The position numbers and the translations under genes were made by a program. From NCBI RefSeq assembly GCF_024345535.1, contig NZ_JAGQBH010000008.1:1-64000 (forward strand): a DNA stretch of 64,000 nucleotides, read 5' to 3'. The stretch is from Cyanobium sp. N.Huapi 1H5 (GTDB lineage Bacteria > Cyanobacteriota > Cyanobacteriia > PCC-6307 > Cyanobiaceae). Below the pieces are notes generated by a model that was not told the DNA's origin, did no database searches, and was given only the letters and a program-made list of their open reading frames with translations. This document shows positions 1 through 64,000 of the stretch, one piece after another; positions within the stretch are counted from its first letter, which is position 1, and each line of letters starts with the position of its first letter.

Positions 1-3000
1 GCGGGTGAAGGTGTAGACGAGGTTGGTGGCGCCGTTCTCGAGAACGCTGGCCGGGGCGACCGCCAGGGTGATGACGGGCAGGGGAGCGGCATCGTCATTG
101 GTGATGGTGCCGAGGCCCTGGCCGTCGGCGATCGTGACACCGGGCTTGGTGATGCCTGAGAGGTTGACCAGGAAGGTTTCGTCGGATTCGACCGTGGTGT
201 CGCCGTTGATGGTGACGGAGATGGTCTGCGTTTCACCGGCGGTGCCGGCGAAGTTGAGTTGGTTGGCGGTGCTGACGAAGTCGGAGCCGGCCGTGGCGGT
301 GCCGTTGGCGGTGGCGAAATTCACCGTAAAGCCACCGGCGACCGCCTGGCTGAGGGTGACGGTGAAGACGGCCGTGGTGGTTCCGCTGTTTCCCTCGATG
401 ACGGTGATGTCATTGATGGAGATGGAGGCCGTGTCGTTATCAATGTTGATGACGCTGACATCGTCGCCATTGAGTCCGTTGTAGTTCAAGTCGCTGCTGC
501 TGGCGGCGGCGGTGACGATGGAATAGGCGATGCCGATACCATTGGCATCGCCGCCTGCATCACGATCGACAATCGCATCATCGACGCCGGTGACGGTGAC
601 CGTCTGGGGAATGTTCCAGTTGGCGGGGGTGAAGGTGAGGGAAGGGGTGGAGACGGTGCCTTCCGTGGTGTCGGAGCTGGAGATGCCGATGGTGACATCG
701 GCGGTGGGCTGGCTGTTGAGCACCACCGTGAAACTGGGCGTGACAGCCAGGGCCCCCGGGTTGGCATAGAGATACCTGGCGTCGGATGCCGTGAGCGCTC
801 GGTTCCAGATGCTCACCTCGTCGACCGTGCCCGTCAGGGCGCCGACCATCTGCGTACCGGCCGCATTCAGAATGCCACCAACGCTGAAATTAGCCAGAGA
901 GCTGTTAAACCCAGTGTATCCTTCGGTGTCGACAAGCTCACCGTTCACATAAAGCCGTGACTGGGCAACGTTTCCATTGTTGAAGTCGTGGACGCCGATG
1001 ATCTGATGCCAGTTGCCATCGTTCAGGCCCAGATTGGTGCTGACGGGATTGGGGTAGGACTGGTAATGAATGGCACCACCGGTCACCTCTCCGGAGCCAC
1101 TGTTTGTATTGTTGATTCCGTTGAAATAGCCAGCGATCGCTCCGGCCTGGTGGCGCCCGGCCACGATGTAGCCATTGGTGTCACCACTCTGCAGCTTCAC
1201 CCAGGAAACAAGGGAGAACGTGCTGTTGGTGTTTCCGAAGGAGAAGGCATTCCCCATATCGACAAACCCATTGCCGGCCGTCGACATGGTCACGGCACCA
1301 CCGCTCAAGCCCCCGGCCGTGAAGTTGGCGTTGCCCAGGAGCGAGCCGTTGACCGTGCCCGCTGCGGCGAAGGCGGTGGAGCCCGACGTTTCGTCGAACC
1401 GCCAGGCGGCGATGACGAAGGGGTCCGTGGTGCCTTCCGTGGTGGTCAGCCGTTTGGGCCGGAAGGGCTCCGGCCCGGTCGTGACGGTGATGCCGGCGGT
1501 GTCGTCGTTGGTGATGGTGCCGGTCACGGCACCGGCGGTGCCGATGGTGTAGGCAGCGTTGGCCTGGAGGGTGAGGCTGACGGTCTCGTCCGCCTCGACG
1601 ACGGCATCGCCGGTGGGATCGACCGTGACGATGGCGGTGGCCGACCCGGCGGCGAAGATGACGGAGGCGGGGATCAGACCGTAATCGTTGCCATTGGAGG
1701 CGGTGCCGCCGACGGAGTAGTTGACGGTGAGTGGATTGGTGGTGGCGCCTGTGCGGGTGAAGGTATAGACAAGGTTGCTGGCGCCGTTCTCCGTGACGCT
1801 GCCCGGAGACACAGCCAGGGTGACGACGGGGAGGGGAGCCGCATCATCATTGGTGATGGTGCCGACGCCCTGGGAGTCGGCAAGGGTGACGCCGTTGGTG
1901 GGAGCGGAGAGGTTGAGGACGAAGAACTCGTCGGATTCGATCGTGGTGTCGCCGTTGATGGTGACGGAGACGGTGCGCTGTTCACCGGCTGTGCCGGTGA
2001 AGTTGAGGGTGCCGGAGGTGGCGACGTAATCAGTACCGGCGATGGCGGTGCCGTTGGCGGTGGCGTAGGAAACGGACGTCCCACCAACGACGGCATTGCT
2101 GAGGGTGACGGTGAAGACGGCGGTGGTGGTGCCGCTGTTGCCCTCGGTGATGGAGACGTCGCTGATCGAGAAAGAAGCGGCGTCGTTGTCAACGTTGGTG
2201 ACACCGACATCGGCGACGGCAAGACCGCTGTAGTTGGCGTCGGTGCTGGTGGTCGCCTCGGTGAGAATCGTGTAGGCGATATTTCCATCCACAACGCCAT
2301 CATCGACGCCTGTGACTGTGACGAACTGGAAGACATTCCAGTTGGTCGGGGTGAAGGTGAGGGAAGAAACGTTGGTGGAGCCTTCGGTGCTGTCCGAACT
2401 GGCGATGCTGATGGTGACGTTGGCCGTCGGCTGGCTGGTGAGGCGCACGCTGAAGCCGGCCGTGCCGCCGCCCTCCGATGTGAACAAGCCACCGGTGGGC
2501 GCAACCGTGACCCCCGCCGTGTCGTTGTCCGTGTTGGAGACATTGACGTTGGCGGCGTTGAAGCCGTTGTAGTTGGGGTCGCTGCTGGTGGCCGCCGCGG
2601 TGAGGATCGAATAGGCCACCGTGCCATCGATGGCAGGGTCATCGACGCCCGTGACGATCACGGTCTGGGCGACGTTCCAGTTGGCCGGCGTGAAGGTGAG
2701 TGAGGAGACATTGGTGGTGCCTTCGGTGGTGTCGGAACTGGAGATACCGACGGTGACGTTCGCCGTGGGTTGACTGTCGAGGACGACGGTGAAGGTGGCG
2801 CTGCCGCCGGCTTCTGTGGTGACCAGGCCCGAGGTGGGGGTGACGGTGATGCCGGTGGCGACGTTGACGATGACGGAGAACGTGGCCGTGGTGGTGGCCG
2901 TGTCCCCGGTCGTTTCGGCGCTGGTGGCCGTCACGGTGAGCGCGAAGTTGGCGGCATTGGCCACCGTGATGGTCAGACCTGCGAGCTGGGCAGGCGTCAG

Positions 3001-3190
3001 GGTCCAGGTGCCGTTGTTGTTATTGGTCCCCGCTGAGAGGAGAGCTCCGCTGGGCACACCGGAGATCAGGATGCTGCGCTGATCATTGCCATCGCTGGCC
3101 GCGAAGCTGGCGGCGATGTTGAGCGGAATCGGCGTGTTGGTGTTCCCTGTGCGGTCGGCGACGATGATGTTGGGCGCACCGGTTCGGGCG
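1..3190 (-). other. Cadherin-like and Calx-beta domain segment of the giant protein
   Basis: After the repeat array the protein holds a cadherin-like stretch (about 2850-3190, with SDGNDQRSILISGVPSGA), two domains with a TVVLDSQPTANVTV motif (about 2205-2850), and Calx-beta-type domains with EGNSGTTTAVFTVTLS and TITNDDAAPLP motifs (about 1485-2205 and 1-440). The nucleotides at 1-440 closely repeat those starting at 1753, an in-frame offset of 1752 bp, so this segment also grew by duplication. Confidence 0.75.
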
Positions 3191-6100
3191 GACGACGGGG
3201 TGATGAGGTTGAAGCTGTAGTTGACGCTGGTGGCGCTGGCCCCATCAATGGCGAGGATGTAGGTGCCATCGGCGGTGAGATTCAGCTCCAGGTCGGTGGT
3301 GATGTTCTGGTTGACCAGGGATTGGTTGGTCGGTCCGAAGAGACGCCAGGCGGCGGAGGGGAAACCGGGGGTCAAGCTGTCGAAGACGAGCCGCTGGCCG
3401 GCCGTGCCGGTGAAGCGGTAGAGATCGGTGTCCTGGCCGGGGGCAAGGGTGCCGCTGGTGACGGTGTCGAAATTGAGAGCAGTGGCGGCGGCGACATCGA
3501 GCAGCTGGAAGCTGTAGGCGCCCGAGTCGAGGGAGAAGGTCGCTGTGCTCTCAACCAGCAGCTGGTAGGTGCCCGCCTCGGTGAGGGTGAAGGGCGTGCT
3601 GCTGTCGGCGTAGTGCTGCTGGTTGAGAAAGACGATGTCGCCGGTGGGATCGATCAGGCGAACGGGGAAGCTCTTACTGGAGTCGTTGGTGAGGGCGTCG
3701 TAGTAGAGCCGCTGGCCCACCGATCCGGTGAAGGTGTAGATGTCCCGTTCGCCGATTTCGGCCAGCGAGCTGGAGACGGGGCTGTTGAGGCTGAGGGCTG
3801 TGGTGGTGGTGGTTGGCGTGACCAGGCTGAAGCTGTAGTTGACGTTGGTGGTGCTGCCACCATCGATCGCCAGGACGTAGGTGCCATCGGCGCTCAGGGT
3901 GAGATCCAGGTCGCTGGAGATGTTCTGGTTGGCCAGGGATTGGTTGCCCGGTCCGAAGAGTCGCCAGGTGACGGAGGGGAAACCGGGGGTCAAGCTGTCG
4001 AAGACGAGCCGCTGGCCGGCCGTGCCGGTGAAGCGGTAGAGATCGGTGTCCTGGCCTGGGGAAAGGGTGCCGTTGGTGACGGTGTCGAAGGGCAGAGCTG
4101 TGGCGGCGGCCAGATCGAGCAGCTGGAAGCTGTAGGCGCCGGTGTCGAGGGAGAAGGAGGAGGTGCTCTCGAGCTGCAGCTGGTAGGTTCCGGTTTCGGT
4201 GAGGGTGAAGGGAACGCTGCTGTCGAAGTAGTGCTGCTGGTTCAGCAGACCGATGTCGCCGGTTGGGTCGATCAGGCGAACGGGGAAGCTCCTGGTGAAG
4301 TCACTGGTGAGGGCGTCGTAGTAGAGCCGCTGGCCCGCCGTTCCGGTGAAGGTGTAAATGTCCCGCTCGCCCATCTCGCTCAGTGAGCTGGAGACGGGGC
4401 TGTTGAGGCTGAGGGCGGTTGTGGTGGTGGAGGGGGTGATCAGGCTGAAGCCGTAGTTGACCGTGGTGGTGCTGGAGCCATCGATCGCCAGGACGTAGGT
4501 GCCATCGGCGGTGAGGTTCAGCTCCAGGTCGGTGCTGATGTTCTGGTTGGCCACGGACTGGTTGGCCGGTCCGATGATTCGCCAGGTGGCGTTGGGGAAA
4601 CCGGCGGTCTGGCTGTCGAAGACGAGTCGCTGGCCGGCCGTGCCGGTGAAGCGGAAGAGGTCGGTTTCCTGGCCGGGGGAAAGGCTGCCGTTGGTGACGG
4701 TGTCGAAGGGCAGAGTCGTGGCGGCGGCCACATCCCTCAGAACAAAGTTGAAGTCGGCAGCCGTCGTTGCATTGTTGATCAGCAGCAGGTGGTAAGTACC
4801 CGATTCGGTGAGGCTGAAGGTCGGGAAACTGTCTGCTTCGCCGCTGCCCCCCAGCACCGAGGTTCCATCGGGGCGCAGCACGGAAAGGTTGAGGGAGTCA
4901 TTATCTTCTTCGAGCGGGTCGAAGTAGAGCCGCTGGCCTGCGCTGCCGTTGAAGCTGAAGATCTGTGTGGCAGCGGCCGCCAGGGGACCGCTGGAGGCGG
5001 TGCCGAGGGTGAGCGGTGTGGCATTGGCGCTCAGATCGAGGATCCGGAAGTTGTAGTCACCGGTTCCGTTGATCCTGACGGTGTAGCTTCCCGAACGCGG
5101 CAGAGCGAAACCCCCACCTGAATCACTTCCGGCATTGGCCGTGTAGATGGAGGTGTTGGCATTGCCCTGATCGAGAATCTGCAGGGAAACACCGTCAAAA
5201 TCCGGGTCCAGGCTGTCGACATAGAGCAGTTTCCCGGCGGCTGCGGTGATCGTGAAATCGACTGGAGATCCGGATACCGTCCCCGATTGGCTGAAGGGGA
5301 AGGCGGTGGGTGCGGCGGGCGGCGGGTCGATGGTGCCCGTTACATTGAAGTTGTAGCTGACATCGCTGGCACTGCTGCCGTCGATCTGCAGCAGGTAGGT
5401 GCCGGTGGCATCCAGAAAGGCCGTGAAATCCGTGCCGGCACCAACGCTGGCTCCCGCCACCGTCACATTGCTGGGGTCGAACAGACGCCAGTTGGCCCCC
5501 GTCGCGGCGGCCAGGCTGTCGAAAGTGAGCCGCTGGCCCGCGGTGCCGGAGATGCGATAGAAATCCGATTCTCTCCCTGGGCTGAGGGTGCCTGTGATGG
5601 CCGTGCCCAGGGTGATCAGGGGGGCATTGCTGGCATCGATGAGCTTGAAGTCGTAGTCGCCCGTGCTGTTGGGATTGCCGACCTGGCCTTCGACGATCAG
5701 CTGATAGGTGCCAGGTTCGGTGAGGGTGATCAGAGTGCCGTCGGAATCGGCGTCCAGGAAACTGAGGGAGGTCCCGCTGGGACTACGCAGAGTGGCCAGG
5801 ATGCTTCTGGTGTTGTCGACCGTTGCGTCGAAGAAGAGTCGCTGGCCGGCTGTGCCGCTGAAGGTGTAGATGTCCTGCTCGCCCAGTTCGGTGATCGAGC
5901 CGCTGACGACACTGCCCAGGGTCAGAGGCGTGCTGGTGGTGGTGGGGGTGACGAGCTGGAAGCTGTAACTGACTGGAGTGGTGGTGTTGCTGTTGCCCTC
6001 GATCTGGAGCAGGTAGGTGCCGGCCTCCGGCGTGGTGAACTCATAGTCAAAGCCGATGGAGCCAGAGAAGATCTGCGTGTTGCCGGCATCGAAGACCCGA

Positions 6101-8679
6101 AAGCTCGGGCCGGTGCCGGTGATGGCATCAAAGGCGAACCGCTGGCCCGCCGCGGCGGTGAAGCGATAGAAGTCACTTTTCGCCCCAGGGGTCAACGTTC
6201 CTGCGGTCTCGGTGTCCAGGGTGAGGACGGGTGCGGCGGCGGCATCGATCAGCTGGAAGTCGTAACTGCCCGTGCTGTTGGGATTGCCGACCAGGCCCTC
6301 GACGAGCAGCTGATAAGTGCCGGTCTCCGTGAGGGTGACCAGGCCGCTGTCGAAATCGGTGTCGGCAGAATTGATCACCAGGGCCCCGCTGGGGCTGCGC
6401 AGAGTGGCGAAGAGGACCCTGGCGTTGTTGACGGTGGCGTCGAACAGCAGGCGCTGACCCGCGGTGCCAGTGAACGTGTAGATGTCCTGCTCGCCCAGTT
6501 CACCGATCGAGCCGCTGACGACGCTGCCCAGGCTCAGCGGTGTGCTGGTGGTGGTGGGGGTGACGAGGCTGAAGCTGTAGCTGACGGGACTGGTGGCAAA
6601 GGCATTGCCCTCGATCTGGAGCAGATAGGTGCCGGCTTCCGGTGTCGTGAAATCAAAGTCGGTGCCGAGGGAGCCGGAGGCGATCTGGGTGTTGCCGGCA
6701 TCGAAGACTCGAACGGTCGGACCGGTGCCGCTGATGCTGTCGAAAGCGAAACGCTGGCCCGCAGCGGCTGTGAAGCGGTAGAACTCACTCTCAGCCCCAG
6801 GGGTGAGAGTGCCTGGGGTGGCGGTATCCAGCGGGAGGATCTGTGCGGCCGAGGCATCGATCAACTGGAAGTTGTAGTTGCCCGTACTGGTGGCACTGAC
6901 GACCTGGCCTTCGATGGACAGCTGATAGGTGCCGGTTTCGGTGAGGGTGACCAGGTTGCTGTCGAAGTCGGTGTCGGCGAAGTTGATCACCAGGGCCCCG
7001 CTGGGGCTGCGCAGATTGGCGAAGAGAGTCCTGGCGTTGCTCACCGTGGCGTCGAGGAGCAGGCGTTGGCCGGCGGTGCCGGTGAACGTGTAGATGTCCT
7101 GCTCCCCCAGTTCGCTGATCGAGCCGCTGACGGCACTGCCCAGGGTCAGCGGTGTGCTGGTGTTGGTGGGGGTGACGAGCTGGAAGCTGTAGGGAAGGCT
7201 GCTCGCGCTGGTGCTGTCGATATAGAGAATGTGGCTGCCCGTGCGCGTCAGCGTGATCTCGAAGTCTGACGCGAGGTTGCCACTGGTGATCGCCTCACCG
7301 TTGGGACCGCGCAGCAGCACGCTGGCACTGGACGCCGATGGTGACTGGCTGTCGAAGACGAGGCGCTGGCCTGCCGTGCCGTTGAAGCGGTACAGCTCGG
7401 TTCCGAGGGGGACCAGGGTGCTGCTGGTGACCGTATCGAAGGCCAGATCCGTGGCCGGTGCCTGAAGCAACCGGAAACTGAAATCCGTCGCCGTCTGCAC
7501 GGTGGATTGCTGGACGAGATAGTAACTGCCGGATTCGCTGAGGGTGAAGACGTCGCTGTCGCTGGAGGCGTTGATGAAAAAGAGGTTGGTGAGACTGGTG
7601 CCGCTGGGGCCGATCAGAAACGTCTGAACGCTGTCGAAATCCGAATCGAGGGCGTCGTAGAACAGTCGCTGCCCCACGGCGCCGCTGAAGCTGAAGATCC
7701 GTGCTCCTGCGGTGGGGGTCACGGTCTCGGTGACGGTGCTGCCCAGGGTCAGCGCCGTGGCGTTGGCGCTCAGATCAAGGATCCGGAAGTTGTAATCGCC
7801 CGACCCGTTGACGCGGACGGTGTAGCTTCCCGAACGCGGCAGAATGAGACCGGCTGAGGAATCAGAGGTAGCGTTGGCGCTGTAGATGGAGGCGTTGCCG
7901 TTGCCCTGATCGAGGATCTGGAGGGAGACGCTGTCAAAGTCTGGGTCGAGGCTGTCGATATAGAGCAGGGTTCCGGCGGCTGCTGTGAAGGTGAAATCAA
8001 CTGGAGATCCGCTCACCGACCCCGATTGGCTGAAGGGGAAGGCGGTGGGGGAAGCTGGCGGTGGATCACTGATGTCGTTGACCTGGAAGCTGTAGCTGAC
8101 GCTGGCGGTGGCATTGGTGCCATCGAAGACCAGGTAGTACTCGCCATCGGCTGGCAGCGTGACGCTGAAATCCGTGCCGCTGGAGGTGCCGGAGGAGTTG
8201 AGCGCCTGATTGCCGGGGCCGTAGAGAACCCAGGTGGTGCTGGTGGGGGGCGCGAGCAGGCTGTCGAACTGGAGACGCTGGCCCTTGGTGCCATTCAGAC
8301 GATAGACATTGCTCCTGATCCCCGGGGTGAGGGCATCGGTGACCGTGGCGCCCAGGGGGAGGATGGGGGCCTGATTGAGCTTGAGCAGGCTGAAGTTGTA
8401 GTCGCCGGTGGTGCTGGCGTCGCCTCGGATGACGATCTGGTAGGTCCCGCTGAGGGTGAGGGTGGCCGGGGCCGTGTCGGCGGTGTGGCCGAAGTTGGTG
8501 AAGATCGTGGCCCCGGAAGGGTCGATCAGGCTGTAGGAGATGTTCTCGAAGACTGGATCGGCATCGATGCCGTCGAAGACGATTCTGTCGCCGATGACAC
8601 CATCAAAGGTGAAGACCTGCTGTTCTCCCTGCTCCGTCAGAAGGCCGTTGAAATTGATCGCGTAGGACGAACTAGCCAT
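1..8679 (-). CDS. Giant modular adhesin-like protein (3' end outside window)
   Basis: The frame stays open from an ATG at 8679 down to base 1, giving at least 2893 residues; the first and last codons are in the same register. There is no N-terminal signal peptide (it starts MASSSYAINF), as is usual for type I secreted cyanobacterial giants whose export signal is C-terminal, which would lie outside this window. Order seen: 18 pre-peptidase-like beta units (about residues 1-1810, each with a G-Q-R-L-like core), a cadherin-like segment (about 1830-1945), two 'TSGLVTTEAGGSATFTV' type domains, Calx-beta-type domains with D-x-D/N-D-D calcium-type motifs, and a LamG-like domain (about 2414-2644). 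I infer a calcium-dependent surface or secreted adhesin. No catalytic domain is visible in the part present. The family assignment by fold is firm; the biological role is inferred. Confidence 0.9.
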   Translation of the reverse strand, partial: MASSSYAINFNGLLTEQGEQQVFTFDGVIGDRIVFDGIDADPVFENISYSLIDPSGATIFTNFGHTADTAPATLTLSGTYQIVIRGDASTTGDYNFSLLKLNQAPILPLGATVTDALTPGIRSNVYRLNGTKGQRLQFDSLLAPPTSTTWVLYGPGNQALNSSGTSSGTDFSVTLPADGEYYLVFDGTNATASVSYSFQVNDISDPPPASPTAFPFSQSGSVSGSPVDFTFTAAAGTLLYIDSLDPDFDSVSLQILDQGNGNASIYSANATSDSSAGLILPRSGSYTVRVNGSGDYNFRILDLSANATALTLGSTVTETVTPTAGARIFSFSGAVGQRLFYDALDSDFDSVQTFLIGPSGTSLTNLFFINASSDSDVFTLSESGSYYLVQQSTVQTATDFSFRLLQAPATDLAFDTVTSSTLVPLGTELYRFNGTAGQRLVFDSQSPSASSASVLLRGPNGEAITSGNLASDFEITLTRTGSHILYIDSTSASSLPYSFQLVTPTNTSTPLTLGSAVSGSISELGEQDIYTFTGTAGQRLLLDATVSNARTLFANLRSPSGALVINFADTDFDSNLVTLTETGTYQLSIEGQVVSATSTGNYNFQLIDASAAQILPLDTATPGTLTPGAESEFYRFTAAAGQRFAFDSISGTGPTVRVFDAGNTQIASGSLGTDFDFTTPEAGTYLLQIEGNAFATSPVSYSFSLVTPTTTSTPLSLGSVVSGSIGELGEQDIYTFTGTAGQRLLFDATVNNARVLFATLRSPSGALVINSADTDFDSGLVTLTETGTYQLLVEGLVGNPNSTGSYDFQLIDAAAAPVLTLDTETAGTLTPGAKSDFYRFTAAAGQRFAFDAITGTGPSFRVFDAGNTQIFSGSIGFDYEFTTPEAGTYLLQIEGNSNTTTPVSYSFQLVTPTTTSTPLTLGSVVSGSITELGEQDIYTFSGTAGQRLFFDATVDNTRSILATLRSPSGTSLSFLDADSDGTLITLTEPGTYQLIVEGQVGNPNSTGDYDFKLIDASNAPLITLGTAITGTLSPGRESDFYRISGTAGQRLTFDSLAAATGANWRLFDPSNVTVAGASVGAGTDFTAFLDATGTYLLQIDGSSASDVSYNFNVTGTIDPPPAAPTAFPFSQSGTVSGSPVDFTITAAAGKLLYVDSLDPDFDGVSLQILDQGNANTSIYTANAGSDSGGGFALPRSGSYTVRINGTGDYNFRILDLSANATPLTLGTASSGPLAAAATQIFSFNGSAGQRLYFDPLEEDNDSLNLSVLRPDGTSVLGGSGEADSFPTFSLTESGTYHLLLINNATTAADFNFVLRDVAAATTLPFDTVTNGSLSPGQETDLFRFTGTAGQRLVFDSQTAGFPNATWRIIGPANQSVANQNISTDLELNLTADGTYVLAIDGSSTTTVNYGFSLITPSTTTTALSLNSPVSSSLSEMGERDIYTFTGTAGQRLYYDALTSDFTRSFPVRLIDPTGDIGLLNQQHYFDSSVPFTLTETGTYQLQLESTSSFSLDTGAYSFQLLDLAAATALPFDTVTNGTLSPGQDTDLYRFTGTAGQRLVFDSLTPGFPSVTWRLFGPGNQSLANQNISSDLDLTLSADGTYVLAIDGGSTTNVNYSFSLVTPTTTTTALSLNSPVSSSLAEIGERDIYTFTGSVGQRLYYDALTNDSSKSFPVRLIDPTGDIVFLNQQHYADSSTPFTLTEAGTYQLLVESTATFSLDSGAYSFQLLDVAAATALNFDTVTSGTLAPGQDTDLYRFTGTAGQRLVFDSLTPGFPSAAWRLFGPTNQSLVNQNITTDLELNLTADGTYILAIDGASATSVNYSFNLITPSSARTGAPNIIVADRTGNTNTPIPLNIAASFAASDGNDQRSILISGVPSGALLSAGTNNNNGTWTLTPAQLAGLTITVANAANFALTVTATSAETTGDTATTTATFSVIVNVATGITVTPTSGLVTTEAGGSATFTVVLDSQPTANVTVGISSSDTTEGTTNVSSLTFTPANWNVAQTVIVTGVDDPAIDGTVAYSILTAAATSSDPNYNGFNAANVNVSNTDNDTAGVTVAPTGGLFTSEGGGTAGFSVRLTSQPTANVTISIASSDSTEGSTNVSSLTFTPTNWNVFQFVTVTGVDDGVVDGNIAYTILTEATTSTDANYSGLAVADVGVTNVDNDAASFSISDVSITEGNSGTTTAVFTVTLSNAVVGGTSVSYATANGTAIAGTDYVATSGTLNFTGTAGEQRTVSVTINGDTTIESDEFFVLNLSAPTNGVTLADSQGVGTITNDDAAPLPVVTLAVSPGSVTENGASNLVYTFTRTGATTNPLTVNYSVGGTASNGNDYGLIPASVIFAAGSATAIVTVDPTGDAVVEADETVSLTLQANAAYTIGTAGAVTGTITNDDTAGITVTTGPEPFRPKRLTTTEGTTDPFVIAAWRFDETSGSTAFAAAGTVNGSLLGNANFTAGGLSGGAVTMSTAGNGFVDMGNAFSFGNTNSTFSLVSWVKLQSGDTNGYIVAGRHQAGAIAGYFNGINNTNSGSGEVTGGAIHYQSYPNPVSTNLGLNDGNWHQIIGVHDFNNGNVAQSRLYVNGELVDTEGYTGFNSSLANFSVGGILNAAGTQMVGALTGTVDEVSIWNRALTASDARYLYANPGALAVTPSFTVVLNSQPTADVTIGISSSDTTEGTVSTPSLTFTPANWNIPQTVTVTGVDDAIVDRDAGGDANGIGIAYSIVTAAASSSDLNYNGLNGDDVSVINIDNDTASISINDITVIEGNSGTTTAVFTVTLSQAVAGGFTVNFATANGTATAGSDFVSTANQLNFAGTAGETQTISVTINGDTTVESDETFLVNLSGITKPGVTIADGQGLGTITNDDAAPLPVITLAVAPASVLENGATNLVYTFTR
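750..1440 (-). other. LamG-like domain nested in a beta domain
   Basis: Residues about 2414-2644 read as a concanavalin/LamG jellyroll: AAWRFDETSGS at the start, FSLVSWVKL in the middle, WHQIIGVHD and VDEVSIWNRAL near the end. It lies between TTTEG and TPSFTVVLNSQPTADV. In the sister domains those two motifs are adjacent, so the LamG appears inserted into a host domain. LamG folds often bind glycans or calcium; binding here is inference. Confidence 0.7.
3200..8679 (-). repeat. Array of 18 tandem PPC-like units of about 300 bp
   Basis: The core motif (GQRL/GQRF, GDRI, GTLL or GKLL on the minus strand) recurs near 8585, 8275, 7965, 7665, 7365, 7065, 6751, 6450, 6140, 5840, 5530, 5230, 4930, 4630, 4330, 4010, 3710 and 3390, a nearly constant step of 300-320 bp. 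Units alternate between two subtypes, one ending in YSFxL and one in a YxFxLxD pattern, so a second period near 206 aa exists. Unit content resembles bacterial pre-peptidase C-terminal beta-sandwich domains. Confidence 0.85.
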
Positions 8680-9013
8680 GGGCTTTCATCCACCATCAAA
8701 GAAAACTCACCAAAACCTAACCCGAACCTTCATCCGACATTCCCCGCTTCCTCTTCTGTAACATCTCTTATTATTTATAGTCTGTACCGTCTGTCTTCCG
8801 GTCTATGCGCCTATCACCGAGGCGTCATGTCGTGTATCGAGGCTTACATCATTCATCCCCGGACTCCATCCATGGGCATACCTGAAGCCTGGGTCCGGGT
8901 GGACGAATCCCCAGGACTGTCTTCCCATCGGGCCATTCCAGCCCCCATGCTTGGGGAGACATTCCGCCGTCCACCCCGGTGACTGCCTGTCCCTCCAGCC
9001 CGCGACGGCCGTC
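8680..9013. promoter_or_regulatory. Divergent intergenic region, no gene seen
   Basis: This 334 bp gap separates the start of the giant gene from the start of the oxoprolinase gene. It contains the most AT-rich stretch of the neighbourhood (about 8695-8795). On the minus strand TATAAATAAT near 8770-8780 could serve as a -10 element for the giant gene, but I see no good -35. No ORF, RNA gene or terminator is convincing. Confidence 0.35.
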
Positions 9014-12000
9014 GTGACCGGGGCCGGCTGGGGCTTCTGGATCGACCGGGGCGGCACCTTCACCGATGTGGTGGCCCGCACGCCCGGGGGCGAGCTGCTG
9101 GTGCGCAAGCGCCTCTCCGATCCGCCGCGCCGGGCCGATGGCACCGCTCCACAGGATCCCGCTGTGGCCGCCCTGCGGGAGCTGCTGGAGCTGGCGCCTG
9201 ACCAGCCCATTCCCTCCGGGCTCGTGGCGGAGCTGCGGCTGGGCACCACCGTGGCCACCAACGCCCTGCTGGAGTGCCAGGGGGCGCCGGTGCTGTTGTT
9301 GGTGACCCGGGGCTTCGCCGACCTGCAGCGCATCGGCGACCAGCACCGCCCCGACCTCTTTGCCCTGGAGATCCGGCGGGCCGAGCCTCCGCCCCTGCGG
9401 GTCATTGAAGTAGGCGGCCGGCTGGCGGCGGATGGGGTGGAACTGGAGCCCCTGCAGCTGGATGCAGTGCTGGAGCACTCCCTGGCCCAGGCCCGCTCCG
9501 ACGGCTTCGGCAGCGTGGCCGTGGCCCTGCTCCACGCCGGCCGTCACCCGTGCCATGAGCAGGCTCTCGGGAGCTGGCTGGCCTCACGGGGCTTCGCCCC
9601 GGTGGTGCTCTCCCACCAGCTCAGCCGCCAGCCCCGGCTGGTGCCCCGCCTCGACACCAGCGTGCTTGAGGCCTCCCTGGGTCCGGTGCTGGGGGCCTAT
9701 CTCGATCAAGTCCATGCCGCCATCGGCGCGGCCATTCCGCTGCGGGTGATGACCTCCGCCGGAGCTCTGCGTGCGCCAGCCCTGCTGCAGGCCAAGGACA
9801 CGATCCTCTCCGGCCCCGCCGGCGGCATGGTGGCGGCCGTCGCGGTGGCGGAGGCGGCCGGATTCGGTGATGGCCCGATCCTCGGCTTCGACATGGGCGG
9901 CACCTCCAGTGACGTCTTCCACTTCGACGGCAGCCGCGGCGAGGCTGCCTGGGAGCGCAGTAGTGAAACGGAGATCGACGGCCTGCGGCTGCTGGCGCCG
10001 ATGCTGCCGATCCACACGGTGGCGGCGGGCGGCGGCTCGGTGCTGCACGTGCAGGACGGACGCCTGCAGGTGGGCCCCCGTTCGGCCGGCGCCAACCCCG
10101 GACCCGCCTGCTATGGCCGCGGTGGGCCCCTGGCGATCACCGACGCCAATCTGCTGCTGGGCCGCCTGCCTGTGAACGCGCTGCCGCGCCTGTTCGGCCC
10201 CGGCGGCGACCAGCCGGCCGATCGGGGGGTGGTGCTCGAGCGCTTCAAGGCCCTGGCCAGCCAGCTGGGGGTGGCGGGTCCAGAGTTGGCGGCCCAGGGG
10301 GCGCTGACGATCGCCATCGAGCGCATGGCCGAGGCGATCCGGCGCATCTCGATCCAGCGGGGCCACGACCTGCGCGGCGCCGTGCTCGTCACCTTCGGCA
10401 GCGCCGGCGGCCAGCTCACCTGCCCCCTGGCCGACGCCCTCGGTCTCACCCGGGTGCTGCTCCATCCCCTGGCCGGGGTGCTCTCGGCCTATGGCATCGG
10501 CCTGGCCCGCCCCTCCCTGCTGCGGGAGCGCACCCTGCGGAAGCCCTTCGAGCCGGCCCTGCTTCCCCAGCTGGAGCGGGAGATCGGGGCGCTGGTGGCC
10601 GAAGCCACCGCCGAGCTGCGCACCAGCGGCGATCTGGCGCCCGGCGAGGCGCCCCGCCGGCAGGCCCGCCTGGAGCTGCGATACCGCGGCAGCGACCAGG
10701 GGCTGGAACTGCCCTGGCCCGCTGCGCCGTCCGAGGGGCTGCTGGCTGAGCTGCGCGCCGGTTTCGAGGCCCGCCACCGGCAGCGCTTCGGCTTCGTGGC
10801 GGCGGACGAGCCGCTGGTGGTGGAGCGGCTTCAGGTGGAGGTGGCCGCCCCGGCCCCCGAGATCCCGGCGGGGGTCGTCCGGGCCGCGGAACTCCCGGAG
10901 GCGGCGGATCCACCCGAGCCCTCGGAATGGGTGCCCCTTTGCCTGGCCGAGGAGCAGGGTGCCGGCGCCGGGATGGTCTGGCGCCAGGTGCCCCTCTGGC
11001 GGCGGGAGCAGCTGGCGGCGGGCCAGCGGATTGCGGGCCCGGCCCTGGTGGTGGAGCCCACGGGCACCACGGTGCTGGAGCCCGGCTGGGGCGGCCGGGT
11101 GCTGGCGGGGGGCGAGCTGCTGCTGGAGCGGCAGGCGCCGCCCGTCGGAGCCTTCCTGCCCACCAGCAGCGACCAGGCGGTGGATCCAGTGCGGCTGGAG
11201 CTCTACAACCACCGTTTTGCCGCCATCGCCGAGCAGATGGGCGAACGGCTGCGCCAGTGCAGTCGTTCGGTAAATATCCGCGAGCGGCTCGACTTCTCCT
11301 GCGCCCTGTTCGATGGCGCCGGCCGGCTGGTGGCCAATGCTCCCCACATCCCCGTGCACCTCGGCTCGATGGGGGACAGCGTCGCCAGCCTGCTGGCCGC
11401 CGTGGCCGCCGGCACCCTGCCGCCCCTGGCGCCGGGCGACGCCTACGCCGCCAACGACCCCTTCGACGGCGGCACCCACCTGCCCGACATCACCGTGATC
11501 ACGCCGGTGTTCGCCCCGGAGGGCGGGGCGGCGCCGCTGCTGTTCGTGGCCTGCCGCGGCCACCACGCCGACGTGGGCGGCCTCACCCCGGGCTCGATGC
11601 CCCCCTTCAGCCGCCGGATTGAGGAGGAGGGGCTGTTGCTGCGCCACGTGCCGCTGCTGCGCCAGGGCCAGTTCGATGGGGCCGCCTGGCGTCAGCGGCT
11701 GGCCGCCGGCCCCCACCCGGTGCGCAACCCCGAGCAGCTGCTGGCCGACCTCCAGGCCCAGGTGGCCGCCAACCGGCTGGGGGAGAGCGAACTGCAGCGG
11801 CTGCTGAGCCGTGATGGCACCGGCGAGGTGAGCGCCTACCTGGGCCACGTGCTGGCCAATGCGGCCGAGGCTGTGCGTGACGCGATCGCCAGCCTCAGGG
11901 ATGGCGACCACACGGTCGAGCTCGACAACGGCAGCCGCATCGTTGTGGCCGTCCGCATCGACCGGGCCGCCCGCCGGGCCCGCATCGACTTCAGCGGCAC

Positions 12001-12766
12001 CTCCCCCCAGCTGGAGGGCAACTTCAATGCCCCGCTGGCGATCACCAAGGCGGCGGTGCTCTACGTGTTCCGCTGCCTGGTGGGCCGCCCGATCCCGCTC
12101 AACGCCGGCTGCTTCGAACCGATCGAGCTGGTGGTGCCCGAGGGGTGCCTGCTGCACCCGCGGCCGCCGGCGGCGGTGGTGGCCGGCAACGTGGAAACCT
12201 CCCAGGCGGTCACCAACGCCCTGTTCGGGGCGCTGGGGGTGATGGCGGCGGCCCAGGGCACGATGAACAACCTCAGCTTCGGTGATGCCCAGCGCCAGTA
12301 CTACGAGACCATCTGCGGCGGCACCGGCGCCGGGGTGAGCTCCGATGGCGGCGGTTTCGCCGGCGCCAGCGCGGTGCAGAGCCACATGACCAACTCGCGC
12401 CTCACCGATCCGGAGATCCTCGAGGACCGCTTCCCGGTGCGCCTGGAGAGCTTCGCCATCCGTCGCGGCAGCGGCGGTGCCGGCCGCTGGCCCGGCGGCG
12501 ATGGCGTGCTGCGGCGGCTGCGGTTCCTGGCGCCGATGACCGTCGCCATCCTCTCGGGTTCCCGGCGGGTGCCCCCGTTCGGTTTGGCCGGTGGCGGCGA
12601 TGGGGCGGTGGGGCGCAACCGGCTGGAGCGGGCCGACGGCCGGCTGGAGGAGCTGGCTGGCTGCGACCAGGTGGGCGTGCAGCCGGGCGACCTGCTGGAG
12701 ATCGCCACCCCCGGCGGCGGTGGCTTCGGCGCCCCGGATCCCGGTGGCGCGGGAGCCTCGCTGTGA
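9014..12766 (+). CDS. 5-oxoprolinase, fused HyuA-HyuB type
   Basis: ATP-dependent hydrolysis of 5-oxoproline to glutamate is the likely reaction, or a related hydantoinase activity. The 1250-residue protein carries an N-terminal HyuA part ([13 protein letters not shown] at the start, [10 protein letters not shown] as the second phosphate-binding motif, to about residue 680) and a C-terminal HyuB part (from about 720, with [20 protein letters not shown]). Full-length oxoprolinases are about 1250-1290 residues, so this is the complete fused form. I chose the GTG at 9014 because it lies just before the conserved start; a TTG at 8951 would add 21 unconvincing residues. The stop overlaps the next gene's GTG (GTGA), implying translational coupling. 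Without more context a hydantoinase cannot be excluded. Confidence 0.85.
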
Positions 12767-14598
12767 GCACCGGCCGCCGGGTCGGCATCGGGGCGGTGCT
12801 GCTGCTGGTGGGACTGGGTGCCCCGCCGGTGCCGCCGGCGCTGGCCCAGGCCGTGGCGGCGCCGCCCGCCGCCGCGGAGAGCAACGTGCTGCTGGAGGGG
12901 GAGCAGCGCTTCCGGCCCCAGTGGTCGGCCCGGGGGCTGGTGGCGGCCCAGGAGCCGCTGGCCTCGGCGGCGGGGGCGGCGATCCTGCGCCAGGGGGGCA
13001 ATGCGGTGGATGGGGCGGTGGCCACCGCCTTCGCCCTGGCGGTCACCCTTCCCCAGGCCGGCAACCTGGGCGGCGGCGGCTTCCTGCTGCTCTGGCTGCC
13101 CGGCCCGTCGCCGGCCCGCCAGCGGGGCTGCCTGGACGGGGCCTCTGGTGGCAATCCGGCGGCCGGGCCCGAGCTGGCCATCGGCGGCGGCATGGCGGTG
13201 GCGGTCAACTTCCGCGAGACGGCCCCGGCGGCCGCCACGGCCACCATGTTCCTGGGGCCCGACGGCCAGGTGGACCGGACCCGCGCCACCCGCAGCCTGC
13301 TCAGCACCGCCGTGCCCGGCAGTGTGGCCGGCCTGGCCCTGGCCCAGCGCTGCTACGGCCGCCTGCCCCTGGCCCAGGTGATGGCGCCGGCGATCCAGCT
13401 GGCGGCCCAGGGCTTCCCGGTGAGCCGGGAGCTGAGCGATTCCCTGGCCGCCGCCGCTCCGCGGCTGCAGGCTGATCCCGTCTCCCGTCGCCTGTTCCTG
13501 CCGCCGCCGGTGCCCGGCACGCGGCTGCGCCAGGGCGAGCTGGCGGCCAGCCTGCGGCGCATCGCCGCCGAGGGGGAGCGGGGTTTCTACGCCGGGCCGG
13601 TGGCCGATGCCCTGGTGGCGGCCATGGAGCGGGGCGGCGGCCTGATCACCCACAGCGATCTGCGCGCCTACCGCGCCCAGCTGGTGCGGCCGCTGCGCCG
13701 CGAGTTCCGCGGCCATCCGGTGCTCACCATGCCGCCGCCCGGGGGCGGGCTCACCCTGCTGCAGCTGCTGGGGATTCTCGAACCCTTCGACCTGGCGGCC
13801 ACCGGCCTGAACAGTGCGGCCAGCCTCCATCCGATGGCCGAGGCCATGAACCTGGCCTACCGCGACCGCAACGCCCTGCTCGGCGACCCCGACCAGGTGC
13901 CGGTGCCGGTGGAACGGCTGCTGTCGCCGGCCCATCTCGACGGCCTGCGCGGCCGCATCGATCCCCGTCGTCACACCCCGGCCCCGGCGCTGGAGGCGGC
14001 CTCCGCACGTGAAGGCACCAACACCACCCACCTCTCGGTGGCCGACCGGCAGGGCGGGCTGGCGGCCCTCACCACCACCCTCAACTTCCCCTACGGCAAC
14101 GGCATCAGCGTGCCGGGGGCGGGCTTCCTGCTCAACAACGAGATGGACGATTTCACCGCCCTCCCGGGGAGCGCCAACGCCTTCGGCCTGCGCCAGGGGA
14201 CGGCCAACGCCATCGCACCGGGAAAGCGCCCGCTCAGCTCGATGGCCCCCACCCTGGTGTTCCGCCCCGATGGCCGCCCCTGGCTCGCCACCGGCAGCCC
14301 CGGCGGCAGCCGCATCATCACCACCATCCTCCAGGTGCTGCTCAACCGGATGGTGCACGGCCTCAACCTGGCCGGTGCCGTGGCCGCCCCCCGCATCCAC
14401 AGCCAGCTGTGGCCCGACAGGATCGATGCGGAGGAGGGTCTCAGCCCCGACAGCCGCCGCCTGCTGGAGGCCATGGGCCACAGCGTCCGCCGGGCCCCGG
14501 CCATGGGGGCGGCCAACAGCGTCGAGGTGCTGGCGGGCGGCGGCAGCCTGGGGACGGTGGATCCGCGCCGGGCCGAAGGTCCGGCCGTAGCGGAATGA
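12763..14598 (+). CDS. ggt: Gamma-glutamyltransferase, exported
   Basis: Transfers or hydrolyses the gamma-glutamyl group of glutathione and related peptides. It is 611 aa from a GTG that overlaps the upstream stop. Residues 1-30 are a signal peptide with a PPALAQA cleavage region, so the enzyme acts in the periplasm. The autoprocessing/nucleophile motif NTTHLSV is present: Thr421 aligns with the catalytic threonine and would give a small subunit of about 190 aa. The glycine-rich PLSSMAPTLVF segment follows. Pairing with a 5-oxoprolinase suggests a gamma-glutamyl salvage pathway: periplasmic breakdown of glutathione and cytoplasmic recovery of 5-oxoproline. Length and motifs are typical. Confidence 0.93.
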   Translation: MSTGRRVGIGAVLLLVGLGAPPVPPALAQAVAAPPAAAESNVLLEGEQRFRPQWSARGLVAAQEPLASAAGAAILRQGGNAVDGAVATAFALAVTLPQAGNLGGGGFLLLWLPGPSPARQRGCLDGASGGNPAAGPELAIGGGMAVAVNFRETAPAAATATMFLGPDGQVDRTRATRSLLSTAVPGSVAGLALAQRCYGRLPLAQVMAPAIQLAAQGFPVSRELSDSLAAAAPRLQADPVSRRLFLPPPVPGTRLRQGELAASLRRIAAEGERGFYAGPVADALVAAMERGGGLITHSDLRAYRAQLVRPLRREFRGHPVLTMPPPGGGLTLLQLLGILEPFDLAATGLNSAASLHPMAEAMNLAYRDRNALLGDPDQVPVPVERLLSPAHLDGLRGRIDPRRHTPAPALEAASAREGTNTTHLSVADRQGGLAALTTTLNFPYGNGISVPGAGFLLNNEMDDFTALPGSANAFGLRQGTANAIAPGKRPLSSMAPTLVFRPDGRPWLATGSPGGSRIITTILQVLLNRMVHGLNLAGAVAAPRIHSQLWPDRIDAEEGLSPDSRRLLEAMGHSVRRAPAMGAANSVEVLAGGGSLGTVDPRRAEGPAVAE

Positions 14599-14608
14599 GC
14601 CCCAGCCC

Positions 14609-15124
14609 TCAGGCCTCGGGAGCCGCGGGGGCGGTGATCAGGTTGAAGGCGGAGAAGGCCAGGCCGAAGCCGAACAGGGTACCGATGGCCCAGAGGCTGT
14701 CGGAGGGCCACTCGGCGATCAGCATGCCGCCCAGCACCACCGTGACGATGCCATCCAGCAGCACCAGGCCCCGGGCCGGCCCGGCGCCGGCGGCGGCGCC
14801 CGCCAGCTCCATCACCCCCTCGACGGCCAGCAGCACGCCGATGAACAGGGTCAGGCTGACGGTGCTGGCCACCGGGAAGGCCACCAGACCGATGCCGCCC
14901 ACCACATACAGCACCCCGGAGATGGCGCGGAACACCTTGCTGCGGGTGTCATCGGCCGAGGTGAGCCGCAGCAGCTGGGAGACGCCCGCCGCCGCTGCCA
15001 CCCCGCCCAGGGCGATGGTCAGCAGCGTGGCCGACACGAAGGGAAGCGCCAGGCAGAGAACGGCCGCCACCAGCAGCAGGCCGGCGGTGACCCAGCGCAG
15101 GGTGGGGGAAGCGGGGACGGACAA
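14609..15124 (-). CDS. HdeD/DUF308 family membrane protein
   Basis: 171 aa with about six hydrophobic segments arranged as short hairpins and the small-residue-rich repeats (ALGGVAAAAG, GVLYVVGGIGLVAF, GVLLAVEGVMELAG) typical of HdeD/DUF308 proteins. In enterobacteria HdeD is linked to acid resistance; the cyanobacterial role is not known. The first codon is TTG (no better upstream or internal start seen), so the exact N-terminus is uncertain. It converges on the ggt stop with 10 bp between them. Confidence 0.75.
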   Translation of the reverse strand: MSVPASPTLRWVTAGLLLVAAVLCLALPFVSATLLTIALGGVAAAAGVSQLLRLTSADDTRSKVFRAISGVLYVVGGIGLVAFPVASTVSLTLFIGVLLAVEGVMELAGAAAGAGPARGLVLLDGIVTVVLGGMLIAEWPSDSLWAIGTLFGFGLAFSAFNLITAPAAPEA

Positions 15125-15180
15125 GGGCTTGGAGAGGCTGGCTGGAGGTTAGGCCGCTTTCCCCGGGCCGACCGCCGGGC

Positions 15181-15567
15181 TCAGCGGGAGCGCGGCGGGC
15201 CGTTGTAGAGGATCGCCACCACCGTGCGGCCGTCCGGGGCGATTTTGATCTCCGTTTCCGTGGTGGCCGGCAGGCCCTTGGCCTCCCAGCCGGGGGGGCC
15301 TCCCAGGAAGCGGTAGACGAAACCGTCGGCGTCGTTGCGCACCAGGCAGGGGTTGGTGGCTGCCGACGTGCTGAACATGCAGTTGGCCGGGGTGTAGACC
15401 GTCAGCCCCCCATTGCTGAGCACGGCCGCGTTGCGGGCCAGGTTGAGGGCCCGGATCTCGTTGAAGGGAACGCCCTGGGCCAGGGAGGGGGCCATGGGGG
15501 CCACCGCCAGCAGGAGTCCCGCGGCGGCGGGCAGCAGGCGGGAGGCGGGCCGGAAACGGAAGGCCAT
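15181..15567 (-). CDS. Small exported protein, unknown function
   Basis: 128 aa. The first 31 residues form a clear signal peptide (RLLPAAAGLLLAVAPMAPSLAQG). The mature part has two cysteines (NCMFSTS and NPCLV) that could pair in the periplasm, and a C-terminal beta-rich tail (EIKIAPDGRTVVAILYNG). No family with known function is recognised. It stands divergently from the ion-channel gene, about 112 bp away. Confidence 0.7.
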   Translation of the reverse strand: MAFRFRPASRLLPAAAGLLLAVAPMAPSLAQGVPFNEIRALNLARNAAVLSNGGLTVYTPANCMFSTSAATNPCLVRNDADGFVYRFLGGPPGWEAKGLPATTETEIKIAPDGRTVVAILYNGPPRSR

Positions 15568-15679
15568 GGGGCTCCTTGCGGGTGCTTCCAGTATCGGTGC
15601 GCTGACCGGTTCCGGACCGCGGTGCCGCAGGTCGCTTCAGGGTTCCGGCCTACGTTGTGGATTCCGATCCATCGCCTCC

Positions 15680-16447
15680 GTGATCCGACCTCTGGCGGCG
15701 CCGGCCACGCCGGAAGGTCTGCTGCGGCGACGGCACCGCTTCTATCGCCGGCTGCTGTTTCTGTGCCTGCTGGTGATGCTGAGCCTGGCGTTTCCCCAGA
15801 CGCTGCGTCTGGCCGGGTCGGTGGGCTACTTCCTGATCACGCTGCTCACCACCGTCGAGCTGGGCGGCTTCCTCGCCGGCTCGGTGGCCCGTGACTGGGG
15901 TGACCGTCTTTACCTGGCGCTGGGAGGCGCCAACCTCGTCGCCCAGCTGTACTGGCTGCTGACCCCCGAGGCGCGGCGCCTGTCCGGGGTGCCCCTGCTG
16001 CTGATCACCACGCTGTTCATCGGCTGGAGCCTGGTGCGGCTGGTGCGGACCCTGGGCCGGGAGCCCCGCGCCACCCGTCCGGTGGTGGTCGGGGCGGTGG
16101 CCGGCTACCTGCTGCTCGGCCTCAGTGGCGGCCTGGTGCTGAGCGTGCTGGAAACGATCCAGCCCGGCAGCTTCCTGGCCAACACCGCCGATGGCCAGGC
16201 CGCCATCGTTCGCTCCCATGCGGGGGTGGCCGCCCACAGCGTCTGGGAGCTGGATTTCGCCCGCATCAATTACTTCGCCTTCGTCAGCCTCACCACCACC
16301 GGCTACGGGGACATCACCCCGGCCCTTCCTCCGGCGCGCATGGCCAGCGTGGTGCTGGGCATCGCCGGGCCGCTCTACATCGCCGTGATCCTGGGGGTGC
16401 TGATCAACCGGTTCAAGGGTTCGGAGGGGGGCGCCTCCGGCGACTGA
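15680..16447 (+). CDS. Potassium channel family membrane protein
   Basis: 255 aa from GTG 15680. The frame is open further upstream, but that part lies opposite the divergent exported-protein gene and is not channel-like. The sequence has about four leading membrane segments (residues 24-40, 48-66, 78-95, 104-122), then a pore module: TM (136-158), pore helix with the selectivity filter TTTGYGD (205-211) and the last TM (220-242). There is no cytoplasmic RCK or cyclic-nucleotide domain. The gene's 3' end overlaps that of the opposing NADH dehydrogenase gene by 73 bp. Confidence 0.82.
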   Translation: MIRPLAAPATPEGLLRRRHRFYRRLLFLCLLVMLSLAFPQTLRLAGSVGYFLITLLTTVELGGFLAGSVARDWGDRLYLALGGANLVAQLYWLLTPEARRLSGVPLLLITTLFIGWSLVRLVRTLGREPRATRPVVVGAVAGYLLLGLSGGLVLSVLETIQPGSFLANTADGQAAIVRSHAGVAAHSVWELDFARINYFAFVSLTTTGYGDITPALPPARMASVVLGIAGPLYIAVILGVLINRFKGSEGGASGD

Positions 16448-17859
16448 GCCACGCCATCCGGCGGCAGGGCCCGCTCGAGGCCCACATCCACACCGAGGTG
16501 CTGGTCGGGACGGCCGGTGATCAGCAGGGCCGTGCGCTGGCGGGTGGCGATCTGCCACATCCATTTGCTGAACAGGGCGATGCGGTTCTCGGTGTCGGGG
16601 ATGAAGGCCAGATGGGCCAGGGCCCAGAGCACCCAGCCAGCCAGCCCGCTCACATGCAGCCCGCGCAGATCCGCCACCGCGTACCAAGGGCCGATCACGG
16701 CCATGCTGCCGAGGTCGAACCAGCGGAACGGGGCGCTGCGGCGGCCTTCGAGGCCCGCCAGGATGTCGCGCGCCACCCAGCCGCCCATCTGCACCGCCGG
16801 CCCCGCCATGCCCGGCAGCACCCGGCCGTCGCCGGTGTGGGCGTAGTGGCACAGATCCCCCACCGCCCGGATCTCCGGGTGCCCCGGCAGCGAGAAGTCG
16901 GCCTCCACCTGCAGCCGTCCGCCCCGGTCGACGGGGGCGCCGGTGCGCTCGGCCAGCAGCCGGCCCAGACGCGAGGCCCGCACCCCGGCGGTCCAGCAGA
17001 TGGTGGCGGCCTCCAGGTCGCCGAGCCCTTGGTCGCCGGCGTCCGCCTCGCCAGCGGCGGCGTCCGGGGGGCGGCGCAGGAGCACCCGGCCCGGTTCGAT
17101 GGCGGCCACCATCGTGTTCAGGCGCAGCTCGACGCCGGCCCGCTCCAGGTAGGCCGCGGCGTCGGCGGAGAGTTTGGCCGCCATCGACGGCAGCACCCGA
17201 TCCACCGCATCCAGCAGGATCACCCGGCACTGGGCGCGGTCGAGCTGCTTGAAGTCCCGCTCCACGGCGCGGTGCATCAGCTCGATCAGGGAGCCGGCCA
17301 GCTCGCAGCCCGCCGGCCCGGCCCCCACCACCACCACCGACTGCAGGAAGCGGCGCCGCTCGGGATCTCTCGTCTGCTCGGCCTCTTCGAGGGCCATCAG
17401 CAGCCGGCGGCGGATCTCATCGGCGTGCTCGAGGATCTTCATCGGTGGCGCCAGGGGCCGCCACTCCTCGTGACCGAAGTAGGTGCTGCCGGATCCACTG
17501 GCCAGGACCAGGTGGTCGTAGGCGTAGCGGTGGTCGTTGAACACCACCTCCCGGGCCTCGGTGTCGATGTCGACCACCTCGCCCAGCAGGATCTGGATGT
17601 TGGGGGCCTGGCCCACCATCTGGCGCAGGGGCGACGCCACATCCGCTTCCGACACCAGACCGGAGGCCACCTGGTACAGCAGGGGCTGGAAGAGGTTGAA
17701 GTTGCGCTTGTCGATCAGGGTCACGCGCACCGGCTGTCCCGCCAGCACATGGCAGGCCTTGAGCCCGGCGAAGCCACCGCCCACGATCACCACGTGGGGC
17801 CAGTCGGCCATGGCGCCGTGGGGCGGATCCAGCTCGAGGAAGAAGCGTTCTTTGGCCAT
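16375..17859 (-). CDS. ndb: Type II NADH dehydrogenase (NDH-2)
   Basis: Single-subunit flavoprotein passing electrons from NAD(P)H to quinone without proton pumping. It is 494 aa from ATG 17859; an ATG at 17811 just before the FAD motif is an alternative. Seen: the FAD-binding VVIVGGGFAGL at the N-terminus, the NAD-binding VVVVGAGPAGCELAGSL in the middle, and the ICWTAGVRAS and IRAVGDLCHY motifs of the family. The C-terminal region includes a hydrophobic AGWVLWALAHLAFI likely to touch the membrane. The frame continues open upstream to 19731, but that is opposite the CobW-family gene and is not used. The 3' end overlaps the channel gene. Confidence 0.9.
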   Translation of the reverse strand: MAKERFFLELDPPHGAMADWPHVVIVGGGFAGLKACHVLAGQPVRVTLIDKRNFNLFQPLLYQVASGLVSEADVASPLRQMVGQAPNIQILLGEVVDIDTEAREVVFNDHRYAYDHLVLASGSGSTYFGHEEWRPLAPPMKILEHADEIRRRLLMALEEAEQTRDPERRRFLQSVVVVGAGPAGCELAGSLIELMHRAVERDFKQLDRAQCRVILLDAVDRVLPSMAAKLSADAAAYLERAGVELRLNTMVAAIEPGRVLLRRPPDAAAGEADAGDQGLGDLEAATICWTAGVRASRLGRLLAERTGAPVDRGGRLQVEADFSLPGHPEIRAVGDLCHYAHTGDGRVLPGMAGPAVQMGGWVARDILAGLEGRRSAPFRWFDLGSMAVIGPWYAVADLRGLHVSGLAGWVLWALAHLAFIPDTENRIALFSKWMWQIATRQRTALLITGRPDQHLGVDVGLERALPPDGVAQSPEAPPSEPLNRLISTPRITAM

Positions 17860-18004
17860 CAAGCGGAGGGGGCCATCGGGCTGATCCTCAGGAACGAACC
17901 GTAGGCAGCCCATCGCGGCGGGGCGGTAGTGACGGAAGCGGTTTGGCGGACGGGCTGGCGGGGTGACCCGCCGCGACCGCCACGGGGGACCGGGACTGCT
18001 AACT

Positions 18005-18019
18005 TGAAAATGATTCCCA
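18005..18019 (+). promoter_or_regulatory. Zur/Fur-type operator (7-1-7)
   Basis: TGAAAATGATTCCCA has the 7-1-7 architecture of Fur-family boxes: the left half TGAAAAT and the reverse complement of the right half agree at 5 of 7 positions. It lies 27 bp before the chosen start of the COG0523 GTPase, which heads the znuACB locus. The zinc context favours Zur over Fur. This is inference from pattern and position. Confidence 0.55.
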
Positions 18020-18045
18020 TGTCTGGCCCTTTGGGTTCTGCTCCG

Positions 18046-19032
18046 ATGCGCTCGGCCCCTTCCACGGCCCCTGACCGGGATCGCCTGCCCGTCACCGTCC
18101 TCACCGGCTATCTCGGCTCCGGCAAGACGACGCTGCTCAACCGCATCCTCACCCACGAGCACGGCCTCAAGGTGGCGGTGATCGTCAACGAATTCGGGGA
18201 GGTGGGCATCGACAACCAGCTGGTGATCGATGCCGATGAGGAGATCTTCGAGATGAACAACGGCTGCATCTGCTGCACCGTTCGCGGCGATCTCATCCGC
18301 ATCATCGGCAACCTGATGAAGCGCCGCGACCGCTTCGATCACCTGGTGATCGAGACCACCGGCCTGGCCGATCCGGCCCCCGTGATCCAGACGTTCTTCG
18401 TCGATGAGGATCTGCGGGACCAGCTCCGGCTCGACGCCGTCGTCACCCTCGTCGATCTCCGCCATGTGGAGCAGCACTGGGACAGCGAGGAGGTGCAGGA
18501 ACAGCTGGCCTTCGCCGATGTGCTGCTGCTCAACAAGACCGACCTGGTGGAGGCGGAGGCGCTCGAGGCCATCCGCCAGCGCACCCGGGCCATCAATCCC
18601 CTGGCCCGGGTGATTCCCACCTGCCGGGCCGATGCGGCCATGGACCAGATCCTGGGCGTGGGGGCCTTCGAGCTCGAGCGGGCCCTGGCGATCGATCCGG
18701 AGTTCCTCGCCTCCGACCATGACCACGAGCACGACGATGCCGTCAGCTCGGTGGCCTTCATCGAAGCGCGGCCGATGAGTTACAAGAAGCTGGGCGAATG
18801 GATCGACCGGCTGGTGAGCGAGCGGGGTCCCGATCTGTTCCGCATGAAGGGGATCATCCAGTTCGATGGCGAGAGCCACCGCTACGTCTTCCAGTCGGTG
18901 CACATGCTCATCGACAGCGCCCGGGATCGCCCCTGGCGGGCGGATGAAACCCCTCGCACCGATTTCGTGATCATCGGCCGCGATCTCGACGAACCCGCCC
19001 TGCGGGCCGCTTTCGAGGCCTGTGTCGCCTGA
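18046..19032 (+). CDS. COG0523 (CobW-family) GTPase, putative zinc metallochaperone
   Basis: 328 aa from ATG 18046; ATG 18010 and 18019 are in frame but overlap the putative Zur operator. Seen: Walker [10 protein letters not shown] (residues 21-29), the metal-binding C-x-C-C motif (GCICC, Cys74/76/77), the guanine-specificity motif LNKTDLV, and an Asp/His-rich loop DHDHEHDD near residues 224-231, then the CobW C-terminal domain. COG0523 proteins move metals, often zinc, at the cost of GTP. The Zur-like box, WD40 partner and zinc ABC genes just downstream point to zinc rather than cobalamin synthesis. Confidence 0.88.
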
Positions 19033-19039
19033 TCCGGCC

Positions 19040-20155
19040 ATGGCGCCCCCCCAGGCCCTGGTGCAGGAACGTCTCTGTGGCACCTGCGGCAACGCCATCA
19101 CCGCCCAGGCCTGGTCGGCCGATGGCGAGTTCCTGGCGATGGCCACGGCCGGCGGCGAGCTGCTGCTGCTTGATTTCCGGGCGGGCTGCGAGGAGCTGCT
19201 GCGCGGGGAGCGGGACAGCAGCCTCGATGTGCTCGGCTTCAGTCCCGACGGCCGTTTTCTGATGGCGGCGGGCCAGGGCGGCGAGCTGCTGCTCTGGGAG
19301 ATGGGCGGCACGGGGGTGCGGCCGATGGCCTTCGATCCGGTGCCGCTGCAGGCCGGCTGGCTGGATGCGGCCGCCTGGCGGCCCCAGGGCGCCCTGCTGG
19401 CGCTGGGGGCCGGCCGGCGGGTGAGGCTCTGGGACGGCGACAGCCGCGCGCTGCGGGAGGAGAGCCAGGAGCTGGAGCGCACGGTGCTGTCGGTGGCCTG
19501 GAGCCGCGATGGCCAGCGGCTTGCGGCCGCCTGCCATGGCGAGGTGCTCCTCTGGCGGCCGGACGATCCCGGCGACCTGCCCCAGCGCTGCGCCACCGGC
19601 TCGGCCGGCGTGGCCCTGGGCTGGTCCGACCAGGGGACCCTGCTGGCCAGTGGCCAGCTCGACGGCTCGCTGATGCTCTGGCCCGACGGCGCGGCCGGCC
19701 GTGGCTGGCAGTTCAGCGGCTTCCCTGGCAAGGTGCGGTCCCTGGCCTGGTGCGATCAGCCGGGGCGCCTGGCCCCCCTGCTGGCCGTGGCCTCCACCGA
19801 CATCGCCGTGATCTGGAGCCAGCAGGATCGAGGCACCAAGGGCTGGAAGCCCGAGCCCCTGGTGCTGCACGAGGGCCGCGTCAACGCCGTGGCCTTCGCC
19901 CCCGGCAGCAGCCTGCTGGCCAGCGCCTCCAGCGATGGCACGGTGGCGCTCTGGGATGGCCGCGGCCGCCTGCAGCAGCTGCTGGAGGGCGACGGCCAGG
20001 CGATCACCTGCCTGAGCTGGCGACCCGATGGCCGCCACCTCGTCGCCGGCGGCGACCAGGGGCAGTGGTGGCTCTGGCCCGTCACCCTGCCCCCATCCGC
20101 CCGTTCCCGCCCCCAGCCGTCCCGCCCACCCCGTTCCGGAGGTTTCGCCCCATGA
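19040..20155 (+). CDS. WD40 repeat beta-propeller protein in zinc operon
   Basis: 371 aa with 7-8 WD-like blades, visible as repeated closing motifs (LLLWE, VRLWD, VLLWR, LMLWP, AVIWS, VALWD, WWLWP) and SPDG/SRDG/RPDG turns. It is predicted cytoplasmic with no signal peptide. The start chosen is ATG 19040, 7 bp after the GTPase stop; GTG 19022 is an overlapping alternative. Its stop overlaps the znuA ATG (ATGA), so it is co-translated with the zinc importer. A WD40 scaffold between a COG0523 GTPase and ZnuA suggests it links metallochaperone to metal sensing or delivery; no function is established from sequence. Confidence 0.85.
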   Translation: MAPPQALVQERLCGTCGNAITAQAWSADGEFLAMATAGGELLLLDFRAGCEELLRGERDSSLDVLGFSPDGRFLMAAGQGGELLLWEMGGTGVRPMAFDPVPLQAGWLDAAAWRPQGALLALGAGRRVRLWDGDSRALREESQELERTVLSVAWSRDGQRLAAACHGEVLLWRPDDPGDLPQRCATGSAGVALGWSDQGTLLASGQLDGSLMLWPDGAAGRGWQFSGFPGKVRSLAWCDQPGRLAPLLAVASTDIAVIWSQQDRGTKGWKPEPLVLHEGRVNAVAFAPGSSLLASASSDGTVALWDGRGRLQQLLEGDGQAITCLSWRPDGRHLVAGGDQGQWWLWPVTLPPSARSRPQPSRPPRSGGFAP

Positions 20156-21156
20156 TCCAGCCCCCCGTCCGTCGTCCCGTCCTGGCCCTGGCCGCGGGTC
20201 TGTCCGCCCTGCTGCTGGGCTGCCGTCCCGCGGTGCAGGCGCCGGAAGCCCAGGCCGGCCGGGCCGATCGCCCCCGGGTGGTGACCACCTTCCTGCCGAT
20301 CACCCTGTTCACCCGGGCCGTGGCCGGCGACTGCGCCGAGGTGACGGCCCTGATCCCCGCCGCCAGCGGCCCCCACGATTTCCAGGCCAGGCCGGGGGAT
20401 GTGGCCGCCCTGAAGAGCGCCCGGGTGCTGGTCAAGAACGGTCTGGAGATGGAGTCGTTTCTCGACAAGCTGGTCAAGGGGGCCGAGAACCCCGACCTGA
20501 AGGTGATCGACTCCAGCAGCGGCATCCCAACCCTGGAGAACCCGGAGGCGAGCGGTGAGGCCAAGGCAGAGGCCCACGATGATCACGGTCACGACGACCA
20601 CGGCCACGACGACCACGGTCACGGCCACGACCACGGCCCGATCAATCCCCACATCTGGCTCGATCCGGTGCGGGCCGCCCAGCAGGTGGACAACATCCGT
20701 GACGGCCTGATCGCCGCCGATCCGGCCTGCGCCGACGGCTACCGCCGCAACGCCGCCGCCTTCAGCGGCCAGCTGCGCCAGCTCAACACGGACTTCGAGA
20801 AGCAGCTGGCGCCGTTCCGGGGCAAGACCTTCGTGGTCCTGCACGACTTCGCCCCCTACTTCGCCGATCGCTACGGCCTCAAGGCCGAGTACCTGGTGGA
20901 TGTGCCGGAGCAGAACCCCTCGCCGGCGGATCTGGCCCGCGTGGCGGAGACCGTGAAGAGCACCCAGCTGCGGGCCCTGCTCAGCGAGCCCCAGGAGGGC
21001 AACCGCTCCTTCAACGCCCTGGCCGGCGACCTGGGGATCCGCATCAGCGTCTTCGATCCGATGGAGACCGGCACCGAGGAGGCCTCCCGCAACCCGGCCA
21101 CCTACGCCGAAGTGATGCGCCGCAATGTCACCGATCTGGTGAGCGCGTTCCGCTGA
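20152..21156 (+). CDS. znuA: Zinc ABC transporter substrate-binding lipoprotein ZnuA
   Basis: 334 aa. The signal ends in lipobox LLGC (Cys24), so it is anchored in the membrane facing the periplasm. Zinc-ligand motifs of the ZnuA/TroA fold are present: GPHDFQARPGD with the first His, PHIWLDP with the second, and VVLHDFAPYFA with the third. An Asp/His-rich loop follows residue about 140 and probably buffers or hands over zinc. The start ATG overlaps the WD40 stop; the stop overlaps the znuC start (TGATG). Confidence 0.95.
   Translation: MIQPPVRRPVLALAAGLSALLLGCRPAVQAPEAQAGRADRPRVVTTFLPITLFTRAVAGDCAEVTALIPAASGPHDFQARPGDVAALKSARVLVKNGLEMESFLDKLVKGAENPDLKVIDSSSGIPTLENPEASGEAKAEAHDDHGHDDHGHDDHGHGHDHGPINPHIWLDPVRAAQQVDNIRDGLIAADPACADGYRRNAAAFSGQLRQLNTDFEKQLAPFRGKTFVVLHDFAPYFADRYGLKAEYLVDVPEQNPSPADLARVAETVKSTQLRALLSEPQEGNRSFNALAGDLGIRISVFDPMETGTEEASRNPATYAEVMRRNVTDLVSAFR
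20577..20636 (+). repeat. Tandem repeat encoding the ZnuA His/Asp loop
   Basis: Three near-perfect copies of a 15 bp unit encoding D-D-H-G-H, followed by a degenerate tail (GHDHG). Repeat units differ at third positions (GAT/GAC, GGT/GGC), so the array is not freshly expanded. It forms the metal-binding loop of ZnuA. Confidence 0.8.
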
Positions 21157-21944
21157 TGGCCGTGCTGGAGGTCGAGGGCCTGCGGGTGCTGCGCGATGGG
21201 GTGCTGGCGGTGGACGACGTCAGCTTCCAGCTCGCGGCCGAGAGCGACACGGCCCTGGTGGGGCCGAACGGGGCCGGCAAGAGCTCCCTGGTGGGGGCGA
21301 TCCTCGGCCTGATCCCCCGCCAGGCCGGCGAGGTGCGGATCCTCGGCCACCGGCTGGGCCCCGCCGGCCAGCTGCCGGCCCAGGTCCGCGCCCAGCTGGC
21401 CTTCCTGCCCCAGGCCCTGCCGCTTCAGGGGCGCCTGCCCCTCACCGTGGCCGAGTTCGTCGGCTTCGGTTGGGATCCGCCCGGTCCGCGTCTCCCCTGG
21501 GGCGGCGGCGGCGCGCGCCGCTCCGCCGTGCACGCCGCCCTGGCCAAGACGGGCTGCGGTCCCCTGGGCGAGCGGCTGCTGAGCGAGCTGTCGGGGGGGC
21601 AGCTGAAGCGGGTGCTGCTGGCGTTCTGCGTCGTGCGGCCCCGGCGCCTGCTGGTGCTGGATGAGGCCCAGGCCGGCCTGGACGCCCCCTCCACCGAGCA
21701 GTTCCACAGCCTGCTGTTCGACCTGCGCCGCAGTGAGGGCTGGACCGTGCTGCAGGTCTCCCATGACCTGGACATGGTGCGGCGCAGCTGCGACCAGGTG
21801 CTGTGCCTCAACCGCCAGCTGCGCTGCAGCGGCCGTCCCGAGCTGGCCCTGTCCCGGGCCCAGCTGGAGCGCCTCTACGACCCGGCCGATCTTCCCAGCC
21901 ATCCCCCGCGCCAGGCACCCATGGGCCGCCCCCGGATCGGATGA
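21156..21944 (+). CDS. znuC: Zinc ABC transporter ATP-binding protein ZnuC
   Basis: 262 aa ATPase. Walker A is GPNGAGKSS (residues 36-44), the ABC signature is LSGGQLKR, Walker B is LLVLDEAQAGLD and the H-loop is VSHDLD. It powers zinc import with ZnuB and ZnuA. The N-terminal start overlaps the znuA stop, and its own stop overlaps the znuB start (ATGA), so the three subunits are made at matched levels. The glutamate after Walker B is present. Confidence 0.94.
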   Translation: MAVLEVEGLRVLRDGVLAVDDVSFQLAAESDTALVGPNGAGKSSLVGAILGLIPRQAGEVRILGHRLGPAGQLPAQVRAQLAFLPQALPLQGRLPLTVAEFVGFGWDPPGPRLPWGGGGARRSAVHAALAKTGCGPLGERLLSELSGGQLKRVLLAFCVVRPRRLLVLDEAQAGLDAPSTEQFHSLLFDLRRSEGWTVLQVSHDLDMVRRSCDQVLCLNRQLRCSGRPELALSRAQLERLYDPADLPSHPPRQAPMGRPRIG

Positions 21945-22798
21945 CGGAGATCTCCCCGTTCACCGCAGTGGTCGGCCAGCCGTTCATGCAGCGGGCCCTG
22001 GTCGGCGGGCTGCTCACCGGGGCCCTGGGCGGCCTGCTGGGCAGCTTCGCGGTGCTGCGCCAGCTGTCCTTCTTCAGCGATGCCCTGGGCCATTCGGCCC
22101 TGCTGGGCATCAGCCTGGGCATCCTGCTGGGGCTCAATCCCACCCTGGTGCTGATCCCCTTCGCGGTGCTGTTCGCCCTGCTGGTGAACCTGCTGGTGCA
22201 ACGCAGCCAGCTCCCCACCGATGCCCTGCTGAACATCGTCTACTCCACCTCCCTGGCCTTCGCCGTGGTGTGCCTCAGCCTGGTGACGACCTACAAAGGC
22301 GGCATCCAGCAACTGCTGTTCGGCGACATCCTCGGCATCTCCTGGCTGGACCTTGCCCTGATCGCGGTGCTGCTGGTGGCGGCAGTGGCCTATCTGCTGG
22401 TGAGCCTGCGGGCCCAGGTGCTGGTCACCCTGCATGCCGATCTGGCCGGAGCCTTCGGTGTCGGCAGCCAGTGGCACCGGATCGCCTTCATCCTGCTGCT
22501 CACCGTGGTGGTGGCGGTGTCGATCAAGGCCGTGGGGGTGCTGCTGATCAGCGCCTTCGTGGTGATCCCCGCCTGTGCCTCCCGGCTGGTGAGCCGCCGC
22601 TTCGGCACCTACCTGGTGCTCTCCTCCGTCATCGGCGGCGGCTGCGCCGTGCTGGGGCTGCTCGGCTCGGGCCTCACCAACCTGCCGTCGGGCCCCTGCG
22701 TGGTGATCGTGCAGTTCTTCGGATTCCTGCTGGCCCTGCTCTGGAGCCTGAGGGGGCGGCCTCAGCGGCTGCGGGCCAACCCGGCCGTCACCCCCTGA
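21941..22798 (+). CDS. znuB: Zinc ABC transporter permease ZnuB
   Basis: 285 aa, very hydrophobic with 8-9 membrane segments of the ABC-3 (TroC/ZnuB) family. Recognisable family segments are FFSDALGHSALLGISLG near the N-terminus, FGDILGIS in the middle and SAFVVIPACASRL near residue 200. The frame is open upstream to 21803 but that overlaps znuC; ATG 21941, overlapping the znuC stop, is the natural start. The 3' end overlaps the convergent exonuclease gene by 37 bp. Confidence 0.93.
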   Translation: MTEISPFTAVVGQPFMQRALVGGLLTGALGGLLGSFAVLRQLSFFSDALGHSALLGISLGILLGLNPTLVLIPFAVLFALLVNLLVQRSQLPTDALLNIVYSTSLAFAVVCLSLVTTYKGGIQQLLFGDILGISWLDLALIAVLLVAAVAYLLVSLRAQVLVTLHADLAGAFGVGSQWHRIAFILLLTVVVAVSIKAVGVLLISAFVVIPACASRLVSRRFGTYLVLSSVIGGGCAVLGLLGSGLTNLPSGPCVVIVQFFGFLLALLWSLRGRPQRLRANPAVTP

Positions 22799-23499
22799 CC
22801 GGCCGCCAGCACGATGCCGGCGCAGGCCTCGGCGTCGGAGAGGGCATCGTGGTGCCGGAGCGGCAGCCCCAGATGCCGGCACACATCCGGCAGCTTGGTG
22901 GGCCGCAGATTCCAGGCCTGCCGGGCCACCTGCACGGTGCAGACGAAGGGCTGGGCTGGGGGGCGCAGGCCGGCCTGCGCGCAGCAGGCCCGCAGCACGC
23001 CGGCATCGAAGCTGGCGTTGTGGGCGGCGATGAACTGCGCCCCCTCCAGGCAGGCCGCCAGCTGGGGCCAGAGCTCGGCGAAGCTGGGCGCATCGGCCAC
23101 CTGCGACCAGCCGATCCCGTGGATGGAGGTGAACAGGAACGTCCGGCGCGGCGGCCGGATCAGGTGGTGCTCGCGGCGCACGATCTGGCGCCCCTCCACC
23201 CGCACCAGGGCGATCGAGCAGGCACTGTCCCGGCCCTGATCGGCCGTCTCGAAATCCAGCGCCACGAAGCAACCCTGGGGAGCATCCACCAGGCCAGCGC
23301 CGATCGCCGGCGCGGCCGTTGGCCGGTATCGGGACAGGGCGGCTTCAGCGCTGCGCAGAAAGCGCCGCTCGTCGCGGTCAAGGTTCGCGGCACCCCAGCG
23401 GCTGCGGTACTGCAACAGCTGCTCATAGCGACGCACATCCCCCTCCGCCCAGCCCCCAGCCCTGAGGGCGGCGCGATGGCTCGGCTCCGGCGTCGGCAT
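22762..23499 (-). CDS. 3'-5' exonuclease, DEDDh family (DnaQ-like)
   Basis: 245 aa from ATG 23499. The four DEDDh motif parts are present: Asp82 and Glu84 in VALDFETAD, Asp165 in AHNASFDAG, and HHDALSDAEA with the catalytic His and Asp222. The exonuclease domain fills residues about 77-235; residues 1-75 are a charged helical extension seen in related proteins annotated as DNA polymerase III epsilon-like. No polymerase or nuclease partner is adjacent, so it is probably a stand-alone DNA or RNA exonuclease. Confidence 0.87.
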   Translation of the reverse strand: MPTPEPSHRAALRAGGWAEGDVRRYEQLLQYRSRWGAANLDRDERRFLRSAEAALSRYRPTAAPAIGAGLVDAPQGCFVALDFETADQGRDSACSIALVRVEGRQIVRREHHLIRPPRRTFLFTSIHGIGWSQVADAPSFAELWPQLAACLEGAQFIAAHNASFDAGVLRACCAQAGLRPPAQPFVCTVQVARQAWNLRPTKLPDVCRHLGLPLRHHDALSDAEACAGIVLAAGQGVTAGLARSR

Positions 23500-23584
23500 C
23501 ACTGATGGAGGTCCCTTGGGGGCTCCTGCAGTCTCCCCGACCACCGCGCTCAGGGTTCCGTTCCAGGCCGCCGAGCCGCCCCGC

Positions 23585-24088
23585 CTACTCCACCTGCCGG
23601 ACTTCGATGGTCGCGAGCGGCAGGTGGTTGCTGGCTTTGCAGACGGCGGAACCCCTGCCCGTCCCGCCATCCTTGCTCCGGCTGGTGAAGGTCCATGCGA
23701 AGGTGCGCTGGGCGCCGTCATCGCCGGTTTTCGTAAACGGGCTGGTCAGTTTGTAGCTGGCTGGATGCAGCAGCTTGTTCTTCACCAGTTGCTCGCAATC
23801 CGCCTGTTGCTCTGACCTCCTGTCCTTCATGGCCAGCTCGGGGGAGGCTTCGGTTGGGAAGGCCAGCTTGACGAGCAGTCCGATGGTGACGGCAAGGATC
23901 AAGCCGGAGACGCTGAGCACGGCCAGGCGCCATCGCGGTGTCCCCGGGCTTCGGGGATTCCCTTTGCGCGGGCGCCGGGCCTTGCGGCCGGGCCGGCGCG
24001 GTTGGGGCTCAGGGCGCTGGCTTGATGGGCCTTGGTTCCGGGATTGTCCCAGGCGTTTCAGCCACAGCGATAAAGGATGCTCCCTCAC
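23585..24088 (-). CDS. Single-pass membrane protein, unknown function
   Basis: 167 aa read from a GTG at 24088. Residues 1-50 are strongly basic (RRPGRKARRPRKG), residues about 54-75 form one membrane segment, and the rest is a likely periplasmic domain with two cysteines (DCEQLV and AVCKAS) that could form a disulfide. No family recognised. The start codon sits inside an 8 bp hairpin (24087-24108), so the start or its control is unusual; no in-frame ATG exists before residue 87. Confidence 0.6.
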   Translation of the reverse strand: MREHPLSLWLKRLGQSRNQGPSSQRPEPQPRRPGRKARRPRKGNPRSPGTPRWRLAVLSVSGLILAVTIGLLVKLAFPTEASPELAMKDRRSEQQADCEQLVKNKLLHPASYKLTSPFTKTGDDGAQRTFAWTFTSRSKDGGTGRGSAVCKASNHLPLATIEVRQVE

Positions 24089-24108
24089 GCCAGCCCTTCC
24101 GCTGGCGT
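24087..24108 (-). repeat. Perfect 8 bp inverted repeat over a start codon
   Basis: ACGCCAGC (24087-24094) and GCTGGCGT (24101-24108) are perfect arms around a 6-nt loop. The structure overlaps the GTG start of the minus-strand gene ending at 23585. No T-run follows on either strand, so a Rho-independent terminator is not supported. Confidence 0.5.
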
Positions 24109-24212
24109 GTGCTGTTGTGGACGGATGGACGGCAACGGAATGAGGCTTTTACCACCACATCACACCATAACAATGGTCCGGCGTCCCCACGGCACCAGCA
24201 CCTCCCCGTCAC

Positions 24213-25109
24213 TCAGAGCTCGGCGCCGCAGAACTTGCAGTGGCGCGCATCCGGGTCGTGGCCGCCCTTGAGGCAGGCCCCACACACCACCGGGCTGGCC
24301 GTACCCTCCTGTGGCGGCCGCAGCACCGACAGGCCGATCTCGGCGCTGAGGATGCCGGTGGGCACGGCGATGATGCTGTAGCCGATCAGCATCACCACCG
24401 AGGCCATGAAACGCCCCAGGGGCGTCACCGGCGCCACGTCGCCGTAGCCCACCGTGGTGATGGTGACGCAGGCCCAGTAGATGGCCACCGGGATGCTGCG
24501 GAAGCCGTCGTTGCCGGCCTCGATCACATACATGAAGGCGCCGATCAGGATCACCAGCGTCACCATCGCCAGCAGGAACACGGTGATCTTGCGGCGGGCG
24601 GCGATCAGGGCACTCCAGAGGAGTTCGGCCTCCTGCAGGTAGGCCCCCAGCTTCAGAACCCGGAAGACCCGCAGCAGCCGCAGCACCCGCACCACCAGGA
24701 ACAGCTGGCCGCCACCGATCAGCAGCCCCAGGTAGGTGGGCAGGATCGCCAGCAGGTCCACCAGCCCGAAAAAGCTGGTGGCGTAGCGCCGCGGCTCGGC
24801 CACCAGCAGCAGCCGCAGCAGGTACTCGAGGCTGAACAGCAGGGTGAAGCCCCACTCCAGCCCCAGGAAGGTGCCGGCCCAGCCCTGCCGCAGCAGCGGA
24901 TCGCTCTCCAGCACCACCGCCAGCACGCTGAGGGCGATCGCCAGCATCAGCACGGCGTCGAAGGCCTTGCCGGAGGGGGTGTCGGTCTCGAGGATGGTGC
25001 GCTCCAGCCAGGGGCGCCCGACCACCCGCACCAGGGCCAGGGCCACGGCCAGCAGGCCGCCCAGCAGCAACGGCACCAGCAGGGGCTCCAGCAGCGGCAC
25101 CTGCAGCAT
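24213..25109 (-). CDS. Voltage-gated-type K+ channel with C-terminal zinc ribbon
   Basis: 298 aa with six membrane segments. S4 is a clear arginine ladder (VRVLRLLRVFRVLKL, residues 140-154) and the selectivity filter is TTVGYGD (218-224). The C-terminal 25 residues form a zinc-ribbon-like tail, C-G-A-C (Cys276, Cys279) and C-K-F-C (Cys291, Cys294). The start is 2 bp after the livF stop, so it is likely the last gene of the hemL-liv transcript. Full-length with intact filter; K+ selectivity is inferred from the filter. Confidence 0.88.
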   Translation of the reverse strand: MLQVPLLEPLLVPLLLGGLLAVALALVRVVGRPWLERTILETDTPSGKAFDAVLMLAIALSVLAVVLESDPLLRQGWAGTFLGLEWGFTLLFSLEYLLRLLLVAEPRRYATSFFGLVDLLAILPTYLGLLIGGGQLFLVVRVLRLLRVFRVLKLGAYLQEAELLWSALIAARRKITVFLLAMVTLVILIGAFMYVIEAGNDGFRSIPVAIYWACVTITTVGYGDVAPVTPLGRFMASVVMLIGYSIIAVPTGILSAEIGLSVLRPPQEGTASPVVCGACLKGGHDPDARHCKFCGAEL

Positions 25110-25111
25110 CG

Positions 25112-25827
<716 letters not shown>

Positions 25828-25831
<4 letters not shown>

Positions 25832-26622
25832 GGCCGTCCCCCCAGGTAGGCCTCGATCACCCGTGGATCGGTGCGCACCTCGGCGGGGCTGCCCAGGGCG
25901 ATGCGCCTGCCGAAGTTGAGCACCGCCAGCCGGTCGCAGAGCTGCATCATCAGCGGCACGTGGTGCTCGATGATCAGCACCGTCAGGGTGAAGTGTTGGC
26001 GGATCGTGCCGATCAGCCGCCGCAGGTCGTCCTTCTCGGCCGGGTTCATGCCGGCGGCGGGTTCATCCAGCAGCAGCAGCCGCGGTGCCGTCGCCAGGGC
26101 CCGGGCGATCTCCAGCCGCCTGCGGTCGCCGTAGGGCAGGTCCCCGGCCCGCTGCTCCGCCAGGGCCTCCAGCTCCAGCAGGGTCAGCAGCTCCATCACC
26201 CGCTCCTGCAGCTGCCCCTGCTGCCGGCGGAAGGCGCCGCTGCCCAGCAGGGACCCCAGCAGGGGGGCTCGGGCGGCGTGGTGCAGGCCCACCAGCACGT
26301 TCTCCCGCACCGACAGGCTCTCGAACAGGCGCAGGTTCTGGAAGGTGCGGGCGATGCCGAGCCGGTTGAGGCCGCTGGCCCCCAGGCCCGTGGTGGGCGC
26401 CCCCCGCCACAGGCAGCGGCCGCCGCTGGGGGGGGTGAGGCCGGAGATCACGTTGAACAGGGTGGTCTTGCCGGCACCGTTGGGGCCGATCAGGCCGAAG
26501 ATCTCCCCCTCCTCCAGCGCCAGGCTCACCTGATCGAGGGCCAGCAGGCCGCCGAAGCGGCAGCTGACCGCCTCCACCTGCAGCAGGGGAACGGGGCCGG
26601 TGCCGTCTGGGGTCTGGTTCAT
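25828..26622 (-). CDS. livG: Branched-chain/neutral amino acid ABC ATPase LivG
   Basis: 264 aa from ATG 26622. Walker A is GPNGAGKTT, the family-specific segment is GIARTFQNLRLF, Walker B is LLLLDEPAAGMNP and the H-loop is IIEHHV. A longer frame is open upstream to 27621 but it lies over livM in another register and is ignored. Both ends overlap neighbours by 4 bp (livM stop and livF start), showing translational coupling across the operon. Confidence 0.92.
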
Positions 26623-27539
26623 GGAGCCTGGGGAGCCTGACGGCCCCGGTGGCGCCCTCGTCCCAGCCGGGCGGCCAGCCAGTGCAGCCGCTCCGCCGTC
26701 ACCAGTCCCTGGGGAAAGAACAGCGGACCCAGCAGGATCACCGCGCCGAACAGAATCAGGCGCAGGTCCCCCACCGGCCGCAGCAACTCCGGCAGGGCGG
26801 TGAGCACCAGCCCCCCCAGCACCGGCCCCGGCCACAGGCGGGAACCGCCGAACACCACGAAGGCCAGGGTGGTGATGCTGGCGTCGAAGCTGCCGGCCCG
26901 GGCGTTCCAGGAGTTGAAGAAGTGGGCTGCCAGCGCGCCAGTGACGCCGGCCAGCACGGCGCTGGCCACGAAGGCGATCAGCTTGGTGCGGGGGGTGTCG
27001 ATGCCGACGCAGGCGGCCGCCAGTTCGTCGTCGCGGATGGCGGCCATCGCCCGCCCCAGCCGCAGAGCCTCCAGCCGCTGGCACAGCCAGCAGGCCAGGG
27101 CCAGCAGCGCCAGGGTGAACAGCACGTAGCCCTCGGCATGGGCGAAGGGCTGGGGGATGCCGAAGATCCCCATGGCTCCGCCGGTGAAGGGCAGGTTGAG
27201 GTTGAGCACCCGCAGGATCTCCACCAGGGCGATGGTGGCGATGGCCAGGTAGATCCCCCGCAAGCGCAGCACCGGTCCGCCGATCGCCAGGGCGATCAGC
27301 CCCGCCAAGGCCCCGCCCAGGACCATCTCCGCCAGCAGGGCCGGCAACGGTGAGGTGGCGCCGCTGCCGGCGAAGGCGGGGACGCCGGTGGAGAGCAGGG
27401 CGGCCACGTAGCCCCCCACCGCATAGAAGCCCGGGGTGGCCAGCGACAGCTGGCCGCAGCGCAGCGGCAGGTAGACCGAAAGCGCCAGCAGGGCGCCGAG
27501 GAGCATCTGTTCGAGCAGGGCGGCGTCCATGGCCCTCAC
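26619..27539 (-). CDS. livM: Amino acid ABC permease LivM
   Basis: 306 aa from GTG 27539, overlapping the livH stop by 4 bp; ATG 27530 is a close alternative. The protein has 8-9 membrane segments, with the LivM-type segments LSLATPGFYAVGGYVAAL near the N-terminus and AIRDDELAAACVGID in the cytoplasmic loop that couples to the ATPases. Confidence 0.9.
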   Translation of the reverse strand: MRAMDAALLEQMLLGALLALSVYLPLRCGQLSLATPGFYAVGGYVAALLSTGVPAFAGSGATSPLPALLAEMVLGGALAGLIALAIGGPVLRLRGIYLAIATIALVEILRVLNLNLPFTGGAMGIFGIPQPFAHAEGYVLFTLALLALACWLCQRLEALRLGRAMAAIRDDELAAACVGIDTPRTKLIAFVASAVLAGVTGALAAHFFNSWNARAGSFDASITTLAFVVFGGSRLWPGPVLGGLVLTALPELLRPVGDLRLILFGAVILLGPLFFPQGLVTAERLHWLAARLGRGRHRGRQAPQAP

Positions 27540-28465
27540 ACCTTGGTGGGCAGCGGCCGGCCCAGCAGCCCCCGGGGCCGCAGCAGCAGCACCAGGAACA
27601 GGAAGCCGTAGCTGACCGCATCCTTGTAGCCCGACCAGTCAGCGGGGACGAACGCCTCCGCCAGCCCGACGATCAGCCCGCCCAGCACCGCCCCCGGCAC
27701 GCTGCCCAGCCCGCCCAGCACCAGCACCGCCAGCCCCTTGAGGCCGTAGCCGATGCCGAAGTAGGGCCCGGCGATGCTGACGCTCAGCCCCACCAGGCCG
27801 CCGGCCACCCCGGCCAGAAACCCGCTCAACCCGAAGGCCAGGCGCACCATCGCGGCGCTGTCGATGCCGAGCAGCTGGGCGGTTTCGGCGTCCTCGGCCA
27901 CCGCCTGCAGCCCCTTGCCGTTGCGGCTGCCCTCCAGCCACAGGGTGAGCAGGGCCAGCAGCAGCACCGCGATCCCCAGCAGCAGGGCCTGGACCGTGCG
28001 CACCCGGGCCCCCAGCAGGGGGAAGGAGGCCGGCAGGCCGCCGAGGGCGCCGGTGGGGATGGCGTAGCTCTCCGCCCCCACCAGCAGCTGGATCAGGTTC
28101 ACCAGGATCACCCCCGCCCCCAGGCTGGTGATCAGGGCCAGCAGCGGATCGGCCCGGCGGCGGCGCAGGGGGCGGAAGGCCACCCGCTCCACCAGCAGGG
28201 CCACCAGGGCCGCCCCCAGCCCCGCCAGGGGCAGGGCGCCCCAGAAGGGCAGGGCGAAGGGCAGCTGGAAGCCGGCCAGCAGGCCGTTGGCCCCCACCGC
28301 GCCGCCGATCAGCAGGTAGGTGAAGTAGGCCCCCAGGGTGAACACCGCCCCATGGGCGAAGTTGATCACCCCCAGGACCGAGAACACCAGGGTGTAGCCG
28401 AGGGCGAACAGCCCGTAGACCGCCCCCACCGACAGACCGTTGACCAGGATCTGGAGCAGGTCCAC
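27536..28465 (-). CDS. livH: Amino acid ABC permease LivH
   Basis: 309 aa from GTG 28465. Typical LivH features are the N-terminal GLSVGAVYGLFALGYTLVF, INFAHGAVFTLGAY, and the coupling loop QAVAEDAETAQLLGID. Eight or more membrane segments. It begins 7 bp after the binding-protein stop and its stop overlaps the livM start. Confidence 0.92.
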   Translation of the reverse strand: MDLLQILVNGLSVGAVYGLFALGYTLVFSVLGVINFAHGAVFTLGAYFTYLLIGGAVGANGLLAGFQLPFALPFWGALPLAGLGAALVALLVERVAFRPLRRRRADPLLALITSLGAGVILVNLIQLLVGAESYAIPTGALGGLPASFPLLGARVRTVQALLLGIAVLLLALLTLWLEGSRNGKGLQAVAEDAETAQLLGIDSAAMVRLAFGLSGFLAGVAGGLVGLSVSIAGPYFGIGYGLKGLAVLVLGGLGSVPGAVLGGLIVGLAEAFVPADWSGYKDAVSYGFLFLVLLLRPRGLLGRPLPTKV

Positions 28466-28472
28466 CCGACGA

Positions 28473-29669
28473 TCACTTCAGCAGGGCGAAGCGACCGCTG
28501 CGCCCGCCCGGATCCATGCGCACCTGGGCCACGAAGAACTGGGTCTGGATCACCTCACCCTCCGGGGTGAAGCGGATCTCCCCCAGGGGGGTGGCGTAGG
28601 TGCCGGCCAGGATCTCCTCCATCAGCGCCTTGCGCGCCGCCGTCAGGGTGGCGCCTTTCAGGGGCTGGCGTTTGTCCAGCCGCACCAGGGCGTCGCCGAT
28701 CACCTGCAGGGCCGTGTAGGCCTGGGCCGTGAGCTGGGGCGGGATGGCGCCGCCCTTGGCCGCCTGGAAGGCCTTGAGGAAGGCCATGTTGGCGGGGGTG
28801 TCCAGCTCGGGGCTGTAGGCCTGGGCGATCAGCAGACCGTCGCAGTACTTCTGGCAGATCGGATAGATGTTGGGGGTGTTCATGCCGTTGCCGGCCACGA
28901 TCAGGCCCTTGTAACCCAGCTCCCGCAGCTGGCGGATCAGGTTGCCGCCGTCCACCGCCTGCAGCGAGAGCACTATCAGGTCGGGCTTCTCCCGCAGGGC
29001 GGCGCTGATCTGGTTCTGGAAGTCTTGGTCGTTGAGCTGGGTGCGCTGCACCGTCACCGGATCGAGGCCCTTCTCCTTGAGGGCCTTCTGGAAGATGGTG
29101 GTCTCGGCGGTGCTGTAGGCGTCGTCCTGGGCGTAGAACACCGCCGCCCGCTTCAGGCCCGGCTGGATCTTCAGGGCCCGCTCGATGGCCAGGGGGGCGA
29201 TCACCGAGCTCTGGGCCGAGACCCGGCTGATGAAGAAGCCGATCTCCGGGATGCCGGTGGCGGTGTTGGAGGGGGCCACCACCGGCACGCCGCGGCGCTG
29301 GGCGATCGGATCGGCGGAGAAGGCCTGCTGGGAGAGGGTGGGGCCGATCAGGGCCAGCACGCCCCGGTTGATCTGCAGGGTGAAGGCCGCGTTGGCCCCC
29401 GGTTCGTCGCTGCCGCTGTCCTCCAGCGCCAGCTTCAGGGGGTTGCCGTTGATGCCGCCGGCGCCGTTGCGGTGCTGGAGCGCCAGCTCCAGGCCGATCT
29501 TCTGGTCCTGGCCGTAGACGTTGGCGTTACCCGTCAGGGCGAGCACCGCGCCCACCGGCACGCCGCCGGCCACATCGACGGGCTGGCTGCCGGGGTCGGT
29601 GGCGCAGCCCGCCAGCAGGGTCAGGGTCAGCAGCCCGGTGCCGACCCCCAGCAGACGACCGACGCTCAC
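28473..29669 (-). CDS. livK: Amino acid ABC substrate-binding lipoprotein (LivK-like)
   Basis: 398 aa from a GTG that overlaps the hemL stop. The signal peptide ends in lipobox LLAGC (Cys22), so it is membrane-anchored outside the cytoplasm. The type I periplasmic-binding fold is recognisable ([46 protein letters not shown]). Substrate cannot be read from sequence. The Urt urea receptor was considered but no urease genes accompany it. Confidence 0.88.
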
Positions 29670-31021
29670 GCCAGTGACAGGAAGACGTCGCGGAAGGCGT
29701 CGATGGTGGCGTCGATGTCGGCGTCGCTGTGGGCCAGGGAGGTGAAGCCGGCCTCGAAGGCGCTCGGTGCCAGGTAGACGCCGCGCTCGAGCATGCCGCG
29801 GTGCAGGCGGCCGAAGCGAACCGTGTCGGCGGCCTTGGCCTGCTCGAAGTTGTGCACCGGCCCCTCGCAGAGGAAGAAGCCGAACATGGCGCTGATGCTG
29901 CCGCCGCAGAAGGGGATGCCCGCCTCGGCGGCGGCGGCGCGGATGCCGTCGATGAGCCGTTTGGTGATCGTCTCCAGCCGCTCGTAGGTGCCGGGCTGGC
30001 TGAGCAGCTGCAGGGTCTTGATGCCGGCGGTCATGGCCAGGGGATTGCCGCTCAGGGTGCCCGCCTGGTACATGGGGCCGGCGGGGGCCACCATCGCCAT
30101 GATGTCGGCCCGGCCGCCGTAGGCGCCCACCGGCAGGCCGCCGCCGATCACCTTGCCCATGGTGGTGAGGTCCGGGGTGACGCCGAAGCGGGCCTGGGCA
30201 CCGCCGTAGCTGATGCGGAAGCCGGTCATGACTTCGTCGAACACCAGCAGGGCGCCGTTCTCCTTGGTCAGTTCGCGCAGGCCCTCAAGGAAGCCGGGCT
30301 CGGGGGTGATGAAGCCCGCATTGCCCACCACCGGCTCCAGGATCACCCCGGCGATCTCACCGGGGTTGTTGGCGAAGAGTTGCTTGACCGACTCCAGGCA
30401 GTTGTAGGGGGCAGTGAGGGTGCCGGCGGTGACGGCGCGGGGCACACCGGGGGAGTCGGGCAGGCCCAGGGTGGCCACCCCGGAGCCCGCCTTGACCAGG
30501 AACATGTCGGCGTGGCCGTGGTAGCAGCCCTCGAACTTGATCACCTTCTCCCGGCCGGTGAAGGCGCGCATCAGCCGCAGCACCGCCATGCAGGCCTCGG
30601 TGCCGGAGTTCACGAAGCGCACCATCTCCACCGAGGGCACGGCGGCGATGACCAGTTCGGCCAGCTCGTTCTCGAGCACGCAGGGGGCGCCGAAGCTGGT
30701 GCCCTTCTCCAGGGCCTGGTGGAGGGCGGCGATCACCTCCGGATGGCTGTGGCCGCAGATGGCGGGCCCCCAGCTGCCGACGTAGTCGATGTAGCGGTTG
30801 CCGTCGACGTCCCAGGCGTAGGCCCCCTTGACCCGGTCGAAGACGATCGGCTGGCCGCCCACCGACTTGAAGGCCCGCACGGGGGAACTGACGCCCCCGG
30901 GCATGAGTGTCTGGGCGGCGGCGAAGATCTCCTCGGATCGGGTGGTGAGGAGGGAAGGGGCCGAGGCGGGCGCTGAAGGGGTGGCCGAACTCAAGGCGGG
31001 ATCCGCGGAAGGTGGACGCAT
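29666..31021 (-). CDS. hemL: Glutamate-1-semialdehyde 2,1-aminomutase
   Basis: PLP enzyme converting glutamate-1-semialdehyde to 5-aminolevulinate, the tetrapyrrole precursor for chlorophyll, bilins and heme. It is 451 aa. Conserved GSAM parts include [13 protein letters not shown] near the N-terminus, [14 protein letters not shown], the FDEVMTGFR motif and the PLP lysine Lys290 in [14 protein letters not shown]. The first 20 residues are a Ser/Pro/Ala-rich extension. The stop overlaps the start of the amino-acid binding protein, so it heads a transcript with livKHMGF. It is divergent from the GlcD-like gene across 61 bp. Confidence 0.96.
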
Positions 31022-31082
31022 TCGTTTCCCATCCTGACCCAGAAGGGTGCCGGGGTGCCGGGCGTCGGTAAGTTCGGAAGCA

Positions 31083-32621
31083 ATGGCACCCCCTTCACCG
31101 GCCCACCGGACCCCTTCCGTGACGATCGACTGGGCCGCGATGGAGCGTGACTGCCGCGCCCTGCTGCCGGCGCGGGCCGTGGTGGCGGCGCCCCAGGAGC
31201 TGCTGGCCTACGACTGCGACGGCCTCACCCTGCACCGGGCCCAGCCCCCGCTGGTGGTGCTGCCGGAAACCACCGAGCAGGTGGCCGCCATCCTGCGGCT
31301 CTGCCACCGCCGCGGCGTGCCCTTCCTGGCCCGCGGCAGCGGCACCGGCCTCTCGGGCGGCGCCCTGGCGGAGAACGGAGCGCTGGTGATCGCCACCACC
31401 CGCATGCGCTCGATCCTCGATGTCGACCTGGCCAACCGGCGCATCACCGTCCAGCCGGGGGTGATCAACGGCTGGGTCACCCGGGCGGTGGCCGGCGACG
31501 GCTTCTACTACGCGCCGGATCCTTCCAGCCAGGTGGTCTGCTCGATCGGCGGCAACGTGGCCGAGAACTCCGGCGGCGTGCACTGCCTCAAGTACGGCGT
31601 CACCAGCAACCACGTGCTGGAGATGGAGGTGGTGCTCCCCGACGGCACGGTCACCACCCTGGGCAGCGGCCTGGCCGAGACCCCCGAGCTGGACCTGCGC
31701 GGGGTGTTCATCGGCAGCGAGGGCACCCTCGGCATCGCCACCGCCATCACCCTGCGGCTGCTGCGGGCGCCCCAGAGCGTGGCGGTGCTGCTGGCCGACT
31801 TCACCGCCATGGAGGCCGCCGGTGAGGCGGTGCGTCTGGTCACTGCCGCCGGGGTGCTGCCGGCCGGGATGGAGATCATGGACAACTTCACGATCAACGC
31901 CGTCGACGATCTGTTCGGCCGCGATGAGTACCCCCGCGATGCGGCCGCGGTGCTGCTGATCGAACTGGACGGCCAGGAGCGGGAGGTGACGGCCGCCGTG
32001 GAGATCGCTGGCGAGCTCTGCCGCCAGGCCGGGGCCCGCACGATCCGGCGCGCCTCCAGCGAGGCCGACCGGGCCCTGCTGTGGAAAGGTCGCAAGTCCG
32101 CCTTCGCCGCCGTCGGCCGCATCACCCCCACCTATTACGTGCAGGACGGCGTCGTGCCCCGCAGCGCCCTGCCTTCGGTGCTGGCGGCGATCGAGGAGCT
32201 CAGCCGCCGCTACGAGCTGCCGGTGGCCAACGTGTTCCATGCCGGCGACGGCAATCTCCACCCTCTGATCCTGTACCGGGCCGATGAGCCCGGCGTCACC
32301 GACCGGGTGCAGGCGCTGGGGGCCGACATCCTGCGCCTCTGCATCGACGCGGGCGGCAGCATCACCGGCGAGCACGGGGTGGGCAGCGACAAGCGCTGCT
32401 ATCTCGACTGGATGTTCGCCCCCGACGACCTGGCCACCATGCGCCTGGTGCGGGAGGCCTTCGACCCGGCGGGCCTGGCCAACCCCGGCAAGATCTTCCC
32501 CACCCCGCGCAGCTGCGGCGAATCGGCCCGGCGCCAGGCGTCGTCGCTCACCGTGCATCTCGATGCCCTCCCCGCCGGTGGCGTCGAGGCGCCGAGCCTG
32601 GAGCCCCTCGACGTCTTCTGA
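31083..32621 (+). CDS. glcD: FAD-linked oxidase, glycolate oxidase GlcD-like
   Basis: 512 aa from ATG 31083, preceded by GGAAG at good spacing; a GTG at 31047 is in frame. The PCMH-type FAD-binding domain is clear ([35 protein letters not shown]), followed by the FAD-oxidase C-terminal domain with [12 protein letters not shown] and [11 protein letters not shown]. It probably oxidises glycolate from photorespiration or D-lactate. No glcE/glcF partners are adjacent, so substrate and electron acceptor remain open. Confidence 0.9.
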
Positions 32622-32669
32622 GCGCGGCGGCGGACCTACGTTGCAGGGCACTCCACCTCCCCCCAATCC

Positions 32670-32957
32670 ATGAAGATCCGTCGGATAGCCAGCCTGGGTG
32701 TGGCGGCCGTGCTGGCGGCTGCCACACCCGCCCAGGCCCAGTCCCCGGTCGTCAACCTGGTGGCCAAGAAGGTGATCGAGCGCTATCAGAAATCCAGCTG
32801 CGAGCAGCTCTGGGCCGCCCGCAGCGAGCGGCGTGGGTCCCAGGAGCAGCGCGTGCTCGACATGCTCAACGACGATCCCCAGCTGCGTCAGGGCTTCATT
32901 GACCAGGTCGCCGGCCCCGTGGTGAACAAGCTGTTCGTCTGCGGGATGATCCCCTGA
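32670..32957 (+). CDS. Small exported protein, unknown function
   Basis: 95 aa. Residues 1-23 form a signal peptide with a PAQAQ cleavage region. The mature part is helical with two cysteines (SSCEQLW and FVCGMIP) likely to pair. It resembles short cyanobacterial periplasmic proteins of unknown role. Ends 9 bp before the chrA stop on the other strand. Confidence 0.75.
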   Translation: MKIRRIASLGVAAVLAAATPAQAQSPVVNLVAKKVIERYQKSSCEQLWAARSERRGSQEQRVLDMLNDDPQLRQGFIDQVAGPVVNKLFVCGMIP

Positions 32958-32966
32958 TCGCCGGCT

Positions 32967-34337
32967 TCAGCCGCCCCCACTGAGCCACCAGCGCCCCAGG
33001 CCCACCGCGGTGGCGGCGCCGATCACGGGCATGGCCCCCAGTCCCCGACCCAGCAGCACCACCGCCGCCAGCAGCACCAGCACGGCGCCGCCGTCGAGGC
33101 TGCCGCCGGGGGCCAGGGCCGGTCCGGCCAGGTAGAGCGCCAGGCTCAGGATCACCCCCACCACGGCGGCGGTGATGGCGGTGAGGGGGGCGCCGATGCG
33201 CAGGTCCTCGCGGCTCGCCTCCACCAGGGGGCCGCCGGCCAGGATGAACAGGAAGGAGGGCAGAAAGGTGAACCACACCACCACCAGGGCGGCCGCCACG
33301 CCGGCCGACAGGGTGCCGCTGCCGTTCCAGCCGCCCATGAAGCCCACGAAGGCCACCACCATGATCAGGGGCCCCGGTGTGGTCTCGCCCAGGGCCAGGC
33401 CGTCCACCATCTGGGCGGCGTCCAGCCAGCCGTAGGTGTCCACCGCCCCCTGGGCCACATAGGGGAGCACCGCATAGGCGCCCCCGAAACTGACCAGGGC
33501 CACCTTGGTGAAGAAGCGGGCCATGGTGGCCAGCTGGCCGTCCCAGCCCCCCGCCAGCGTCAGCAGGGTCAGGGGCAGGCCGAGGGCCACCCCGCCCCCG
33601 AGCAGGGTGAGGGCGAGGCGGCGCCAGTGGAAGCGGGCGTGGGTGGGGGTGGGGGTGTCGTCGCCGTGGAGGGCGGCCTCCGGTGGGGTGGCGTCCCCGA
33701 CCTCGGCGGGGGTATGGGCTGAGGGGCCCCGGAACAGGGCCGGCCGCAGCCGACCGCCGATCCAACCCACCAGGGCCGTGGCGATGATCAGGGCGGGGTA
33801 GGGCACCCGGCCCACGGCCAGGGCCAGGCAGGCCGCCGCCGCGATCAGCACCAGGGCGGGATTGTGCAGCGTGCGCCGCCCCAGCCGCCAGGCCGCCTGG
33901 AGCACGATCCCGAGCACCGCCGGCTTGAGGGCCCAGAACACTGCCGCAAGCAAAGGCAGCTGGCCCCAGAGGGCGTAGATCGCCGAAAGGCTCAGCAGCA
34001 CCACCACCGAGGGCAGCAGGAACAGGCCGCCGGCGAGCAGGGCCCCGCCGAGGCCGTGCATCAGCCAGCCCAGGTAGGTGGCCAGCTGGGTGGCCTCCGG
34101 CCCCGGCAGCAGCATGCAGTAGTTGAGCGCGTGCAGAAAGCGCCGCTCCGACAGCCAGCGCCGGCGCTCCACCAGTTCGGCATGGAGCAGGGCGATCTGG
34201 CCGGCCGGCCCGCCGAAGCTGACCAGTCCCAGCCGCAGCCAGAAGCGGGCGGCCGTGGCGAGGCTGAACGGATCCTTCAGCACCGATCGGCACCGCGAAG
34301 GCTCACAACGTAGTAAGCGGGATTTCCCCGGTGTCAC
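32967..34337 (-). CDS. chrA: ChrA family chromate transporter
   Basis: 456 aa, long-chain ChrA with two CHR domains: residues about 25-215 (GLVSFGGPAGQIALLH, PGPEATQLATYLG) and about 265-455 (VALVSFGGAYAVLPYV, TTPGPLIMVVAFVGF). About ten membrane segments. ChrA proteins export chromate, probably by anion exchange; sulfate is a structural analogue, and the sulfate import genes follow 1.2 kb away. The first 20 residues are hydrophilic and the exact start is uncertain. Confidence 0.9.
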   Translation of the reverse strand: MTPGKSRLLRCEPSRCRSVLKDPFSLATAARFWLRLGLVSFGGPAGQIALLHAELVERRRWLSERRFLHALNYCMLLPGPEATQLATYLGWLMHGLGGALLAGGLFLLPSVVVLLSLSAIYALWGQLPLLAAVFWALKPAVLGIVLQAAWRLGRRTLHNPALVLIAAAACLALAVGRVPYPALIIATALVGWIGGRLRPALFRGPSAHTPAEVGDATPPEAALHGDDTPTPTHARFHWRRLALTLLGGGVALGLPLTLLTLAGGWDGQLATMARFFTKVALVSFGGAYAVLPYVAQGAVDTYGWLDAAQMVDGLALGETTPGPLIMVVAFVGFMGGWNGSGTLSAGVAAALVVVWFTFLPSFLFILAGGPLVEASREDLRIGAPLTAITAAVVGVILSLALYLAGPALAPGGSLDGGAVLVLLAAVVLLGRGLGAMPVIGAATAVGLGRWWLSGGG

Positions 34338-34405
34338 TGAGCGGATGTGTTTCCAGTTACACCCCGCCCATCGATGGGCAGCAGGATGGAAGGAAAGGTT
34401 TGGCG

Positions 34406-34645
34406 ATGGCAGGGAGCGATGGTCCCAGCTCCAGGGCCGGCGAAAGGGCTGGTGGATTGCAACCCAAGAAGCTGCTGGACGAGCCTGTCCGTGGGGGTTC
34501 CTTCTTCAGTCCGTGGTCGAACTGGCGTGCCTGGATGGTGATGCTGGCGGGTGTACTCGTCGGCCAGGTGATCGGCTTCTCGCCCCAGTTGTTCGTTCTC
34601 ATCGCAGCCTCCTGTCTGCTTTGTGGCTGGCTGTTCGATCGCTGA
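34406..34645 (+). CDS. Small membrane protein, unknown function
   Basis: 79 aa from ATG 34406, with a purine-rich AAGGAAAGG ribosome-binding region before it. The frame is open back to 34331 but that part overlaps chrA. Residues 1-35 are polar; residues about 40-79 form a hydrophobic hairpin (WMVMLAGVLVGQVIGF and LFVLIAASCLLCGWLF). No family recognised. Confidence 0.55.
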   Translation: MAGSDGPSSRAGERAGGLQPKKLLDEPVRGGSFFSPWSNWRAWMVMLAGVLVGQVIGFSPQLFVLIAASCLLCGWLFDR

Positions 34646-34718
34646 TCGAGGCCCACATCCTGCTGTGGTGCGAGTGACGTTCCGCTCGATGATTGCAGGC
34701 CCGAGGATGTTGTCTGGC

Positions 34719-35522
34719 TCAGGGGATGGGGGCCACAGGCGCTCCAGGGGGCTGGTGCCGCACCACTTCGCCCCCCACCAGCAGGACGGCCTCGCCGGCC
34801 TGAAGCGGCAGCCATGCCTCATCCCTGGTCAGCGGTTCGGTGCTGACGATCGTCACGACGTCGTCGACGCCGGCCAGTTCGGAGAAGTCGACGCTCAGGT
34901 CGTCATCCGCCAGGGTGGCCCGGCCGAACGGCGCCCGGCGGGTGATGCGGTGCAGGCGGGTGCTGGCGTGGGCGAACAGCCACCTGCCGTTGCTGATCAG
35001 ACAGTTGAAGGTGCCCTGCTGTTCCAGCTGCCGGGCGCAGAGCACCAGCGTGCCGAAGATGGCGTCCAGGTCCGCCGGATCGGCACCGGCGGCGTTCAGT
35101 TGCTCCAGGATCCAGCAGAAGGCCACTTCGCTGTCGGTGGATCCCTCCGGAACGAATAGCCGGGTCGGCGGCAGCGGCCCCAGCAGGTTGCCGTTGTGGG
35201 CGAACACCCATTCCCGCCCTTGCCAGCGCCGATGGAAGGGGTGGCAGTTCTCCAGGGCCACCACCCCCTGGGTCGCCTTGCGGATGTGGGCAATCGAGCA
35301 ATGGGAGCGCAGATCCAGGCTGGCCACCCGGGCGGCGATCGGCGAGAAGGCCGCCGGGGCGTCCTCCCGGTACAGATGCACTCCGCGGCCATCGGGGTCG
35401 AAGCTGGCCACCCCCCAGCCGTCCCCGTGGCAGCCGGTGGCCCCCCCCCGGCGGGTAAGGCCATGGAAGGAGAAGCGCATGTCGGTGGGGGTGTTGGCGC
35501 TGAGGGCCAGCAGTTCGCACAT
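34719..35522 (-). CDS. Class II glutamine amidotransferase (YafJ-like)
   Basis: 267 aa. ATG 35522 is chosen over the adjacent GTG because the next residue is the conserved catalytic Cys (MCELLALSAN), exposed after Met removal. Other Ntn motifs: GCHGDGWGVASF, AHIRKATQG and FAHNGNL. Proteins of this type contain only the glutaminase domain; partner and product are unknown. YafJ-like proteins hydrolyse gamma-glutamyl substrates. The family call is firm, the role is not. Confidence 0.87.
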   Translation of the reverse strand: MCELLALSANTPTDMRFSFHGLTRRGGATGCHGDGWGVASFDPDGRGVHLYREDAPAAFSPIAARVASLDLRSHCSIAHIRKATQGVVALENCHPFHRRWQGREWVFAHNGNLLGPLPPTRLFVPEGSTDSEVAFCWILEQLNAAGADPADLDAIFGTLVLCARQLEQQGTFNCLISNGRWLFAHASTRLHRITRRAPFGRATLADDDLSVDFSELAGVDDVVTIVSTEPLTRDEAWLPLQAGEAVLLVGGEVVRHQPPGAPVAPIP

Positions 35523-35572
35523 CACCCGAAGTCCACCAAGGCCCCCATTGTCCCCATCCGGGCGACGCTGGA

Positions 35573-36670
35573 TCAGCGGGAGCTGCTGAACAGCTGGTCC
35601 CAGACCCCGTCCTTGCCGAAGAAGGTGGCGTTGATCTTCTCCCAGCCACCGAAGTCGCCGGCCGAGAACAGCTGCTTCACCGGGGCGAAGCGGCCCTTCA
35701 CCCGGCTCCAGACCCCCGGGCTGGCCGGACGGAAGCCTTCCTCGGCGAAGATTTCCTGGGCGGGCTCGCTCTGCAGAAAGGCGGCCAGGGCCTCGGCGGC
35801 CTTGCGGGTGCCCTTGCGATCCACGTTGCGGTCCACAACCGTCACCGGGCCCTCGATGCGGATGTTGACCTCGGGCACGATGAAGGGGGCCTTGAGATCG
35901 CCGCTGCGCTTGGCCAGGATCGCCTCGTTCTCGTAGTTGAGCAGCACGTCGCCCTGTCCGCGCTTCAGGAACACGTCACTGGCCTCGCGGGCGTCCTTGG
36001 GCAGGTTGTCCACGTTGCGGTAAACCGAACTGACGTAGGCCTTGGCCTGGGCCTCGCTGCCGCCGGTCTGGCTGATCGAGCCCCACAGGCCCAGGAAGTT
36101 CCAGCGGGCGCCGCCGGAGGTCTTGGGATTGGCCGTCACCACCGTGACGCCGGGCTTGGCCAGGTCGGCCCAGGTCCGCACCCCTTTGGGGTTGCCGTCG
36201 CGGGTCACGAAGGCCACCACCGAGTGGGTGATGATCGAGCCGCCGGGCAGGTCCGTTTCCCACCCCGGCTGCACCAGGCCCGCTTCCTGGAGCTTGAGCA
36301 CGTCACCGGCCAGGGCGAGGGTGGCCACGTCGGCATCGAGGCCGTCGATGATCGCCCGGGTCTGGGAGCCGGAGCCGCCGTAGCTGGTCTTGACGTTGAT
36401 GGCCTGGCCGGTTCTGGCCTTCCAGTCGGCTTTGAACTTGGGCAGGATCCGGTCATAGGCCCCCTTGGTCACGGCGTAGCTCACCAGCAGCAGCTCCTGG
36501 GGAGCGCCGCCGCCGTCGGCACCGGCACCGCCCTCGGGCCGGGGGCTGCAGCCGGACAGGGCCAGACCCCCCAGCAGGAGGCCGGACATGGCGAGGGGGG
36601 CGGCCACCAGGCCGGGATGCCAGGGGCGGCGAGCGGCTGGCGGGACCGGCGAGGAGAAGGGATGAAGCAC
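35573..36670 (-). CDS. sbpA: Sulfate-binding protein SbpA
   Basis: Periplasmic receptor of the sulfate ABC importer. 365 aa from GTG 36670, followed by a signal segment with a lipobox-like ALSGC. Family motifs: VSYAVTKGAYDRILPKF, TSYGGSGSQTRAI (sulfate-binding loop), ANPKTSGGARWNFLGLWG and VLLNYENEAILA. Upstream the frame is open to 37213, but that lies opposite the Rrf2 gene. Divergent from the Rrf2 regulator, with an inverted repeat in its leader. Confidence 0.92.
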   Translation of the reverse strand: MLHPFSSPVPPAARRPWHPGLVAAPLAMSGLLLGGLALSGCSPRPEGGAGADGGGAPQELLLVSYAVTKGAYDRILPKFKADWKARTGQAINVKTSYGGSGSQTRAIIDGLDADVATLALAGDVLKLQEAGLVQPGWETDLPGGSIITHSVVAFVTRDGNPKGVRTWADLAKPGVTVVTANPKTSGGARWNFLGLWGSISQTGGSEAQAKAYVSSVYRNVDNLPKDAREASDVFLKRGQGDVLLNYENEAILAKRSGDLKAPFIVPEVNIRIEGPVTVVDRNVDRKGTRKAAEALAAFLQSEPAQEIFAEEGFRPASPGVWSRVKGRFAPVKQLFSAGDFGGWEKINATFFGKDGVWDQLFSSSR

Positions 36671-36703
36671 GGTTGTCCGATGGGTGAACTGGTGAAACCT
36701 ATC

Positions 36704-36721
36704 CGTCGCGCCACCGCGACG
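36704..36721 (-). repeat. 7 bp inverted repeat in sbpA leader
   Basis: CGTCGCG (36704-36710) and CGCGACG (36715-36721) are perfect arms with a 4-nt loop, 33 bp before the sbpA start and in the gap shared with the Rrf2 gene. It could be an operator or leader hairpin. GC-rich palindromes are common in this genome, so confidence is modest. Confidence 0.35.
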
Positions 36722-36814
36722 ATGTAGGGCGGATGACATCCCCCCGGTGCCTGGCCGTTGGCTGGTCCGGGGGTGGTGGCTGCCACAATCCCCGTAAGAC
36801 AACCGTGGATTCCC

Positions 36815-37246
36815 TTGGCCTTCAGCGCGAAAACCGGCTACGGCCTCGTCTCGCTCATCGAGCTGGCCGCCATCCATTCCCGCGGCGGCGTGCTGCAGGT
36901 GGCGGAGATCGCCCAGCGCCAGGCCATCCCTGACCGCTACCTGGAGCAGATGCTCGCCAGCCTGCGCCGGGGCCAGATCCTGCGCAGCATCCGCGGGCCG
37001 AAGGGGGGCTACCAGCTGGCCCGGCCGCCGGCCGAGATCCGCGTCGATGACGTGGTGAGCTGTCTGGAGGGGGACATCACGCCGCGGGCCGGCGGCGAGG
37101 GCGCCACCCCGGAATTCGAGGTGCTGGGCCGGCTGGAGGAACGGCTCGAAGAGGCGCGTCGCGCCATCCTCTCGGGCACCACCCTGCAGGACCTGCTGGA
37201 CCAGCGGGATCACCTGGCCCAGGCCCAGGCGATGTACTTCATCTGA
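36815..37246 (+). CDS. Rrf2 family transcriptional regulator
   Basis: 143 aa from a TTG before AFSAKTGYGLVSLIELA. The winged helix (LQVAEIAQRQAIPDRYLEQMLASLRRGQILRSIRGPKGGYQLA, split over residues about 26-70) is intact. Only one cysteine is present, so it cannot bind an Fe-S cluster as IscR or NsrR do; it is nearer the cysteine-metabolism type (CymR-like). It is divergent from sbpA, suggesting control of sulfate uptake. That role is inference. Confidence 0.85.
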   Translation: MAFSAKTGYGLVSLIELAAIHSRGGVLQVAEIAQRQAIPDRYLEQMLASLRRGQILRSIRGPKGGYQLARPPAEIRVDDVVSCLEGDITPRAGGEGATPEFEVLGRLEERLEEARRAILSGTTLQDLLDQRDHLAQAQAMYFI

Positions 37247-37376
37247 GCGGACCGGCCGGATTCAGGGCCGGACCGCGCCGGACCGTTAAATAGACCACAT
37301 TGCCGATGGGGAATGTGAGGTATGGTGCTGGGGTCCCCGCAGGCTCCCCATGTGCTGTTGTCGGCGAATGCCTGTC

Positions 37377-37393
37377 GCCAGCCGAAGGCTGGC
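37377..37393 (+). repeat. Hairpin in the cysR leader
   Basis: GCCAGCC (37377-37383) and GGCTGGC (37387-37393) form a perfect 7 bp stem with a GAA triloop about 50 bp before the CysR-like gene. Not followed by a T-run, so not a terminator. It may be a leader structure. Confidence 0.35.
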
Positions 37394-37443
37394 CGTCCGC
37401 TCTGCCCTGAACCCCCTTACCCCATCGTTTTCCGCCTGCGGCC

Positions 37444-37998
37444 ATGACCACCTCACGTACGCCCCAGACCCTCCGCCTCACGCTCCTGCCCCATGACGTC
37501 CTGCCCGACGGACTTCATTGGAAGATCCAGGACGGCTACATCCGCACCGCCTCCCACGACGAGGAGGGCGAATCCTTCACCCTCGGCCTGTGGGGCCCGG
37601 GTGACTGGGTGACCAACGCCTATTCCACCCTGCGTCCGGTGGAGATCCAGTGCCTGTCCACGGTGGTGGTGGAGCAGGGCCATCCCAGCGAGGCCGAGAT
37701 CCTGGCCTTCCTGCATCACCAGATCCGCAACACCGAAGAGCTGTTCGAGATCAACCGGGTCCGCGGCGCCGAGTCAAGGCTGTTGCGGCTGCTGCGCTGG
37801 ATCGGCCTCCGCTTCGGGCAGGTGAGCAGCCGCGGCTACCGCCTCTCCCTGCGGGACATGAACCTCACCCATCAGGCCCTGGCGGAGATCTGCGGCCTCA
37901 CCCGGGTGACGGTCACCAAGACCCTCAACCATTTCAAGCGCCTCGGCCTGCTGCATCAGGTCAGCGACACCGACCTGATGGTCAGCAGCATCCCCTGA
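37444..37998 (+). CDS. cysR: Crp/Fnr family regulator, CysR-like
   Basis: 184 aa. The N-terminal effector domain is short (residues about 15-85, with ESFTLGLWGPGDWV), and the C-terminal helix-turn-helix is LTHQALAEICGLTRVTVTKTL. It lacks the cAMP-binding residues of Crp. Its position within the sulfate uptake cluster matches CysR, known in Synechococcus elongatus to govern sulfur-starvation genes. Identification rests on position plus family. Confidence 0.78.
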   Translation: MTTSRTPQTLRLTLLPHDVLPDGLHWKIQDGYIRTASHDEEGESFTLGLWGPGDWVTNAYSTLRPVEIQCLSTVVVEQGHPSEAEILAFLHHQIRNTEELFEINRVRGAESRLLRLLRWIGLRFGQVSSRGYRLSLRDMNLTHQALAEICGLTRVTVTKTLNHFKRLGLLHQVSDTDLMVSSIP

Positions 37999-38061
37999 GT
38001 GCGCCGACGCCTTTCATTGGCCCATGCTCAGCGTCCTTTCTGTTCATCAACACCCACCGTC

Positions 38062-38253
38062 ATGGCTGCCCAGTATTTCCGCTCCAGGCTCAATGAGCCC
38101 CATCCCCAGCGCTTCACCCTCGTCTTCCGCAACGGTGAGCTGCTGCGCCACCAGGATCCCCTGGCCGTCGCCCAGTACCTCGCCGATGCCCGTCTGGCGG
38201 AGGTTCATTCCGAACCTCCGCGCCGCCGTGCCGCCACTGCGGTGAGCGACTGA
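38062..38253 (+). CDS. Small protein in sulfate cluster, unknown function
   Basis: 63 aa from ATG 38062 (the frame is open further upstream but those residues are not protein-like). The core FRSRLNEPHPQRFTLVFR suggests a small soluble protein; basic tail at the end. Its TGA (38251-38253) is directly adjacent to the cysA TGA on the other strand (38254-38256), the six bases TGATCA giving both stops. No family recognised. Confidence 0.5.
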   Translation: MAAQYFRSRLNEPHPQRFTLVFRNGELLRHQDPLAVAQYLADARLAEVHSEPPRRRAATAVSD

Positions 38254-39276
38254 TCAGATCGAATAATCCGGTTGAAAGGCGTGGGCCTGGCGGCTGATCA
38301 CATGCAGTCGGTCGCCGGGCTTGAGGTTGGCGTAGTCCACCTCTTCCCGGGGGAACTGGGCCACCACCACTTCTTCGGAGTCGAGCACCAGTTCCGCCTG
38401 CAGGTCGCGGCCCATGTGGGTGAGGCGCCGCAGGCGGGCCGGCACCGTGCCCGGCTGGGGGGTGGCATGCACCTGCACATGGTGGGGGCGCACGAAGATC
38501 CGGCCCTCCGCCGGCAGCGGCGGGACCGCATCGCGCCGCACGGGCAGGGAACCGCTGGGCAGCTCGTTGACCGCGCCCACGAAGCTCATCACGAACGGGG
38601 AGGCGGGATGGTCGTAGATCTCCGCCGGGGAACCGATCTGCTCCACCCGGCCTTCGTTCATGACCACGATCCGATCGGCCACCTCCATGGCCTCCTCCTG
38701 GTCGTGGGTGACGATCACGGTGGTGACGTGCATCTCGTCGTGGAGATTGCGCAGCCAGGCCCGCAGTTCCTTGCGCACCTTGGCATCGAGGGCGCTGAAG
38801 GGTTCATCGAGCAGCAGCACCCGGGGCTGCACCGCCAGGGCGCGGGCCAGGGCCACCCGCTGGCGCTGCCCGCCGGAGAGTTGGGAGGGGTAGCGGTTGC
38901 CGTAGCCCCGCAGGTGCACGAGGTCGAGCAGTTCGTCGACCCGCCGACGGATCGCCTCGGGCTTCCAGCGGCGCAGTTCGAGGCCGAAGGCCACGTTGCG
39001 ACGCACGTTGCGGTGCTTGAAGAGGGCGAAATGCTGGAAGACGAAGCCCACCTGGCGCTCCTGCACCGACCGCTCGGTCGCCTCTTCGCCGGTGATCCAG
39101 ATGCGGCCGGCATCGGCCTCCTCCAGCCCGGCGATCAATCGCAGCAGGGTGCTCTTGCCCGACCCGGAGGGTCCGAGCAGGGCCACCAGGGAACCGCTGT
39201 CCACGTCGACGCTGACGTCGTCGACGGCGCGGAAATCGCCGAAGCTCTTGCTGACGTTGGCGACGCGGATGCCCAT
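38254..39276 (-). CDS. cysA: Sulfate/thiosulfate ABC transporter ATPase CysA
   Basis: 340 aa. Walker A is GPSGSGKST (residues 35-43), the signature is [15 protein letters not shown], Walker B is [12 protein letters not shown] and the H-loop is [13 protein letters not shown]. The C-terminal TOBE-type domain ([14 protein letters not shown]) marks it as the CysA/MalK subgroup. It energises CysT/CysW import. It is divergent from cysT across a 103 bp gap, so it is not in their transcript. Confidence 0.95.
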
Positions 39277-39379
39277 TGAAACGGCCTGGGTGGCTGGGAG
39301 GATCCGACTATACCGGTAAGCGCACCGTCAAACCGTCCTTTAGTCTGACGCCGTTGAAGCGCGCCGTCCCCCTGCCCCG

Positions 39380-40231
39380 ATGACCCCCGCCCTCCTGCGT
39401 CGCTGGCGCCCGCCGACCCTGGCGCTGCCCAGCTGGCCCTGGCGCATCACCTGGACCTACCTGGGCCTGATCCTGTTCCTGCCCCTGGGCGCGATGCTGC
39501 TCAGGGCCGCCGAGGTGGGACCCGTCGGTTTCTGGGAGATGGCCACCACGCCGGAGGCCATCGCCACCTACAAGGTCAGCTTCGGCCTGGCCCTGGTGGC
39601 CAGCGTGATCAACGGTGTCTTCGGGCTGGTGGTGGCCTGGGCGCTGGTGCGCTGCCGCTTTCCTGGCCAGCGCCTGCTCGATGCCCTGATCGATCTGCCC
39701 TTCGCCCTTCCCACCGCCGTCGCCGGCCTGGCCCTCACGGCCGTGTACAGCACCAACGGCTGGCTGGGTCAGCCGCTCAACGAGGCCTTCGGCCTCAAGG
39801 TGGCCTTCGCCGCCCCGGGGGTGACCGTGGCGATGGTGTTCATCTCCCTGCCCTTTGTGGTGCGCACCGTGGAGCCCGTGCTGCGTTCCCTTGAGAAGGA
39901 GCAGGAGGAGGCCTCCTGGTGCCTGGGGGCCACGCCGCTCCAGACCACCCTGCGGGTGGTGCTGCCCCAGCTCCTTCCGGCGATCCTCGGAGGGGTGGCC
40001 CAGGGCTACAGCCGGGCCGTGGGGGAGTACGGCTCGGTGGTGATGATCTCCAGCAACGTGCCCTTCCGCGACCTGATCACCCCCACGCTGATCATCCAGA
40101 AGCTGGAGGAATACGACTTCGACGCCGCCACCGTGATCGGCGCCGTGATGCTGATCTTCTCCCTGCTGAGCCTGCTGGTGATCAACCTGCTGCAGGTGTG
40201 GGGCCAGCGCTACCAGGGCGATGCGGCCTGA
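39380..40231 (+). CDS. cysT: Sulfate ABC transporter permease CysT (CysU)
   Basis: 283 aa, six membrane segments. The EAA coupling loop is EEASWCLGATPLQTTLRVVLP. Membrane motifs YKVSFGLALVASVINGVFGL and GEYGSVVMISSNVPF are typical of CysT. With CysW it forms the sulfate pore. The start ATG lies 103 bp from the divergent cysA start. CysW follows after 69 bp. Confidence 0.94.
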   Translation: MTPALLRRWRPPTLALPSWPWRITWTYLGLILFLPLGAMLLRAAEVGPVGFWEMATTPEAIATYKVSFGLALVASVINGVFGLVVAWALVRCRFPGQRLLDALIDLPFALPTAVAGLALTAVYSTNGWLGQPLNEAFGLKVAFAAPGVTVAMVFISLPFVVRTVEPVLRSLEKEQEEASWCLGATPLQTTLRVVLPQLLPAILGGVAQGYSRAVGEYGSVVMISSNVPFRDLITPTLIIQKLEEYDFDAATVIGAVMLIFSLLSLLVINLLQVWGQRYQGDAA

Positions 40232-40300
40232 TCCCGCCACCTGGCTCCGCCTTCACCCCCTGTCCTGTCCGCCTTCCGTTTCCGCCACCGGCTGTCCGCC

Positions 40301-41200
40301 ATGACCATCGTCGTCCCCACCCTGGAGAGCCCCGCAGCCGTTCGGGCTCCCCGCCCCAGGTCCCGACGCCCGGGCCCTGGCCTGGCCGCGATCCTGATCC
40401 CCCTGGTCGCCTGCCTCTACGTGGGGGTGGTGATCCTGCTGCCGGCCGTGAGCGTGGTGGCCTCCGCCTTCGCCAAGGGGCTGGGCCCCTTCCTGGAGAA
40501 CTTCCAGTCCCACGAACTGATCTCGGCCCTGCGCCTCACCCTGTTCGCCACCGCCGTGGCGGTGCCCTGCAACGTCATCTTCGGCCTGGCCGCGGCCACC
40601 GCCATCGCCCGCCGCCAGTTCCGGGGCAAGGCCCTGCTGCTGAGCGTCATCGACCTGCCCTTCTCGATCTCCCCGGTGGTGGTGGGCCTGATGCTGGTGC
40701 TGCTCTACAGCCCCAGCCATGGCCTGCTGGGGGGTGTCATCGAGAGCCTGGGCTGGAAAATCATCTTCTCCTGGCCGGGGATCGTGCTGGCCACGATCAT
40801 CGTCACCTTCCCCTTCATGGCCCGGGAGGTGATCCCCCTGCTGGAGGAGGAGGGCTGGGAGCAGGAGGAGGCCGCCCGCACCCTCGGCGCCACCAACTGG
40901 CAGGTGTTCTGGAAGGTGACCCTCCCCTCGGTGCGCTGGGCCGCCCTCTACGGCCTGATCCTCACCACGGCCCGGGCCCTGGGGGAATTCGGTGCCGTCG
41001 CGGTGGTCAGCGGCAACATCGAGGGCCTCACCCAGACCCTGCCCCTGTTCGTGGAGGACGCCTACAAGAACTACCAGACCGAGCTGGCCTTCGGGGCGGC
41101 GATGGTGCTGGGGGGCGTGGCGATCGTGTCGCTGCTGCTCAAGCTCCTGGTGGAGCAGCTTCTGGAGCAGGACAAGAAAGCGGCCAGGATCGAGCCCTGA
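40301..41200 (+). CDS. cysW: Sulfate ABC transporter permease CysW
   Basis: 299 aa, six membrane segments after a basic Pro-rich N-terminus (residues 1-30). The EAA loop is EEAARTLGATNWQVFWKVTLP. The GEFGAVAVVSGNIEGLTQTL segment is characteristic of CysW. It pairs with CysT, with CysA for energy and SbpA for substrate delivery. Confidence 0.94.
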   Translation: MTIVVPTLESPAAVRAPRPRSRRPGPGLAAILIPLVACLYVGVVILLPAVSVVASAFAKGLGPFLENFQSHELISALRLTLFATAVAVPCNVIFGLAAATAIARRQFRGKALLLSVIDLPFSISPVVVGLMLVLLYSPSHGLLGGVIESLGWKIIFSWPGIVLATIIVTFPFMAREVIPLLEEEGWEQEEAARTLGATNWQVFWKVTLPSVRWAALYGLILTTARALGEFGAVAVVSGNIEGLTQTLPLFVEDAYKNYQTELAFGAAMVLGGVAIVSLLLKLLVEQLLEQDKKAARIEP

Positions 41201-41271
41201 GCAGCGGCGCCCTGAACCGGGCCGGGCACAGGGCGGTTCCCTAACGTTCGCCCCAGCACGGCGTGAGCGGC

Positions 41272-42090
41272 ATGGGGCTTTGGCAGGACCTACTCGAGGC
41301 CCCCGCCTACTGCATCAATCTCGAGCGCCGTCCCGATCGCCGCGACGGGCTGCTCGAGCGCCTGGGGGAAGCCGGCTTCACCCGGGTCTCGATCTGGCCC
41401 GCCGTGGATGCCCGATCGGAGAATCTCGAGGCCCTGTTCGAGCGCCACGGCCTGGGTCGGCCGATGGATGTCGATCGCTTCCTGGCCCGTCGCGGCTCCC
41501 AGGGGTCCCTGCTCTCCCACCTGGGCCTCCTGGCCCATGCCATCGAGCAGGATCTGCCCCTGCTGCACATCTTTGAGGACGACGTCTTCTTCCCGCCCAT
41601 CTGGGCGAGCCAGGCCAGGGCCTTCCATGACGCCACCCCTGACGACTGGGACCTGCTGTTTCTCGGTTCCCAGATTCTCTACAAGCATCTGCCGACGCCC
41701 AGTGTCTTCCGCTTTCTCGAGCGCCATCCCCGTCTGAGGTCGCTCTCGAGCCGCCTGGTGCCTTGGCCGACGCCGATCCTGCAGGACATCGTGACCTGCC
41801 CGGTGTACTGCACCCACGCCTATACCCTCACCCAGGCCGGATGTCGTCAGCTCTATGGCTGGCTCACCGGCCAGCCGGTGGTCTACGGCTATGACTACAT
41901 GATCTGCGACGGGATGCGCCAATCCCCCCGCGTCAGTCCCTTCCCGCTCAAGTGGTATGCATGGAACAGCCTGCGGCTGTGTCCCGATCCGGCCTGTCGC
42001 GGCACCGATCCGGCCATCACCCAGCGCAACCGGGGTCTGGTGTTCCAGCTGGAGGAGGACGGCCCGGGGGTGGTGGGAGACAAGTTATGA
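41272..42090 (+). CDS. Family 25 glycosyltransferase
   Basis: 272 aa from ATG 41272 (GTG 41263 is in frame). The N-terminal INLERRPDRRDGLLERL and HIFEDDVFF (acidic metal-binding motif) identify GT25, a family that adds galactose or other sugars to lipooligosaccharide. TCPVYCTHAYTLTQAGCRQL follows as usual. It converges with glf by 6 bp overlap, and UDP-galactofuranose from Glf could feed surface glycan synthesis, though direct coupling is inference. Confidence 0.85.
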   Translation: MGLWQDLLEAPAYCINLERRPDRRDGLLERLGEAGFTRVSIWPAVDARSENLEALFERHGLGRPMDVDRFLARRGSQGSLLSHLGLLAHAIEQDLPLLHIFEDDVFFPPIWASQARAFHDATPDDWDLLFLGSQILYKHLPTPSVFRFLERHPRLRSLSSRLVPWPTPILQDIVTCPVYCTHAYTLTQAGCRQLYGWLTGQPVVYGYDYMICDGMRQSPRVSPFPLKWYAWNSLRLCPDPACRGTDPAITQRNRGLVFQLEEDGPGVVGDKL

Positions 42091-43245
42091 GAGGCTGAGG
42101 CGAAAGGCCTCGGGAAAGATGGGCCTGGGTTGTCCTGACGCGAGTGCGGCAATGAATTCCCTTGCCAGGGAAAGGGACTCGGCGATCACCTGGTGCATGT
42201 CCATGTATTTGTACAGCCCAAGCCGGCCCATGAAGCTGGTCTTGTCGGTCTGCAGGCAATCGCCCAGATAACCGTGCATCAGGGCCTTGTCGGCCGCCAG
42301 GCGCTTGGGGTAATAGGGCTCATCCTGGAGGCCCGTTTCCTTGCTGTATTCGGTGAACACGATGGTTTTCTCGTGCTGCTTCCAGTATTCGTAATGCTTG
42401 TGCTCCCTGCGGCGGGTGAAGCCCACATCCAGCGAGGGATAGTTGATTCCGGGATGGCCCAGGGCATCCCCTGTCTCGATCTGCCGCTCCCAGAACACGG
42501 TGCGATAGCCGAGCCGGCCCCGCCGGTGGCCGAAGAAGCCATCGAGGGGGCCTGAGTAGAACACGTGGTCATAGGTCTGGCCATCGGCGGGTTGCCATCG
42601 GTGGTTCAGGCTCAGGGAGATGCGGGGATGGTCGAGGAGCCGCTCGAAGATGGCGGTGTAGCCATCCCTGGGGATGCCCTGGTAAATCGAGGCGTAGTAG
42701 TTGTCGTTGTAGTTGAAGCGCAACGGCAACCGCTTGAGCACGGAGGCCGGGATCTGCTGCGGCTCGCAGCCCCAGTGTTTCTTCGTGTAGCCATGGAAAA
42801 ACGCCCGGTAGAGCTCATCGCCCATGAAGTGCAGCGCCTGTTCTTCGAAGTTCTGAGGTTGTTCGATGTCATGGCGCCGGATGGAGTCGACGAACAGTCT
42901 GGCCTCCGATGGTGAGAACTTCTCGCCGAAGTACTGGTTGATGGTATGAAGATTGACGGGCAGGCTGAAGATTCCCTTGTCGATGCTGGCCTTGGGACGG
43001 TTGATGAACGGCATCATCTCCGTGAAGCGCTGCACGTAGTTCCAGACGTTCAGATCGCTCGTGTGAAAAATATGGGCGCCGTAGGTATGCACGGTGATGC
43101 CCGTTTCCTGTTCCTTGTGGGTGTGGCAGTTGCCGCCGATGTGATCCCTCGCTTCAACCACATCAATCTGGTGATCGGTGTGATCGGCAAGCTCCCTGGC
43201 CAGAACGGCGCCGGCGAAGCCGGATCCAACCACAAGAAAACGCAT
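42085..43245 (-). CDS. glf: UDP-galactopyranose mutase
   Basis: Flavoenzyme converting UDP-galactopyranose to UDP-galactofuranose. 386 aa. FAD motif VVGSGFAGAVLAREL at the start, then GGNCHTH and TYGAHIFHTSD, YTKKHWGCEP and LPLRFNYNDNYY of the active site, and the conserved arginine region near GRLGYRTVFWE. Full-length and well conserved. Genes for galactofuranose transfer are not seen except the adjoining GT25. Confidence 0.96.
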   Translation of the reverse strand: MRFLVVGSGFAGAVLARELADHTDHQIDVVEARDHIGGNCHTHKEQETGITVHTYGAHIFHTSDLNVWNYVQRFTEMMPFINRPKASIDKGIFSLPVNLHTINQYFGEKFSPSEARLFVDSIRRHDIEQPQNFEEQALHFMGDELYRAFFHGYTKKHWGCEPQQIPASVLKRLPLRFNYNDNYYASIYQGIPRDGYTAIFERLLDHPRISLSLNHRWQPADGQTYDHVFYSGPLDGFFGHRRGRLGYRTVFWERQIETGDALGHPGINYPSLDVGFTRRREHKHYEYWKQHEKTIVFTEYSKETGLQDEPYYPKRLAADKALMHGYLGDCLQTDKTSFMGRLGLYKYMDMHQVIAESLSLAREFIAALASGQPRPIFPEAFRLSLS

Positions 43246-43310
43246 GACGGAACAGGAGAAGGGCGCTGACGAAACTCGGCTGGACGGCTGGGGCTGGCCG
43301 TGGAAGCCGT

Positions 43311-44102
43311 TCAGAATTCGATGCGATCGGGGAGTCTCGATTCGATGAAATCCCGGTAGTCGTCCAGGCGGGTTTCGGGTCGGATCTCGATGGATTTTGA
43401 GGCCGTGTCGTAGTGGCGGAAACGCTTCATGATGCCGTTGAAGTGCTGTTCATCGCTGGCATCCATGTAGTCGACGGGGTTGGTGTCCTTGAGGCCGTGG
43501 TAGCGGATCGTCCAGCTGAGGTGGGGCGGCAGAAAGGAGCGGAACCGCAGGTAGCCGAATTCACAGTGGTTCCACTGGCAGATGTGCTGGTCGAGGCCGG
43601 TCCTGGCCCTCGGCGTGAGGATGGCATTGGTGCCCACCACGTTGGCCGGGTCTTCGTCGGTAAGCAGCAGCAGCTTGCCGAGGTCATGGAGGAGGGCCAG
43701 CAGCAGGAGATCGTCGTCGAGAACGCCATCGCTGACCATCGCCTCGATCATCTGCAGGCTGTGGGTCAGCTGGCTGGCACAGCCCAGCCGGTTGTCCGTC
43801 GGATCCAGGCACTCCCCCAGCATCCGGAACAGATCCATCGGGCGGAGGCTGCCGAAGACCGGCGTCCGATACCGGTCGTTGAGGGCCTCTACATCGGCGA
43901 TCGACTGCTGGTCATGGCGATCGAGGATCTGGCGCTGCAGGGTCCGCTGGCGCTCGGCGGCCCGGTGGGCGGCCGAGCCGGGGGCATCAAGCTTGACCAG
44001 TCCGAGCCCGGCCGCGGCCAGCCCCTGTTCCAGTCCGCGTCTGGCCCGTCCTTTCAGCCGGGGCACCAGGTGGCTCGGCAGCAGCGAAGGCGAGAACAGC
44101 AA
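43311..44102 (-). CDS. HD-fold diiron protein, myo-inositol oxygenase-like
   Basis: 263 aa, near the MIOX length. Six metal ligands of MIOX have apparent counterparts: His114 (THSLQ), His139 and Asp140 (LLHDLGK), His179 (WNHCEF), His202 (IRYHG) and Asp232 (RHYDTASK); the substrate-side lysine Lys143 is also kept. Segments before and after (LDPTDN, VVGTNAI) fit the MIOX order. The family oxidises C-C or C-P bonds using a diiron centre. The substrate here is unknown; the MIOX substrate-pocket serine after His202 is Gly. The start, TTG 44102, is uncertain. Confidence 0.65.
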   Translation of the reverse strand: MLFSPSLLPSHLVPRLKGRARRGLEQGLAAAGLGLVKLDAPGSAAHRAAERQRTLQRQILDRHDQQSIADVEALNDRYRTPVFGSLRPMDLFRMLGECLDPTDNRLGCASQLTHSLQMIEAMVSDGVLDDDLLLLALLHDLGKLLLLTDEDPANVVGTNAILTPRARTGLDQHICQWNHCEFGYLRFRSFLPPHLSWTIRYHGLKDTNPVDYMDASDEQHFNGIMKRFRHYDTASKSIEIRPETRLDDYRDFIESRLPDRIEF

Positions 44103-44131
44103 GGTGGCCGCTGCAGCGGGTCCGGGGCAGC

Positions 44132-45052
44132 CTATCGAGGCCGATGGGCGGCGTCTTCCGCACAGCTCCCCGGCGCCTCGATCTGGAGTGTGCTGTGGGT
44201 GATGCCCAGCTGGGCGAGGCGCTGCTGGGCGAGGGAGAGCAGCTCCCCATCCAGCGGGCCATCACCGCGGCCCACCAGATGGGCCGTCAGGGCGGTGCGG
44301 GAGGTGCTCATGCCCCAGACGTGCAGATGGTGGACGTTCTCCACGCCGGGAAGGGCGCGAAGGGCCGCCTCCACCTCGGCCAGGTCAATGCCCCGCGGCA
44401 CGGCGTCGAGGCTGGCGCTGAGGGCTTCCCCCAGCAGTTCCCAGCCGCTCCAGGCCACCGCCAGCCCCACGCCGATGGCGGTGGCCGCATCCAGCCACAG
44501 CCAGCCCACCAGCCCCACCAGCACGGCGCTGACCAGCACCGCGGCCGAGACGGCGGCATCGGTGAGCAGGTGCACCACCGCCGCCCGCCGGTTCAGATCG
44601 TGGTGGTGGCCGGTGCCGAACAGCCGGGCCGACAGCAGGTTGACCACGATGCCGGCCGCCGCCGCCCAGGCCACCGGGCCACTGACCACCGGCACCGGAT
44701 CCAGCAGCCGCTGCACCCCCTCGACGATCACCACTCCGGCCGCCATCAGGATCAGGGCCGCGTTCATCAGCGAGGCCAGCTGGGTGCTGCGGCCGAAGCC
44801 GTAGGTGAAGCGGGCCGTGGCCGGCCGGGCGCTGAGTCGTTCGGCCCCCCAGCCGAACAGCAGGCCCGCCACGTCACCGAGGTTGTGGATCGCATCGCCG
44901 ATCAGGGCCAGGGACCCGAAGCCGATGCCGATCGCCAGCTGCAGCCCCGAGAGGGCGCTGTTCAGGAGCACACCCCAGAAGAAGGCCCGGGGCGAACCCT
45001 GGCGGTGCGGATGCCCGTGTTCGTGCCCGTGCTTGTGCGAATGGGACGCCAT
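44132..45052 (-). CDS. Cation diffusion facilitator (zinc-type exporter)
   Basis: 306 aa, six membrane segments. His-rich N-terminus (HSHKHGHEHGHPH), TM2 metal site LIGDAIHNLGDV, TM5 site HLLTDAAVS, and a cytoplasmic domain with VHHLHVWG. Residues H and D of both sites are intact, as in CzcD/ZntA-like CDF exporters of Zn2+ or similar metals. Divergent from sqr across 240 bp. Confidence 0.9.
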   Translation of the reverse strand: MASHSHKHGHEHGHPHRQGSPRAFFWGVLLNSALSGLQLAIGIGFGSLALIGDAIHNLGDVAGLLFGWGAERLSARPATARFTYGFGRSTQLASLMNAALILMAAGVVIVEGVQRLLDPVPVVSGPVAWAAAAGIVVNLLSARLFGTGHHHDLNRRAAVVHLLTDAAVSAAVLVSAVLVGLVGWLWLDAATAIGVGLAVAWSGWELLGEALSASLDAVPRGIDLAEVEAALRALPGVENVHHLHVWGMSTSRTALTAHLVGRGDGPLDGELLSLAQQRLAQLGITHSTLQIEAPGSCAEDAAHRPR

Positions 45053-45193
45053 GGAGGCGTCCTAGCAGCGCTGGCTTCCGTTGGCCTTCAGCTCTGGTCA
45101 TGGGAATCGAGCCATCAGCGGGGCAGGGCCTCGCCGGAGGGAAAGAACAGGTCGGCCTTGGCGTACTTTCAAGAACATCGCCCTGCTCCGGAT

Positions 45194-45239
45194 CTCGATA
45201 CCTTCACTCTGGTGCCACGGTGCCGGCGAAGGTATCGAG
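45194..45239 (+). promoter_or_regulatory. Perfect 12 bp inverted repeat upstream of sqr
   Basis: CTCGATACCTTC (45194-45205) and GAAGGTATCGAG (45228-45239) are exact reverse complements separated by 22 bp. It ends 53 bp before the sqr ATG. An internal direct repeat GGTGCC...GGTGCC is also present. It may be a repressor operator, with half-sites about 34 bp apart, or a leader hairpin. Confidence 0.5.
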
Positions 45240-45292
45240 CGTGACATTTCTCCCTCACCATTGCCGGGCCCTCCGCGTCTGATCTCCGTTCC

Positions 45293-46525
45293 ATGGCCCA
45301 TCACCAGATCCTGATCGTCGGCGGAGGGGCAGCGGGCCTCACCGTGGCCAGCCAGCTCAAGCGGGCCCGGCCCGGTCTGGAGATCGCGATCCTGGAGCCC
45401 TCCCCCGACCACTACTACCAACCGGGCTGGACGCTGGTGGGCGCCGGCGTCTTCACCCTCGAGCAGACCCGCCGCGCCGAGGCCGACCTGATCCCCGAGG
45501 GGGTGCGCTGGATCCGCGCCGCCGCCGCCGGTTTCGATCCGGTGGCCGGCACCGTCACCACCAGCGACGGTGAAACGCTCCACTACGACGCCCTGGTGGT
45601 GGCCACCGGCATCAAGCTCTGCTGGGACCGGATCAAGGGTCTGCCGGAGGCCCTGGGCACGAACGGCATCACCAGCAACTATTCCAAGGATCTGGTCGAT
45701 TACACCTGGACGACGATCCAGGCCTTTTCCGGCGGCAACGCGATCTTCACCTTCCCCGACACACCGATCAAGTGCGCCGGGGCACCCCAGAAGATCATGT
45801 ACCTGGCCGACGACGTCTTCAAACGTTCGCCGGCGGTGGCGGCCGCCACCCGGGTGATCTATGCCACCGCCACCCCCGGGATCTTCGCCATTCCCACCTT
45901 CGCCGAACCCCTGCGCCAGGTGGTGGCCCGCCGCGGCATCGAGCCCCACTACCAGCACACCCTCAAGGAGGTGCGCGCCGCCAGCAAGGAGGCGGTGTTC
46001 GCCGTCAAGGACGGCGACGCGGTGCGCGAAGAGGTGCTCCCCTTCGGGATGATGCATGTCACCCCGCCGATGGCGGCCCCCGATGTGGTCGCCACCAGCC
46101 CCCTGGCGGTGGCGGGCCCAGGCGGCTGGGTGGACGTGGACAAGTTCACCACCCAGCACGTGCGCCATCCCAACGTCTTCTCCCTCGGCGACGTCTCCTC
46201 GCTGCCCAACTCCAAGACCGCCGCGGCGGTGCGGGGCCAGGCGCCGGTGCTGGTGGCCAACCTGCTGGCCCACCTTGATGGCCAGCCCCTGGCGGCCCGC
46301 TACGACGGCTACGCCTGCTGTCCGCTGATCACCGGCTATGGGCGCGTGATCATGGCCGAGTTCAACTACGACGCCCAGCCCGTTCCCTCCTTCCCCCTCG
46401 ATCCCACCCAGGAGCGCTGGAGCATGTGGGTGGTCAAGAAGGACGTGCTGCCCTGGATCTACTGGAACCGCATGCTCAAGGGAGCCCCCCACGAGCGGCG
46501 CTTCATGCCCGGGGCGGCGGGCTGA
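45293..46525 (+). CDS. sqr: Sulfide:quinone oxidoreductase
   Basis: Oxidises sulfide and passes electrons to the quinone pool. 410 aa. FAD motif ILIVGGGAAGLTVASQL, the catalytic cysteine Cys161 in IKCAGAPQK, and Cys342-Cys343 in YACCPLITGYGR, which fits the type with two redox-active cysteines around FAD. The third cysteine of type I enzymes (N-terminal half) is not seen, so it is closer to type II. HVTPPMAAPDVV and SLGDVSSLPNSKTAAAVRGQ are typical. Upstream inverted repeat suggests sulfide-responsive control. Converges with glgP 4 bp apart. Confidence 0.92.
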   Translation: MAHHQILIVGGGAAGLTVASQLKRARPGLEIAILEPSPDHYYQPGWTLVGAGVFTLEQTRRAEADLIPEGVRWIRAAAAGFDPVAGTVTTSDGETLHYDALVVATGIKLCWDRIKGLPEALGTNGITSNYSKDLVDYTWTTIQAFSGGNAIFTFPDTPIKCAGAPQKIMYLADDVFKRSPAVAAATRVIYATATPGIFAIPTFAEPLRQVVARRGIEPHYQHTLKEVRAASKEAVFAVKDGDAVREEVLPFGMMHVTPPMAAPDVVATSPLAVAGPGGWVDVDKFTTQHVRHPNVFSLGDVSSLPNSKTAAAVRGQAPVLVANLLAHLDGQPLAARYDGYACCPLITGYGRVIMAEFNYDAQPVPSFPLDPTQERWSMWVVKKDVLPWIYWNRMLKGAPHERRFMPGAAG

Positions 46526-46529
46526 GGCT

Positions 46530-49043
<2,514 letters not shown>

Positions 49044-49176
49044 GCTGGATGGTCGCGGGCACCCCTTGACCATCACCAGGGAGGGTTAACAAGCGGGAAA
49101 CGCGGGAACCCTGCCGGCTTGGGAAGATAGAGGGGCCTGCCCAGATCCCATTCCCGACCCTGCAGCCCAGTCCGGG

Positions 49177-51117
49177 GTGGCCCCCGCGTCGCTGTCCGCT
49201 CCCAGGGTGTCCAGCCAGCGGGAGGGGTCGGTGCTGATCTGCGGCCTCGGATCCCTCGGCCAGGCCTGCCTGCTGCGCCTGCTGCCCTTCGACGTGCCGT
49301 TGCGGTGTCTGGATCGGGAGCGGCCGGACTGGCGCGATCCCCGCCTGGAGGAGCGCTTCGGGTCCTCCCTGGTGCTGGGTGACATGCGCCTGCCCCATGT
49401 GCTCGCGCAGGCCGGGGTCGCGTCGGCCCGCGCCGTGCTGCTGCTGAGCACCGAGAGCACGGTGAACGTGGAGGCGGCCCTGCAGGTGAGGCTGCTGAAT
49501 CCCACGGCCGACCTCGTGGTGCGCTCCTCCGGCCAGCTGGCCAGCCTCGGGGCCCTGCTGGAGGAGCGGCTGCCCGGGGTGGCCGTGGTCGATCCCCTGC
49601 TGCTCACCGCCGGGGCCATCACCGAGACCCTGCGGCCCGGCGACCAGGAGGCCTGTTTCCGGGTCGATGGCGAGTCCTATCTGGTGGTGGAGGGAAACGA
49701 CCCGGCCCGCCGGCAGCAGCGCAGCCTGCGCCAGGACGGCGGGGACCCGACCCGGCCCCTGCAGGTGGTGCCGATGGCCTCGCACCACCACCGTGCCGCC
49801 GACGCCGTTCCCGCCGCCCGGGTCCAGGGCCGCTGGCTGGCCGTGCGGCGGAGCCTGGGGGCCCCGCTGCGGCGGTGGCGGCAGTGCAGCCCGCTGCAGC
49901 AGGCTGGGCTGCTGGTGATCCTGGCCCTGATGGCCCTGGGACTGGTCCTCTTCTCTGCCGGTGGCGGCTGGAGGCAGGGGGTATTCGTCACTCTGGCGCT
50001 GCTGCTGGGGGAGTTCGTCGATCCGGTCAACGTGATGCTGCCCCCGGGGGACGGCATCGCCGCCGCGGCCCCCTGGCTGATCGGCGTCACCCTGCTCTAT
50101 TCCTTGATCGGGACCCTGCTCACCTCCGCCCTGGTGGCGGTGATCCTGGAGAGGCTGCTGCGGGAGCGCTTCGGCCTGGGCCGGCCCGGGCGTTTCCGGC
50201 GGGGGAGCCGCTGGATCCTGCTGGCGGAGGGGGAGGAGCTCGCCGAGCGGGTGGCCGACAACCTGGTCAGGGACGGTCTGCAGGTGCTGCGGATCGATCC
50301 GCGACCCGGGCCGGCGCCGCAGCGGCCGGGGATGGTGGTCGTCCCGCGCTGGGAGGCGGCCCTCGCCGCACTGCAGCCCTGCCGGCTGGAAGGGATCGGC
50401 CTGCTCTCCGTCGATCTGCTCGCCAACCTGCAGGAGACCTTCCAGCTGCAGAAGTCCTGGCCTGAGGCCCGTTACGCCATCCTTTCCCATGCGGTCGAGG
50501 CGGCCGAGCGACTCGGGGACCTGCTGGGCGGCGTGGCGGTGATCTCCAGCATGGACCTGGTGGCCGATGCGGTCGTGGCCACGGCGTTCGGCGAACGGGT
50601 GGAGGAGATCTGCCGCATCGATGGGGCCAACCATCTTCTGGTGCGTTACCGCATTCAGCAGGGCGATGCCCTGTGGGGGCTGAATCTCTGCCGGGTCGAA
50701 CGGGGCTACGGCGTCACCACCATCCATCTGCTGCGCCCCGGGCGCCGTTCTCCCCTGGTGCTGCCGTCCCTTGATCTGGTCCTGGCGGCGGGGGATGAAC
50801 TGGTGGTGCTGGCCACCCTGCGCCAGCTGCGGCGGATCGAGCTGGGCCGCCCGGATCCGCCCCGCTGGTGTCTGCGCCTGCAGGGCTCCCCCCGGCAGGA
50901 GGGCCGCTTTGCCGCCCTGCAGTCCCTCGCCCGGCACCTGGGGGGCGCCCCCGGGGCCCTGGCCCCCCTGCTGGACGGAGGGGAGCACCTCACCCCGGCC
51001 CTCGACCGGGAGCTGGCCGAGCCGCTGGCGGAGGAGCTGCGACGCCAGGGCCTGCACTGCGTGGTGGAAGCGGTGGCCGTGGCTGAGCCTGCAGCGCCCG
51101 AGGGCCCGCGGCCATGA
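49177..51117 (+). CDS. Membrane protein with two RCK/TrkA-N domains
   Basis: 646 aa from GTG 49177. RCK1 occupies residues about 18-150 with VLICGLGSLGQ as the NAD-binding loop. Membrane segments lie at about 243-262, 267-286 and 299-327. RCK2 (345-475) and a TrkA-C-like part (485-570) follow. The pore-region segment LLLGEFVDPVNVMLPPG lacks any TxGYG filter, so a canonical K+ channel is not supported; it is either a degenerate channel or a CASTOR/POLLUX-like conductance. The stop overlaps the following PK-like gene's ATG. Confidence 0.72.
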   Translation: MAPASLSAPRVSSQREGSVLICGLGSLGQACLLRLLPFDVPLRCLDRERPDWRDPRLEERFGSSLVLGDMRLPHVLAQAGVASARAVLLLSTESTVNVEAALQVRLLNPTADLVVRSSGQLASLGALLEERLPGVAVVDPLLLTAGAITETLRPGDQEACFRVDGESYLVVEGNDPARRQQRSLRQDGGDPTRPLQVVPMASHHHRAADAVPAARVQGRWLAVRRSLGAPLRRWRQCSPLQQAGLLVILALMALGLVLFSAGGGWRQGVFVTLALLLGEFVDPVNVMLPPGDGIAAAAPWLIGVTLLYSLIGTLLTSALVAVILERLLRERFGLGRPGRFRRGSRWILLAEGEELAERVADNLVRDGLQVLRIDPRPGPAPQRPGMVVVPRWEAALAALQPCRLEGIGLLSVDLLANLQETFQLQKSWPEARYAILSHAVEAAERLGDLLGGVAVISSMDLVADAVVATAFGERVEEICRIDGANHLLVRYRIQQGDALWGLNLCRVERGYGVTTIHLLRPGRRSPLVLPSLDLVLAAGDELVVLATLRQLRRIELGRPDPPRWCLRLQGSPRQEGRFAALQSLARHLGGAPGALAPLLDGGEHLTPALDRELAEPLAEELRRQGLHCVVEAVAVAEPAAPEGPRP

Positions 51118-52727
51118 ACGCCCCGCCCTCCCCCGTCCCGGCCGGTTGGCTGCTGGACACGTTGCAGGCCCTCAGGGCCGTGCTGGAGCGCATCGAGCTG
51201 GAGGAGGCCGCCTGCCTGGGGGCCATCCATCCCATCCACCGGGCCGGTGCCCGCAATCTGCTGCATGTCATCGCCTTCCACCGCCACGTCCATCCCGGCC
51301 TGGCCACGGCCCTGCGGCAACGGGGGCTCTGTCCGCTCACCGACGGCGACCCCCACCTGCTCGCCACCCTTCAGGCGGTGATCACGGCCCTCGAAGCGCT
51401 TGAAGGGCACGGCTCTACGCCGGCGATGACGCCGGGACCCACGGCGACGGCGCCGCAGGAACAGCCGGCCGGCTCCTCTCTGCTCGGAGCCCTGGCCGCT
51501 GCGGGGGGCGCCGGGCGCATGGTCACCCTGCCGGCGGAGGCGGCCGAGCGGCCCGCCCTGATCGCCGATCTCCTGGCGGCGGGGATGACCATCGCCCGCA
51601 TCGACTGTTCCCAGGACGACCCCGCGGTCTGGGGCCGGATGCTGGAGGCGCTCGCCCAGGCCCGGGTGGCCAGCGCTCGCCCCTGTGCGATCGCCATCGC
51701 CCTGGCCGGCCCGAAGTTGTGCATCGGCCCGCTGGCCCCCCAGCCGGCGGTGATCCGTGCCCGTCCCCCCCGTGACCGGATGGGGCGTCCCACCCAGCCG
51801 GTGCGAATCCTGGCGGTGCCGCCGGGAGCCAGGGCGGCATCGCAGGACCCTGCGGTCGTGCCGGTGCCGGTGCGGTTGTCGAAGGCGAAGCGATGGAAGG
51901 CCGGGGTTCGCCTGCGGGGGCGGGATGCCTCCGGCCGCCGGCGGACCCTCACCGTGGTGCGGCGTGGACCCGATGGGGTGCTGCTGCGCTCCCCCAGGAC
52001 CTGCCGCTTCGTGGCCGGCCTGGTGTTCCGCCAGCGCGGCGGCAAGGCCCGCCTGGTGGTGGGTCCGCTGGCCCCGGTCAGCGGTGAACGGTGGCTGCGG
52101 CCCGGCGACACCATCCGGCTGACGCCGGAGCCGGACCGGGGCGCCGGCACGCTCCCCTGCAGCCTGCCGGAGGTCTTCCCTGATCTGCGTCCCGGCGAAC
52201 GGGTGCTCTTCGGCGATGGGCGCACCGGCGGTGTGATCCGCAAGGTGTCTCCCCGGGAGGTGCGGCTCGAGGTCACCACGGCCCGGGCCAGGGGCAGCCG
52301 GCTTCGCTCCGGCAAGGGGATCCATTTCCCCGACAGCGACCTGGGCATGCCGGCGCTGAGCCCCAGGGACAGCGACGACCTGGCGTTCGTGACCCACCAC
52401 GCCGACATGATCTGCTGTCCCTCCGTACACAGGGAGTCCGACATCGGGATCCTGCGCCAGAGCCTGGAGGACCGGGGCCGGGGGGATCTGGCGCTGGTGC
52501 TGACGATCGACACCCGCCGGGCCTTCCTGAACCTGCCGCAACTGCTGCTTGCGGCCATGGCCCACGGCGCGCCGGTGGGGGTGATGGTTTCCTGGAGCGA
52601 TCTGGCGATTGAGTGTGGCTGGCAGGCCCTGGCCACGATTCAGGAGGAGATCCTGAGGATCTGCGGGGCAGCGCATGTGCCGTGCATCACGGCCAGTGTG
52701 CAGGTGCCCGATGGGCCGCTGCCATGA
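51114..52727 (+). CDS. Pyruvate-kinase-like protein, truncated and degenerate
   Basis: 537 aa. Residues 10-95 form a helical N-terminal region (HPIHRAGARNLLHVIAFHR) seen in large pyruvate-kinase-like proteins. From about 130 the PK barrel is recognisable: GMTIARIDCSQDD (for GMNVARLNFSHG), IALAGPKLCIG, LPALS-like MPALSPRDSDDL, SWSDLAIE (for ARGDLGVE), and CITASVQV (for ITATQML). The catalytic KIE is replaced by LTIDT. It stops just past the ITA motif, without the usual C-terminal part. Probably not a functional pyruvate kinase. Overlaps the RCK protein gene by 4 bp (ATGA). Confidence 0.7.
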   Translation: MNAPPSPVPAGWLLDTLQALRAVLERIELEEAACLGAIHPIHRAGARNLLHVIAFHRHVHPGLATALRQRGLCPLTDGDPHLLATLQAVITALEALEGHGSTPAMTPGPTATAPQEQPAGSSLLGALAAAGGAGRMVTLPAEAAERPALIADLLAAGMTIARIDCSQDDPAVWGRMLEALAQARVASARPCAIAIALAGPKLCIGPLAPQPAVIRARPPRDRMGRPTQPVRILAVPPGARAASQDPAVVPVPVRLSKAKRWKAGVRLRGRDASGRRRTLTVVRRGPDGVLLRSPRTCRFVAGLVFRQRGGKARLVVGPLAPVSGERWLRPGDTIRLTPEPDRGAGTLPCSLPEVFPDLRPGERVLFGDGRTGGVIRKVSPREVRLEVTTARARGSRLRSGKGIHFPDSDLGMPALSPRDSDDLAFVTHHADMICCPSVHRESDIGILRQSLEDRGRGDLALVLTIDTRRAFLNLPQLLLAAMAHGAPVGVMVSWSDLAIECGWQALATIQEEILRICGAAHVPCITASVQVPDGPLP

Positions 52728-52739
52728 ATGCCGGAACGA

Positions 52740-53027
52740 TCAGCTTTTGGTGTTGTCGAACAGGGAATCGCGGGTGAACTTGAGGTTTTTCCAGATCTTC
52801 TTGATGCTGGCGTACGCTTCGTCCTGGCTCATCTTTCCATTGGCCTGGAGGGCCACGATCAGGCCGACCTGATCGGCGAAAGTCTCCAGGTTCTGATGAA
52901 ACACAAGCCGCTCCGGACTCCAGTCGCTGCCGCGATAGCTGCCATGGGCCTCCATGGGGGATCTGACCTCCCTTTCCTGCTGGCCGAGGTCGGGATTTAA
53001 GGGTCCCGTGGAGGGCTGGTTCGTCAA
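52740..53027 (-). CDS. DUF7219-type small cyanobacterial protein
   Basis: 95 aa, soluble and charged. The middle FHQNLETFADQVGLIVALQANGKMS (split as a long helix) and EAYASIKKIWKNLKF match a short conserved cyanobacterial protein of unknown function. No membrane segment. Convergent with the PK-like gene, 12 bp away. Confidence 0.75.
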   Translation of the reverse strand: MTNQPSTGPLNPDLGQQEREVRSPMEAHGSYRGSDWSPERLVFHQNLETFADQVGLIVALQANGKMSQDEAYASIKKIWKNLKFTRDSLFDNTKS

Positions 53028-53173
53028 CGCACGGCCTAGATGAGCCCGTTATCCTAGCGAGCCTCCATTAAGACCCCGTAAAGACCTGCGGCCGCCGCCG
53101 CAACAGGCCCAGGAACGGTGCCCGGTCACTGTGCCGATCGCGATATCCCCAGGTGGACGGTTGCGGTTGAATC

Positions 53174-54295
53174 ATGCCAACAACCGGTACGCCCGTGCTG
53201 CGACTCACTCCGGGGGCGCTCGATTCCCAGCGACTCGACCAGCGTCCGGCGGGCCTGCCCACCCACCTCTACGTCCATGGCGGGCTCGGGCCCACCCGCG
53301 CCGACGCGGTGGTCTGTCTCCCCTCCGGCCCGGTGCGAACGACCGCCGGCGACATCGACCGCCTGGTGGCGCTGCGGAAGGCGGGGACGCCGCTGTGGCT
53401 GCGCTTGCAGGGGCTCGGCGATCGTCGCTTCATCCTGGAACTCCTCGATCGCCTTGAGGTGCCGGCAGTGCTGCGCGGCCCCCTGCTGGAGGTGCCCCAG
53501 CGGCCCCAGGTGAACGGGCTGGAGGACCTGGTGCTGGTGGTGCTGCACCGGCTCAGCTTCGCCAAGGACCCGGCCCATCTCGTCAGCGAGCAGGTGGCCC
53601 TGGTGCTGCTGCCCGGGTTGCTGATCACCCTGGAGGAAGGCGGCGGCGGCGATCCCTTCCCGGAACTCACCGACTGGCTTCTCTCCCAGTCGGGATCCCT
53701 GGCGGACCGGGATCTGGACGACATCCTGCACTTCCTGATCGACGACCTGCTCGATGATCTGTTCCCGATGCTGGAGGCGATGTCCCAGCGGCTCGATGCC
53801 TTGGAGGAATCCTCCCTGCGCAATCCCCGCCCGTTGATCCTGCGCCGCTCCTACGAATTCCGCAGCAATCTGCGCATCATCCGCACCATGATCTGGCCCC
53901 TGCGCCATCAGATCCGGCTGCTGCTGCGCCAGCGCCAGCGGCTGCTGGGCACCGAGGCCTTGGAGGGCTTCCGGGACATGGCCGAACTGGTGGATCAGCT
54001 GTTCGAAGCCTGCGGGTCGCTGCGGGGTCAGTGCGATGCGATCACCCAGTCCTACGCCGCCAGTGTCGGCAACCGGATGAACCAGGTGATGAAGACCCTC
54101 ACCATCCTCACCAGCATCTTTGCGCCGCTCACGTTCATCGTCGGCATCTACGGCATGAACTTCGAGTTCATGCCCGAGCTGAAGTGGCGCCACGGTTACG
54201 CCTTTGTCATGTTGCTGATGCTGCTGATCGCCTCGCTCCAGGCCTGGTGGCTGTGGCGCCGGGGCTGGTTCCAGGACTGGACCGGCCAGGGCTGA
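53174..54295 (+). CDS. corA: CorA family Mg2+/metal transporter
   Basis: 373 aa. Long cytoplasmic N-terminal domain, a helical stalk (residues about 180-300, QSYAASVGNRMNQVMKTLTILTSIF) and two C-terminal membrane segments flanking the signature GMN in IYGMNFEFMPEL, which forms the periplasmic selectivity loop. ATG 53174 chosen. The basic C-terminus (LWRRGWF) is typical. Mg2+ is the most likely ion. Confidence 0.93.
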   Translation: MPTTGTPVLRLTPGALDSQRLDQRPAGLPTHLYVHGGLGPTRADAVVCLPSGPVRTTAGDIDRLVALRKAGTPLWLRLQGLGDRRFILELLDRLEVPAVLRGPLLEVPQRPQVNGLEDLVLVVLHRLSFAKDPAHLVSEQVALVLLPGLLITLEEGGGGDPFPELTDWLLSQSGSLADRDLDDILHFLIDDLLDDLFPMLEAMSQRLDALEESSLRNPRPLILRRSYEFRSNLRIIRTMIWPLRHQIRLLLRQRQRLLGTEALEGFRDMAELVDQLFEACGSLRGQCDAITQSYAASVGNRMNQVMKTLTILTSIFAPLTFIVGIYGMNFEFMPELKWRHGYAFVMLLMLLIASLQAWWLWRRGWFQDWTGQG

Positions 54296-54353
54296 GGGCC
54301 CTCGGACGGAATCGCTGCAGGGAGGGATTCAGCGGCCGCAGCCACAATCTCCC

Positions 54354-54361
54354 CTTAACCC
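54354..54361 (+). promoter_or_regulatory. Possible Pho-box half-site before pstS
   Basis: CTTAACCC fits the cyanobacterial Pho-box half-site PyTTAAPyPyT/A at 7 of 8 positions, 60 bp before the pstS ATG. I see no clear second copy 11 bp away on either side, so this is weaker than the array before the Crp-type gene. Confidence 0.35.
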
Positions 54362-54420
54362 AACCCCCGTCTTCGTGGTGCAGGATCAGCCCAGCGCCTT
54401 CCCTTCGCTGGTCAAGATCC

Positions 54421-55527
54421 ATGGTCCCGAGGCTGTCCGCGACAGTTCCGACGCCGTGCCTGGGGGCGAGGCGCCCGCGTGCCAGACGCTCCGCGGCCCG
54501 GGCCGGCCTGGGCCTCCTCCTCGGGGCCTGGCTGGGGCCCTCCCTGGTGGCGGAGCGGGCCCAGGCCCAGATCGCCCAGGCACCGGTGGTGCGCATCGAG
54601 GGGTCCAGCACCGTCTTCCCGATCATGGAGGCCGCCGCCAAGGCCTTCCAGGAGCGGTCGGGGGGGCCGCCGGTCTCCATTGCCCTGAAGGAGACGGGCA
54701 GTTCCGGTGGGCTGCGCAGCTTCTGTCGGGGTGAGATCCCGATCAGCAATTCCTCCCGCCCGATCAACTCCAGGGAACTCAAGGCCTGCGCCGCCAGGGG
54801 CGTCCGCTTCATCGAACTGCCGCTGGCCTTCGATGCCATCTCGGTGGTGGTCAACCCCCGCAACACCTGGGCGAGCCGCATCAGCACGGCCCAGCTCTCC
54901 ACCCTCTGGAACCGCAGCGCCCAGGGGCGCATCCAACGCTGGAAGCAGGTCAACCCCGCCTGGCCGGATCGGCCGATCAGCCTCTGCGGTCCCGGCAAGG
55001 ACTCGGGAACCTTCGATTACTTCAACAAAGCCATCAACGGCGATTCTGGCAACTCCCGCAGCGATTACACCGCCAGTGAGGACGATAACGTTCTGGTGCG
55101 CTGTGTTGAGAAAAACCCGCTCGCCCTCGGTTATTTCGGTTTTTCCTACTACCGAAGCCAGGGCGGCAAACTCAAGGCCCTCGAAATCGCCGGGCCCAAA
55201 GGGGCCTGGTTGCCCTCGGTGAACAACGTGCAGCGGGAGCGGTACCAGCCCCTGTCCCGTCCCCTGTTTGTTTATGTGAACGACAAGGACCTGCGGGACA
55301 GGCCCGAAGTGCGGCGTTTCATCACCTTCACGGTGCAGCGGGGACTGCGCTTCACCGAGCAGGCCGGCGCCATTCCCCTGCCTTCGGATACCTACCGTAT
55401 CGTTGAGTCCAAGCTTTATCGCCATCTCCTCGGCACCTCCTTCGGCGGTGATCTTCCCGTCGGACTCACCATCAGCCAGGCGATCCGCCGCAGTTTTGAG
55501 GAGATCCGTTCGAAATCACCCCGTTGA
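54421..55527 (+). CDS. pstS: Phosphate-binding protein (PstS/SphX type)
   Basis: 368 aa from ATG 54421. An Arg-rich N-terminus precedes a signal peptide ending near AERAQAQIAQAP. The mature protein has phosphate-binding motifs IEGSSTVFPIMEAA, SSRPINSRELKAC, CGPGKDSGTFDYF and the SDYTASEDDN segment. Periplasmic receptor of the phosphate ABC importer; the SphX subtype is suggested by TVF/ISNSSRPI features and by location beside phoB-phoR. The pstCAB genes are not in the window. Confidence 0.9.
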   Translation: MVPRLSATVPTPCLGARRPRARRSAARAGLGLLLGAWLGPSLVAERAQAQIAQAPVVRIEGSSTVFPIMEAAAKAFQERSGGPPVSIALKETGSSGGLRSFCRGEIPISNSSRPINSRELKACAARGVRFIELPLAFDAISVVVNPRNTWASRISTAQLSTLWNRSAQGRIQRWKQVNPAWPDRPISLCGPGKDSGTFDYFNKAINGDSGNSRSDYTASEDDNVLVRCVEKNPLALGYFGFSYYRSQGGKLKALEIAGPKGAWLPSVNNVQRERYQPLSRPLFVYVNDKDLRDRPEVRRFITFTVQRGLRFTEQAGAIPLPSDTYRIVESKLYRHLLGTSFGGDLPVGLTISQAIRRSFEEIRSKSPR

Positions 55528-55544
55528 GGCCCTCGGCCCCTCCC

Positions 55545-56504
55545 ATGGCCAGCCCGCACGACGACCATCCCTTCAGTAACGGCGCCTTTGCCGTTGATCT
55601 GATCGGCCGCTACACCCAGAAGCTGGTGTCGCTGCAGGGGCCCGTTCTGGCCGACCGGGACCCCGAACCCCTGCACCAGATGCGGGTGTCCCTGCGTCGT
55701 CTGCGCACCTGTCTGCAGCAGTTCGCCCCCGCCCTGCGGCTGCCCCGGGCCGTTGGCGATCCCCGGTTGGCCAAGACCGTGCGGCGGCTCGGCATGGCGC
55801 GGGATCTCGATGTGCTGCGCCAGCGGCTGGAGCAGGACCTCATGGGTGAGCTGCCCGAGGGGGAGCGCAAGGCTCTCCGGCCGGTGCTGAAGCAGTTGCG
55901 GCGCGAGCGGGCCATGGCCTACGAGCAGCTGGTCTCCACCCTGCGCAGCGGTGGTTATCTGAAGCTCCTCTCCCAGCTGCAGGGCTGGCTCCGGGAGCCC
56001 GATCTCACCCCGCTGGGGGCCCTTCCCCTGCGCTGCTGGACCGAGGAGTGGCAGGCCCCGATGGTGGCCGGCCTGTTCCAGCACCCCGGCTGGTTCATCG
56101 CCGACCGGCACGGCGACATGGAGCTCGTCCACGATCTCCGCAAGCGACTCAAGACGGCGCGCTATGGCCTGGAGAACCTCGGTGCCGTCACCGGCTCCCG
56201 CTGCCGCCAGTGGATGGCCGAACTGCGGGACCTGCAGGAACTCCTCGGTGAACTCAACGATCTCCACGTCCTGGAGAAGGCGATCGACGACCAGCTGCCG
56301 ACGGGGCTGGCCCGCAGCCTGCCCGCTCTGGAGTCCCTGCTGCGCCATAGGGCCCAGGCCTGCTGGGAGCAGTGGCGGCAGCGGGCTGATGCCCTGATCC
56401 TGCCGGAGCGGCGCCGCAGCCTGTCGATGGCCCTGCTGGAGCGCCGCTGCGAGGGGCTGCCCACACCTGGCCTGGTGGCCCCGCCCGCCTTACCGAGCTC
56501 TTAA
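55545..56504 (+). CDS. CHAD domain protein
   Basis: 319 aa, helical. The HQMRVSLRRLRT (residues about 45-56) and HDLRKRLKTARYGLENL motifs are the conserved Arg/Lys/His clusters of CHAD, which bind polyphosphate in characterised members. No nucleotide-cyclase-like or CYTH domain is fused. It begins 17 bp after the pstS stop, and its 3' end overlaps the first unit of the Pho box for the next gene. A role with polyphosphate granules under phosphate control is inferred. Confidence 0.85.
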   Translation: MASPHDDHPFSNGAFAVDLIGRYTQKLVSLQGPVLADRDPEPLHQMRVSLRRLRTCLQQFAPALRLPRAVGDPRLAKTVRRLGMARDLDVLRQRLEQDLMGELPEGERKALRPVLKQLRRERAMAYEQLVSTLRSGGYLKLLSQLQGWLREPDLTPLGALPLRCWTEEWQAPMVAGLFQHPGWFIADRHGDMELVHDLRKRLKTARYGLENLGAVTGSRCRQWMAELRDLQELLGELNDLHVLEKAIDDQLPTGLARSLPALESLLRHRAQACWEQWRQRADALILPERRRSLSMALLERRCEGLPTPGLVAPPALPSS

Positions 56505-56518
56505 CCAAAGCACTACCA
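56489..56518 (+). promoter_or_regulatory. Three-unit Pho box
   Basis: Three 8 bp direct repeats with an 11 bp period: CTTACCGA (56489-56496), CTTAACCA (56500-56507) and CACTACCA (56511-56518). The middle one fits the cyanobacterial Pho-box half-site exactly. It lies 63 bp before the Crp-type gene that precedes phoB-phoR. The 5' end falls inside the CHAD gene. Confidence 0.7.
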
Positions 56519-56581
56519 GCCCTTTGCCCGTCCGGCGGGTGTCGCTGCATACAGTTCGCTGCATCCGACGCGCTTTCCCCG

Positions 56582-57214
56582 ATGGTATTCACGCCCTCCC
56601 GTGAATCCGGCAGCAAGGATGGATTCCGCGAACTTCTCGAAGCGAACTACCAGAAACGCAGTTTGGTTCATGTCAGCGCCGGGAGCCATGTGCCCCTGCT
56701 GAAGAACAACGTCTGGCTCGTCGTTCGCGGCATGGTGAAGCTCAGTGCCATCACCATTCACGGCGACGAGATGCTGCTCGGACTGGCCGGCCCCAACGAG
56801 CCCTTCGGCGATCCCCTCAATGGTGTCGAGGCCTACGCCGCCACCACCCTGGCCGACACCGACCTGCTCTGCCTCAGCTGCAGCGAGATCCGCCAGGACG
56901 GCACCCTGGCCGTGGCCATGCTGGAGGCCCTCGGCCAGCGCATCCAGCAGAGCCAGGCCCTGCTGGCCCTGATGGGTCTCAAGCGCGTCGATGAACGGGT
57001 GCGCGGCTTCCTCGAGCTGCTGGCCAGCGAGTACGGCCAGCCCTGCGAATCGGGCCTGCGCCTCAACCTGCGTCTCACCCACCAGGAGGTGGCCAGCGCC
57101 CTGGCCACCACACGGGTCACCGTCACCCGGGTGATCGGCAGCCTCCGCGACGAGGGCTGGTTGCAGCTCGACAGCCAGCGGCGTCTGGTGGTCAGCTATC
57201 TGCCACGGCGTTGA
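56582..57214 (+). CDS. ptrA: Crp/Fnr family regulator, PtrA-like
   Basis: 210 aa from ATG 56582. N-terminal cNMP-like jellyroll (residues about 30-110), then a winged helix with LTHQEVASALATTRVTVTRVIG. Like NtcA and PtrA it lacks clear cAMP-binding residues. In marine Synechococcus PtrA is a phosphate-responsive Crp-type regulator encoded next to phoB-phoR; the same arrangement and the Pho box here support that identity. The phoB ATG follows its stop by 44 bp. Confidence 0.8.
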   Translation: MVFTPSRESGSKDGFRELLEANYQKRSLVHVSAGSHVPLLKNNVWLVVRGMVKLSAITIHGDEMLLGLAGPNEPFGDPLNGVEAYAATTLADTDLLCLSCSEIRQDGTLAVAMLEALGQRIQQSQALLALMGLKRVDERVRGFLELLASEYGQPCESGLRLNLRLTHQEVASALATTRVTVTRVIGSLRDEGWLQLDSQRRLVVSYLPRR

Positions 57215-57258
57215 GACAGTTCTGGGATCTGCCCGCTGCGGACGTCGATAATGCCGTC

Positions 57259-57951
57259 ATGCATCCACCCCTCCTGGTCGTCGAGGACGACGAGACGATC
57301 CGCGAAACCATCCGCGACGTTCTCGTCCTGGAGGGGTTCTCGGTCACGGCCTGCGGCAACGGCAAGGAGGCCCTGCGCACCCTTCAGGAATGCCCTCCGG
57401 GGGAGGAATTCTCCCTGGTGGTGCTCGATCTGATGCTGCCCGGGCTGGGGGGCCTGGATCTCTGCCGCCAGCTGCGCTCCGCCGGCAACCAGACCCCCAT
57501 CCTGGTGGTCAGCGCCCGCGACAGCGAGACCGACCGGGTGCTGGGGCTCGAAGTGGGCGCCGACGACTACCTCATCAAGCCCTTCGGCCTGCGGGAGCTG
57601 GTGGCCCGCTGCCGCGCCCTGATGCGCCGCAGCCGTTCGGTGGAGGTGGCCGCCAAGGTGCTCCAGCACGCCAACCTCAGCCTGTACCCCGAGGAATGCC
57701 GTGTCACCCGCGACGGACTTGAGGTCAACCTCTCGCCGAAAGAGTACCGGCTGCTGGAGCTGTTCATGCAGCACCCCCGCCGCGTCTGGAGCCGCGACAA
57801 GCTTCTCGAGCGGGTCTGGGGCTACGACTATTTCGGTGACAGCAAGACCGTCGACGTCCACATCCGCTGGCTGCGGGAGAAGCTGGAGGCCAATCCCTCG
57901 TCCCCCGAGCACCTGATCACCGTCCGGGGCTTCGGCTACCGCTTCGGCTGA
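57259..57951 (+). CDS. phoB: Phosphate response regulator PhoB
   Basis: 230 aa from ATG 57259 (a TTG at 57211 overlapping the Crp gene is in frame). The receiver domain has the acidic pocket VVEDDE (9-13), phospho-acceptor Asp57 in VVLDLMLPG, and IKPFGLREL with its lysine. The C-terminal OmpR/PhoB winged helix ends with IRWLREKLEANPSSPEHL and GFGYRFG. The phoR start follows directly. It presumably binds the Pho box upstream of the Crp gene. Confidence 0.93.
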   Translation: MHPPLLVVEDDETIRETIRDVLVLEGFSVTACGNGKEALRTLQECPPGEEFSLVVLDLMLPGLGGLDLCRQLRSAGNQTPILVVSARDSETDRVLGLEVGADDYLIKPFGLRELVARCRALMRRSRSVEVAAKVLQHANLSLYPEECRVTRDGLEVNLSPKEYRLLELFMQHPRRVWSRDKLLERVWGYDYFGDSKTVDVHIRWLREKLEANPSSPEHLITVRGFGYRFG

Positions 57952-59052
<1,101 letters not shown>

Positions 59053-59053
59053 G

Positions 59054-60274
59054 ATGGGGTGGCCCGGGATGGAAAGGACAGCTCCCGGAGCCGCACGGCG
59101 GATGGCGGCGGTGGCCGACCCGGTGATCGCCCAGGTGGGGGCCCTGATGCGCCAGCGCCCGGATGCCCTCTCCCTGGCGCAGGGCATGGTCAGCTGGGCG
59201 CCGCCGGAGGCGGTGCGCCAGGCCGTGGGCCGGTCGCTGGCGGAGGCCGACCGGCGGCTCGATCGCTACGGGCCGGTGCAGGGTGAGGAGGCCCTGCTGG
59301 AGGCGGTCCGGCGGGAGCTCACCGAGGAGCGGGGGCTGGATCTGGAGGGCAGCGACCTGCTGGTGACCGCCGGCAGCAACATGGCCTTCAGCGCCATCGC
59401 CCAGGTGCTCTGCGACCCGGGCGATGAGGTGCTGCTGCCGCTGCCCTTCTATTTCAATCACGCCATGGCGATCCGCCTGGCCGGTGGCGTGCCCGTGCCG
59501 GTGGCGGCGGGTCTGGTGCCCGATCCCGAGCGGCTGGCGGCGGCGATCACCCCCCGCACCCGCGCCATCGTGACGATCTCCCCCAGCAATCCCAGCGGCC
59601 TGGTGACGCCGCCGGAGGTGCTGGCGGCCATCAACGGCCTCTGCCACCGCCACGGGCTGCTGCACGTGAGCGACGAGGCCTATGCCGATTTCATCCATGG
59701 GACGGTGCCCCATGGAAGCCCCGGTCGGCTGCCGGGCAGCGGGGGTCACACGGTGTCTCTGTTCTCCCTTTCCAAGGCCTACGGCATGGCCGGCTGGCGG
59801 GTGGGCTACGCGGCGGTTCCCCGCCAGCTGATGGGGGCCCTGGCCAAGGTCCAGGACACGGTGCTGATCTGTCCGCCCCTGGTGAGCCAGGGGGCGGCGC
59901 TGGCGGCCCTGGAGGCCGGTCCGGCCTGGGCCCGGCCCCACATCGCCGCCCTGGGCCAGCGGAGACGGCAGCTGTTCGAGGCGGTGGCGGCGGCCCGCGC
60001 CGGCGGCCAGGCGCTGGAGCTGCTGGGTCCCCCCGACGGCGCCTTCTATGGCCTGCTGCGGTTTCCCTGCAGCCTGGGGGCTGAGCCGCTGATGCGCCAT
60101 CTGGTGCTGGGGCACGGGGTGGCCGCCCTGCCGGGCGACAGCTTCGGTCTGCCGCCGGCCGGTGGCCAGGCCCTGCTGCGGCTCAGCTACGGCATGCTCG
60201 AAGCCACGGCCCTGGCGGAGGCGCTGGGGCGTCTGTTCGAGGCGCTGGCGGTGCTGCAGGCCAGCGGCGACTGA
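59054..60274 (+). CDS. Class I/II aminotransferase
   Basis: 406 aa. Fold type I PLP enzyme: SNPSGLVTP, DEAYADF and PLP lysine Lys241 in SLFSLSKAYGMAGWRVGY. The arginine anchoring carboxylates is in RLSYGM. Similar to aspartate/alanine aminotransferases; substrate cannot be set. It starts 1 bp after the phoR stop, so it may be cotranscribed with phoBR though its role does not look phosphate-linked. Confidence 0.88.
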   Translation: MGWPGMERTAPGAARRMAAVADPVIAQVGALMRQRPDALSLAQGMVSWAPPEAVRQAVGRSLAEADRRLDRYGPVQGEEALLEAVRRELTEERGLDLEGSDLLVTAGSNMAFSAIAQVLCDPGDEVLLPLPFYFNHAMAIRLAGGVPVPVAAGLVPDPERLAAAITPRTRAIVTISPSNPSGLVTPPEVLAAINGLCHRHGLLHVSDEAYADFIHGTVPHGSPGRLPGSGGHTVSLFSLSKAYGMAGWRVGYAAVPRQLMGALAKVQDTVLICPPLVSQGAALAALEAGPAWARPHIAALGQRRRQLFEAVAAARAGGQALELLGPPDGAFYGLLRFPCSLGAEPLMRHLVLGHGVAALPGDSFGLPPAGGQALLRLSYGMLEATALAEALGRLFEALAVLQASGD

Positions 60275-60287
60275 GCCCGGTCGGCGC

Positions 60288-61010
60288 TCACGGCCTGGCG
60301 CTGGAGGTACGGCTGTCGCCCGCGGCACGGCTGTCGCCTGAGGCCGCCAGCATCCAGAACGTGGTCCCATCCGGCCACAGCAGCAGCATCCTGCCGCCCG
60401 CCAGCACGGCGAGGGGATCGCTGAACGCCGGGCTGGCTCCGCGGGCCTTGGCAAGCGGCAGGCGCCGCAGTTCCATTCCATCTGGAGCGGCGGCCAGGCC
60501 GGGGGGGACCTCCCGGGTTGGCGCCGCCTGCTCCCACAGCGCCGCAACGGCGGTGGCCTCGGCCGCCTCAAGCGGCCTGGCCTGCAGGGCCAGGGCCAGC
60601 ATCCGGGTGGTCGCCGCCAGCTCCGCGCCGGGCTTCACGCCGGTGCGCTCCTGGGCAGCGCCCGGCGGCGCCGGGGAGGGCGCCGCTGCCCGACCCTGGT
60701 TACGGGCCGTGCCCCCATCGCCGTTGCGGGTGCCGGGGGCCCCGCGGCGCGGTTGCGCCGGCAGATCCATCGGCGGGGGCGGCGGCAGGGCACTCAGGGG
60801 CGGCAGGGGCAGGGCCGTCAGGGCCGGCTCCTGTGCCTGCTGGCGGCTGAACCGCAGCAGTTCGGGGGTGTCATCCGGCGGTGGCGTTGCCACGGCGCGT
60901 GCTGTCCTGGCGGGTGGACGCAGGGCCGTCACAACAAGAAGCCCGTTCAGGGCCAGCGCCCCGAGCAGGGGAAGACGCAGATGGCGCCAGCGGAGCAGGC
61001 TGGCTTTCAT
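60288..61010 (-). CDS. Anchored proline-rich protein in Exb operon (TonB-position)
   Basis: 240 aa. One N-terminal membrane segment (residues about 13-32), then a proline-rich linker (LPPLSALPPPPPMDLPAQP, residues 65-85) and a C-terminal domain of about 120 residues with LRRLPLAKARG and GRMLLLWPDG. The layout mimics TonB (anchor, Pro-rich span, periplasmic domain) and the gene is in the TonB position after exbB-exbD-exbD, but the C-terminal domain shows no TonB YP-like motif. Its start overlaps the exbD2 stop by 4 bp. Confidence 0.6.
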   Translation of the reverse strand: MKASLLRWRHLRLPLLGALALNGLLVVTALRPPARTARAVATPPPDDTPELLRFSRQQAQEPALTALPLPPLSALPPPPPMDLPAQPRRGAPGTRNGDGGTARNQGRAAAPSPAPPGAAQERTGVKPGAELAATTRMLALALQARPLEAAEATAVAALWEQAAPTREVPPGLAAAPDGMELRRLPLAKARGASPAFSDPLAVLAGGRMLLLWPDGTTFWMLAASGDSRAAGDSRTSSARP

Positions 61011-61372
61011 GGCAGCTGGAGCTCCAGGGGCAGGTCGGTGCGGCCCAGGCGCTCCATCAGCTGCTGCACCGATCCCCAGGGGACGTCCGGGTCGGGGATC
61101 AGGCGCAGGGTCGGCTGGCCAGGGCTGTCCTGGAGGCCCTTGAGCACGGCGGCCAGCTGGGCGGATGGGATGGGCTGGTTCCAGAGCCGCAGCCGGCCGT
61201 CGGCGCCGAGGTGCAGGCTGACGATCCCCTGGCTCGCCGGGCGCTGGGCCAGCCGCTGGGGAATCAGCACCAGCGCCACCGACAGGACCGCGAGTGCGGT
61301 GGCCACCGCCCCGAGGGCTGCGGCGTCCAGGGCCGCTCCCCAGGGAGGAGTGGGTCCGGTCTCGGCGTTCAT
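61007..61372 (-). CDS. ExbD/TolR-like protein 2
   Basis: 121 aa. One membrane segment (residues about 18-37, AAALGAVATALAVLSVALVL) and a periplasmic domain with VSLHLGADGRLRLWNQPIP and LRLIPDPDVPWGSVQQLMERL, the usual ExbD beta-alpha pattern. The conserved membrane Asp of ExbD is not clearly inside the segment; Asp16 lies just before it. Overlaps its neighbours by 4 bp on both sides. Confidence 0.7.
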   Translation of the reverse strand: MNAETGPTPPWGAALDAAALGAVATALAVLSVALVLIPQRLAQRPASQGIVSLHLGADGRLRLWNQPIPSAQLAAVLKGLQDSPGQPTLRLIPDPDVPWGSVQQLMERLGRTDLPLELQLP

Positions 61373-61722
61373 GGCCCCGCCTCCGGCAGGGCCAGCCCCA
61401 CCGGCCGGGGGCTGATCGAACGCAGGTGGGCCAGGGAGCGGGCCACCTCGCCCAGGGGCAGGCGGGCAGCCGGCAGGAAGTGGATCTCGCTGCCAGCCGG
61501 CTGGGAGCCCAGCAGGCCCGGCAGCCGGCCGCGGGACACGGGTTCCCCGTTCACGAACCAGCGATCCCCCGGCGCCTGCACGATCCAGATGGCGCCCGAC
61601 AGCGCCGCTCCGCCAGGGGGGCGCAGTCGCGGCTGACGCTGGCGCGCCAGGTCGGCCAGGGCCGCCACCGACCCGCACAGCAACAGGGTCAACCCCACGA
61701 GGGCGGCAAGGGCGTGGTTCAT
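61369..61722 (-). CDS. ExbD/TolR-like protein 1
   Basis: 117 aa. One membrane segment at the N-terminus (ALAALVGLTLLLCGSVAALAD, residues about 4-24) with Asp24 at its end, and a short periplasmic domain (GAIWIVQAPGDRWFVNGEPV, IHFLPAARLPLGEVARSLAHL). The membrane Asp is at the border rather than mid-helix, so proton coupling is not proven. Overlaps exbB and exbD2 by 4 bp. Confidence 0.65.
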   Translation of the reverse strand: MNHALAALVGLTLLLCGSVAALADLARQRQPRLRPPGGAALSGAIWIVQAPGDRWFVNGEPVSRGRLPGLLGSQPAGSEIHFLPAARLPLGEVARSLAHLRSISPRPVGLALPEAGP

Positions 61723-62216
61723 GTCGGACCAGCCCAGGCACGGCCGAGGCGCTGCAGCCGCAGACACTGGCTGCGCCGCAGCCACTGGTTGGCGAACAGG
61801 CCCGTGCTGGCGATCAGGCTCAGGATCAGGCCCAGGGCCGTGCTCAGCAGCACCTGGCCGAATCCGGCCAGGTTGGCCCCCGCCGGCAGCAGCAGCTGGG
61901 GCCCGAGGCTGGCCAGCACCTGCATCAGTCCAAGCACGGTGCCCACCAGCCCCAGCAGCGGCGCCAGCACGACGGCGGCCTGCAGCAGCGGTTCGCCGAA
62001 GCGCATCTCCAGCTCCCAGTCCTCCAGCAGGCGCCCGGCGGCCGATCCGCCCTGGTCGGCCAGCACCCGTTCCCACTGCTGGCGCCTCAAGGCGCGGCCG
62101 CGCCACCAGGTCCACCAGTAGCGGCCCCGGTCGATCACCACCGTCACCACCGCGATGGACAGGAGAAGCAGCAGCAGGGCGATGGGTCCATGGATCCCGG
62201 GGACCGGTGTCTTCAC
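61719..62216 (-). CDS. exbB: ExbB/TolQ/MotA-family proton channel
   Basis: 165 aa from GTG 62216, shorter than typical ExbB (about 240). Three membrane segments at about 10-28, 75-98 and 118-141, with the family motif LLQAAVVLAPLLGLVGTVLGLM and the GLILSLIA helix. Heads the four-gene operon to 60288. ExbB-ExbD pairs couple the proton gradient to TonB or Tol-Pal work at the envelope. Confidence 0.82.
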   Translation of the reverse strand: MKTPVPGIHGPIALLLLLLSIAVVTVVIDRGRYWWTWWRGRALRRQQWERVLADQGGSAAGRLLEDWELEMRFGEPLLQAAVVLAPLLGLVGTVLGLMQVLASLGPQLLLPAGANLAGFGQVLLSTALGLILSLIASTGLFANQWLRRSQCLRLQRLGRAWAGPT

Positions 62217-62351
62217 CCCTGGCGACGCTGCATCCGACGGGGGCGATCGTATGGGCCGACGTCGCCCGGACGACGTGCCCCAGCTGCTTGACAGTCCCCT
62301 GGTATCGGGCGCTGACTAAGGTGCCCATGGACCGGATCCAGAGGGAGCGCC

Positions 62352-63332
62352 ATGAGCCCCATCCATGCCGATAACAGCCTCAGCATCGGGCAGACCCCGC
62401 TGGTGGAGCTGCATCGCGTCACGGAGGGATGCGGCGCCCGGGTGCTCGCCAAGATCGAGGGCCGCAATCCGGCCTATTCGGTGAAGTGCCGGATCGGCGC
62501 GGCGATGATCTGGCAGGCCGAGAAGGAGGGTCTGCTGGGGCCCGGCAAGGAACTGATCGAGCCCACCAGCGGCAACACCGGCATTGCCCTGGCGTTCGTG
62601 GCCGCCTCTCGGGGCATCCCCCTCACCCTCACCATGCCGGAGACGATGAGCCTGGAGCGGCGCAAGCTGCTCACGGCCTACGGCGCCCACCTGGTGCTCA
62701 CCGAGGGGCGGCTGGGCATGGGGGGGGCCATCGCCGCCGCCCGGGAGCTGGCGGAGTCCGAGCCGGACCGCTGGGTGATGCTGCAGCAGTTCGTTAACCC
62801 GGCCAACCCCCGCATCCACCACGACACCACCGGCCCCGAGATCTGGACGGACACCGGCGGGGTGGTCGATGCCCTGGTCTGCGGCGTCGGCACCGGCGGC
62901 ACCATCACCGGCGTCAGCCGCTACATCAAGACCACCCTCGGCCAGCCGCTGGTGTCGGTGGCGGTGGAGCCGTTCAACAGTCCCGTCATCCGCCAGACCA
63001 TCGCCGGTGAGGATCTCCGGCCCGGTCCCCACAAGATCCAGGGCATCGGCGCCGGGTTCGTCCCCGCCAACCTCGACCTCAGCCTGGTCGACCGGGTCGA
63101 GGCCGTCAGCGACGAGGAGGCGGTGACCATGGCCCGCCGCCTGATGAAGGAGGAGGGGATCCTGGCCGGCATCTCCTGCGGCGCCGCCACGGTGGCCGCC
63201 CTGCGGCTCGCCAGGGAGAAGGCCTTCGAGGGCCGCACGATCGTGGTGGTGCTGCCCGACTCCGGCGAGCGTTACCTCAGTTCAGTGCTGTTCGAGGGTG
63301 TGTTCAACGAACGGGGCCTGGCGGCCGTCTGA
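62352..63332 (+). CDS. cysK: Cysteine synthase (O-acetylserine sulfhydrylase)
   Basis: Makes cysteine from O-acetylserine and sulfide. 326 aa. PLP lysine Lys45 in [10 protein letters not shown], the substrate loop [11 protein letters not shown], the phosphate-binding [10 protein letters not shown] and SGERYLSS near the C-terminus. Full-length CysK/CysM type. It is not next to the sulfate import genes, which lie about 21 kb away. Confidence 0.95.
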
Positions 63333-63369
63333 CCCCACCGACCGTTCGCGTGCCGCGAGGCCACCGCCG

Positions 63370-63804
63370 ATGAGTTACCTGCGCCAGATCATGCAGCGGC
63401 TCCATGACCGCTCCACCGCTCCGGCCCCGGTCGACCGCTCCGGCGATCCTGCCGTGCTGGAGGAGCACCTGACGCTGTATGCCGCCCGGCTGGAGGGCTG
63501 CAGCGACGCCATGCTCCACTACGAGGCCGCCTGGCTGGAGCAGCACATCGAGACCCTCGAACTCTGCGCCCGCCAACCGACGATGCTCGCCAGCGCCGGG
63601 GGGGCCGAGCGGGTCGAGCGGCTGCTGCAGGAGAGCCTGCGGTTCCGCCAGCTGCTGGAGAGCTCCCGTGCCACCAGGGGACTCACAGGCGAAGGGGTGC
63701 GGGCCGCGGTGGTGGCCAGCGAACATGCCTGGGAACTGTCCGACCCGGGCCTCCGTCGGGCCTGGGGCTTTCCCGCCGACCCCGGGGGGGGCGCAGGATC
63801 CTGA
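63370..63804 (+). CDS. Unknown helical protein
   Basis: 144 aa from ATG 63370. Largely helical and charged (LTLYAARLEGCSDAMLHYEAAWLEQHIETLELCARQ split over residues about 38-75), no membrane segment or signal peptide, no family recognised. Follows cysK by 37 bp; a shared transcript is possible. Confidence 0.55.
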   Translation: MSYLRQIMQRLHDRSTAPAPVDRSGDPAVLEEHLTLYAARLEGCSDAMLHYEAAWLEQHIETLELCARQPTMLASAGGAERVERLLQESLRFRQLLESSRATRGLTGEGVRAAVVASEHAWELSDPGLRRAWGFPADPGGGAGS

Positions 63805-63899
63805 GGGCCCCTTGTCCCGGCTCGCGAACCGTGTTCCCTGCGATACACACCGCCGCACCAGGTTCCCCAAGGATTCCCTGAACGTCCTCCTGCAGCACC

Positions 63900-64000
63900 A
63901 TGGCGAGCTTCACGATCAGCCTGGAAGGAGGCAAGTCCTTCAGCTGTCCCGACGACACCTACATCCTCGATGCGGCCGAGGAGCAGGGCATCGATCTGCC
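63900..64000 (+). CDS. petF: Plant-type [2Fe-2S] ferredoxin (5' part only)
   Basis: The first 33 residues are seen (MASFTISLEGGKSFSCPDDT and then YILDAAEEQGIDL). TYILDAAEEQGIDLP is the invariant segment just before the [2Fe-2S] cysteine loop of photosynthetic ferredoxins; the cysteines themselves lie outside the window. Likely the photosystem I acceptor ferredoxin or a paralogue. Confidence 0.8.
   Translation, partial: MASFTISLEGGKSFSCPDDTYILDAAEEQGIDL

Follow-up and report, generated by a model that had tools for sequence, protein, structure and literature searches.

The window, that is, the whole stretch of 64,000 nucleotides of Cyanobium sp. N.Huapi 1H5 DNA that was analysed, carries at positions 43311–44102 (minus strand) an open frame of 263 residues, which begins with a TTG codon and encodes an HD-domain protein resembling myo-inositol oxygenase (MIOX). 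Downstream of it on the same strand, after a gap of 65 bp, comes a UDP-galactopyranose mutase gene (UGM-A, 42085–43245), whose product scores 200.9 bits against Pfam GLF (cut-off 26.3) and 290.4 bits against NCBIfam TIGR00031, slightly below the cut-off of 303.75, and has its nearest solved structures in the UGM entries 3gf4 and 2bi7 (E ~1e-124). UGM-A meets tail to tail, with an overlap of 6 bp, a plus-strand gene for a glycosyltransferase family 25 protein (GT25-A, 41263–42090; Pfam Glyco_transf_25, 36 bits, cut-off 24). The three genes sit between two convergent neighbours and form a cassette (41201–44131) that runs from the stop of one to the stop of the other: on the left a plus-strand sulfate ABC permease gene (40301–41200), which we take to be cysW-like, and on the right a minus-strand cation-efflux (CDF) gene (44132–45052; Pfam Cation_efflux, 125.2 bits), separated from the start of the MIOX-like gene by 29 bp and found both with and without the cassette. 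A scan for promoters and terminators gave nothing above shuffled sequences.

The start codon is credible, since the TTG is identical in all six genomes that carry the gene (6/6) and since the copy in one of these, G003, has an in-frame TGA upstream of it, separated from it by three codons. The 15 pairwise comparisons among the six carriers give dN/dS values of 0.11–0.34, and the frame is under purifying selection.

Family membership and the candidate metal site

MIOX (PF05153) is the sole Pfam family over its cut-off in the protein, at 49.5 bits (E 5.7e-13; gathering cut-off 25), which, together with the aligned ligands described below, confirms the MIOX-like protein that the first-pass annotation had placed at this locus. 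The same annotation had proposed a search with both MIOX and PhnZ profiles, and only the first of these fits: against TIGR03276, the NCBIfam phosphonate HD oxygenase, the protein scores 17.6 bits (cut-off 214.6), similar to the 18.0 bits of a true cyanobacterial MIOX. Within the PDB, the top matches of a family profile are human and mouse MIOX (E 3.7e-10 and 1.7e-9), in two separate stretches before and after a loop, and the stretch 165–257 is outside the HD motif. Alignment of the family with two cyanobacterial MIOX proteins by hhalign gives a probability of 98.4 over 177 columns. Many weak PDB matches to PPR repeats, which repeat residues 105–145, were judged spurious.

In the alignment, residues H98, H123, D124, H194, H220 and D253 of MIOX (mouse numbering) correspond to H114, H139, D140, H179, H202 and D232, and the MIOX lysines K127 and K257 correspond to K143 and K236. 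The first-pass annotation had named these six ligands and K143, and all were found where it put them; K236 is a marker that it lacked. The H...HD...H...H...D set is complete in six of the seven family members. HDxxK is common among HD hydrolases, so that K143 alone is weak evidence for a MIOX-type protein, and K236, the counterpart of Lys257, is the better sign.

Other features of MIOX are only partly retained. In MIOX the lid has the salt-bridge pairs D85/K127, D88/K257 and D92/R39 (PMC2584100). The residues of the first two pairs have aligned counterparts in D100/K143 and D103/K236, with a one-residue gap before the first histidine, and those of the third do not, the D92 position being occupied by G107 and R39 being unplaceable. 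The loop is not of full length either: about 30 columns are absent between G157 and the third histidine, and this shortening would fit a larger substrate. Positions D142 and S221 of MIOX, which we take to contact inositol, hold T158 and G203. The changed pocket serine reported in the first-pass annotation therefore stands for the window's protein, with its Gly203, and does not extend to an actinobacterial relative (L005), where the serine is retained.

These differences bear on the possibility of a true myo-inositol oxygenase, one that would convert scavenged inositol to glucuronate for a glycan. The Pfam match is over its cut-off, and surface glycans often contain uronic acids; the replacement of both pocket residues, the missing loop and an identity of 26% to the two cyanobacterial MIOX proteins argue against it, as does the lack of any match to the inositol-1-phosphate synthase family (PF01658) in the window's own genome, in a search in which 6/14 control genomes were positive. 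For the one gene family that it covered, this search agrees with the first-pass annotation, which saw no inositol genes nearby, and inositol synthesis in this genome was rejected on the same result. Taken together, these observations make a true MIOX quite improbable.

The protein could also use its HD scaffold for hydrolysis, as a metal-dependent phosphohydrolase or phosphodiesterase that acts for example on a sugar nucleotide or a lipid-linked sugar phosphate of the putative glycan pathway, a reading to which we assign a minor but real probability. Apart from the HDxxK motif that it would share with such enzymes, it has a weak match to Pfam HDOD, which at 20.9 bits is under its cut-off of 22.9 whereas MIOX is well over its own, and HD itself is unlisted at E up to 1. 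Among the members of the family alignment, a Pfam match at E of 0.01 or better is found for MIOX in 7/7, for HDOD in 5/7 and for HD in 1/7. Hydrolases are the largest HD group, according to a 2020 review (PMC8177086). Against a hydrolase stands the C-terminal half of the protein, which is MIOX-like and includes D232 and K236.

The predicted fold points in the same direction, within limits. An AlphaFold run on the seven family rows alone reached a pLDDT of 40.6, and one on six family rows plus two true MIOX rows a moderate 63.7 (pTM 0.56), with values below 50 at residues 1–21, 74–82, 99–106 (the lid) and 148–176 (the short loop). Because the two MIOX rows pull the model towards MIOX, its match to that fold is partly circular. 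The first seven rows returned by Foldseek consist only of MIOX, PhnZ and TmpB chains, at E values from 1.1e-3 to 1.5e-2, with no match at 0.001 or below. VIA-align also returned these three proteins in all of its first seven rows (Z 10.2–11.6 over 133–168 residues, rmsd 3.1–4.0), followed by a row at Z 8.4, and its output warns that Z values under about 13 can arise by chance for helical folds. In both lists the oxygenases come ahead of any hydrolase structure, which further weakens the phosphohydrolase reading; the absence of a family from such lists does not exclude that family. A metal site of MIOX type is supported by the aligned residues, and the fold agrees at moderate model confidence.

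PhnZ and TmpB are among those first seven fold matches, and PhnZ comes first by Z in VIA-align, tied with MIOX, which is what a phosphonate oxygenase of the PhnZ/TmpB type would lead one to expect. The sequence speaks otherwise: a scan of the whole protein found no YxxE motif, its TIGR03276 score does not exceed that of a true MIOX, and none of the three cassette genes encodes a 2-oxoglutarate dioxygenase that could serve as partner. On these three grounds a phosphonate substrate was rejected, and an enzyme of this type is considered highly improbable.

A pair of genes that does resemble a phosphonate system was encountered elsewhere in the same taxonomic family. In two small genomes (1.6–1.7 Mb) the MIOX search matches a short HD protein (L014, L015), and at L014:713-2052 (plus strand) this protein has a PhyH dioxygenase as its neighbour. 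The two look like hydroxymethylphosphonate dioxygenase and methylphosphonate hydroxylase, at 213.8 and 219.9 bits, below the respective cut-offs of 300 and 500.

A natural copy of the MIOX-like gene without the metal site was found in one carrier, G002, at L010:1501-2253 (minus strand; G002:C55). H139, D140 and K143 have been lost through an in-frame deletion of 36 bases that is flanked by CTG repeats, and an asparagine replaces D232; the frame is otherwise open, and so are those of the UGM and GT25 genes beside it. The dN/dS of this copy (0.16–0.24) is not raised, so the loss looks recent, or else the protein is useful without the metal, and since the neighbouring genes stay open the metal site can be dispensed with in some cases. 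This copy counts against the oxygenase reading that is preferred below, and it favours a non-catalytic or decaying HD protein that is carried as a passenger in the cassette. We consider the passenger reading unlikely, given the low dN/dS in all 15 pairs and the persistence of the six ligands in every other family member, one of which is only 47% identical.

Presence, absence and history of the cassette

The first-pass annotation regarded the gene as unexpected in a picocyanobacterium, and its distribution bears this out: it is present in 6/400 genomes of the family. In a set of 60 relatives the same number of genomes, the window's included, carry it, all of them within the 37 of the same genus. 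Orthologues of UGM-A at 83% identity or more and of GT25-A at 78% or more occur in the same 6/60 genomes only, and the co-occurrence of the three close orthologues has a Fisher p of 2e-8, uncorrected for shared ancestry. The restriction to carriers is limited to close orthologues, since looser relatives exist elsewhere: other UGM sequences, mostly 36–43% identical, are found in 25/37 genomes of the genus (E under 1e-20), and GT25 homologues at 42–49% identity in six genomes, three of which are carriers.

The three genes share one insertion site. Twenty genomes were searched for cysW and SQR, and ten site regions were read, seven from non-carriers and three from carriers, eight further non-carriers being left out of this reading (G012, G014, G019, G020, G026, G027, G029 and G035). 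In 7/7 of the non-carriers fetched the cassette is missing as one block and the site is empty, with the cysW orthologue and the CDF gene lying tail to tail and 2–23 bases between the matched ends. Among closely related freshwater picocyanobacteria the three genes occur either together or not at all.

The left side differs in the carriers G002 and G011. Both lack at this site the counterpart of window positions 35563–41200 at least, a block with the cysT/cysW-like transporter genes, so that their cassette abuts other genes there, and a search of the two genomes gave no close cysW (G011 being 85% complete). In G003 an extra ORF of 339 residues lies between cysW and GT25 (L104:2483-3502, plus strand); it has no Pfam, NCBIfam or PDB match, and its N-terminus contains what we presume to be a sulfotransferase-like motif.

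Synonymous divergence between G003 and the window is 0.84, 1.0 and 0.97 for the three cassette genes, compared with 0.32 for CDF and 0.22 for SQR; the dS of the cassette genes is 2.7–4.5 times that of the right flank. This shared elevation indicates that the three genes have one history, unlike that of the right flank, and the contrast could come from exchange of the cassette or from recombination in the flank. On the flank trees the carriers are scattered among the non-carriers and do not form a single clade. None of the forks of the SQR tree is well supported, and the CDF tree forces at least two changes. Shuffling the carrier labels gave an equally good result in 236 and 218 of 500 trials on the SQR and CDF trees, and the carriers are accordingly not clustered on them.

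A scan of genome contigs yielded at least four loci with relatives of the MIOX-like protein. Among 292 cyanobacterial genomes across the phylum, three have a MIOX match over the cut-off, namely the window's and two with full MIOX proteins. In Actinomycetota, 1/346 genomes has a long relative (G338, locus L005, aligned over residues 72–263) and three more have short matches that do not exceed 25 bits; a Pfam MIOX search of that phylum put one other genome, G622, over the cut-off (25.7 bits, over 49 positions only). The frame of the L005 relative shares an ATGA overlap with the end of the ORF before it, in which Pfam finds no family (8875-9792 and 9789-10558, plus strand). No relative was reported from plasmids, phages (E 1e-5) or IMG/VR, and a viral or plasmid origin was rejected on this basis. 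Viral contigs searched for further MIOX sequences gave none. Plasmids supplied three MIOX genes, which entered a single alignment; a divergent MIOX on a Catenovulum adriaticum plasmid (L113:4962-5945, plus strand), 35% identical to the L011 protein and with a long insert, lies among polysaccharide-degradation genes.

Candidate substrate and comparison with known HD-domain oxygenases

Two of the three genes act on sugars, and the cassette comes and goes as a whole, which makes a cell-surface sugar a likely substrate; the joint inheritance of neighbours does not prove one pathway. The MIOX-like protein probably oxidises such a sugar rather than inositol. The first-pass annotation had guessed at either a cell-surface sugar or a phosphonate, and of the two the UGM and GT25 cassette favours the sugar. 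The reading that we prefer, tentatively and at somewhat less than even chances, is that of a diiron oxygenase with an HD domain, a divergent offshoot of the MIOX lineage, that tailors a surface glycan together with UGM and GT25. An association of an inositol oxygenase with UDP-galactopyranose mutase was not found described in the literature, in a search over the titles and abstract openings of a mostly open-access collection.

For this tailoring oxygenase a mechanism can be proposed. UGM would convert UDP-galactopyranose to UDP-galactofuranose and, with GT25 and the oxygenase, would make up an exchangeable surface-glycan cassette. The substrate would be a hydroxylated sugar of the glycan that uses the mutase's product, bound at one presumed iron, with O2 at the other. 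Four-electron chemistry of the MIOX/PhnZ kind would then cleave the C–C bond beside a hydroxyl and leave the glycan, or a precursor of it, with an acidic group. As an example, the exocyclic C5–C6 diol of galactofuranose could be the target, which would yield a pentofuranuronic acid. The full version of this proposal, a mixed-valent diiron HD oxygenase that cleaves a C–C bond of the furanosyl sugar made by UGM and is gained, lost and swapped within a three-gene surface cassette, is a speculative one that we think rather improbable as a whole. If true, an HD oxygenase with a shortened loop and sugar-metabolism partners would represent a testable new substrate class. Since some close relatives have the cassette and others do not, their glycans could be compared directly, and the G002 copy without the metal site offers a built-in natural control.

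The characterised HD-domain oxygenases treated in the 2020 review are MIOX, PhnZ and TmpB; in such enzymes one iron takes up the substrate and the other O2, and a C–C or C–P bond is broken in a four-electron oxidation that needs no external reductant (PMC8177086). NCBIfam lists a further PhnZ-type enzyme, hydroxymethylphosphonate dioxygenase. The MIOX-like protein has the order of ligands of PhnZ and TmpB and, as far as the model can tell, their fold; it differs in having neither the YxxE loop nor a 2-oxoglutarate partner in the cassette.

With mammalian MIOX (2HUO, 2IBN) the protein shares the six ligands, the equivalents of Lys127 and Lys257 and those of the lid residues Asp85 and Asp88, and the moderate-confidence model superposes on it over residues 79–263 (Z 11.5, rmsd 3.7, 168 residues). 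It departs from mammalian MIOX at the Asp142 and Ser221 positions, in the glycine at Asp92, in the missing loop residues and in its first 60 residues, which are unaligned.

The two cyanobacterial MIOX proteins belong to the same phylum and the same Pfam family, and are unlike the window's protein not only in identity but also in Pfam score (364 bits versus 49.5) and in having no UGM beside them. In two large cyanobacterial genomes they are encoded, at full length, at L011:1498-2394 and L012:1498-2394 (minus strand), near an ORF that we presume to be gluconate kinase-like. This neighbourhood resembles the hrm locus of symbiotic Nostoc, with hrmE and hrmK (PMC5987646), and these proteins are probably HrmE.

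The actinobacterial relative L005, from a metagenome-assembled genome, differs in the serine at the S221 position, in its neighbours and in a frame that, in that assembly, is broken in the N-terminal third. Neither the window's UGM nor its GT25 finds a match on the 11.3 kb of contig that were searched, which counts against the preferred glycan reading, and capsule-type genes (PGA_cap and polysaccharide pyruvyl transferase) lie within 7 kb. At 47% identity, it has in common with the window's protein the six ligands, both lysines, the DPTD lid and the short loop.
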